Assembly (NCBI GenBank): GCA_902577515.1
Contig: CACGZJ010000012.1
Coordinates: 1 to 40,676, forward strand
Direction of reading: 5' to 3'
Origin: an uncultured Bacteroidota bacterium
GTDB taxonomy: Bacteria; Bacteroidota; Bacteroidia; Flavobacteriales; Flavobacteriaceae
DNA length: 40,676 nt
Shown: piece by piece, positions 1-40,676 of the stretch
How the letters are laid out: every line of letters begins with the position of its first letter
Numbering within the stretch: position 1 is the stretch's first letter
Notes under the pieces: generated by a model
The model's input: the letters and a program-made list of their open reading frames with translations, nothing else
Told to the model about the DNA's origin: nothing
Databases searched by the model: none
Made by a program: the position numbers and the translations under genes

Positions 1-496
1 CATAGTAGCCAGAATTTTAGTAATCGATGATAAATCAAACACATGATCATTCTCAAGTTTATTTAATTTTTTATATGTATGATATCCAAAACTTTTATTG
101 TAGATAATTTTACCTTTTTTTGAGACTAACATCTGAATTCCAGGTGCCATCATTGAATCTATAGCAGATATTGCAATTGAATCAAGATATGAAAGTTTTT
201 TTTGATCAAAACCTTCATAAGCAGGTCTTGAGTATCCAAGAGTATTATTCTTATCAATTGATATACCATGATTTACTGGATAAAAATTATTTGAGACAGG
301 TAATTTTCCTCTAAAAGATCTTATACCTGTCAATAAATCAGCCATAATTTCTTGAGAGATCATATTATTTTGATAACCCACAACAATTGAGTTAAAATTA
401 TCAATTTTTTCAAAAGAGTTCAAGCTATAGGGATTGAGGAATAAAGTCAATATTACATTATTGTTCTCACCTATCTTTTCAATTATTTCAGATATA

Positions 497-502
497 TTTT
501 TT
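497..502 (-). other. Apparent +1 frameshift in an A6 run of the GH3/beta-lactamase gene
   Basis: On the minus strand the frame ends shortly after ...NIIPKKYI at 488. Removing one A from this six-base run gives P-K-N-I-S-E-I-I-E and opens an uninterrupted frame to the window edge that contains the beta-lactamase SxxK motif. Seen directly in the sequence; whether it is real or a read error cannot be decided here. Confidence 0.75.
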
Positions 503-628
503 GGGTATTATATTTGAAGCATAAGGACTTGAACTCGACCCATGATAAGAGATTACAATTCCATCGTATTTTGTTTTATCAAAGAGTGGATTGTAATCTT
601 TTGAATTATAGGAATCAAGATCAATATA

Positions 629-635
629 TTTTTTT
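629..635 (-). other. Apparent +1 frameshift in an A7 run of the GH3/beta-lactamase gene
   Basis: The GH3 frame reads ...YLSKKLKKIY-stop at 621. With one A fewer in this seven-base run it reads ...LSKKLKKYIDLDSYNSK and joins the next open frame without loss of any residue. This is the same sense of change as at 497-502 and 2834-2840. Confidence 0.8.
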
Positions 636-1915
636 AAGTTTTTTAGAAAGATAGGTTGATTCATTTCCAAATGAAACATGCAAATATTTTTTATCTTTTA
701 TAAGAGGAAGAGATCTTGAGCTATTTTTAACTAATGTTATTGCAGATTCCATTGCTCTTGAATATAAAAGGGTGTCTTTGGATGTATTAACTCTCTCAAC
801 AATATTTTTAGAAGAAATCTCTACTAAACCATCTAAATTAGATTTAGCTTTAAGGGATAATATTTTTTTAACTGATTCAGATAATTTACCCATCGGGATC
901 TTGCCACTTTTTAAGTTTTCTGCAATTAGATTGACACCCTTAGAAACGTCTGTAGACATCAAGATAATATCATTTCCAACTTCAAAAGCTCTCAGGTCAA
1001 CATTTATATTAGGATCTTGAAGAACACCTTTCATATCAAGTGCATCTGTTACTGTTATACCACTAAATTTATATTCTTCTCTTAAAAGATTACTTATTGT
1101 TTTCTTTGACAACGAGGAGGGATATTTTTTGTCTAAGGATGGAACACTAAGGTGAGCTGTCATAACAGATTCTACTAGACCATCATCAATTAATTTTTTG
1201 AAAGGATATAACTCAACTTCATTAAGTCTTTTGATACTACCATTAATCACAGGGAGTGTTTTGTGAGAATCTTTGTCAGTATCCCCATGACCTGGAAAAT
1301 GTTTAACTGATGTAAACACACCTGCCTCTTTATGCCCATTTATGTATGCTTTTGCTTTTTGATAAACATTCTCGGGATCTTCACCAAAAGATCTATTTCC
1401 AATGATTGGATTTTTTGAATTATTATTAACATCAACAGATGGTGAGAAATTGTAGTTAACTCCAAGAGCCTTATTTTGCTCTGCCATTCTTTTTGATATA
1501 TTTTTAACTAGATCATTGTCTTCAATAGCACCAAGTGTCATATTCCAAGGATGAGCAAAGACATCAGATAGTCTTTGTGATGGCCCCCATTCAGCATCCA
1601 TAGCAACCAACAAAGGTGTTTTAGAAATTGCTTGGAACCTGTTTAACCATTCTATATGAGATTTTGTTGTTCCAATTGAAAATATTAAACCACCAATTTT
1701 ATTTACTTCAACTAGTTTTTTAATTTCATCAAAATCTGACTGCTCTGGTGATACCCAATTAATAAATAATTGTGCAATTTTTTCCTCTAGCGAAAGAGAA
1801 TTATATATACTATCTACCCACTGTTTCTTTTTATTATTTAACTCAGAATAGATATCCTGTGAATAAACTAATGAGGTAGAGGATAAAATTATAAACAGAA
1901 GAAGTCTTTTCATTT

Positions 1916-2398
1916 TTAAATAAATTTCGATAACCAAGAAGAACTTAGCTGGATTTCAAAATTATTTAAAAGTTCTTTCTTAGTGCTAACTGTCATATTG
2001 AATATAACTGTTTCTGAGGAAATAGACCCATTTTTTAAATTGTTTTTCAGATCTTTTAAAGTAATTGATTTAATTACAGAATCTGTTCTATAATTAACTA
2101 TAAGCCTGTCTAATAAGTTTTTATTTATAGTATTAGAAATATCTTTTAATAACTGAAGTGAATAGTCAATTGAACATCCACCAATTGGATTAAATTCTTC
2201 ATTAACTGCAATGACTAAAAAACGATTATTTAATATCTTGAAAGATGCTTCCAGTTCTTTATTATGAGCCATCCAATTACCCACAAATAAATCTGATTTT
2301 TTATTAATAATATCTAATTCAGAATCAGTAAAATCATCGTTGGATTGGTAGATCCATATTCTTGATTCATCAGGTATTTTATCAAACTCTACTTTCAT
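1916..2398 (-). CDS. Conserved Bacteroidetes protein of unknown function (often mislabelled ABC transporter ATPase)
   Basis: 160 residues, opening with MKVEFDKIPDESRIWIYQSN, the typical start of a flavobacterial family found beside the same Fe-S and GH3 genes. Databases often label the family 'ABC transporter ATPase', but there is no Walker A, Walker B or signature motif here, so that name is not supported. Recognisable family features are the NWMAHN and GGCSID segments. No signal peptide or membrane segment is visible, so it is probably cytoplasmic. Its start overlaps the stop of the Fe-S oxidoreductase upstream by 4 bases (ATGA), and its stop lies 2 bases before the GH3 start, indicating translational coupling. 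Function unknown. Confidence 0.85.
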   Translation of the reverse strand: MKVEFDKIPDESRIWIYQSNDDFTDSELDIINKKSDLFVGNWMAHNKELEASFKILNNRFLVIAVNEEFNPIGGCSIDYSLQLLKDISNTINKNLLDRLIVNYRTDSVIKSITLKDLKNNLKNGSISSETVIFNMTVSTKKELLNNFEIQLSSSWLSKFI

Positions 2399-3169
2399 AA
2401 GTCTTCAGCTTTTTCAATCATTTGAGCAATGTCTAGAACATCCATATTTTTTTGTTTAGCAGTCATGCCATCACTCATCATTGTGTTACAAAAAGGACAA
2501 CTTACAGCAACTATTTCTGAATCTGTATTTATAGCCTCTTCTGATCTTTTAATATTTATATCTTGATTTCCTTTCTCAGGCTCTTTGAACATTTGAGCAC
2601 CTCCAGCTCCACAACATAAAGATTTTGATTTACAACTTTTCATTTCAACTAACTCAGCATCAAGTTTGTCAATAACTTCTCTTGGAGCCTCATAAATACC
2701 ATTTGCTCTTCCTAAATAACATGGATCATGATAAGTTATCTTCTTACCTTTATAGTATCCTCCTCCAATTTTGATCTTATTTTCTTTTATAAGATTATTA
2801 ATAAAGGTAGTATGATGAATAACTTTATAATTACCCCCCCAATTCAGGATACTCATTTTTAATTGTATTAAAACAGTGAGGACAAGTTGTAATTATATTT
2901 TTGATATTATATGAATTTAATATTTCAATATTAGAAATAGCTTTCATCTGGAATAGAAATTCATTACCTGCTCTTTTTGCTGGATCACCAGTACATGACT
3001 CTTCTTTACCTAAAATAGCATATGAAACATTTGCTTTGTTTAATATTTTAACAAAAGCCTTAGTCACCTTTTTTGATCGATCATCAAAACTACCAGCACA
3101 CCCAACCCAGAATAAATACTCTGGGCTTTCACCTTTTGAATTAAGATCAGATAAGATAGGTACTTTCAT
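2395..3169 (-). pseudogene. CCG-type (Fe-S) oxidoreductase (HdrB/LutA/GlpC-like), split by a frameshift
   Basis: Two overlapping frames together give one protein of about 257 residues with both cysteine-rich CCG repeats of the heterodisulfide-reductase subunit B family. The first half has Cys24, Cys59 (EESCTGDPAKRAGNE), Cys96 and Cys99 (CPHC). The second has HDPCYLGR, SLCCGAGGA and CPFC. Such domains bind a non-cubane 4Fe-4S centre and take part in electron transfer. The first frame stops after ...YPELGG at the G7 run at 2834-2840; removing one G gives ...ELGGNYKVIHH and a continuous protein. The second half has no credible start of its own. It lies two genes after the membrane Fe-S protein, which is its likely partner. 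Whether the frameshift is real, phase-variable or a read error is open. Confidence 0.85.
2834..2840 (-). other. G7 tract causing an apparent +1 frameshift in the Fe-S oxidoreductase
   Basis: Seven Gs on the coding strand, conspicuous in such AT-rich DNA. Six Gs restore the full-length CCG protein. This could be an error or a slippage-prone contingency tract; the sequence alone does not decide. Confidence 0.8.
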
Positions 3170-3177
3170 ATAAAATC

Positions 3178-3624
3178 TTATTTAGTTTTATCGTCGTCAA
3201 AGACTTCAATTGTAACTTTTTTTTCTACAAGATCAGTAAACTTTCCATTATATCTAGTAGCCTTTACTAGATGGTTATCTATCCAGTGATAATTACCACC
3301 TCTTGGCTTACCCATCAATAAACTATGATATTTAAATCCGTTATCAACTAACCATTTTTCTGTTACTTCCCTATGAGACTCAAGTCTAGCAGTAAAAAAA
3401 CAAATGATATGACCTTTATCATACCAATTATTTATTGTTTGAAGAGCATCGGGGTATAATTTTGCTGTTGACATTCTATCAGGCTCTTCATTAGGAATGT
3501 CATCGCATATAGTTCCATCAATATCTATTAGATAATTTTTAATACCCTCTGGAAGGATTGGACTGACTGTCTCTCCTTTTTCTATTTTCTGATGTAAAAA
3601 ATTTTCTACTTCTTCTTTTTTCAT
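3178..3624 (-). CDS. HAD-superfamily phosphatase-like protein
   Basis: About 148 residues. The HAD motif I is seen as LIDIDGTICDD (nucleophile Asp and general-acid Asp), motif II as FFTARLE (Thr), and the C-terminal region ends in an acidic tail. HAD hydrolases with this compact layout dephosphorylate small metabolites. Close flavobacterial relatives are often labelled phosphoheptose isomerase, which does not fit the DxDGT motif. I chose MKKEEVENF at 3624, 5 bases after the upstream stop. The earlier ATG at 3648 (MGSRNIIN) would overlap the membrane Fe-S gene by 19 bases and adds no conserved residues. It sits between the two Fe-S proteins of the operon. Substrate not predictable. Confidence 0.8.
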   Translation of the reverse strand: MKKEEVENFLHQKIEKGETVSPILPEGIKNYLIDIDGTICDDIPNEEPDRMSTAKLYPDALQTINNWYDKGHIICFFTARLESHREVTEKWLVDNGFKYHSLLMGKPRGGNYHWIDNHLVKATRYNGKFTDLVEKKVTIEVFDDDKTK

Positions 3625-3629
3625 ATTTA

Positions 3630-4949
3630 TTATGTTTCTTGAGCCCATAACTCCCTATCTAATTGATTATATGGCCATGGAGCTCCGTTATTTTCTATGT
3701 TGTTCATCATATTATTTAAATCCGGATGAGCGGAGGATTCCTCCATTATTAAGTATTGTCTCATGTCCATAATAATGGATAAAGGATCAATGTTTATAGG
3801 ACATGCCTCTACACAAGCATTACATGATGTGCATGCCCAAAGTTCTTCTTTTGTGATATAGTTATCAAGCAGTCTATCTCCATCATCTATGAATTCTCCT
3901 TTATTTTTTGAAATATTCAAAGAGACTTTCTCTAGCCTGTCTCTTGTATCCATCATTATTTTTCTGGGTGATAATTTTTTTCCAGTTTGATTTGCAGGAC
4001 ATTCGCTAGTACACCTTCCACATTCAGTACATGAATAAGCATTCATTAACTGAACCCAATTTAGATCTAGAACATCAGATGCACCAAATTTTTCTACTTG
4101 ATTATTTTCGTTAGAAGCTTTCTCTGGATAAAACATAAGCATTACTTCATTTTTAACTGATTCAAGAACACCAAACTTTCCTTTTTCTTCAAGATTTGAG
4201 TAATATGTATTTGGAAATGCTAATAAAATATGCAAGTGTTTAGAATAGTATAAATAATTAAGGAAAAAAAGAATACCTAGTATGTGTAACCACCAAAAAA
4301 TTCTCTCGTATAAATAAACTGTTGAGGTATCAAAAGAATCAAAAATAGGAACTAAAAATGATGATATAGGAAATGACCCTGCCTTGTAATAACCTTCAAA
4401 ACCACGATCTTGAAGGATTAAATCTGTAGCATTCATTGAAAGAAATAATAGCATCAGGACAACTTCAAAATAAAGAATATTATCTGCATCAAATTTAGGC
4501 CACCCCTTCATTTCAGCACTTAAAAACCTTTTAATCTTCATAATATTTCTTCTAGTCCAAAAAATAATAACTGAGATTAAAACTAATAATGCAAGAATTT
4601 CGAAAGAAGCAATTAAAAAATTGTAAAAAAATGGATTGAAATACTTTGAAAAAAATCTGTGTGATCCTGTAACACCATCAATTAATATTTCAAGTAATTC
4701 AATATTTATTATTATAAAGCCTACATAAACAATTACATGTAAAAAGCCAGATATAGGTTTTGTGACCATCTTAGACTGACCAAGAGCTATACGAACTAAA
4801 TTAGAAAGTCTCTTGGATGGATTATCAGTTCTATCAATTGGTTTTCCCATCTTAATTACTTTAACTAGTCTTTGAATATTTCTAAAAAAGAAGCCTAAAG
4901 CAAAAATTAAGATTAATGAGAAGATTATATTGGGAAGAATTTCAACCAT
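3630..4949 (-). CDS. Membrane-bound 4Fe-4S protein with NarI/HdrE-like cytochrome-type domain
   Basis: 439 residues. About five membrane segments occupy the first 240 residues (roughly 4-24, 66-88, 108-130, 158-178, 215-240), with His71, His221, His237 and His239 at or near membrane segments as possible haem ligands, as in NarI/HdrE-type subunits. The C-terminal half has two classic ferredoxin motifs: Cys306/309/312 with Cys316 (CTECGRCTSECP) and Cys372/375/378 with Cys382 (CTSCNACVEACP). With the CCG protein downstream this resembles a split membrane HdrDE-like electron-transfer module between the quinone pool and an unknown soluble partner. Its start is directly next to the stop of the MCE gene. 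Haem binding and the partner are inference; the Fe-S motifs are visible. Confidence 0.88.
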   Translation of the reverse strand: MVEILPNIIFSLILIFALGFFFRNIQRLVKVIKMGKPIDRTDNPSKRLSNLVRIALGQSKMVTKPISGFLHVIVYVGFIIINIELLEILIDGVTGSHRFFSKYFNPFFYNFLIASFEILALLVLISVIIFWTRRNIMKIKRFLSAEMKGWPKFDADNILYFEVVLMLLFLSMNATDLILQDRGFEGYYKAGSFPISSFLVPIFDSFDTSTVYLYERIFWWLHILGILFFLNYLYYSKHLHILLAFPNTYYSNLEEKGKFGVLESVKNEVMLMFYPEKASNENNQVEKFGASDVLDLNWVQLMNAYSCTECGRCTSECPANQTGKKLSPRKIMMDTRDRLEKVSLNISKNKGEFIDDGDRLLDNYITKEELWACTSCNACVEACPINIDPLSIIMDMRQYLIMEESSAHPDLNNMMNNIENNGAPWPYNQLDRELWAQET

Positions 4950-5864
4950 CTATTTTCTACCAAAAATTGAAAAATGAACATATTTTTTTGGATTTTCATT
5001 TATATCATCAATCAACTTATTCAAGCTAAGAATTGATGAATTTAGATTTTCATATAATTCATCCTTATTAATTAGTTTACCTAAACTGGAAGATTCTGAA
5101 TTTAAATTTTGAATTACAGAATTTATACCTTCGGTAGATTCTTTTATATCAGCAAGAACATTTGATATTCCAAACTCATTTAAGTCCTGAGAAAGTTTTG
5201 AAAAATTATTGCTAATTGATTCAATGTTATCTAACGTATTATTAATCTTATCGTTCTTTTCGTTTAACGTATTCTCGATTATAGAAGCAGATTTATCTAT
5301 AGCTTTTATAGCAGAGGTTAAGACTTCTATAGATTCTTTTATGTTTTCTTGAGTTTCAATGTTTAAAACATTAGATGCACCAGTAAATATAGAATCAACA
5401 CTAGTAATTGTACTTTGAAGCTGTCTAGATAAAGGTTCAATTTGTCTATTAATTAATTCCGTTAATCCAGGTCTAACACTAGATTTAAGAGTATCACCTG
5501 TCTGAGCAATTGATTGTCTATCAAATATCGGTTCTATTGATATAGCAAGGCCACCAAGAACACCAGTTTCATATATTGAGGCTGTACTTTTTGAAGAAAA
5601 ATTCAATTTATCTTTAACTTTTAAAGTAACCAATATTTTTGTGGAATTAGTAAGAAAATCCAAATCTGTCACATTACCTATTGATAGGCCGTTGATCATT
5701 ACGTTTGCACCAACTAATAGCCCATCTACCTCATCATAAACAGCATATAATGTTTTTTGTCTATCTAATAAAGATGTACCCTTTAAATAATTAAATCCAA
5801 ATATGAATAAAAGTATAGAGGTAAGAACAAATATTGCTGCTTTGATTTCTTTAGATAGCTTCAA
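4950..5864 (-). CDS. MCE/MlaD-family lipid-transport protein
   Basis: 304 residues with one N-terminal membrane anchor (about residues 8-28) followed by a single MCE domain (about 35-115; typical stretch DEVDGLLVGANVMINGLSIG) and a long predicted helical, Asn/Ser-rich tail (about 130-290). This is the layout of MlaD-like substrate-binding subunits that ferry phospholipids between the inner and outer membranes. The MlaE permease and MlaF ATPase genes are not in the window, so the rest of the transporter is encoded elsewhere. The gene follows the amidase by 65 bases and abuts the Fe-S membrane protein. Family assignment is secure; the transported lipid is not known. Confidence 0.9.
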   Translation of the reverse strand: MKLSKEIKAAIFVLTSILLFIFGFNYLKGTSLLDRQKTLYAVYDEVDGLLVGANVMINGLSIGNVTDLDFLTNSTKILVTLKVKDKLNFSSKSTASIYETGVLGGLAISIEPIFDRQSIAQTGDTLKSSVRPGLTELINRQIEPLSRQLQSTITSVDSIFTGASNVLNIETQENIKESIEVLTSAIKAIDKSASIIENTLNEKNDKINNTLDNIESISNNFSKLSQDLNEFGISNVLADIKESTEGINSVIQNLNSESSSLGKLINKDELYENLNSSILSLNKLIDDINENPKKYVHFSIFGRK

Positions 5865-5929
5865 GGTAGTTTAGGTTTATATATGTAAAAATAAGAATTA
5901 TTTAGTTAGTTAAATATCTAGAAACTATG

Positions 5930-6973
5930 TCAGTTTAAACTCATTACCCTATTATCTTCGTATTTAACTATAAAAGAAGATTGATAACCACTCTTTTTAG
6001 CCTCATTTAAAGATTTTTTTGCATCTTCTAAAGTATTGTGTTTACCATATAAATACTTATACAATTTACCGTCTTTTACTACATCAACTGACTTTAATCC
6101 TCTAAAGTTGTATGGCTTAAGTTCCAAAAGTTTAGCACTTGCTGCAATTTGAATCCTGTATGATGTTTTAGATACATTTAAATCGTTACTTAAATTAGTT
6201 GTTGATAAATTTTGAAAAAAATCATTTTTATAGTCAATTACAGCAGAGGCAATTGCATCAGCCATTTCATTTTGACCCCTAACTGAATTAAGATATGCAC
6301 CCTCAGAATTATTTGTCAGAAAACCTGTTTCAACTAGAACACTAGGCATATAGGTATACTTAAGTACAATAAAACCAGCTTGCTTAACTGTTCTATTTCT
6401 TCTCTTAAGCTTATTAACAAAACTATTCTGAATATATGATGCAGCAACTATACTTTGATCAAGATATTCCTCTTGCATAAGAGTTAATCCAATTACAGAC
6501 TCAGGATTATTTGGGTCAAAGCCTTCATATTTATTTATATAATCTTCTTCAAAGAATATAACAGAGTTTTCTTTTTTTGCTACTTCAAAGTTTCTCTGAT
6601 TGGCATGAAGACCTAAAACAAATGTTCCGGCACCATATGCTTGAGATGTATGCGAGTCACAATGTATAGAAACAAAAAGCTGGGCATTTGATCTATTTGC
6701 AATATTGGCTCTTTCAAATAAATTAACAAATACATCACTTTTTCTAGTGTATACTACTTTAATACCACTATCTTCTAATTTTTTCCCAAGCTTTAAAGCA
6801 ATACTTAATGCGATTTTCTTTTCTAAATAACCATTTCCAGTATTACCAGGGTCTTTACCACCATGTCCGGCATCAACAACTACTGTAAATTTAGAGTTTA
6901 GATTTTGCTGAGAAAATATAAAGTTTGTAATTGATAGCAATAAGACTAGGACAGTTAACCTAAATGAATTCAT
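5930..6973 (-). CDS. N-acetylmuramoyl-L-alanine amidase with SPOR-like C-terminus
   Basis: 347 residues from MNSFRLTVL, which gives a normal signal peptide ending near IFSQQ; the upstream ATG at 6994 would lie across the promoter. An Amidase_3 domain shows the zinc ligands His37 (VVVDAGHGGKDPG), Glu51 (GYLEKK) and His104 (VSIHCDSH), and the catalytic Glu in VLVETGFLTN. The last ~75 residues (from YRIQIAAS) look like a SPOR peptidoglycan-binding domain, which would direct the enzyme to denuded glycan at the division site. It cleaves the amide bond between MurNAc and the stem peptide in the periplasm. It is the first gene of the minus-strand envelope operon and diverges from lptD across a 77-bp spacer with paired promoters. 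Confidence 0.92.
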   Translation of the reverse strand: MNSFRLTVLVLLLSITNFIFSQQNLNSKFTVVVDAGHGGKDPGNTGNGYLEKKIALSIALKLGKKLEDSGIKVVYTRKSDVFVNLFERANIANRSNAQLFVSIHCDSHTSQAYGAGTFVLGLHANQRNFEVAKKENSVIFFEEDYINKYEGFDPNNPESVIGLTLMQEEYLDQSIVAASYIQNSFVNKLKRRNRTVKQAGFIVLKYTYMPSVLVETGFLTNNSEGAYLNSVRGQNEMADAIASAVIDYKNDFFQNLSTTNLSNDLNVSKTSYRIQIAASAKLLELKPYNFRGLKSVDVVKDGKLYKYLYGKHNTLEDAKKSLNEAKKSGYQSSFIVKYEDNRVMSLN

Positions 6974-6987
6974 CAAGTAAATTATTA

Positions 6988-7015
6988 TAATCAAAATTAT
7001 GATTAATTTTGATTA
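6988..7015. repeat. 12-bp inverted repeat holding both divergent -7 boxes
   Basis: The left arm TAATCAAAATTA (6988-6999) and right arm TAATTTTGATTA (7004-7015) are perfect reverse complements around a 4-base centre. Each arm contains the -7 box for one of the two divergent genes, so the dyad and the promoters coincide. Confidence 0.8.
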
Positions 7016-7020
7016 ACCAA
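6992..7020 (-). promoter_or_regulatory. Promoter of the amidase-MCE-Fe-S operon
   Basis: Minus-strand -7 box TAATTTTG (6999-6992) matches the Bacteroidetes consensus TAnnTTTG. A -33 TTG lies at 7020-7018, 18 bases upstream, within the usual 17-23 base range. The predicted leader to the ATG at 6973 is short. Confidence 0.6.
7004..7011 (+). promoter_or_regulatory. Promoter -7 box of lptD
   Basis: TAATTTTG matches TAnnTTTG and lies 39 bases before the TTG start of lptD. No clear -33 TTG is seen at the expected distance, so the call rests on the -7 box and its mirror-image partner. Confidence 0.5.
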
Positions 7021-7050
7021 AGTGTCTTGTTAATAACTCAATTTTAAATC

Positions 7051-9642
7051 TTGAAAAAAAACTTAATAACCTTATTAATTATATCATTTCTCTTAGGTTT
7101 AAATATTATTTACGGTCAAAACAGTTCTCAAGAAATAGACACACTCAAATTAGATAGTGAGGATAAAAAACCTCTTCTTTTAGACAATATTAAATACGAT
7201 GCATCAGATTCAATTATTATAGATCAAAAAAATAGTAAAATTATACTTTATAATAATGCTAAGATCTTATACGGAGATATCGAGTTAACATCTGGATTAA
7301 TTATACTTGACTATAAAGAAAATATTGTTAATGCTGGAAGAATTGCGGATAAGGATGGTAATTTATCTCAATATCCATCTTTTAAACAAGGTGCAAATAT
7401 CGTAAATCCAGACTCAATTAAATATAATTTTGATAATCAAAAAGCCCTTATATGGAATTCAAAATCGGAAGATAACGGACTAAATATATTATCCAGTTTA
7501 ACAAAAAAACAAAATGATTCGGTTTATTATTTAAAGGATGGTAAAGTAACTACTGGAGGAAATCTTTTAGGTGGTGAATCTGAGGAAGCAGACTATTTTT
7601 TTAAAATAAGAAAGGGTAAGTTAGTGCCAGGGGGAAATATAGTTACAGGTTTTACAAATTTATTTGTAAAAAATGTTCCAACACCTATTGGGCTACCTTT
7701 TGCCTATTTTCCATCACAACAAACTCAAAACTCAGGATTTATAATACCTAATATAAGTGATAGTAATTCTAGGGGATACTCTGTTCAGAACGGAGGCTAT
7801 TATTTACCAATCTCTGAATATTTAGATTTAACAATTTTAGGAGATTATTATACTAATGGAAGCTATGGATTAAATATCAACTCTCAATATAGAAAGAATT
7901 ATAGGTACAATGGTACTTTATCTATTAGGTATGAAAATTTAATTAATGGTGAAAGAGGCCTACCTGATTACTCAAAATCTACAGTATATAATATTAGGTG
8001 GAGTCATTCAAAAGACTCGAAGTCATCACCATATTCCTCATTCAGCGCTTCTGTAAATTTTGGAAGTAGTGACTATTTTAGACAGTCAGTAAATCAGCTT
8101 AATACTGCTAATTTCCTGAATAATAATTTAAGCTCATCTATATCATATTCTAAAAGTTTCCCGGGTAATTCTGGTGTTAGGATTTCTCTAAATGCAAATA
8201 TGTCTCAAAATACTCAATCAAAATTAGTTAATTTAACTCTACCAACTCTTACAATTAATTCTAGTAGATTTTTTCCATTTGAAAGAAAAGGAAGATCTAA
8301 AAAAGGATTTTTTCAGAATATAAATATTCAGTATTCTTCTAAAGCAGAAAACAGAGCATCATTCGCCGATGATTTACTTTTAAAAAAAGGAATGTTTGAT
8401 GATGCAAAGAATGGATTTCAACATACCATTCCATTTAGTACAAACTTCAAGTTATTTAAGTTTTTAAGTGTAAGTGCTGGTGGTAGATTCCAAGAAAATT
8501 GGGTTGGAAAAACTGTGAATTATAGTAATTATAATGAGGAGACTGGGACTTCAAAAGATACAATTTCAGGTTTTGATAGATTTTCAATATATGGTTATAA
8601 TGCAAGTATAACAACAAAAGTTTATGGAATAGTTAATTTCAAGCCAAATAAAAAGATACAGTCAATTAGACATACAATAACCCCTAGCATTTCATATTCT
8701 AATAGTCCTAGCTTTGAAAAATATTATGATACTTATATAATAGATGCTGATGGAAATACGGCAGATTATACCAGATTTGAGGGAGGTCTATTTGGAGCAC
8801 CAGGAAGGACATTCTCCAGCAGTTTAGGATTTAGTATTCAGAATACTCTAGAGGCAAAAGTTAAGCCTAAAGACTCCACCGAAACTGAATTAAGAAAGAT
8901 TGATATTTTAAAAAGCTTGAATATATCAACTAGTTATAATCTAGTTAGTGATGAATTTAAGTGGTCTCCTATTAGGGTATCCGCAAGCTTTGATATTGCA
9001 CGAGGATTTACTGTAAATACTGGAGCTACTTTTGACCCATATGCATTAGATGAGAATAATAGTAGAATAAATGAGTTTAATATAAAAAATGGAGGTGGAT
9101 TATTAAGATTAACAAGTGCAAACCTATCAACTCAGTATCAGTTAAATAATAATACTTTTAAAAGAGGTCAATCAGATAGTCAAATTAATGAGTCTGCCTC
9201 TGGAGGAGGAAGAGCAGATGATTTATTTGGTGTTTCCCAAGATTTTTCTGATTCTAGACAAACTGAGACTGAAGAATCTGAAGAGGTAAATCTTACAAAC
9301 TATAGATATTCTATTCCCTGGTCTCTTAATTTAGCATATTCTCTAACATATAATAATAGCAGACGACAAAATGATTTTTCAACTAACTCTTTAATGTTCT
9401 CTTCTAATTTATCCTTAACACCAAAATGGAAGGTTGGTATATCCTCTGGTTACGATTTTAAACAAAAAGGTTTTACATATACCCAATTTAGATTTGATAG
9501 AGACTTGGATAGTTGGAGATTAGATTTTTCTTGGGTACCTTTCAGTCAAAGAGCATCCTGGAACTTCTTTATCGGAATAAAATCAGGACTATTAAGTGAT
9601 CTTAAATATGAAAAGAGATCAGAACCAGATAGAAATCTATAA
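7051..9642 (+). CDS. lptD: LPS-assembly protein LptD (Bacteroidetes type)
   Basis: 863 residues with a signal peptide (MKKNLITLLIISFLLGLNIIYGQ). An OstA/LptA-like beta-jellyroll occupies about residues 45-200 (YNNAKILYGDIELTSG is characteristic), followed by a long Ser/Asn/Tyr-rich region of alternating hydrophobic strands up to the C-terminus, the outer-membrane barrel. LptD with LptE inserts lipopolysaccharide into the outer leaflet. A low-complexity Gly/Ser/acidic insert (about residues 710-750) interrupts the barrel part. The start codon is TTG: no ATG lies near the signal peptide, and the frame needs the TTG to include its basic N-region. The stop is 1 base before the ridA start. Confidence 0.9.
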   Translation: MKKNLITLLIISFLLGLNIIYGQNSSQEIDTLKLDSEDKKPLLLDNIKYDASDSIIIDQKNSKIILYNNAKILYGDIELTSGLIILDYKENIVNAGRIADKDGNLSQYPSFKQGANIVNPDSIKYNFDNQKALIWNSKSEDNGLNILSSLTKKQNDSVYYLKDGKVTTGGNLLGGESEEADYFFKIRKGKLVPGGNIVTGFTNLFVKNVPTPIGLPFAYFPSQQTQNSGFIIPNISDSNSRGYSVQNGGYYLPISEYLDLTILGDYYTNGSYGLNINSQYRKNYRYNGTLSIRYENLINGERGLPDYSKSTVYNIRWSHSKDSKSSPYSSFSASVNFGSSDYFRQSVNQLNTANFLNNNLSSSISYSKSFPGNSGVRISLNANMSQNTQSKLVNLTLPTLTINSSRFFPFERKGRSKKGFFQNINIQYSSKAENRASFADDLLLKKGMFDDAKNGFQHTIPFSTNFKLFKFLSVSAGGRFQENWVGKTVNYSNYNEETGTSKDTISGFDRFSIYGYNASITTKVYGIVNFKPNKKIQSIRHTITPSISYSNSPSFEKYYDTYIIDADGNTADYTRFEGGLFGAPGRTFSSSLGFSIQNTLEAKVKPKDSTETELRKIDILKSLNISTSYNLVSDEFKWSPIRVSASFDIARGFTVNTGATFDPYALDENNSRINEFNIKNGGGLLRLTSANLSTQYQLNNNTFKRGQSDSQINESASGGGRADDLFGVSQDFSDSRQTETEESEEVNLTNYRYSIPWSLNLAYSLTYNNSRRQNDFSTNSLMFSSNLSLTPKWKVGISSGYDFKQKGFTYTQFRFDRDLDSWRLDFSWVPFSQRASWNFFIGIKSGLLSDLKYEKRSEPDRNL

Positions 9643-9643
9643 T

Positions 9644-10027
9644 ATGAAAAGACTAATTATCAATACTCAGAAATCTCCTGATCCAATTGGACCTTATAAT
9701 CAAGCTATTTTATCAGAAAATACGTTATATATTTCAGGACAAATTGCAATAGATCCAAAAACAATGAAACTTAAAAATGACTCTATTGAAGAAGAGACTA
9801 ATCAAGTAATGATTAATCTTAAAAACATATTAAATGAATGCGGTATGGATTTCTCAAATGTAGTCAAATCCTCTATTTTTTTAAAAAGTATGGATTTTTT
9901 TAGCGAGGTAAATAAAGTTTATGGAAACTTCTTTATTAAAGGGAATGAACCTGCAAGAGAAACATTAGCTGTAAAAAAATTACCAATGGATGTAAACGTT
10001 GAAATATCAATGATAGCAATCAGGTAA
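9644..10027 (+). CDS. ridA: RidA-family reactive enamine/imine deaminase
   Basis: 128 residues from MKRLIINTQKSPDPIGPYNQA; the in-frame ATG at 9596 lies inside lptD and is unlikely. Family signatures are GPYNQA near the N-terminus, SGQIAIDP, and PARETLAVKKLP with the Arg that binds the substrate carboxylate, plus the closing VEISMIAI. RidA hydrolyses reactive 2-aminoacrylate and related enamines released by PLP enzymes, in the cytoplasm as a trimer. It may serve threonine metabolism, although thrABC is 22 kb away. The start is 1 base after the lptD stop, so it is co-transcribed. Its stop abuts the stop of the convergent kinase gene, with no space for a separate terminator. Confidence 0.92.
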   Translation: MKRLIINTQKSPDPIGPYNQAILSENTLYISGQIAIDPKTMKLKNDSIEEETNQVMINLKNILNECGMDFSNVVKSSIFLKSMDFFSEVNKVYGNFFIKGNEPARETLAVKKLPMDVNVEISMIAIR

Positions 10028-10885
10028 TTATTTTAAAATTTCACGTTTATGATAGTCAACTAGTCCTTCAATTGGTCTTTTTATAAATTTTCCTGTTCTT
10101 AAATTATATTTTTTTCCTACTCTGGTAATTTCATCTTTTAGATAAAAAGCTATAGAACCAACATAATGAATATCAACGGAGCTAAAATTATCATACTGAA
10201 GTATTTGGTAATCGATAAATCTTTCTAATCCTTTATGAATTATTTCCTTAAAATATTCATCTGATTTATTTTCAATTAAAAAACGAGCAAATGTAGCAAG
10301 GTATGTATTTGGGTTTTCCTCTCTATATAATTTATTTTTTATTGTGTTTGGAGATAAATCAAATTTTTCAGAGAATTCATCTCTTAAAGTTTTAGGCATT
10401 TTGTTAAAATAGTAAGCCCTTATTAAGTATTTACCATAATAGTTTCCACTTGCATAATCCATAAGGACATATCCTAAAGATTGAACTTTTTGAATTACAT
10501 TGGCTCCATCAAAGTATGAACAATTTGAACCTGTTCCAATAATGTTTACTATTGATGGAACACCTTCTTCTACAACAGAGTAAACAGCAGCATATGTATC
10601 TTCCTTAATATCAAAATCACTATTTACAAAAATTGATTTAAATACCTTTAAAATTCTATTTTGAGTTGACTCAACACCACAACCTGCACCATAAAAGAAA
10701 AGTTTTTTTACTAATTTTCTGTTTTTATAAATGTCAAAGTTGTTTTTTATTCTTTCATTTAAAATTTCATTAGAAAGCATTTGAGGATTTAATCCTAATG
10801 TTTGGGTTGAAAAGAGCTCATTACCATCTTTATCAAGAGCTATCCAGTCAGTTTTTGTTGACCCACTATCAACTATTAGTATCAT
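10028..10885 (-). CDS. BadF/BadG/BcrA/BcrD-type ATPase, probable N-acetylglucosamine kinase-like
   Basis: 285 residues of the ASKHA fold. The phosphate-1 motif is seen as LIVDSGSTKTDWIA at the N-terminus, the phosphate-2-like motif as IIGTGSNCSYFDG, and the adenosine-side segment starts near HYVGSIAFYLKDE. Relatives phosphorylate amino sugars such as GlcNAc. The segment that usually reads LGxxxGDEGSGxxxGK is here LGYVLMDYASGNYYGK, so the common Gly-Asp-Glu is Met-Asp-Tyr. This could change activity or simply be a lineage variant. It lies 6 bases after gapA as the last gene of the tamB-pfkA-gapA run, a context that suggests sugar catabolism. Substrate is inference. Confidence 0.78.
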   Translation of the reverse strand: MILIVDSGSTKTDWIALDKDGNELFSTQTLGLNPQMLSNEILNERIKNNFDIYKNRKLVKKLFFYGAGCGVESTQNRILKVFKSIFVNSDFDIKEDTYAAVYSVVEEGVPSIVNIIGTGSNCSYFDGANVIQKVQSLGYVLMDYASGNYYGKYLIRAYYFNKMPKTLRDEFSEKFDLSPNTIKNKLYREENPNTYLATFARFLIENKSDEYFKEIIHKGLERFIDYQILQYDNFSSVDIHYVGSIAFYLKDEITRVGKKYNLRTGKFIKRPIEGLVDYHKREILK

Positions 10886-10891
10886 AATGAA

Positions 10892-11890
10892 TTAAATAGA
10901 GTAAATGTGTTTTGATAAGTCAAGAAGTTTATTTGAATAACCATATTCATTATCGTACCAAGAAATTATTTTAAAAAAATTTGAATTTAGCTCCATACCA
11001 GCGTTTGCATCAAATATTGAGGTTCTTTTATCACCAATAAAGTCCTGAGAAACAACAGGTTCATCACAATAACCTAATATTCCAGATAGATCATTTTTTG
11101 AAGCCTCAAGCATAACTTTTTTAATTTCAGAATATGAAGTTTGTTTTTTCAGTCTTACTGTCAAGTCAACCACTGAAACATTTGCTGTTGGAATTCTAAA
11201 TGCCATACCTGTTAATTTACCATCTAGAGAAGGGATCACTTTACCAACTGCTTTAGCAGCTCCAGTTGAACTCGGAATTATATTCAAAAGAGAACTTCTA
11301 CCACCTCTATAGTCCTTTTTTGAAGGCCCATCAACAGTGAATTGGGTTGCTGTAGCAGCATGAACGGTTGTCATTAGACCCTCTTCAATTAAATAATTAT
11401 CATTTAAAACTTTTGCAATTGGAGCTAAGCAGTTAGTAGTACATGAAGCGTTAGAAACAATCAAATCATCTGATTTTACATTTAGGTGATTAACTCCCAT
11501 TACAAACATAGGAGCATCAGGACTAGGAGCTGAAATAACTACCTTTTTAGCTCCAGCTTTAATATGTGAACTAGCTGACTCAATAGATGTAAAAATTCCA
11601 GTACATTCTGCAACTACATCAATATTCATTCCTAATAAATCAATTTTAGAAGGATCTCTTTCAGAAGTTATCTTTACTGATTTTCCATTTACTATTAATT
11701 TATCGTCATTTACTTCAATAGAACCATCAAAGGTGCCATGAACTGAATCATATTTCAAAAGATATGCTAGATGATTTATGTCAAGTAAATCATTAATTGA
11801 AACTACATTAAAAGTATCATCATTAATTGCAGATCTAAAAACTAGTCTTCCTATTCTTCCAAAACCATTAATACTAATATTTATTGCCAT
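10892..11890 (-). CDS. gapA: Glyceraldehyde-3-phosphate dehydrogenase
   Basis: 332 residues, standard length. The Rossmann start is [14 protein letters not shown], and INDL after beta-2 suggests NAD preference. The catalytic Cys150 lies in SNASCTTNC and the partner His177 in [10 protein letters not shown]. The conserved C-terminal motif is [12 protein letters not shown]. The enzyme catalyses the reversible phosphorylating oxidation of glyceraldehyde-3-phosphate in cytoplasmic glycolysis and gluconeogenesis. It follows pfkA by 10 bases and precedes the BadF-type kinase by 6, so pfkA-gapA-kinase is one transcription unit of sugar metabolism. Confidence 0.97.
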
Positions 11891-11900
11891 TTTTATATTT

Positions 11901-12917
11901 TTAAATTGAGATTATATCACATACTCTAATTAAGTCCCTATCTATATCCTGTCCCCCCTTTATAGCTTCAGATATAGGTACTTCAATAATTTTATCACCT
12001 TTTATACCAACCATTATTTTACTTTTATTTTTTAGTATTGAATCTACAGCATAAACTCCCATCCTTGAGGCTAATACTCTATCAAAACATGATGGTGAGC
12101 CACCCCTTTGAATATGACCTAAAATAGAAACTCTAATTTCATAACTAGGAAAGTTTTTTTCAATATATGATGAGAACTTAAAAACATTATCTCCAATTTT
12201 TTCTCCCTCTGAAACAACTATGATACTAGAGGATTTTCCAGACTTTTCACTATGCTTTAAAGACTTTAATAGTCTATCTATACCCATTTTTTTCTCTGGT
12301 ATTAATACCTCTTCTGCACCAGCTCCAATTCCTGCATTAAGAGCAATATGTCCAGATCCTTTTCCCATAACTTCAATAAAAAATAATCTATTATGTGAAA
12401 TTGCAGTATCTCTAATCTTATCTATTGCTTCAACTGCAGTATTAAGAGCCGTATCATAACCAAGAGTAAATGTAGTTCCTTCTAAGTCATTGTCAATTGT
12501 ACCGGGAATTCCAATTACTTTAACTCCATGCTCCTCTTCAAAAATTTTACCGCCCTCCAAAGATCCATTACCTCCAATTACAACTATAGAATCAATTTGG
12601 TACTTATCTAAAGTTTCTTTTGCCTTTATTCTACCTTCTTTACTTCTAAACTCATTAGATCTTGCTGATTTTAAAATTGTACCACCTTTATTTACTATAT
12701 TCTTGACAGAACGTGCATTTAACTTATTTATATTATCGGATATCAAACCATCAAATCCCTTGTAGATTCCAAAGCATTCAATCTTATTAAACTCAGCACA
12801 CCTTACTACAGCTCTAACTGCAGCATTCATTCCAGGTGAGTCTCCACCTGATGTAAGAACTCCTATTTTTTTAATTTTATTAGCCAATTTTTGTTTAGGT
12901 TGAACAAATTTAACCAT
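11901..12917 (-). CDS. pfkA: 6-phosphofructokinase
   Basis: 338 residues of the PfkA family. The N-terminal GGDSPGMNA loop (24-32), the substrate motif [11 protein letters not shown] with the catalytic Asp142 and Asp144, MGKGSGH, and [10 protein letters not shown] are all present. The nucleotide loop reads GGNGS at 115-119. The Gly at 118 is the residue that marks ATP-dependent enzymes, but the preceding Asp (Asp103 in E. coli, a Mg-ATP ligand) is Asn117. The start [20 protein letters not shown] carries about 10 residues more than E. coli PfkA. It lies 33 bases after tamB and 10 before gapA. Function as PFK is secure; the effect of the Asn is not known. Confidence 0.95.
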
Positions 12918-12950
12918 AAAATTTATAAATAACTTAGTTAAAAAATATTG

Positions 12951-15900
12951 TTAATTATTTTTTTGAAGTATTTTAGAAATAAGATCTCTAAAAGTTTGAA
13001 AATCAACTTGATAAGACAATCCTACTCCTTGAGTGTAACCTAACTCTTCACCAATATATCTAAACTCATTTTCTCTATTAAATACTTTTGCTTTGAGAGA
13101 TCCATCTGAGTTTAGTATAAAGTCTAACTGTACATCACCAATTATAAGGGTCTCTTCAATTCCACCAATAGGTACTCCTATCTTACCATTAAATAATATA
13201 TTATCACTAATTTTTGTAGACAGAGTAACTCCAAATCTATCTTCTGTTTTTATATCAAGTATGTCACTCTTATCACCTTGAAGATAATTAAGGCCAACTT
13301 TTAATGGCCCTTCAGATCCTCCAAGCAGACTAGTAAAAACATCTGAAACCTTTTCATATATATTATTTGTTAGTCCTTCAATTGAAACCCCAACCTCATT
13401 TATAAATATACCTTGAGTTAGAAGAGAAATTGCTTGAAGTTGTCTAACTTCTATGTCACTAAGTTTGTAATTAATCTCAGTAGTAGCTGTAGTGCTTGTA
13501 TTAGGAAAATAGATTTGAAAATTTGGACTATCCGGCTTAGTTATATTTCCTGTTAAATTAATTTGAACATCTGTTGGAATTTTCTTATTAAAATTTGGGT
13601 TGTCAAGTAAAAGTGCTGGATTTGCTCCACCAGGGACAGAATATAAAGCTTGAATATTCATTTGAGCTTCCAAGGGATCACCATCCCAAACAATTGTCCC
13701 TCCTTTCTGTAAATTAAATTTCTTATCAACTAAAGCTAAATCTTTAAAATTATAAATACCTTCACTAGTTATATAGTCCCCATATATATTAAATTCACTT
13801 TCAGAATCAATTTCCATTATAAGGTTACCTATTCCTCTTCCGCTTAAGTAACTTCCAGTTTGGGGGTCTAAGGTAATATCTACTAGTGCATTGTCATTAA
13901 TTTCTAGATCAATTAAAAGATCTAAAGTTTTAGGGATTATAGTTGAATTTAAATTTTCTTCACCTACTTTTGACTCTTTAATATTATTTATATCTATAAA
14001 ATCAATGAAAGAAAAGTTTTCAATTGAAAATTCTTCAGATCTAGGAATTGACAATTCAGTACCCTTCTCAGTTTTACCTTGAACATTAATGCCAATCTGA
14101 TTTGTTGGTCCATTTATATTGATTATACCGCCTAAGAAACCCTTTCCAAAGAAAACCTCTTTTTCATTGTAAAGTTTATTTAAAACAAAGAATCTATCCG
14201 ATTCAAAGCTTAAGTCTAGATTCCAGTCTTTATAGTTAATATGTGAGATTTTACCACTTAATTTAGAGGTTGTTTTTGATTCATTATGATTAATTATTAT
14301 ATCATTAAACTCAAAATCTTGATTATAAAGTATAATTTTAGAATTTTCAGCAATTTGATAATTTATATTCGTGTAAGGAATTGAAAAATTTGAATTATTT
14401 AAATTTAAACTTCCATCATGCTGAAGTTTATTTAAATCACCCCATAAATTTACTCGACCTGAAATTTGACTTGACAAATCATTTATTGAATTATTACCTA
14501 TCTTATTTATAAATGATATATCAAAATTATCTATAATTATATCAAGGTCTATATTTGAGTTTTCATTAATTGCAATTATAGTTCCTTCTGAATAAATAGG
14601 GGTTTTATCTTTATCAGATAATTTTAAATTTATTGAATAGGAATCAAAATCTGTATTCCCGAAGGTATTAATTTCTACATCACCGATTTCATATTCTTTA
14701 ATTTTAATATCATTAATTGAAGAAACTAAACTAATTGTTCTATTAGTATCACTCCTATTCAAGTTTAGTTTAGATTCAATATTACCAGAAATGGGGTTTT
14801 TATTTATTTCAAAAAAATTATTAATGAAAAGATTTGAGAGATTAAAATTTAAATCAAGATCATTTTTATTCTTATAGTAACCATTAATCAAAATATTAGA
14901 GCCAAGATTAGATTCCAGATTAACGCGATTATCAATCCATTCTAGTCTAAAATCATAATTTTTTGTACTCTCTATAAAGTTATAATCCAAAAAATCGTTT
15001 ATATCATTTAGATCAGATAAATATATTTTTTCTGATGATGTCTTTAAATTTATTTCTTCAAATTTTAAGTTAAACTTAATGTTATTTTCATCTAAAAAAT
15101 CAATTTTAATATTAGGTTCAGCACTTAAATTATTAATATTTTTTGTTGGAATATTGTCTAAAAAAATAATACTTGACGCTTCTAGATTACCATCTAATAA
15201 ATTACCATTGACATCTATGTCAAATCTTAAATTTTTTGAGTTGATTCCAAGCTTTGAAGACAAATTATTATTTACAACTTTTGTATTGAAGTCAACTTTT
15301 GTATTATTACCATTCTCAATAATCTCAAGATCTCCATCAAAGATTATTTGTTGATCTGGTATAAATGTAAATCTTGAGTCTAATTTTAAGTTATCTATAT
15401 TAAATTGATCAATTAACTGATCACCTCTAAAAAGATCTAAAATAATATTAAAGTCAAATGAAGTTTTATCTTTTAATTGACCAACACCATTAATATTCAC
15501 AGAGGATTCATAGTTGTTTTTTTGAAAGAGATTATAATTAATAAGTTCATTATTAAAATTGACATTTCCGTTTAGAATTGGTATTATAAATTGTTGATCT
15601 AAATTTAAATTTTTAATTACTTGTTCTTGAATAATATTAATATCAGAAAAATCTACAGAAACTTCATAGTTATTTGACAGTATATCTTTTAAGTGTCCAT
15701 TAGATTTGAATTCTACATATTGTGTTTTTAAATTGAATTCTTCAAGTATAATATCTTCTTTTAGTCCTTCGAATCTGATTTCTCCTTCGATATTAATTTT
15801 ATCATCTAGATTTTTATCCAAAAATTTAAAATTATCTGTATTTAAGTTAAATTTTATTAAAGATTCTTGAAAATTATTAAGTACATTTTGACTATCTAAC

Positions 15901-16571
15901 TCAAAATTTATATTTCCTATGATATATTGATCTCCAGATATTAAATTAGAATTTGAAAATTTAACAAAACCATTATTATAGCTAATTTCTGAATTAAATT
16001 CATCAATTTTTATTTCATTTACTTTACCTGAAAAATTATTTAATTTGATAAAAAGACCATCTTCTTTATTAATGTCATATGCTGTGAGCTTATCGATTGA
16101 AATAGTATTTTGAAGTGAATCAATAAATACTTTGAAACTTGAATTTAATATATTAACTCTATCAAAAAATATATTATTAATTATTTCTTCAAATTCAGCA
16201 TTTAGCTTATTTAATTTATTATTTCTGGTATCAATTGACATATTGAGACCTTCAATGATTAGAGAATTATTTGAACTTAAATTTGAAACTAGGGGTAAAA
16301 AGTTAGTTCTAAGTGTCTCTAGAAAAAATATAGTATCAGATTCTTTATTTGATAATGAAATTTCATTCAAAACAGCTTCACCTTTTAAGTTAAATGATGA
16401 ATTTCCAATTTGTAAATAATTATCACTATCAATGTTTATATAATCTATAACACTTTGCTTAAGATAATTTTGGAAACTAGGGGTATTAAGAGCAAGATAT
16501 AACGAGGCTATGAGAATTATCCCAAAAGCAAAAATTAATAAAAATATTTTTTTTAAATATCTAATGACTAT
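12951..16571 (-). CDS. tamB: TamB-family translocation and assembly protein (DUF490), non-standard start
   Basis: About 1,206 residues. One N-terminal membrane anchor (IFLLIFAFGIILIASL) is followed by a very long, Asn/Asp/Ile-rich series of short beta strands typical of the AsmA/TamB hydrophobic groove, and a C-terminal DUF490 domain with SLLTQGIFINEVG and a final basic segment. TamB-like proteins bridge the periplasm and move phospholipid or help outer-membrane protein assembly. The first ATG, GTG or TTG in frame is the TTG at 16370, but the frame upstream, which contains the anchor, is open to 16577 and clearly belongs to the protein. Only ATA (16571) or ATT (16565) are available as starts there. 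I give the ATA; a base error is equally possible. Location next to tsaD is a known Bacteroidetes arrangement. Confidence 0.85.
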   Translation of the reverse strand: MVIRYLKKIFLLIFAFGIILIASLYLALNTPSFQNYLKQSVIDYINIDSDNYLQIGNSSFNLKGEAVLNEISLSNKESDTIFFLETLRTNFLPLVSNLSSNNSLIIEGLNMSIDTRNNKLNKLNAEFEEIINNIFFDRVNILNSSFKVFIDSLQNTISIDKLTAYDINKEDGLFIKLNNFSGKVNEIKIDEFNSEISYNNGFVKFSNSNLISGDQYIIGNINFELDSQNVLNNFQESLIKFNLNTDNFKFLDKNLDDKINIEGEIRFEGLKEDIILEEFNLKTQYVEFKSNGHLKDILSNNYEVSVDFSDINIIQEQVIKNLNLDQQFIIPILNGNVNFNNELINYNLFQKNNYESSVNINGVGQLKDKTSFDFNIILDLFRGDQLIDQFNIDNLKLDSRFTFIPDQQIIFDGDLEIIENGNNTKVDFNTKVVNNNLSSKLGINSKNLRFDIDVNGNLLDGNLEASSIIFLDNIPTKNINNLSAEPNIKIDFLDENNIKFNLKFEEINLKTSSEKIYLSDLNDINDFLDYNFIESTKNYDFRLEWIDNRVNLESNLGSNILINGYYKNKNDLDLNFNLSNLFINNFFEINKNPISGNIESKLNLNRSDTNRTISLVSSINDIKIKEYEIGDVEINTFGNTDFDSYSINLKLSDKDKTPIYSEGTIIAINENSNIDLDIIIDNFDISFINKIGNNSINDLSSQISGRVNLWGDLNKLQHDGSLNLNNSNFSIPYTNINYQIAENSKIILYNQDFEFNDIIINHNESKTTSKLSGKISHINYKDWNLDLSFESDRFFVLNKLYNEKEVFFGKGFLGGIININGPTNQIGINVQGKTEKGTELSIPRSEEFSIENFSFIDFIDINNIKESKVGEENLNSTIIPKTLDLLIDLEINDNALVDITLDPQTGSYLSGRGIGNLIMEIDSESEFNIYGDYITSEGIYNFKDLALVDKKFNLQKGGTIVWDGDPLEAQMNIQALYSVPGGANPALLLDNPNFNKKIPTDVQINLTGNITKPDSPNFQIYFPNTSTTATTEINYKLSDIEVRQLQAISLLTQGIFINEVGVSIEGLTNNIYEKVSDVFTSLLGGSEGPLKVGLNYLQGDKSDILDIKTEDRFGVTLSTKISDNILFNGKIGVPIGGIEETLIIGDVQLDFILNSDGSLKAKVFNRENEFRYIGEELGYTQGVGLSYQVDFQTFRDLISKILQKNN

Positions 16572-16578
16572 TCTTGAT

Positions 16579-16586
16579 TAAATTTG
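16579..16586 (+). promoter_or_regulatory. Promoter -7 box of tsaD-rsmE
   Basis: TAAATTTG matches TAnnTTTG, 16 bases before the tsaD ATG, implying a very short leader. No obvious -33 TTG lies upstream at the right spacing. Confidence 0.5.
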
Positions 16587-16591
16587 TAATA

Positions 16592-16599
16592 CAAAGATA
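16592..16599 (-). promoter_or_regulatory. Promoter -7 box of tamB-pfkA-gapA
   Basis: On the minus strand TATCTTTG matches TAnnTTTG. It sits on the tsaD-proximal side of the plus-strand -7 box, so the two promoters cross. Transcription would start near 16586, leaving about 15 bases before the candidate tamB start. Confidence 0.5.
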
Positions 16600-16602
16600 G
16601 TA

Positions 16603-17622
16603 ATGTCAAATAAAGATATTTATATACTTGGTATTGAATCTTCCTGTGATGATACATCAGCAGCAGTTCTAAAAAATGATATAGTTTTATCAAATAAAAT
16701 AGCCAATCAAACAATACATAAAAAATATGGAGGAGTGGTTCCAGAGTTAGCTTCAAGAGCTCATCTTTCTAATATTATTCCAGTTGTTGAGTCGGCAATA
16801 AATGAAAGTGGTATTACTTTAAATGAGATCTCAGCTATAGCTTACACTAGGGGTCCAGGATTAATGGGGTCACTTATTGTTGGAAGCGAATTTGCAAAAT
16901 CTCTTGGTATTTCACTAGAGATTCCCATAATAGAGGTTAATCATATGCAAGCACATATATTGGCTAATTTTATCGATAAGGGTAACAACAAGCCAAATTT
17001 TCCTTTTCTTGGAGTAACAATATCTGGTGGTCATACTCAGTTTATTTTAGTTGAAGACTATTTTAAAATGGAGATACTTGGAAATACTCTAGATGACGCA
17101 ATTGGAGAGGCTTTTGATAAGTGTGGGAAAAAGATTGGACTAAACTATCCCGCTGGACCAGAAATTGATAAATTATCAAAAATGGGAGATGAGAATAAGT
17201 TTAATTTCCCTTTACCTAGGGTTAAAGGTGGAAATATAAGTTACAGCGGAACTAAAACAGCTTTTATTAATTTCCTTCACAACAACATGGAAAAAAATCA
17301 GAACTTTATTAATGAGAATTTACACGACATATGCGCATCAATTCAAAAAAACTTGGTAGATAACTTATTAAATAAGGTTAAATATTTAGCCACAAAGAAA
17401 AATCTTAATTCAATTATTTTTGGAGGTGGTGTATCTGCAAACAGTTATCTAAAAAATAGACTAGATGTTGAGTCAAGAGAAAATAATTGGGAAATTTTTA
17501 TGCCTGAGCTTCAGTATACTACTGATAATGCTGCTATGATTGGGATTGTAGGATATTTAAAATATTCTAAATCTGAATTATCAGATTTAAAATCTACACC
17601 ATTACCAAGATATAGTTTCTAA
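16603..17622 (+). CDS. tsaD: tRNA N6-adenosine threonylcarbamoyltransferase TsaD
   Basis: 339 residues of the Kae1/TsaD family. ASKHA fold features are LGIESSCDDTSAAV at the N-terminus, YTRGPGLMGSL, the metal ligands His114 and His118 (NHMQAHILA), ISGGHTQ, GEAFDKCGK, FGGGVSANSYL and the C-terminal Asp in TTDNAAMIG. With TsaB, TsaC and TsaE it makes t6A37 on ANN-decoding tRNAs, an essential modification. The GxxxH motif variant HMQAH in place of HMEGH is a minor difference. It is divergent from tamB, and its stop overlaps the rsmE start by one base (TAATG). Confidence 0.97.
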   Translation: MSNKDIYILGIESSCDDTSAAVLKNDIVLSNKIANQTIHKKYGGVVPELASRAHLSNIIPVVESAINESGITLNEISAIAYTRGPGLMGSLIVGSEFAKSLGISLEIPIIEVNHMQAHILANFIDKGNNKPNFPFLGVTISGGHTQFILVEDYFKMEILGNTLDDAIGEAFDKCGKKIGLNYPAGPEIDKLSKMGDENKFNFPLPRVKGGNISYSGTKTAFINFLHNNMEKNQNFINENLHDICASIQKNLVDNLLNKVKYLATKKNLNSIIFGGGVSANSYLKNRLDVESRENNWEIFMPELQYTTDNAAMIGIVGYLKYSKSELSDLKSTPLPRYSF

Positions 17623-18311
17623 TGAATTTATTTTTTTCAAATTTTAGCCAAACAGATAATGAGATAGTAGTCAATGAAAATGACAGTAGACATATATTAA
17701 AATCATATAGAAAAGGTATAGGGGATATACTTAATTTTACTAATGGAAATGGCCTTTTAGCAGAATGTAAAATAATAGAAAAAGGAAAAAAAATTAAAGT
17801 TAAAATAGTAAAGATATCAAAGAGTAAGCCTAATAAAGTGTCAATTCATATTGCAATCTCTCCTCTAAAAAACCCATCTAGATTTGAATGGTTTGTAGAA
17901 AAAGCAACAGAAATTGGTGTCAAAGAGATAACTCCAATTATAACTAAACATTCAGAAAAAAAGAAGGTAAATCATGAAAGGCTTGAAAGGATTTCTATTA
18001 GTTCTTTAAAGCAATCAAATCAACTATTTAAACCTAAGATTAACAGTACTGAAAATTTTTCTGATTTTGTAAAAAATAATAGTGATCAAAAGATAATGGC
18101 AAATCTTAAGACAAAAAATATTTTAGAGAAAAAATCAATTAGCTCGAATCAAGTTTGTCTAATTATTGGTCCTGAAGGTGGATTTTCAGATGACGAGATT
18201 CAAGAGGCCAAAAACAAAAATATTACTGAAATATCATTGGGTAATAACAGGCTAAGGTCAGAGACAGCAGCTATTTTTGGATTATCTATTTTAAGATCAA
18301 TAATTAATTAA
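17622..18311 (+). CDS. rsmE: 16S rRNA (uracil(1498)-N(3))-methyltransferase RsmE
   Basis: 229 residues. An N-terminal PUA-like part (HILKSYRKGIGD) is followed by a SPOUT methyltransferase domain with the knot motifs LIIGPEGGFSDDEI and LGNNRLRSETAA, which bind S-adenosylmethionine. EWFVEKATEIGVKEITPI is the family's other hallmark. It methylates U1498 of 16S rRNA in the assembled 30S subunit. It is translationally coupled to tsaD and ends 44 bases before the convergent flavoprotein gene. Confidence 0.95.
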   Translation: MNLFFSNFSQTDNEIVVNENDSRHILKSYRKGIGDILNFTNGNGLLAECKIIEKGKKIKVKIVKISKSKPNKVSIHIAISPLKNPSRFEWFVEKATEIGVKEITPIITKHSEKKKVNHERLERISISSLKQSNQLFKPKINSTENFSDFVKNNSDQKIMANLKTKNILEKKSISSNQVCLIIGPEGGFSDDEIQEAKNKNITEISLGNNRLRSETAAIFGLSILRSIIN

Positions 18312-18319
18312 TTTTTCAA

Positions 18320-18339
18320 TATCACCACATGTGGTAATA
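18320..18339. repeat. Palindrome between convergent genes, possible bidirectional terminator
   Basis: ACCACATGTGGT (18324-18335) is a perfect 12-base palindrome, extended by TAT/ATA after one mismatch (18320-18339). It lies in the 44-base gap between the rsmE and nitronate monooxygenase-like stops. As RNA it could fold a short hairpin in both directions, but there is no good U-run on either side, so a protein-binding dyad is also possible. Confidence 0.35.
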
Positions 18340-18355
18340 ATCTCAATCATTAAAT

Positions 18356-19333
18356 TTAGAATTGATTATTTTGATAATCAAGATTGCTATGATTAGATTT
18401 AAGAGACTCGATAAAATCAACTTTTAATTTACTAACCAGATCTTTAACGCTAGGATTATCATTTATTGAACTAACACCATGACCAGCTGACCATATAGTT
18501 TTCCATGCCTTAGCTTCAGCCTCAGCCATATCTTTACCAAAGTCAATTTTTTTCGAATCATTCCACACTTCTTCCGTAACACCCATAGCTTCAAGACTAG
18601 GTCTTAGAAAATTAGCATGAACTCCAGAGACTGCAGCCGTGTATACTATATCCTCAGCTGAAGAGTTAATAATCATATCTTTATAGGCTTGCTCTGCAAG
18701 ACTTTCTTTTGTATTAATAAATCTTGTACCCATATACGCAATGTCAGCACCCATTTGAAGGGCTGATGCTACATCTCTTCCATTTGATATACACCCCGAA
18801 AGAATGATTGTTTTGTTAAAAAATTCTCTAATTAGAGATATCATAGCCATAGGATTTTTTAAACCTGCATGACCACCAGCACCTGCAGTTACAAGAACTA
18901 AACCATCTACATTTGCCTCAGCAGCTTTTTCAGCATGTCTTTTCTTTATTATGTCATGATAAACTAATCCGCCATAACTATGAATTGCGTTTACAATATC
19001 AGGAACTGCACCTAATGAAGTTATAATCATAGGAACTTTATGCTTTACACATATATCTAAATCAGCTTTAATTCTAATATTAGATGGATGAACAATAAGG
19101 TTTACGCCAAATGGTGCAGGCTTAATACCTGTCTTTTTCTCATAATCAGCCAATTCATCTTTTATTTGAATAACCCATTCTTCGAAACCTTCAGATGTTC
19201 TTTGGTTTAAAGCTGGAAAAGTTCCAACTATTCCGTTTTTACAACACTCAATTACAAGTTTTGGCCCAGAAATCAAAAAAAGGGGTGCTGCAATTACAGG
19301 CATGTTTAAATCTTTATAAAAATTTTTATCCAT
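18356..19333 (-). CDS. Nitronate monooxygenase-like FMN flavoprotein (NPD family)
   Basis: 325 residues from MDKNFYKDLNMPVIAAPLFL. This start overlaps the upstream stop by 8 bases (ATGGATAA) and is preferred over the ATG at 19366. The TIM-barrel NPD signatures are seen: MPVIAAPLF, FGVNLIVH, ITSLGAVP, the GLVLVTAGAGGHAG loop around the FMN phosphate and catalytic-His region, ILSGCISNGRDVASALQMGADIAYMGTRFI, and the closing WSAGHGVSSI. Enzymes of this family oxidise alkyl nitronates such as propionate-3-nitronate, although many members have other or unknown substrates. It is the last gene of the sulfatase cluster, with no obvious catalytic link to desulfation. Confidence 0.88.
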   Translation of the reverse strand: MDKNFYKDLNMPVIAAPLFLISGPKLVIECCKNGIVGTFPALNQRTSEGFEEWVIQIKDELADYEKKTGIKPAPFGVNLIVHPSNIRIKADLDICVKHKVPMIITSLGAVPDIVNAIHSYGGLVYHDIIKKRHAEKAAEANVDGLVLVTAGAGGHAGLKNPMAMISLIREFFNKTIILSGCISNGRDVASALQMGADIAYMGTRFINTKESLAEQAYKDMIINSSAEDIVYTAAVSGVHANFLRPSLEAMGVTEEVWNDSKKIDFGKDMAEAEAKAWKTIWSAGHGVSSINDNPSVKDLVSKLKVDFIESLKSNHSNLDYQNNQF

Positions 19334-19784
19334 TATTTCTCTTTTTACATGACCATTCAAATTCAAATTCAGAGACTAAGTCTCCTTCTTCATCATACCC
19401 TCTAGCTTTTAACCAAGCTTTTGAAGTTATATTTTGAATAGTCGAATTAATTAATTGTTTAGCTACTTTACCTTCACTACAAGTAAAAGTTATTTTACCT
19501 ACTGCCTTTTTATGAAAGCTTGATTTATTGCTTACTAGAAGCATTGAGATATTAGCATTAGAATCTTGAATACATTTTGTAAGTAACATCCCTGTAGTTA
19601 ATTCTGCAGCCATACCCTGAACTGCCCAAAACATTGATCTGTATGGGTTCTGGTTAATCCATTTGAACCTTACTTTAACTTCACATTTATCTCCATTTAT
19701 TAAAGTAAGCCTCACCCCAGTTAGCCATGCAGCAGGAAGATTTAAAAACATCCATCTATTTATTTTACTTGGTGTATATTTCAT
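19326..19784 (-). CDS. DUF4442 hotdog-fold protein, possible thioesterase
   Basis: 152 residues matching the DUF4442 (PaaI-like hotdog) family: an N-terminal SKINRWMFLNLPAAWLTGVR, the central helix segment NPYRSMFWAVQGMAAELTTG, and a C-terminal strand set ending SEFEFEWSCKKRN. Related hotdog proteins hydrolyse acyl-CoA thioesters, but activity has not generally been shown for DUF4442. No signal peptide is present, so it is cytoplasmic. The start overlaps the stop of the FGE-like gene by 4 bases (ATGA), and its stop overlaps the flavoprotein start by 8, so translation is coupled on both sides. Confidence 0.85.
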   Translation of the reverse strand: MKYTPSKINRWMFLNLPAAWLTGVRLTLINGDKCEVKVRFKWINQNPYRSMFWAVQGMAAELTTGMLLTKCIQDSNANISMLLVSNKSSFHKKAVGKITFTCSEGKVAKQLINSTIQNITSKAWLKARGYDEEGDLVSEFEFEWSCKKRNNG

Positions 19785-20356
19785 TTTGTTAAAATACTAA
19801 ATCCAATGTGAATATTACCAGTTTCTTTATCTACATACAATTCTCTATCCTCTTGGGTTCCATGACAAGTATCTATAGAACAAAAAAGGGAACCACCTGC
19901 TAATCTTACTTGATCTGAATTAACAGGCTCTGTAATATCCCATACATTTCCAATAATATTTACAGATTTAACAGCAGATATTGGATACATATTATCAGAG
20001 ATTATTATCCTGTCATCTGAGGATACAAGCTCCCAATACTCTTTATAAGTAGGAAGACGAACGCCTGCCCATTTACAATACTCAATTACATCATTGTAAC
20101 TTACTTGTGTAACAGGTAAACTATCAATTGATTTATTAATACCATCTGGATATATCCAATTTGCACCATTTACAACTTTATAATCATAAACATTCTCTTG
20201 AACAAATGACCAACCATACTCTTCGGCGCTAGTTATGTATCCAGTTTCGTTAATAAACTCCTTAAACTCCTTGACTGAAACAGTCCTAAGATTATAATCT
20301 ATTTTAGATGTGCATGAAATTAAAACTAGGGATAAGATCAGTAAGATTTTTTTCAT
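19781..20356 (-). CDS. Compact lipoprotein of the formylglycine-generating enzyme (FGE/SUMF1) family
   Basis: 191 residues with a lipoprotein signal (LVLISC, Cys15). The FGE-sulfatase fold is recognisable: FINETGYITSAEEYGWSFV (31-52), VTQVSYNDVIEYCKWAGVRLPTYKEYWEL (82-110, listed in part), NIIGNVWDIT (133-142), and the key segment AGGSLFCSIDTCHG with Cys159 and Cys164. That Cys-x4-Cys spacing and the preceding GGS equal the copper-binding catalytic pair of true FGEs (Cys336/Cys341 in the human enzyme). FGE converts the Cys of CxPxR in sulfatases to formylglycine. The protein is much shorter than the usual 270-300 residues: the loop region between about 110 and 130 is nearly gone. It directly follows three Cys-type sulfatases. 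Activity is inference; a structural or scaffold role remains possible. Confidence 0.8.
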   Translation of the reverse strand: MKKILLILSLVLISCTSKIDYNLRTVSVKEFKEFINETGYITSAEEYGWSFVQENVYDYKVVNGANWIYPDGINKSIDSLPVTQVSYNDVIEYCKWAGVRLPTYKEYWELVSSDDRIIISDNMYPISAVKSVNIIGNVWDITEPVNSDQVRLAGGSLFCSIDTCHGTQEDRELYVDKETGNIHIGFSILTK

Positions 20357-20357
20357 A

Positions 20358-21974
20358 TTAATTATATATAAATCTTTTATCTAATTCCTCCGAGTCTCTA
20401 TACTTGATCCTAAGTTCCTTTAATTCTTTAGTTAATTGGATAACAATATCCTTATAATTAGGATCATTATAAACATTATTCATTTCATTTGGATCATTTT
20501 TACGATCATATAATTCCCACTCATCAATATCATAATAAAAGTGAGTAAGTTTATAATCTTTATTAACTATTCCGTAGTGTCTCTTTGCCATATGGACAGA
20601 AGGATACTCATAATAATGATAATAAACTGATTCTCTATTCCATTTGCTAGAATTTCCTTTTAATAACGGTAAGAGACTTTCACCCTGCATATCTTCTGGT
20701 ACTTCAATCATTGCAGCCTCTAAAAAAGTTTGGGCAAAGTCAAGATTTTGGACCATTTCCTCATTTGTTGTTCCAGGTTTAATTTGATTAGGCCATTTAA
20801 TCATTAGTGGGGTTTTGAAAGACTCATCATAAATAAACCTCTTATCAAACCATCCATGTTCACCAAGATAAAATCCTTGATCTGAAGTGTAAACAACTAT
20901 AGTATTTTTATCAAGCCCCGTCTCTTCAAGATAGTCTAAAACCCTACCTACGTTATCATCTACAGATGAAATGGTTGCCAAATAATCTTGCATATATCGT
21001 TGAAACTTCCATTGCATTTTTTCCTTATTGTTCATTTTTGGCCAATTAGCTTCAAAATCTTTACTAATCTTGTCTAGAGTAACGTCATATTTTTTCTTTT
21101 GTTCCTTGTTAGCTCTATTATATCGGTTATTAAATGAATTGGAGCTTGGCTCAAAAAAGGTTCCATCACCTCTAGCATAAACAATTTTTGGCTCTACGTT
21201 TTCCATTTTTTCAAATACTGATGGACGAACTTTGCTGTCTTGCATGTATTGCATATGAGTTAGTAGATTCATCTCAGCAGTTTTTGCAGCGGTACCCCTA
21301 TTAGAGTAGTCATCATAAAGAGTTTCTGGTTCAGGAAACTTTTTATTATAAAATTCAGCAAACTTTTCTGGACTTGGCCACCATGCCCTATGAGGAGCTT
21401 TGTGAAGATAAAATGTCAAGAAAGGCTTGTCATCATCTCTTTTATTTTTAAACCAATCTAATGTTAAATCGGTGATAACATCAGTTACATATCCAGTAAT
21501 AATTGTATCCTTCTCTCTTCCTAAGAATCTAGGATTGATATAGTCTCCTTGACCGGGAAGAATGAGAAAATCATCTATGCCTTTGGGATTATTTCCAAAG
21601 TGAAGTTTTCCAAACATAGCTGTTTGATATCCATTCTTTTTAAATAGTTGAGGAAAGGTCATTTGAGAGTCATCAAATTTTGCAATGTTGTCTATTTTTC
21701 CATTGATGTGACTGTGTTTACCAGTTAATATAACTGCTCTTGAGGGTGCACATATTGAATTTGTCACAGAGGCATTAGTAAACAACATTCCTTGATCTGC
21801 AATTCTGTCAATGTTTGGAGTTTGAATTAGCCTATCATCATAAGCGCTGATTGCCTGATAAGCGTGATCGTCAGACATTATGAATAATATGTTAGGTTTT
21901 ACACCGTCTTCTTTTTCACAACTGGTTCCAAGAAAAATACTAAATATTACGACTGTAAATAGCTTTCTAATCAT
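20358..21974 (-). CDS. Lipoprotein sulfatase, Cys-type (third of cluster)
   Basis: 538 residues, alkaline-phosphatase fold of sulfatase family S1. The lipobox is LGTSC with Cys19, followed by E-K-E-D, an acidic run that resembles the lipoprotein export signal for surface display in Bacteroidetes. Metal ligands Asp35/Asp36 (MSDDHAY), the formylglycine site Cys75 in SICAPSRAVILTG, GKLHFG, and TSDQGFYLGEHGWFDK complete the active site. The central segment (about 200-310) is highly charged. The C-terminal part ends in a DUF4976-like domain (YELYDRKNDPNEMNN-like layout). Relatives include iduronate-2- and GlcNAc-6-sulfatases; the exact substrate cannot be read. Its start shares one base with the previous sulfatase stop. 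Confidence 0.9.
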   Translation of the reverse strand: MIRKLFTVVIFSIFLGTSCEKEDGVKPNILFIMSDDHAYQAISAYDDRLIQTPNIDRIADQGMLFTNASVTNSICAPSRAVILTGKHSHINGKIDNIAKFDDSQMTFPQLFKKNGYQTAMFGKLHFGNNPKGIDDFLILPGQGDYINPRFLGREKDTIITGYVTDVITDLTLDWFKNKRDDDKPFLTFYLHKAPHRAWWPSPEKFAEFYNKKFPEPETLYDDYSNRGTAAKTAEMNLLTHMQYMQDSKVRPSVFEKMENVEPKIVYARGDGTFFEPSSNSFNNRYNRANKEQKKKYDVTLDKISKDFEANWPKMNNKEKMQWKFQRYMQDYLATISSVDDNVGRVLDYLEETGLDKNTIVVYTSDQGFYLGEHGWFDKRFIYDESFKTPLMIKWPNQIKPGTTNEEMVQNLDFAQTFLEAAMIEVPEDMQGESLLPLLKGNSSKWNRESVYYHYYEYPSVHMAKRHYGIVNKDYKLTHFYYDIDEWELYDRKNDPNEMNNVYNDPNYKDIVIQLTKELKELRIKYRDSEELDKRFIYN

Positions 21975-23371
21975 TATTGTTTCAAATCTATTAATAAATC
22001 CTTTGCAATTATTAAATCTCTTTTATGTTTTTTTGTAATCTGATCAATTTTATCCAGAATATCAAGGTTATCTTCATAGATATTATTGTCCTCTGAAGGG
22101 TCATTATCAAGATTATATAAAAATGGTGTTTTAAGAGTTTCCATTGGTTTTCCATCATATGCCTCGTGTAACTTGAGGTGTAATTTATGAGACTTATATC
22201 TCACTGCCATTAGTTCTGACCCCCAGTAATAAAAAAAACTTTCGGTCGGACTTTTAGATAACGATTTAAAAACATTACTTAAGTTATTGCCATCAATTAT
22301 TCTATCATTAGGAACTTCGACATCAGCCAAATAACTGAAGGTTGTAAATAAGTCCATAGATGTTCCAATATCATCAACTACACCTGGCTTAATATAACCT
22401 GGGCCCCAGATTACTGTTGGAACTCTAATACCTCCCTCCCATGTTGAACCTTTTCCTCCTCTTAATATACCAGCGGTTCCTCCTTCTTCGCCCATTTCTA
22501 GCCAAGGACCATTCTCGGATGTAAATACAATAATTGTTTTATCCGATAAGCCTAACTTTTTGATTTTATTAATAATTTCTCCAACACCATAGTCTATTTC
22601 TTCTATAACATCCCCATAGGGACCTGCAATTGATTTGCCCTCAAACATCTCAGATGAAAATAAAGGAACGTGAGGCATACTGTGAGCTAAATAAAGGAAG
22701 AAATTATCATCACTGTTTTCTTCAATAAACTTTAATGATTCATTAAGATATCTTTTAGTTAATGTTCTTTGATTAACAGGTCTCTCAATAATTTTATTAT
22801 CAAATATTAACGGGACATTAAAATTGTTGTAATTTTTTCTCTCATCACTCTTCCACATATCCCAGTAATTCATATTTGATACATTATCCATGTCATTTGA
22901 ATAGGGCAATCCAAACCATGAGTCAAATCCATGATTAATGGGAAAATACTCTTCTTTATTTCCTAAATGCCACTTTCCCACTAATTTCGTTTTATAATTT
23001 GATTTCTTGAGTTGTTCAGCAATTGTTATTTCAGATTGGGGAATGCCATTCAAGGAATTTGGGAATAAGACACCTCTCGTATTACTTGTTAGTCCGGTTC
23101 TTAGTGGAAGTCTACCAGTTAAAAGTGCAGCTCTACTGGGAGTACACACACTGGCTCCAGCATAAAAATTTGTCCATTTTTGTCCCTCAAATGCCATTTG
23201 GTCAATATTAGGTGTTCTTATATTATTATTTCCAAAAACACCTATGTCACCATATCCAAGGTCGTCAGCTAGAATAATAATAATGTTAGGTAGATTAGAT
23301 TTAGAATCATTTGTGATACATCCAATTAGCATGAATTGAATGAGTATTAGAAATCTAATTTTATTTATCAT
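21974..23371 (-). CDS. Lipoprotein arylsulfatase-like sulfatase, Cys-type (second of cluster)
   Basis: 465 residues. Lipobox LIGC with Cys18. Sulfatase S1 motifs are Asp36/Asp37 (LADDLGYGDIG), Cys76 in SVCTPSRAALLTGR (formylglycine site), GKWHLG with Lys133 and His135, and HSMPHVP with His230. Where most members have SDNGP, this one has TSENGPW, so the usual calcium-ligand Asp is Glu286. The GGIRVP segment and C-terminal LYNLDNDPSEDNN are typical of arylsulfatase A/galactosamine-6-sulfatase relatives. It hydrolyses sulfate esters, probably of algal or host glycans, outside the cytoplasm. It overlaps the first sulfatase by 11 bases. Substrate unknown. Confidence 0.9.
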   Translation of the reverse strand: MINKIRFLILIQFMLIGCITNDSKSNLPNIIIILADDLGYGDIGVFGNNNIRTPNIDQMAFEGQKWTNFYAGASVCTPSRAALLTGRLPLRTGLTSNTRGVLFPNSLNGIPQSEITIAEQLKKSNYKTKLVGKWHLGNKEEYFPINHGFDSWFGLPYSNDMDNVSNMNYWDMWKSDERKNYNNFNVPLIFDNKIIERPVNQRTLTKRYLNESLKFIEENSDDNFFLYLAHSMPHVPLFSSEMFEGKSIAGPYGDVIEEIDYGVGEIINKIKKLGLSDKTIIVFTSENGPWLEMGEEGGTAGILRGGKGSTWEGGIRVPTVIWGPGYIKPGVVDDIGTSMDLFTTFSYLADVEVPNDRIIDGNNLSNVFKSLSKSPTESFFYYWGSELMAVRYKSHKLHLKLHEAYDGKPMETLKTPFLYNLDNDPSEDNNIYEDNLDILDKIDQITKKHKRDLIIAKDLLIDLKQ

Positions 23372-24887
23372 TTTCTAGAACTGGTATTATAAATATATCC
23401 ATTGATGGAGTGTTATGAGCCTCTTTCATCATATTTTCCATTTTTGTTACAATATCAGGATGCTCAGATGCAACATCATTTAACTCTTTTGAATCAACAC
23501 TTAGATTATAAAGTTTTAGTTTTGATTCGCCCTTAAACAATCCCTTCTTAATACCTTTCCATTTATCAATTCTGATAGCCTGTTGTCCACCATACGAAGG
23601 AAACTCCCAGTATAAATACTTATGTTTTTCTTGAGTTTTACCCTTTAAAGTAGGTAAAAAACTGATTCCATCTGTTTTGTATGGAGGTGATACGCCAACT
23701 AAATCAGAAACTGTAGCCAAGTAGTCATAAAATGTGCTTGGATGATTCGACTCTGACCCGGAGGGAATAACATCTGGCCAGGTAACAATTGTTGGAACCC
23801 TAATTCCTCCCTCATTTAAATTACCCTTTACTGTATTTTCTGAATTTAAAAAAGGACCAGCACTATTAAAAAAATCAATATCTACATGCTCAATATGAGT
23901 TGGACCATTATCACTTGAAAAAATAATCAGAGTATTATCATATTTTCCAATTTCTTTGAGTTTTTTTACTAATTCCCCAACCTGTTGATCTAAATATGAT
24001 ATCATTGCTGCATAAGTAGCTTTTGGATATTGGTTTGGGTAATACCCTGACCCTCCTGTATATGGCTCCTCATCTCCAAATTTTTCCTTATAATAATTAA
24101 CCCATTCAATAGGTGCTTGTAAAGGTAGATGTGGAATAGGAGAAGCATAATAAACAAAAAACTTATCATCTTTATTTTTTTCAATAAACTTTAGTGCCTC
24201 TTTATGTATTAGTGTTGGAGCATAATCTTTTTGATTATAACTATTGTAGCTTTCTTCGTTGTTAGGGTCAAGACCTATTGGTAATCTTCCTTTATTGACA
24301 ATTTTATTATCTAATATGTGTCTTTCCTTATTTTTCCATAAATGTGTAGGGTAAAATGTGTGAGCCTGTCTTTGACAGTTGTAACCGTAGAAAAAGTCAA
24401 AGCCTTTATTGTTTGGAATACTGTTGCTGTTAGGCGCACCTAAACCCCATTTACCAAACATTCCTGTTTTATATCCCTTTGATCTTAAAATGTCAGCCAC
24501 GGTTATAATTGAATCTGGCAGTGGTCTCTGTCCCTCCAATTCTGGGTTTTCAAACATAGCTTCAAAGCTCCAAACATTGCCTCTCTCTTTCCATTCATCA
24601 TTTCCTCTGATTGGATTATTTCCAGAGTGAAGACCTGTAAGAAGAATAGATCTTGAAGGAGCACATACAGGTGATCCAGTATAATGATCAGTTAAAATCA
24701 TACCGCTTTTTGCAAGTTGGTCAATATTTGGAGTTTCAATTTGTTCTTGACCTAATATTCCAATTTCTCCATATCCTAGATCATCTGCTAAAATGAAAAC
24801 TATATTTGGTAGAGTATCTTTATCTTCGGTTTTTGAACAAGAAAATGTTACTAATGATATAAAGAAAATAATTGTGTAATTCCTCAT
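23361..24887 (-). CDS. Lipoprotein sulfatase, Cys-type (first of cluster, S1_16-like)
   Basis: 508 residues. Lipobox TFSC with Cys17, then S-K-T-E-D. Motifs: Asp35/Asp36 (LADDLGYGEIG), formylglycine site Cys75 in PVCAPSRSILLTG, FGKWGLGAPNS (Gly where many sulfatases have the His of GKWHLG), SPIPHLPLQAP, FSSDNGPTH and EGGIRVP. The KWGLG form and the C-terminal LYWEFPSYGGQQAIR resemble the S1_16 subfamily, whose studied members act on sulfated galactose-type residues; I recall this from family knowledge and have not aligned it. It is the first gene of the cluster, only 14 bases from the tail of the tRNA terminator. Confidence 0.9.
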   Translation of the reverse strand: MRNYTIIFFISLVTFSCSKTEDKDTLPNIVFILADDLGYGEIGILGQEQIETPNIDQLAKSGMILTDHYTGSPVCAPSRSILLTGLHSGNNPIRGNDEWKERGNVWSFEAMFENPELEGQRPLPDSIITVADILRSKGYKTGMFGKWGLGAPNSNSIPNNKGFDFFYGYNCQRQAHTFYPTHLWKNKERHILDNKIVNKGRLPIGLDPNNEESYNSYNQKDYAPTLIHKEALKFIEKNKDDKFFVYYASPIPHLPLQAPIEWVNYYKEKFGDEEPYTGGSGYYPNQYPKATYAAMISYLDQQVGELVKKLKEIGKYDNTLIIFSSDNGPTHIEHVDIDFFNSAGPFLNSENTVKGNLNEGGIRVPTIVTWPDVIPSGSESNHPSTFYDYLATVSDLVGVSPPYKTDGISFLPTLKGKTQEKHKYLYWEFPSYGGQQAIRIDKWKGIKKGLFKGESKLKLYNLSVDSKELNDVASEHPDIVTKMENMMKEAHNTPSMDIFIIPVLENDK

Positions 24888-24900
24888 CTAGTAACAATAT

Positions 24901-24943
24901 AAAAAAAGATTGTTCAAAGTATGATTTATCTTCAAACAATCTT
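24901..24943 (-). terminator. Intrinsic terminator of the tRNA-Ser/tRNA-Arg unit
   Basis: On the minus strand a 14-base-pair stem (24943-24930 with 24919-24906, including two G-U pairs), a 10-base loop and a run of Us (24905-24901) follow tRNA-Arg by 8 bases. There is no U-run in the other direction, so it works on the minus strand only. Confidence 0.8.
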
Positions 24944-24951
24944 AAAAAATG

Positions 24952-25025
24952 TGATCGCGATAGGATTCGAACCTATGACCGTCTGCTTAGAAGGCAGATG
25001 CTCTATCCAGCTGAGCTACGCGACC
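24952..25025 (-). tRNA. tRNA-Arg (anticodon UCU)
   Basis: Cloverleaf read on the minus strand: acceptor GGTCGCG pairs with CGCGATC, D-loop AGCTCAGCTGGATAGAGC, anticodon stem TCTGC/GCAGA with loop CTTCTAA (TCT), T-arm with GGTTCGAATCC. It decodes AGA, a frequent Arg codon in this AT-rich DNA. CCA is not encoded. It lies 8 bases after tRNA-Ser. Confidence 0.95.
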
Positions 25026-25033
25026 AAAGTATG

Positions 25034-25117
25034 CGGAGAGACTGGGATTCGAACCCAGGCAACGTTTACACGTTGACAGATTAGCAATCTGCTCCATTAC
25101 CACTCTGGCACCTCTCC
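25034..25117 (-). tRNA. tRNA-Ser (anticodon GCU)
   Basis: Class II tRNA on the minus strand with acceptor GGAGAGG/TCTCTCC, discriminator G73, anticodon loop holding GCT between GCAGATT and AATCTGT, a long variable arm (CAACG..CGTTG) and the T-loop GGTTCGAATCC. It decodes AGC/AGU. CCA is not encoded. Confidence 0.95.
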
Positions 25118-25127
25118 AAAATTTTTA

Positions 25128-25135
25128 CAAATTTA
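25128..25135 (-). promoter_or_regulatory. Promoter -7 box of the tRNA pair
   Basis: TAAATTTG on the minus strand matches TAnnTTTG and ends 10 bases before the tRNA-Ser 5' end, so transcription would begin just ahead of the mature tRNA. No clear -33 element. Confidence 0.5.
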
Positions 25136-25164
25136 GAGAAAAAAATGACCTAGAAAAGAAATAT

Positions 25165-26397
25165 TTACTGTTGCTGATCTAATAGGTTTTTCATCTCAAC
25201 ATATCCTGGATTATCTCCTAAGGTACCGTAAATATTCATTAAAGTTCTAATAGCTTCAGTATTATTATTAAGAGCTATTAATTCTTTTAAAATCGGAACA
25301 CACTTTCTATATAATCCTTCTCTTGTCTCTTTGAGTTCATCATACCTAAGATTATCAGCTCGAGATGTTCCAAGATTATTCATCTCATTAACTATTTCTT
25401 GTTCACCATCTAAAATTAATGCAACAAGATTTAAATAGCTATTTTCATTATTAGGATCAAGTTCAATAGATTTTTTATAATAAGATTCTGCTACTTCTTT
25501 CTCCCCTAATTCTCCACTAACAACACCAAGATTATAATATAGAATAGGATTATTTGGATCTTTCTGAATTGCTTCAGCCATAGCCAGTTTAAATGCTTCC
25601 TTATTATCAAGTTCAAAGTATATGTTAGCAGCTGTTATAATAAGACCAACATCATCTGGATTAGAAGATCTAGCTTCTTCTATAGCAGCAAGGGCTTTAT
25701 CATTTTGTCCAAGTTCTTTATATATTAATGCAATATTTTTTACTATTTCTGGGAATTTCGATTCTGTTTCTTCCTCTCTAGGATTCGAATAGTCTTTAGA
25801 TTTTTTTAAAAGATTAAACTCTGCTTCAGAATTTATTTCAATTTCATTACCTGAACTTACTTCTGTAACATAATATTTGGTTTCAATTCCTTCATATTTG
25901 ATATCTCTTAATTTTAAATAATACTCAAGAGATAAATCGAAGTCCTGAGCATTCACAGCAGATGAAGCTGCATAATACAGATATAATTTATTATTATCTT
26001 CATTTAGATCAAAAACCATTTTTAGTTTTTTCGCGGCTTCAATAAAATTTTCATTTTCATTATCTCCAATAGCACTGGTAATTATAGAAGTTTCCAATTT
26101 ATTTATTTCAGGATTTAAAACTTGTTCACTTGTACCAAGATCACTTGACATATCGAAAGATCTAATTGCTAAATCAAAGGTCTCCATAGATGTATGAATT
26201 TTTCCATACAGAAGCATTACTTGAGCTTTAATTTTATCATCACTGGAATCAAAAAGTTCCTTTGAGGAATCCAGCAAATCTAATGCAGAAGAAAATTCCC
26301 CTGAAGAATATAGTTTATTTGCACTTCTAAGTTCTTTTTTCTGAGCAGATGAGAAGGAAATAAAAAAAATAAATGTATATAAAAGTAGTTTTTTCAT
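25165..26397 (-). CDS. Exported TPR-repeat protein
   Basis: 410 residues with a signal peptide (MKKLLLYTFIFFISFSSAQ). TPR-like helical pairs run through the chain; the clearest are at about 28-80 (ANKLYSSGEFSSALDLLD), 215-250 (IALIYKELGQNDKALAAIEEA), 252-285 and 286-320 (LYYNLGVVSGELGEKEVAES then SIELDPNNENSYLNL). TPRs are protein-protein interaction modules, and this one probably acts in the periplasm. A TPR protein directly after gyrA is a recurrent flavobacterial arrangement, but the function is not known. It is 15 bases downstream of gyrA and so likely co-transcribed with it. Confidence 0.88.
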   Translation of the reverse strand: MKKLLLYTFIFFISFSSAQKKELRSANKLYSSGEFSSALDLLDSSKELFDSSDDKIKAQVMLLYGKIHTSMETFDLAIRSFDMSSDLGTSEQVLNPEINKLETSIITSAIGDNENENFIEAAKKLKMVFDLNEDNNKLYLYYAASSAVNAQDFDLSLEYYLKLRDIKYEGIETKYYVTEVSSGNEIEINSEAEFNLLKKSKDYSNPREEETESKFPEIVKNIALIYKELGQNDKALAAIEEARSSNPDDVGLIITAANIYFELDNKEAFKLAMAEAIQKDPNNPILYYNLGVVSGELGEKEVAESYYKKSIELDPNNENSYLNLVALILDGEQEIVNEMNNLGTSRADNLRYDELKETREGLYRKCVPILKELIALNNNTEAIRTLMNIYGTLGDNPGYVEMKNLLDQQQ

Positions 26398-26412
26398 TAA
26401 GTATAATTTTAA

Positions 26413-28902
26413 TTATTCAACTGTATCTCCTGTAAATTCAATATCATTAATATCTTCAATATCTTCTTCATCCTTCATAACTTTAGCAACAGCTGCTATA
26501 CTATCACCATCCTTGATACTTATAACTTTCACTCCTTGTGTTGCTCTCCCCATTACTCTTAAATCCTCTACTTGCATTCTTATAGCTATACCGGACTTAT
26601 TAATTATCATTAAATCATCATTATCTGAGACACTTTTTAAAGTAACTAATTTACCAGTTTTTTCTGTAATAGATATAGTTTTTACTCCTTTACCTCCTCT
26701 ATTAGTTAATCTGTAGTCCTCTAGAGATGATCTTTTACCATAACCATTTTCTGAAACAACAAGAATATTTGCATCCATATCATTAACTGATACCATTCCT
26801 ACAACTTGATCATTTTTATCTTTTAGCTTAATACCTCTTACACCTGAAGCATTCCTTCCCATTGGTCTAGTTTTACTCTCCTCAAACCTTATAGCTTTTC
26901 CAGATTCAACAGCTAACATTATTTGACTGTTTCCATTTGTAAGTTTTGCTTCAAGAAGCTCATCTTCATCTTTAATTGTTATTGCATTTATTCCATTTGA
27001 TCTGGGTCTTGAATATTGCTCAAGTGATGTTTTTTTAACTTGCCCCATTTTAGTTGCCATAATAACAAAGTTATTATTTACATAATCTTCGTCTTTAAGG
27101 TCTTGTGTACATATAAAAGCTTTAACTTTATCATCTTGCTCAATATTAATTAGATTTTGTATTGCTCTTCCTTTCGAATTTTTAGACCCTTCAGGAATTT
27201 CATATACTCTCATCCAAAAACATTTACCTTTTTGTGTAAAGAATAGCATATATTGATGATTAGTACCAACAAACAAATCCTCTAAAAAGTCTTCATCTCT
27301 AGTTTTTGAAGCTTTTTGACCAACTCCACCTCTGTTTTGAGTTTTATACTCAGTTAGAGGAGTCCTTTTAATATATCCGGCATGTGAAATAGTAATAACA
27401 ACCTTTTCATTTGGAATAATATCCTCTACCCTGAAATCTCCTCCAGCATATTCAATTATAGATCTTCTTTCATCACCATACTTTTCTTTAATTTCAGATA
27501 ATTCATCCTTGATTAGACTCATTCTCATAGGTTTACTATCAAGTAATTTTTTGTAACCTTTGATTGTTTTTTGAAGATCATCATACTCTTCTCTCAACTT
27601 ACTTTGTTCAAGACCAGTTAGTTGACGTAATCTCATCTCAATAATTGCTTTTGCTTGAGTCTCAGAAAGTTTATATTTTTTTTCTAATTTCAGTCTAGCT
27701 TCTTCTGCATTTGATGATTTTTTAATTAAACTTATTACATCATCAATATTGTCACTAGCTATAATAAGACCTTCCAAAATATGAGCTCTTTGTTCAGCTT
27801 TTTTTAATTCATAAGTTGTTCTTTTTACAACTACATCATGCCTATGATCTACAAAATGATGGATTAAATCCTTAATATTCAGTAGCTGAGGTCTTCCATC
27901 AACTAATGCAACATTATTAACACTAAAAGATGACTGTAATGGTGTGAATTTATATAACTTGTTTAGAACTATGTTTGGTATAGCATCCCTTTTTAAAACA
28001 TATACTATTCGCATTCCTTTTCTATCTGATTCATCTCTAATAGTTGAAATTCCCTCAATTTTTCCATCATTTATTAATTCAGCTGTTTTTCTTATCATAT
28101 CTGCTTTGTTAACTAAATAAGGAATCTCAGATACAATAATACACTCTCTATCATTTACATTCTCGATCAAAGCCTTGCCCCTCATAACTACTCTACCTTT
28201 TCCTGTATGAAAAGCTTCTTTTACTCCATCATAACCATAAATAGTTCCACCAGTAGGAAAATCTGGTGCCTTTACATACTGAATTAGTTCATCAATTGTT
28301 ATATCGTTATTATCTATATATTGAATAATTCCATCAATAACTTCAGAAAGATTGTGAGGGGGCATATTTGTAGCCATTCCAACAGCTATACCAGAAGCAC
28401 CATTTATTAATAAAGCAGGAACTCTAGTTGGAAGTACTGTAGGTTCCATAATTGTATCATCAAAATTTAATTGAAAGTCTACAGTTTCTTTGTCAATATC
28501 TGAAAGAAGATCTTCAGATATTTTTTGCATTCTTGCCTCGGTATACCTCATCGCTGCAGGACTATCTCCATCTACAGATCCAAAATTACCTTGACCATCA
28601 ACTAGAATATATCTTAGACTCCACTCTTGAGCCATTCTAACCATAGTGTCATAAACAGAACTATCTCCATGTGGATGATATTTACCCATTACATCTCCAA
28701 CTATTCTTGCAGATTTTTTATATGAGGATGAGGATCTTACACCCATTTCATTCATTCCAAAAAGAACTCTTCTATGAACTGGTTTTAAACCATCTCTTAC
28801 ATCAGGTAATGCCCTAGAAACAATAACCGACATCGAATAATCAATGTAGGCTGACTTCATTTCATCTTCAATTTTTATGGGGATAAGTTTTTCTTTTTCC
28901 AT
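26413..28902 (-). CDS. gyrA: DNA gyrase subunit A
   Basis: 829 residues. Breakage-reunion domain with the catalytic Tyr120 ([10 protein letters not shown]). The quinolone-resistance region reads [17 protein letters not shown], with Ser81 and Asp85 at the positions of E. coli Ser83 and Asp87, so it has the sensitive-type residues. The C-terminal beta-pinwheel has six blades, each with a degenerate repeat, and the GyrA box appears as QNRGGVG in place of QRRGGKG. The tail is acidic ([10 protein letters not shown]). With GyrB it introduces negative supercoils using ATP. It diverges from clpC across 187 bases. Confidence 0.98.
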
Positions 28903-29089
28903 AGATCAGTATATTAATGCTAAAATAAATAAATGAGGAGTATTTTGTTTAAATTATCTTAAATAAAAAAGGATTATTTATTAACATTATAAATTGAAAA
29001 GTTTTATCTCAAAATAAGCAATTAGTATAAGTATTTTCTTTGTTAATTTATATTAATGGTATATTTTAGTCAACAAATAATTTTAAATA
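28903..29089. other. Divergent gyrA/clpC spacer, the longest gene-free stretch
   Basis: 187 bases, very AT-rich. No open frame, tRNA or stable hairpin is seen. Promoters for both genes must lie here, but no exact TAnnTTTG is present. The nearest are TTTCTTTG (plus, about 29035-29042) and TTATTTTG (minus, about 29010-29017), each with one mismatch. No CIRCE-like heat-shock inverted repeat was recognised upstream of clpC. Confidence 0.6.
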
Positions 29090-31642
29090 ATGGATGATAA
29101 TTTTTCTTCAAGAGTAAAAGACGTAATTTCTTACAGTAAAGAAGAGGCCTTAAGATTAGGCCATAGTCAAATTGGCACAGAACATCTTCTTTTGGGTATG
29201 CTTAGAGATGGTGGTGGAAAAGCTATCTCTATTTTGAATTCAATTGATATAAATCTTGAAGAACTAAGAAAAAAAGTAGAGATTTTAAATCCTGCAATTA
29301 TTGATACATCATCCCTTAAATTTAACGAGAAGAAAAATCTTCATCTAACAAGGCAAGCAGAAAGAGCTCTAAAGACGACTTTTTTAGAAGCAAAACTATT
29401 TCAAAGTACTAATATCAATACTGCACATCTTCTTTTATGTATTCTTAGGAATGATAATGACCCCCTCACTAAGATTCTAGCAAAGATGGATATAAGCTAT
29501 GATAATGTTAAAGAAAAATTTAAAACTATGATAAATGAGACAGGAGGAGAGGATGTTATTGAATATCCATCTTCATCATCATTTCCAGAAGAAAAAGATG
29601 AATCAACTGACTCTGGAAAAAATCCTTTTTCATCTTCACAAAAAACAAAATCTAATTCTAATTCTAAAACTCCTGTTCTGGATAACTTTGGAAGAGACAT
29701 TACTTCTTTAGCAGAGTCTAATAAGCTTGATCCAGTAATTGGAAGAGATAAGGAAATTCAAAGAGTTTCTCAAATATTAAGCAGAAGAAAGAAAAATAAT
29801 CCACTTTTAATTGGTGAACCAGGAGTTGGTAAATCTGCAATTGCTGAAGGATTAGCATTAAGAATTATTCAGAAAAAAGTATCTAGAGTTCTATATGGCA
29901 AAAGAGTCATAACTCTTGATTTAGCTAGCCTTGTTGCTGGTACTAAATATAGAGGACAGTTTGAAGAAAGAATGAAAGCTGTAATGAATGAGCTTGAAAA
30001 AAACAGAAATATAATATTATTTATTGATGAGATTCATACTATAGTTGGTGCAGGTGGAGCAACCGGTAGTCTTGATGCATCAAATATGTTTAAACCAGCT
30101 CTTGCTAGAGGTGAGATTCAATGTATTGGAGCTACTACATTAAATGAATACAGTCAACATATTGAAAAGGACGGTGCACTTGAGAGAAGATTTCAAAAAA
30201 TTCTTGTTGAGGAAACAAGTATTGATGAGACTATTGAAATATTAAGAAACATTAAAGATAGATATGAGTCTCACCATAACGTTAATTATACGGATGATGC
30301 TCTTGTTGCTTGTGTTGAGCTATCTCAAAGATATATAACTGACAGATTTCTACCCGATAAGGCTATTGATGCACTAGATGAATCTGGTTCAAGAGCTCAT
30401 ATTAATAATATGGACGTGCCTGAAGAAGTAGTATTAATGGAAAAACAACTTGAGGATGTAAGAGAACTGAAAAATTCGGTTGTAAAAAAACAAAAATATG
30501 AAGAAGCTGCTAAATTAAGAGATGATGAAAAAAGAGTTGAAAAAAAGTTAGTTGAAGCTCAAAATAGATGGCATGAAGATTCAAAGTTAAATAGAGTTGA
30601 AGTTGATGAAGATCAAATTGCTGATGTAGTGTCAATGATGACTAATATTCCTGTAAATAAAATATTATCTTCTGAAAGAAATAAACTTTCAAAACTTGAG
30701 AAAATTATAAAGGATAAAATTATAGGACAGGATGAAGCTGTTTCAAAAGTTGTTAAGTCTATTCAAAGAAATAGAGCTGGACTTAATTCACCTAATAGAC
30801 CGATAGGTTCTTTCATTTTTCTAGGTCAAACTGGAGTTGGAAAGACTCAACTTGCAAAAGTACTTGCATCTGAGATTTTTGAATCAGAGGAAAATCTTAT
30901 AAGAATTGATATGAGTGAATATATGGAGAAATTTTCAGTATCGAGGCTTATTGGAGCTCCTCCTGGTTATGTTGGATATGAAGAAGGTGGTCAGCTTACT
31001 GAGAAAGTCAAAAGAAGACCATACTCTGTTGTTTTATTTGATGAAATAGAGAAAGGGCATCCTGATATTTATAGTATGTTGCTTCAAATACTAGATGATG
31101 GATTTTTGACTGACAGTGTTGGAAGAAAAATCAATTTTCAAAATACTATCATTATTATGACTTCAAATATAGGAGTCAAGCAGATAAATGATTTTGGTAT
31201 TGGCGTTGGGTTTGAGACTAAATCATCATTAGACCAAACCTCTAAAGTTGAACAAAAAGTTATTCAAAGAGCACTTAAAAATACTTTTGCTCCTGAATTT
31301 TTAAATAGAATTGATGATTGTATTATATTTAATTCTCTATCAATTAAAGAAATAAATAAAATTGTTTCAATAGAGTTAAATAAACTAAAAGAAAGAGTCG
31401 ATGGAATAGGATATGATTTATCGGTTTCCGGAAAAGCCAAATCTTTTATATGTGAAAAAGGATTTGATGAAAAAAATGGGGCTAGACCATTAACTAGAAT
31501 GATTCAAAAATATATTGAAGATCTAATTGCAGAGAATTTAGTTTCAGATAAAATAAAACAGGGTGATAAACTACTTATTGATCACAAACCTGAAGATGAT
31601 CATCTAACTTTATTAATCAACAAAAAAGAGATAGCCTCTTGA
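29090..31642 (+). CDS. clpC: ATP-dependent Clp protease ATP-binding subunit ClpC
   Basis: 850 residues of the class I Hsp100 family. Two N-terminal Clp-N repeats (about 5-145), a Ser/Lys-rich linker (155-190), AAA-1 with Walker [10 protein letters not shown] (about 242-250) and Walker B LFIDEIHT, a UVR segment ([20 protein letters not shown], about 465-485) that marks ClpC, AAA-2 with GQTGVGKTQ (about 578-586) and VVLFDEIEK, and a C-terminal D2-small domain. It unfolds proteins and feeds them to ClpP. The stop overlaps the thrA start by 4 bases (TTGA), so a quality-control chaperone is physically coupled to threonine biosynthesis. Confidence 0.97.
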
Positions 31643-34083
31643 AAGTCCTTAAATTTGGTGGCACATCAGTCGCTGATTCAAAGTCTATAAACAAAGTAAT
31701 ATCAATTCTGAAGGATAATGATGATCCATTATTCATTATTGTTTCAGCATTTAGCGGCATAACTAATCTTCTTCAAAAATGTATTGTCTCTAAAGGTAAA
31801 TCAGTTGATGGAATAATTAATGAAATTGAACAAAGGCATCTTGAAGTAATAAATAATCTTTCCAGCATAGATAAACAAAGCTCACTTAAAAGCTTCTTAA
31901 AACAGAGATTAAACGAGCTTGAAGATATTCTTGATGCCATCTCAACTATTAATGAAGTAACTGATAAAACGATTTCAAAAATTTTAACAATTGGTGAGAT
32001 TTTATCTAGTAGTATAATTTATGAAATCCTTCATCAGAAAGGATTTGATATAACATATATTGATTCAAGAGATTTAATCTTTACTAAATATTTTAATAAT
32101 AATCAAGTTTTAGATTCAGATAAAACTTCAATTTCAATTAAGAATAAAATAGGTCTAATTAAATCTAAATTGGTTATCGCACCTGGATATATTTGCTCAA
32201 ATGAAAAGGGCGAAACCTCAAATCTTGGAAGAGGTGGCTCAGACTTTAGTGCAGCAATCTATGCTAAGTATCTAAATGCAAAAGTTCTAGAAATTTGGAC
32301 TGATGTAAGTGGAGTATTCAGTGCTAACCCGAAAATTGTTAAAAAGGCATCCCCAATAGAATTTTTATCTTACAAAGAAGCAATGGAACTTTCATTCTTT
32401 GGAGCTAAGGTTATCTATTTCCCTACATTACAACCTTTAATCGAAGATAATATTCCAGTTTTTATAAAAAATACATTTGAACCAAGTGCAGAAGGTACTT
32501 GTATTTCAAACTCCACAAAACTTGATAATGACGAAGTTGTTAAAGGAATAAGTCATATTGAAAATATTTCAATTTTAAATTTTGAAGGTTCAGGTATGGT
32601 AGGAGTTCCCGGATTTTCAAAAAGATTTTTTGAAGCTTTGTCATCTCATCAAATAAATGTTGTAATGATTACTCAAGCTTCATCTGAGTTTTCAATATGT
32701 ATTGCCATTAATTCTGATGATGCACAACTTGCTAAACAAGTAATTGATAAAGAATTTGAATTTGAAATATCTCAAAAAAGAATAAATAAATCTCATATTG
32801 AATCAAATCTTGCCAATATAGCTATAGTTGGTGATAAAATGAAGAGTAAAAAAGGAATCAGTGGAAAACTATTCAGCTCACTTGGAAATAATAATATTAA
32901 TGTAAGAGCTATTGCTCAAGGAGCTTCAGAAAGAAATATATCTATAATTATTGATGAAAGTAATGCAAAGAAAGCATTAAATGCATTGCATGAAAGCTTC
33001 TTTGAGAAAGATATAAAGGATATACATATTTTTATAACTGGTGTTGGAAATGTTGGAGGTTATTTAATCCAGCAAATTAAAAATCAAAAAGATTTTATTT
33101 CAGAGAATCTTGGATTAAACCTGAAAGTTTTAGGTATTTCTAACTCAAAAAAAATGTTGATATCTAAGAAGGAAATAGATCTTAAAAATTGGTCAAAATT
33201 AATAGATAAGTCTGATACTAAAGCTGACAAGGATTTATTTCAAAAAACTATTATTGAATTAAATAGAAGAAACAGCTTGTTTGTTGACAATACTGCAAGT
33301 GAAATAATACCATTAACCTATAACAATTATTTAAAAAATGGTATCGGAATAATTACTTGTAATAAAATATCAAACTCCAGCACACTTAATGTCTATAAAG
33401 AATTAAGAAGATTGTCAAGGTTACATAACGCCGCTTTCTTTTATGAAACAAATGTAGGAGCTGCTCTTCCTGTCATTAGTACGCTAAAAAACTTAATTAA
33501 TTCAGGAGATAAGATTTTGAAGATTGAAGCAGTTCTATCCGGTACATTAAATTATATTTTTAATAATTTTCAAAAAGAAGATACTTTCCATGATATAGTT
33601 TCTAGGGCAGTTGACCTTGGGTATACTGAACCTGACCCCAAAATTGATTTGTGTGGTATTGATGTTTGCAGAAAAATATTAATTCTTGCTAGAGAAAGTG
33701 GATTTAATCTTGAATATGATGATGTCAAAAAGAATCATTTCTTACCCAATGAATCAATAAATACTAACTCTAAGGATGAGTTTATTCTATCTCTAAAAAA
33801 TAATAAAGCTCATTTTAATAAAATATTAAATGAAGCTAAAGAAAAAAAATGTAGATTAAAATTTGTTGCAAAACTAGATAATGGTAATGCTAGTGTAGGC
33901 CTAGAATCTGTTTCATCTGATCACCCGTTCTACAATCTTGTAGGCAGTGATAATATAACAGTTTTCTACACTGAAAGATATAAAGATTCACCATTAGTTG
34001 TTAAAGGAGCAGGTGCTGGTGGAGAATTTACAGCATCAGGAGTTTTTGCTGATATTATCAAAGCAAGTCAAGAAAATGGATAG
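31639..34083 (+). CDS. thrA: Bifunctional aspartate kinase / homoserine dehydrogenase I
   Basis: 814 residues. Aspartate kinase domain with [14 protein letters not shown] at the N-terminus and LGRGGSDFSAA (about 1-300). Two regulatory ACT domains follow (about 305-455; VGVPGFSKRFFEALSSHQINVV is the first), then homoserine dehydrogenase with the NAD(P) loop ITGVGNVGGYL (about 467-477), and the C-terminal catalytic part with GYTEPDPKIDLCGIDVCRK. It catalyses the first and third steps from aspartate to threonine, usually inhibited by threonine through ACT. The start codon is TTG, fixed by its overlap with the clpC stop. The stop overlaps thrB by 8 bases. Confidence 0.97.
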   Translation: MKVLKFGGTSVADSKSINKVISILKDNDDPLFIIVSAFSGITNLLQKCIVSKGKSVDGIINEIEQRHLEVINNLSSIDKQSSLKSFLKQRLNELEDILDAISTINEVTDKTISKILTIGEILSSSIIYEILHQKGFDITYIDSRDLIFTKYFNNNQVLDSDKTSISIKNKIGLIKSKLVIAPGYICSNEKGETSNLGRGGSDFSAAIYAKYLNAKVLEIWTDVSGVFSANPKIVKKASPIEFLSYKEAMELSFFGAKVIYFPTLQPLIEDNIPVFIKNTFEPSAEGTCISNSTKLDNDEVVKGISHIENISILNFEGSGMVGVPGFSKRFFEALSSHQINVVMITQASSEFSICIAINSDDAQLAKQVIDKEFEFEISQKRINKSHIESNLANIAIVGDKMKSKKGISGKLFSSLGNNNINVRAIAQGASERNISIIIDESNAKKALNALHESFFEKDIKDIHIFITGVGNVGGYLIQQIKNQKDFISENLGLNLKVLGISNSKKMLISKKEIDLKNWSKLIDKSDTKADKDLFQKTIIELNRRNSLFVDNTASEIIPLTYNNYLKNGIGIITCNKISNSSTLNVYKELRRLSRLHNAAFFYETNVGAALPVISTLKNLINSGDKILKIEAVLSGTLNYIFNNFQKEDTFHDIVSRAVDLGYTEPDPKIDLCGIDVCRKILILARESGFNLEYDDVKKNHFLPNESINTNSKDEFILSLKNNKAHFNKILNEAKEKKCRLKFVAKLDNGNASVGLESVSSDHPFYNLVGSDNITVFYTERYKDSPLVVKGAGAGGEFTASGVFADIIKASQENG

Positions 34084-34999
34084 CATTAAAGTCTTTTCAC
34101 CAGGGAGTATTACAAATTTGTCATGTGGATATGATGTACTTGGAGTTTGCTTAGAAAATAGAGGAGATGAAATAGAAGTCCACAAAACTATGTCTAAGGG
34201 TATAGAAATAGAATCCTTAGATAATTATAATATATCTAATAATATTGATCAAAATGTTGCTGGAATTGCTGCTCAATCTATGTTAAAAAATATTGATATA
34301 GACTTTGGTTTTAAGATAATCATTAAGAAAGGGATAAAGCCTGGAAGTGGAATTGGAAGCTCTGCTGCAAGTTCTGCTGGTACAGTTTATGCTATTAATC
34401 AACTTCTAAATTCACATTTTGACAATATAGATTTAGTTAGGTTCTCTATGGAAGGAGAGAATTTTGTTAGTGGATCATATCATGCAGATAATGTTGCACC
34501 TATAATTTTAGGTGGAGTAACTTTAGTTAGATCTATTTCTGATTTAGATATTGTTAAACTTCCTTCTCCAAAGTCTTTAGAAATGATAATTATTAGACCA
34601 AATATTGAAATAAAGACTTCGGATTCTAGAAGAGTTGTCAAGAAAAAAGTGAAAATTGCTAAGATGGTCCAACAATCTGCTAATTTAGGTGCTTTTATTA
34701 GCAGTCTATATTCAGAGGATTTTGATCTCATGTCAAGGAGTGTTGTAGATGAGGTTGTAGAACCCGATAGATCTATATTAATTCCTGAATTTGAATCAAT
34801 TAAAAAAATTTCAACTGAATCTGGAGCTTTATCTTGTGGTATTTCTGGATCAGGTCCCTCAATTTTTTCCTTATCGAATAATAGTGAAATATCAAAAATT
34901 ATTCTTAAAAATATATGTAGCCATCTAGATAAAGTAAATATTGATTATGACAGCTTTATATCTAAAGTAAATTCGAAAGGAATTAAAATATTAGATTAG
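34076..34999 (+). CDS. thrB: Homoserine kinase
   Basis: 307 residues from MDSIKVFSPGSITNLSCGYD. The longer frame from 33998 lies in thrA and is rejected; the chosen ATG overlaps the thrA stop as ATGGATAG. GHMP-kinase motifs: the N-terminal PGSITNLSCGYDVLG, the phosphate loop KPGSGIGSSAASSAG (about 87-101) and the C-terminal GISGSGPSIFSL. It phosphorylates homoserine to O-phosphohomoserine for threonine synthase, encoded immediately downstream. Confidence 0.96.
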   Translation: MDSIKVFSPGSITNLSCGYDVLGVCLENRGDEIEVHKTMSKGIEIESLDNYNISNNIDQNVAGIAAQSMLKNIDIDFGFKIIIKKGIKPGSGIGSSAASSAGTVYAINQLLNSHFDNIDLVRFSMEGENFVSGSYHADNVAPIILGGVTLVRSISDLDIVKLPSPKSLEMIIIRPNIEIKTSDSRRVVKKKVKIAKMVQQSANLGAFISSLYSEDFDLMSRSVVDEVVEPDRSILIPEFESIKKISTESGALSCGISGSGPSIFSLSNNSEISKIILKNICSHLDKVNIDYDSFISKVNSKGIKILD

Positions 35000-36304
35000 A
35001 TGAAATATATTAGCTTAAATTATAACTCATCTCCAACATCTTTTAGGAATGCTGTAATAAATGGTTTGGCTCCCGACAAAGGTCTTTATTTCCCTGAAAA
35101 AGAGGTTTGTTTATCAAATAAATTATTAAAGTCATTATATGAAATTGAAGATATAGAGCTTTGCTATGAAGTTATAAAAGACTTTATAGGGAGTGAAATA
35201 CCAAAAGATAGATTAATAGATATTATAACTAATACAATATCATTTGATATTCCTGTAAAAGAAATTGAAAATTCAATTTATTCTCTAGAATTATTTCATG
35301 GACCTACCTTAGCATTTAAGGATATAGGAGCAAAATTCATGGCATTATGTTTAGATTATTTTAAAGATAATAATAGCTCAAAAAAAATGACTGTTTTAGT
35401 AGCAACATCTGGTGATACTGGTGGAGCTGTTGCTAATGGATTTATAGGTACCAAAGATATTGATGTCTGTATATTGTATCCTAAAGGCAAAATTAGTGAA
35501 GTACAAGAAAAGCAAATTACTACAAATGACTCTCTAGTTCAGGCAATTGAAGTTGAAGGTGATTTTGATTTATGTCAATCAATGGTAAAAAATGCATTTA
35601 ATGACCATGATATAAATAAGGCTATATCTCTAACCTCAGCTAACTCTATTAATGTTGCAAGATGGTTACCTCAAATGTTCTATTATTTTTTAGCTTCAAA
35701 AAAAATAGAAAATAATTATCCAAATATTTTTTCAGTTCCTAGTGGAAACTTTGGCAATATATGTGCGGGTGTACTAGCAAAATCAATAGGTCTTCCTATT
35801 AAGCACTTTGTTGCATCTACAAATGTTAATGATACTATTCCAAGGTATATTGAAGAAGGGATTTATGAACCATTAAAAACTAAAAGTACAATTTCCAATG
35901 CTATGGATGTTTCTGAACCAAGTAACTTTATAAGAATTCAGAAGATATTTAATAATGATTTACAGAAGATAAGGAAGAATATCTCCGGATATAGTTTTGA
36001 TGACAAATCAACAATGGATTGTATTAGAAAATTAAATCAAGACAATAACTACATTGCAGATCCTCATACTGCAATTGGATACCTTGGACTAAAAAAATAT
36101 CTTAAAGAAAACAACTTAAGAAACTGTAATGGTATATTTGTTTCTACAGCTCATCCGATTAAATTCAAAGATACTGTTGAAAATAGTATAAACTCACAAA
36201 TTGAATATCCAGATTCTATTAGATCAATAATGAACAAAGAGAAAAGTACTCTAACAATGAAAAGCTACTCAGAGCTTAAAGAATATCTAATACTAAAAGA
36301 TTAA
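35000..36304 (+). CDS. thrC: Threonine synthase
   Basis: 434 residues, PLP-dependent fold type II. The N-terminal signature YISLNYNSSPTSFRNAVINGL is typical of the bacterial class. The PLP lysine is Lys107 in HGPTLAFKDIGAKF, and the phosphate loop follows in VATSGDTGGAVANGF. It converts O-phosphohomoserine to threonine. It begins on the base after the thrB stop. Its own stop overlaps the stop of the convergent peptidase gene by 4 bases, sharing a TTAA. Confidence 0.97.
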   Translation: MKYISLNYNSSPTSFRNAVINGLAPDKGLYFPEKEVCLSNKLLKSLYEIEDIELCYEVIKDFIGSEIPKDRLIDIITNTISFDIPVKEIENSIYSLELFHGPTLAFKDIGAKFMALCLDYFKDNNSSKKMTVLVATSGDTGGAVANGFIGTKDIDVCILYPKGKISEVQEKQITTNDSLVQAIEVEGDFDLCQSMVKNAFNDHDINKAISLTSANSINVARWLPQMFYYFLASKKIENNYPNIFSVPSGNFGNICAGVLAKSIGLPIKHFVASTNVNDTIPRYIEEGIYEPLKTKSTISNAMDVSEPSNFIRIQKIFNNDLQKIRKNISGYSFDDKSTMDCIRKLNQDNNYIADPHTAIGYLGLKKYLKENNLRNCNGIFVSTAHPIKFKDTVENSINSQIEYPDSIRSIMNKEKSTLTMKSYSELKEYLILKD

Positions 36305-37737
36305 TTATTTATATCGGGTAGTACTAATTGGTTTATTGGACTATCTTGAGCCATTATTACTTCAATCTCATCTGACCTTCTAGGTGCATCAATAGATAGA
36401 TTTACAGGACCAGAATTTGTAATTAAGATATCATCTTCAATTCTAACACCAATATTCCACCATTTTGGGTCTGTATTACTGTTTTCAGGAATATATATAC
36501 CTGGTTCGACTGTAATAACCATGTTTTCCATTAAGTCCCTTGAGCCAGGATCATGAACATCAAGACCAATATGATGAGAAACTCCATGAGGATAATATTT
36601 TCTAGCTTCTCTATAATCATTGATTATTCCCAAATCAATAAGTCCTTTTGCAATTATATCATAGCTTTTTAAGTATATGTCATTGAAGCTATTACCAATG
36701 ATTGCTTCTTTAATTGCCTCTTCTTGTGACTTATAGACAAGGTCATAGATTATTTTTTGTTCATTGTTGAATTTACCGTTAACTGGTATTGTTCTGGTTA
36801 CATCTGCAGTGTAACCCCTATATTCAGCACCAACATCCATTAAAATAAGTTTATCCTTTATATCCATATCCTCATTTGTCACATAATGTAGTACACATGC
36901 ATTACCCCCTGCCCCAACAATAGAATTATATCCTTCATGAGCAGCACCATATTTTCTATAGATAAATTCATGAATTCCCTGAACTTCTCTCTCTGTCATG
37001 TCATTATGAATCGCTCTCATTACCTCAATTTGAGCAAGAGCTGATATTCTGATAGCTTTTGTTAAGAGCTCGATCTCTTGGGGATCTTTTGTTTGCCTTA
37101 GCTTAGACATTATTTGATTAATTGAACTACTAAAAAACTGCTTATTTAAATCTCCAAGCATGTCAGATTCTTTTTCACTTACTATCTCTTGAAACTTATT
37201 TTGAATGTTAAAAAGATCATATTTATCGTCTTTAAAGTCTCTAACATCATCTCGAATATTAGTATTTAAAATATTTGTAAAGTTTTCTATTGGGACTGTA
37301 TTTTCAATAAATTCAGACCTAAGTTTTACTCTATCAAATGACATCTTCTTCGCACCTTTTATACCTAGTCTTCTTCCATCCCACATTTCACGGTATTCAT
37401 TTCTCTCTCTTACATACATAATCTCATTGTATGATCCATCACTATCAAATTGATCATCTTTAAAAATTACAAGAACACCATGGGGTTCTCTCCATCCTGT
37501 TAAATAATAAAAATTAGGATCTTGATGATACATGTAGTCAGTATCGTTTGATCTTTTCATAATTGGTGAAGTGAAAATAAATGCAACACTATTTGTAGGC
37601 ATTAGAGATCTAAATTCTTGTCTTTTCTTCTTGTGAAATTCAGGACCTAAATCATCAAAGTATTCTTGAGTATATGAATAATTAATAGACAATAAAATCA
37701 ATAGTAAAAAAAGAGTATTTTTGAATCTCATGTTCAT
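36301..37737 (-). CDS. Secreted aminopeptidase P-like metallopeptidase (M24B)
   Basis: 478 residues with a signal peptide (NTLFLLLILLSINYSYTQ). N-terminal creatinase-like domain with DPNFYYLTGWREPHGVLVI, then the pita-bread M24 domain. The five metal ligands are visible: Asp in LMDVGAEYRGY, Asp in TADVTRT, His in SHHIGLDVHD, Glu in TVEPGIY and Glu in VRIEDDIL. Family members remove N-terminal residues before proline; the signal sequence puts this one in the periplasm or outside, where it could help peptide uptake. An alternative start is the ATG at 37731. It is divergent from gcvT with only 18 bases between starts. Confidence 0.9.
   Translation of the reverse strand: MNMRFKNTLFLLLILLSINYSYTQEYFDDLGPEFHKKKRQEFRSLMPTNSVAFIFTSPIMKRSNDTDYMYHQDPNFYYLTGWREPHGVLVIFKDDQFDSDGSYNEIMYVRERNEYREMWDGRRLGIKGAKKMSFDRVKLRSEFIENTVPIENFTNILNTNIRDDVRDFKDDKYDLFNIQNKFQEIVSEKESDMLGDLNKQFFSSSINQIMSKLRQTKDPQEIELLTKAIRISALAQIEVMRAIHNDMTEREVQGIHEFIYRKYGAAHEGYNSIVGAGGNACVLHYVTNEDMDIKDKLILMDVGAEYRGYTADVTRTIPVNGKFNNEQKIIYDLVYKSQEEAIKEAIIGNSFNDIYLKSYDIIAKGLIDLGIINDYREARKYYPHGVSHHIGLDVHDPGSRDLMENMVITVEPGIYIPENSNTDPKWWNIGVRIEDDILITNSGPVNLSIDAPRRSDEIEVIMAQDSPINQLVLPDINN
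37716..37723 (+). promoter_or_regulatory. Possible promoter -7 box of gcvT inside the peptidase gene
   Basis: TATTTTTG matches TAnnTTTG on the plus strand, 32 bases before the gcvT ATG and inside the signal-peptide codons of the opposite gene. No -33 TTG at normal spacing was found. Poly-T context lowers the weight. Confidence 0.35.
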
Positions 37738-37755
37738 AAATTTTAACCCAAATTA

Positions 37756-38826
37756 ATGAAAAAAACAGTTTTATTAGATAAGCATGTAAAATTAGGAGCA
37801 AAAATTGTTGATTTTGCTGGTTTTAAGATGCCGATAAGTTATAGCTCAGTGACTGAGGAGCACAATCATGTTAGAGAAAATGTTGGGGTATTTGATGTTT
37901 CTCACATGGGTGAGTTTGAGATATCAGGTAAGAATTCTGATAGGTTTATTCAATTCATCTGTTCTAATGATATCATGAAGCTCAAACCAGGAAAAGCTCA
38001 ATATAACTGTTTATTAAATCGTAGTGGAGGGATAATTGATGACTTGATAGTTTACAAAATAGAAGAAGAAAAGTTTTTATTGGTTGTTAATGCTTCTAAC
38101 ATAGATAAAGACCTTGATTGGATAAAAAGTCTCAATAAAGACTTTAGTTGTTCTATTAATAATATATCAGATAAAACATCTCTTCTTGCTGTTCAAGGAC
38201 CAAAGGCTGACTTATTATGTAAAAGATTTACCAAAGAAGATTTAGAGTCTTTATCAAACTATTCATTCATACTGGGAACATTTGCTGGAATTGATAATGT
38301 AATAATATCAAAGACAGGTTACACGGGTTCAGGAGGTTTTGAATTATATGTATCTAATGATAATGTTGAGCACATTTGGGATGAACTTTTTAGTGTTGAA
38401 AATCTTGAAGTTAAGCCAATAGGTCTTGCTGCTAGAGATACATTAAGACTAGAAATGGGTTATTGTCTCTATGGAAACGATATAAATGAATCAGTAACTC
38501 CAATTGAGGCAAACCTTGGGTGGATAACAAAAGTAGATACAAATTTTGTTGGTTCTAAGTCAATTAAAGAACAAATTGAAAATGGAATTAAGAAAAAATT
38601 AGTTGGATTTGTAATTAATGATAAAGGTATTCCAAGAAAAGGTTATGAAATTTTTGATAAATCAGAAAACCTAATAGGAGAAGTAACTTCCGGGACATTC
38701 TCTCCAGTTCTTAAAAAAGGTATTGGTCTTGCATACATAGAAAATAATATATCTTCAAAAGAAATTTATCTAAAGATCAGAAACAATCTTATCAAATTAG
38801 AGGTTGTAAAAACTCCGTTTATATAA
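37756..38826 (+). CDS. gcvT: Aminomethyltransferase (glycine cleavage system T protein)
   Basis: 356 residues, the normal length. Family motifs are HVRENVGVFDVSHMGEFEISG near the N-terminus (partly listed), QYNCLLNRSGGIIDDLIVY, LAVQGPKA, the folate-side SKTGYTGSGGFELYV, and GLAARDTLRLEMGYCLYG, then the C-terminal barrel with TSGTFSPVLKKGIGLAYI. It releases ammonia from the aminomethyl-lipoyl H protein and makes methylenetetrahydrofolate. The gcvH and gcvP genes are not in this window. It precedes the YebC-family gene by 3 bases. Confidence 0.97.
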   Translation: MKKTVLLDKHVKLGAKIVDFAGFKMPISYSSVTEEHNHVRENVGVFDVSHMGEFEISGKNSDRFIQFICSNDIMKLKPGKAQYNCLLNRSGGIIDDLIVYKIEEEKFLLVVNASNIDKDLDWIKSLNKDFSCSINNISDKTSLLAVQGPKADLLCKRFTKEDLESLSNYSFILGTFAGIDNVIISKTGYTGSGGFELYVSNDNVEHIWDELFSVENLEVKPIGLAARDTLRLEMGYCLYGNDINESVTPIEANLGWITKVDTNFVGSKSIKEQIENGIKKKLVGFVINDKGIPRKGYEIFDKSENLIGEVTSGTFSPVLKKGIGLAYIENNISSKEIYLKIRNNLIKLEVVKTPFI

Positions 38827-38829
38827 ATT

Positions 38830-39537
38830 ATGGGAAGGGCATTTGAATTTAGAAAAGCGAGAAAAATGAAAAGATGGTCAAATATGGCCAAAACTTTTAC
38901 AAGGATTGGAAGGGAGATTATAATAGCAGTAAAGGAATCAGGTCCTGATCCATACTCAAATTCAAGATTAAGAGCAATTATTCAAAATGCTAAAGCAGCT
39001 AATATGCCGAAGGATAACATAGAAAGAGCCATTAAGAAAGCATCAGAAAAAAGTACAGATAATTTCAAAGAAATACTATTAGAAGGTTATGCTCCTCATG
39101 GTATTGCAATTCTAGTAGAAGCTGCAACAGATAACAATAACAGAACAGTTGCAAACATAAGGAGTTACTTTAACAAGTGTGAAGGAAATCTTGCTACTTC
39201 AGGGTCAGTAGAGTTTTTATTTAATAATTTGTGTTTTTTTCAAATTAAAAATGCAGGAATTGATACGGAAGAGCTTGAACTAGATTTAATTGATTTTGGT
39301 ATAGTAGATTTTAATAGCCAAAATGATGAAATAAATATTACAGCAAATTTTGAAGATTTTGGATCATTACAAAAAGAAATAGAAAGACGTGGACTAGATA
39401 TTATTTCTAGTGAATTTGAGAGAGAGGCTATTAATGTTAAGAGTATCAAAGAAGATCAAAAAATAGTAGTTGATAAATTAATAAATCTTATAGATGAAGA
39501 TGATGATGTTCAGAATGTATATCACGATATGGGCTAA
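38830..39537 (+). CDS. YebC/PmpR family DNA-binding transcriptional regulator
   Basis: 235 residues of the TACO1/YebC family. The basic N-terminal three-helix domain begins MGRAFEFRKARKMKRWSNMAKTF (listed here as the region 1-23 with Arg3, Lys9, Lys12, Lys14) and is followed by NSRLRAIIQNAKAANMPKDNIERAIKKA. The domain 2/3 part holds EGYAPHGIAILVEAATDNNNRT and GNLATSGSVEFLF. Members are described as transcriptional regulators and, more recently, as factors that relieve ribosome stalling at prolines. It is likely co-transcribed with gcvT. Its stop lies 2 bases from the stop of the convergent acyltransferase. Confidence 0.93.
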   Translation: MGRAFEFRKARKMKRWSNMAKTFTRIGREIIIAVKESGPDPYSNSRLRAIIQNAKAANMPKDNIERAIKKASEKSTDNFKEILLEGYAPHGIAILVEAATDNNNRTVANIRSYFNKCEGNLATSGSVEFLFNNLCFFQIKNAGIDTEELELDLIDFGIVDFNSQNDEINITANFEDFGSLQKEIERRGLDIISSEFEREAINVKSIKEDQKIVVDKLINLIDEDDDVQNVYHDMG

Positions 39538-39539
39538 AG

Positions 39540-40073
39540 TCAATTTTTATTTCTTATAACTACATCCATTACTAATTCCTCAAGTTTTTTTATATCATTA
39601 TCAAAATTTCCAGATGGAAAAAATTTATCATTGATATTTACTTCTTTTTTCATATAATCAAATGACACCATAACAATTGGAACTCTTGCACCCACAGCTA
39701 TGTAATAAAATCCTGATTTCCATTTTTTTACAAACTTCCTAGTCCCCTCAGGCGCTATTGCTAGTATGTTAATAACATTTGATTCAAATAACTTAACTAC
39801 AGATTCAACAAAATTATTTGTTATACTCCTATCAACTGGAATTCCACCAATTGATTTAAAGAAAAAAGAAGTAAAAGGGTTAAATAGTTCTTTCTTTCCA
39901 ATAAACTTTATTCTTAAACCTAAATATGACCTAATTAATATTGCTATTACCAAATCAAATGATTTTGAATGAGGTACTACTGCAATTATATATTTTTTAT
40001 CATTAGGCAGTAAACCATTAAGCTTCCAACCTAAAATTTTTGTAAGAATTATTTTAGAAAAAAATTTAAGCAT
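39540..40073 (-). CDS. PlsC-like 1-acylglycerol-3-phosphate acyltransferase family protein
   Basis: 177 residues from MLKFFSKIIL. That ATG overlaps the kdsB stop by 8 bases (ATGCTTAA), the same arrangement as at two other junctions here, so I prefer it to the ATG at 40082. The acyltransferase motif I is H-x4-D with His35 and Asp40 (VPHSKSFDLV), motif II is IGKKELF, a third is GGIPVDRS, and the last is IAPEGTRK with Glu109. Such enzymes acylate lysophosphatidate or other lipids at the inner membrane. The short length and variation in motif I (many relatives read HTSNWD) leave the acceptor uncertain. The link to kdsB suggests lipid A or envelope lipid work. Confidence 0.85.
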   Translation of the reverse strand: MLKFFSKIILTKILGWKLNGLLPNDKKYIIAVVPHSKSFDLVIAILIRSYLGLRIKFIGKKELFNPFTSFFFKSIGGIPVDRSITNNFVESVVKLFESNVINILAIAPEGTRKFVKKWKSGFYYIAVGARVPIVMVSFDYMKKEVNINDKFFPSGNFDNDIKKLEELVMDVVIRNKN

Positions 40074-40676
40074 TCTTAGCAAGATATTTTTCAGCCTCTA
40101 TGAAATCTTTTTCAGTATCTATTGATATTCCGTGAAAATCAATTTTAATCATTTTAATTGGGATTAAATTATCTATTGCTCTATTACCCTCAAGATTCTG
40201 AGAAATTTCATTTTTTGATCTATTTAAACTTGAAAAGTTAATTAAAGTGTTTTTTCTAAATGCATAAACTCCTATATGTCTGTTAAATTTTTTTATTTCA
40301 TTTTCTCCGTCAGGAATTGGTGATCTTGAGAAAAAAATTGCATTATTATTTTTATCTACAGTCACTTTGACATTATTTGGATTATTAATTTCATCAAATG
40401 AATTGAAACTAGTCATTAACGAAGCCATTTTAACACTATTATCTTCAAAAGATGAAATCAGACTATCTATTGCATCAAAGTTTATAAATGGCTCATCGCC
40501 TTGTAAATTAACTACTATATCGTGATCAATTTCTTTAGCTGCTTCAGCAATTCTATCTGTACCTGATTGATGAATTTTTCTTGATTTAAATGTCAATCCA
40601 TCTTTAGATTTAATTAAATCAATTATCTCATCATTTCCACTTACTACGAAGACTTGATCAAATAATTTACTATTCA
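40066..40676 (-). CDS. kdsB: 3-deoxy-manno-octulosonate cytidylyltransferase, N-terminus beyond the window
   Basis: The frame is open from 40066 to the right edge, about 203 codons, so roughly the first 40 residues are missing. The TTG at 40596 is not the true start. Features: LFDQVFVVSGNDEI (usually DDERI), HQSGTDRIAEAA, VVNLQGDEPFI (metal and CTP binding), VKVTVDKNNNAIFFSRSPIP, and the closing GISIDTEKDFIEAEKYL. KdsB activates Kdo as CMP-Kdo for the lipopolysaccharide inner core. It is followed by, and overlaps, the acyltransferase. Confidence 0.92.
   Translation of the reverse strand, partial: NSKLFDQVFVVSGNDEIIDLIKSKDGLTFKSRKIHQSGTDRIAEAAKEIDHDIVVNLQGDEPFINFDAIDSLISSFEDNSVKMASLMTSFNSFDEINNPNNVKVTVDKNNNAIFFSRSPIPDGENEIKKFNRHIGVYAFRKNTLINFSSLNRSKNEISQNLEGNRAIDNLIPIKMIKIDFHGISIDTEKDFIEAEKYLAKNA

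Follow-up and report, generated by a model that had tools for sequence, protein, structure and literature searches.

The 191-residue protein encoded at positions 19781–20356 on the minus strand of the window (the whole 40,676-nucleotide stretch of DNA that was analysed) is probably the sulfatase maturase of the organism and, judged from its sequence, belongs to the FGE superfamily as a shortened member with a lipid anchor. FGE oxidises the Cys of the CxPxR motif to formylglycine. The best reading of the data is that this protein, here called mini-FGE, matures sulfatases after export by copper-dependent formation of formylglycine and takes the place of the normal FGE; its activity we infer. This reading was reached because the gene immediately follows a run of three sulfatase genes that overlap one another, because a Cys pair and a Ser are invariant and the predicted fold matches that of FGE, and because the clade was found with sulfatases in 11/11 surveyed carriers and with normal FGE in none. 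The distribution is the strongest evidence.

The mini-FGE frame has an ATG start and was assigned by Pfam, profile-profile alignment, and a tree. All of its neighbours described here are also on the minus strand. Sulfatase A (20358–21974, 538 aa; PF00884 at 1.9e-52, SGSH_C at 3.2e-71) has the motif CAPSR with Cys75, sulfatase B (21974–23371, 465 aa; PF00884 at 9.6e-61) has CTPSR with Cys76, and sulfatase C (23361–24887, 508 aa; PF00884 at 6.2e-55) has CAPSR with Cys75. All three thus carry C-x-P-S-R, as the original prediction had read. The mini-FGE starts 1 bp past the stop of sulfatase A, which overlaps sulfatase B, which in turn overlaps sulfatase C. On the other side, a co-directional gene for a DUF4442 protein (19326–19784) overlaps the mini-FGE stop by 4 bp. 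The 1-bp gap and these overlaps place mini-FGE in a tight co-directional gene run. In close-clade loci, mini-FGE is followed by DUF4442 and nitronate-monooxygenase-like proteins (18356–19784 in the window). The DUF4442 neighbour is conserved in the close clade and probably has no share in the function, and the link of both proteins to the sulfatases is perhaps only shared transcription.

The lipobox LISC, with Cys15 as the predicted lipidated residue (codon 20312–20314), was read in the minus-strand frame of the 191-aa chain, where the original prediction had placed it, and lipobox-like leaders are present on all three neighbouring sulfatases as well. Besides Cys15, the Cys residues of mini-FGE are Cys94, Cys159, and Cys164. 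The block GGSLFCSIDTC holds Ser156 (codon 19889–19891), Cys159 (19880–19882), and Cys164 (19865–19867), the equivalents of human Ser333, Cys336, and Cys341, of which the two Cys are copper ligands in FGE.

The Pfam family FGE-sulfatase (PF03781) matched the window protein with E 3.8e-16 (59.9 bits, cut-off 23.3), but only over residues 25–109. The same family was matched by 27/27 mini-FGE members at E ≤ 0.001. Pfam was rejected as the sole identifier of the Cys block because its match stops short at residue 109, and the block was therefore assigned by profile-profile alignment. When 27 mini-FGE rows were aligned with 14 normal flavobacterial FGEs by hhalign (probability 99.8, E 1.1e-28), GGSLFC....C fell onto GGSFLC....C and KETGNIHIGF onto PDTGSQHTGF. 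In an NCBIfam scan of mini-FGE, no family scored above its cut-off.

Relatives of mini-FGE were found in 29 loci by scanning genome contigs and are 93 to 48% identical to the window protein where the match spans most of it. They come from marine flavobacterial MAGs, single-cell assemblies, Tenacibaculum, Kordia, and Zeaxanthinibacter, and some from MAGs labelled Saprospiraceae and Flammeovirgaceae. No relative was found on viral contigs searched with the mini-FGE alignment. The residue census comprised the window protein and 26 relatives (27 rows; the frame-shifted L029 and the partial L033 and L034 were omitted). GGS-x2-C-x4-C was present in 27/27 rows, with the equivalents of Ser333, Cys336, and Cys341 invariant. 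The Cys159-x4-Cys164 pair preceded by GGS is thus where the original prediction had put it, and its loss in homologues, which had been named as counting against a maturase, was seen in no row. Profile searches of genomes gave 24 mini-FGE loci, a set that includes the window itself and several genomes also among the 29 relatives' loci; the pair was present in 23, and the remaining locus is cut by a contig end before it. The dN/dS ratio (NG86) between the window gene and five relatives was 0.09–0.14, and mini-FGE is under purifying selection. Since all 27 rows keep the motif and dN/dS is this low, the Cys-pair block is not a product of chance.

A tree was built from 53 FGE-domain proteins, including 18 mini-FGEs. 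In it the mini-FGEs were monophyletic (support 100/100) on a long stem of 2.98 changes per column, and stood apart from normal FGEs, GldK, and GGSW-type proteins. Among the matches listed in open-licence literature on exported, lipoprotein, or flavobacterial FGE, the titles and abstract openings do not name this clade. One frame-shifted mini-FGE was found, at L029:6001-6572 in MAG FRAM18_bin221. This MAG has a single sulfatase-domain match, which is without C-x-P-x-R, and the combination fits loss of use. The frameshift could reflect genuine decay or an error in sequencing.

Compared with full-length FGEs, mini-FGE has four deficits. The N-terminal 'MVxIPGGxF..G' segment and the insert that separates the AE block from the GANW block are short or missing; the distance from LPT to GNVW has a median of 35 residues vs 71, about half the normal length, and that from GNVW to GGS is 18 residues vs 48. 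Mini-FGE has 191 aa vs 286–346 aa in solved FGE chains and is without the full-size FGE core. The small size had been ascribed to the loop region between the WEL and GNVW blocks; this stretch is indeed shorter, but it is not the sole cause. The LPT–GNVW loop region holds a calcium site in human FGE.

Differences were also observed around the Cys pair. The position of Tyr340, next to the second Cys, is Thr in 27/27 mini-FGEs; it is Tyr in 13/14 normal flavobacterial FGEs and in 4/5 FGEs from IMG/VR contigs, so that this Tyr is not absolute in FGEs. Arg345 (Cys341+4) is Arg in 1/27 mini-FGEs vs 19/19 normal FGEs compared (14/14 flavobacterial), and Arg349 (Cys341+8) is Arg in 0/27 vs 18/19 (13/14 flavobacterial). 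Both of these Arg residues are of importance in human disease. An Arg at +7 from the second Cys, the residue just ahead of the Arg349 position, is invariant in 27/27 mini-FGEs and may act as a substitute. His337 is not kept in mini-FGE, and it is His in only 4/14 normal flavobacterial FGEs too. According to PMC4505483, mutation of Cys336, Cys341, Ser333, His337, or Tyr340 alters FGE activity; mini-FGE keeps three of these five residues. The 14-row census of normal FGEs omits L038, which has X residues. No Cys-pair frame was obtained from L045, which has internal stop codons, or from L051, which has no Cys. The L051 protein (303 aa, from genome G026) has a lipobox-like leader, FGE-like N-terminal blocks, and GGAFMF without the Cys pair; G026 bears sulfatase and has no normal FGE match. 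As Tyr340, both Arg residues, and the full core are absent from mini-FGE, it was filed as an FGE-superfamily variant and not as a normal FGE. As such a variant, it probably works like FGE.

AlphaFold2 with mini-FGE rows only gave a model with pLDDT 60.9, in which the Cys loop scored less than 50. After five full-length FGEs from IMG/VR contigs were added to the alignment, pLDDT rose to 77.5, with a mean of 56–63 for residues 151–170 (the Cys loop), which are thus of low confidence in both models. The five added Cys-pair FGEs (L225–L229) lie on IMG/VR contigs classed as viral. The best Foldseek match of the FGE-supplemented model was human FGE 1y1j (E 8.9e-13, TMq 0.72), and that of the model without normal FGEs in its alignment was FGE 8aru (E 1.6e-8). 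In one of the two models the human paralogue SUMF2 ranked below the human and Thermomonospora curvata FGEs and above the Streptomyces coelicolor FGEs. On the basis of these models, mini-FGE is predicted to have the FGE fold.

The predicted model thus shares its fold with human FGE (SUMF1) and the S. coelicolor and T. curvata FGEs, and the protein shares with them GGS-x2-C-x4-C, the Ser333, Cys336, and Cys341 equivalents, and the GN[VA]W block. The second Cys is followed by the closing GF after 20 residues in mini-FGE and in the human and bacterial FGEs alike. Compared with the solved FGEs, the N-terminal segment is missing from mini-FGE, as are three internal stretches; Thr replaces Tyr340, and Arg345 and Arg349 are not kept. 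SUMF2 (pFGE, 1y4j) has the FGE fold and a similar N-terminal block, but, unlike mini-FGE, no Cys pair in the aligned stretch. PorK/GldK and GldJ are flavobacterial FGE-fold lipoproteins like mini-FGE; however, they are larger and of GGSW type instead of having the Cys pair. PorK/GldK, which belongs to the gliding / type 9 secretion complex, is described in PMC12421860 as lacking both catalytic Cys. Mini-FGE does not fit this description, as the pair is present and GldK is separate in the tree. We searched 67 loci of other FGE-domain genes (Gld-type, GGSW-type, and others, from the genus, the carriers, and the relatives) for the Cys pair and found it in none; in seven of these loci, taken from the 27 carrier genomes (L212, L215, L216, L218–L220, and L223), no C-terminal block was readable and the pair pattern was absent. 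An assignment of mini-FGE to the non-catalytic SUMF/Gld lipoproteins was rejected on this absence of the pair from the 67 loci and because GldK and GGSW-type proteins form other tree groups.

The normal flavobacterial FGE (343–410 aa, L035–L050), about twice as long as mini-FGE, shares the Cys pair with it, is mostly a predicted lipoprotein, was found only with sulfatases, and likewise has a C-terminal TGxxHxGF-like end. It differs in its full-length core, in having Tyr340, Arg345, and Arg349, and in its separate tree group, and it was not found in mini-FGE genomes (0/11). A lipobox was found in 20/27 mini-FGE rows with a strict pattern and in 27/27 with a looser one, and in 12/15 normal flavobacterial FGEs (L035–L050) with the same strict pattern; these calls are pattern matches and not the output of a trained predictor. 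Among nine further mini-FGE copies, L181 had no lipobox Cys in the frame read. Because enzyme and substrates alike have lipobox-type leaders, the reaction is placed after Sec export. In PMC4505483, prokaryotic FGE is placed in the cytosol and human FGE in the ER, in contrast to the lipoprotein export predicted for mini-FGE. The original prediction was supported as regards a compact, exported homologue of FGE that is linked to Cys-type sulfatases and likely matures them, but not in the claim that this is unlike the usual cytoplasmic enzymes, since 12/15 normal flavobacterial FGEs also carry a lipobox and lipid anchoring is thus not special to mini-FGE. These leader patterns suggest that maturation after export may be common among Flavobacteriales with normal FGEs.

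The genome of the window (assembly 78% complete) contains three sulfatase-domain genes, all of them beside mini-FGE. A search of it for a second maturase, as had been proposed, yielded no other Cys-pair FGE and no anSME match in the assembled part. Its one other FGE-domain gene, L001:1390-2349 (319 aa, GGSWMD), is without the Cys pair and was ruled out as maturase on this ground. An oxidoreductase-like gene lies beside the FGE-domain gene in L001. A gene of the size and score of that in L001 is present in six genus genomes (L001, L130–L132, L305, and L306; L130–L132 were equated with genus genomes by equal coordinates), in none of them with the Cys pair. FGE-domain proteins of ~320 aa without the pair were seen in L001, L129–L132, L143, L305, and L306. 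Neither normal FGE nor anSME was found in the window's genus.

Within the 25 genus genomes, mini-FGE was found in 14/17 with a strong sulfatase (E ≤ 1e-20) vs 1/8 others (Fisher P 0.0017). Two of the three exceptions, G017 and G013, have a contig that breaks off within the gene for sulfatase A (91 and 78% identity to the copy in the window), so that the expected position of mini-FGE is unassembled there. The third, G020 (L076), has one strong sulfatase, of the CSASR type, and mini-FGE was not found. The reverse exception is G016 (L108, G016:C26), where a contig-cut mini-FGE lies at the contig start beside a TPR gene, and no sulfatase was found in this 77% complete genome; in relative L012, unlike L108, a sulfatase lies between mini-FGE and the TPR gene. 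G016 is the only mini-FGE case seen without any Cys-type sulfatase. In each of G010 and G019, 12 sulfatase-domain matches were counted, in some cases two pieces of a single gene, and mini-FGE is the sole FGE-domain match.

Sulfatase adjoined mini-FGE in 19/27 loci, of which 13 are apparently from the window's genus. Outside the genus, the adjoining sulfatases are diverse in sequence and may lie upstream of mini-FGE, downstream of it, or convergent to it, a pattern that favours a functional tie rather than inheritance of gene order. In L017 and L019, a CSASR sulfatase is convergent on mini-FGE at a distance of 9 bp. No sulfatase was nearby in 8/27 loci. The Zeaxanthinibacter genome and both Tenacibaculum genomes, which have no adjoining sulfatase, each have one C-x-P-x-R sulfatase among the sulfatase-domain genes examined. 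In Zeaxanthinibacter enoshimensis DSM 18435 (L027), which has a single mini-FGE, this is the CGPSR protein among two sulfatase-domain matches, and normal FGE was not found. The loci contain 49 sulfatase-like ORFs. The motif was present in the searched stretch of 43, each time of the Cys type, and the remaining six are truncated at a locus end.

Within the family, 299 genomes were surveyed: the mini-FGE profile matched 11 genomes in 8 genera, the profile of the normal Cys-pair FGE 133, and the sulfatase profile 200. Both kinds of FGE occurred together in 0 of the 299 genomes (0/11 mini-FGE carriers), and sulfatases were present in 11/11 mini-FGE carriers and in 133/133 normal-FGE carriers. The probability of zero overlap by chance was 3.3e-6 among the 200 sulfatase genomes and 4.9e-5 at the genus level, both values uncorrected for deeper kinship. 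Scoring was limited to the top candidates in each genome (11 for mini-FGE, 6 for normal FGE, and 5 for sulfatase), so that a gene may have been overlooked in some genomes without a match. Sulfatases of the mini-FGE loci and the window supplied the sulfatase profile, and sulfatase counts are therefore lower bounds that may favour carriers. At the thresholds used, 56/200 sulfatase genomes had neither normal FGE nor mini-FGE. Absence of normal FGE alone is thus no proof of replacement, and the family must have a further route to maturation, which may be anSME.

All candidates were scored in the 27 relatives' genomes, where the best FGE-domain match was 2.0e-51, compared with 2.5e-72 to 1.7e-87 for motif-confirmed normal FGEs. 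The anSME model TIGR03942 scored above its cut-off in 0/52 genomes, with sub-threshold matches in 5/52, the best of them in Tenacibaculum (182 of 349 bits). The 27 carrier genomes (G080–G106) overlap the 25 genus genomes, and the two sets are not independent.

The non-catalytic reuse of the FGE fold in PorK/GldK, as set out in PMC12421860, raises the alternative that mini-FGE is an accessory protein on a reused FGE fold (a periplasmic chaperone, a copper carrier, or a docking subunit), while an unrecognised maturase makes formylglycine. The loss of Tyr340 and both Arg residues agrees with such a role, and the 56/200 sulfatase genomes with neither known aerobic enzyme leave room for another system. 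However, the invariance of the Cys pair in mini-FGE, set against its absence from the 67 other FGE-domain loci, speaks against it, and nothing should keep an accessory from sharing a genome with normal FGE, which was seen in 0/11 genomes. We consider this alternative unlikely. Even less probable is that mini-FGE is a decaying relic of normal FGE, or an unrelated stand-alone protein that lies beside sulfatases by chance, as its small size, the frame-shifted L029, and the 8/27 loci without an adjacent sulfatase could suggest. A dN/dS of ~0.1 and a monophyletic group (100/100) with a long stem, present in MAGs labelled with several families, are at odds with this, as are the sulfatases in 11/11 surveyed carriers. 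Moreover, the frame-shifted copy itself comes from a genome without C-x-P-x-R in its only sulfatase-domain match.

Instead of maturing sulfatases, mini-FGE could also be an oxidase with the FGE fold that acts on a different exported Cys substrate, or an EgtB-like sulfoxide synthase. The EgtB and SenA models did match mini-FGE below threshold, but at 34.9 bits vs a cut-off of 360 they lie far under it, and EgtB folds ranked lower than FGEs by Foldseek with both models. Nor would such an enzyme account for the tie to sulfatases or for the mutual exclusion with normal FGE, and we regard it as very improbable.

Under the maturase reading, mini-FGE and sulfatase would both lie on the periplasmic face of a membrane after Sec export. 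The Cys of C-x-P-S-R in the unfolded sulfatase would join Cu(I) held by Cys159 and Cys164, and O2 would oxidise it to formylglycine as in known FGEs, whereby the sulfatase would become active. In PMC12123546, FGE is described accordingly, with two Cys holding Cu(I), the substrate Cys joining as third thiolate, and O2 as oxidant.

What is new here is a small separate clade that seems to stand in for the normal enzyme. We lean towards a broader claim, with somewhat less assurance than for the maturase role itself, namely that mini-FGE represents a second, smaller aerobic sulfatase maturase in Bacteroidota, with a lipid-anchored core of ~175 residues without Tyr340, Arg345, Arg349, and much of the scaffold, which acts post-export and has displaced normal FGE in at least 8 genera. 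If true, several residues thought important for copper-dependent formylglycine formation would be dispensable, and the Thr and the shifted Arg would form an alternative oxygen or substrate pocket. The minimal core for this chemistry would be much smaller, and textbook residues would prove replaceable. A small exported FGE would also be a possible practical tool for aldehyde tagging. The finding points to post-export sulfatase maturation in marine Bacteroidota, as opposed to the cytosol given for prokaryotic FGE in PMC4505483, and it would explain how sulfatases are activated in streamlined ocean flavobacteria, in which as many as 12 sulfatase-domain matches but neither normal FGE nor anSME were seen.
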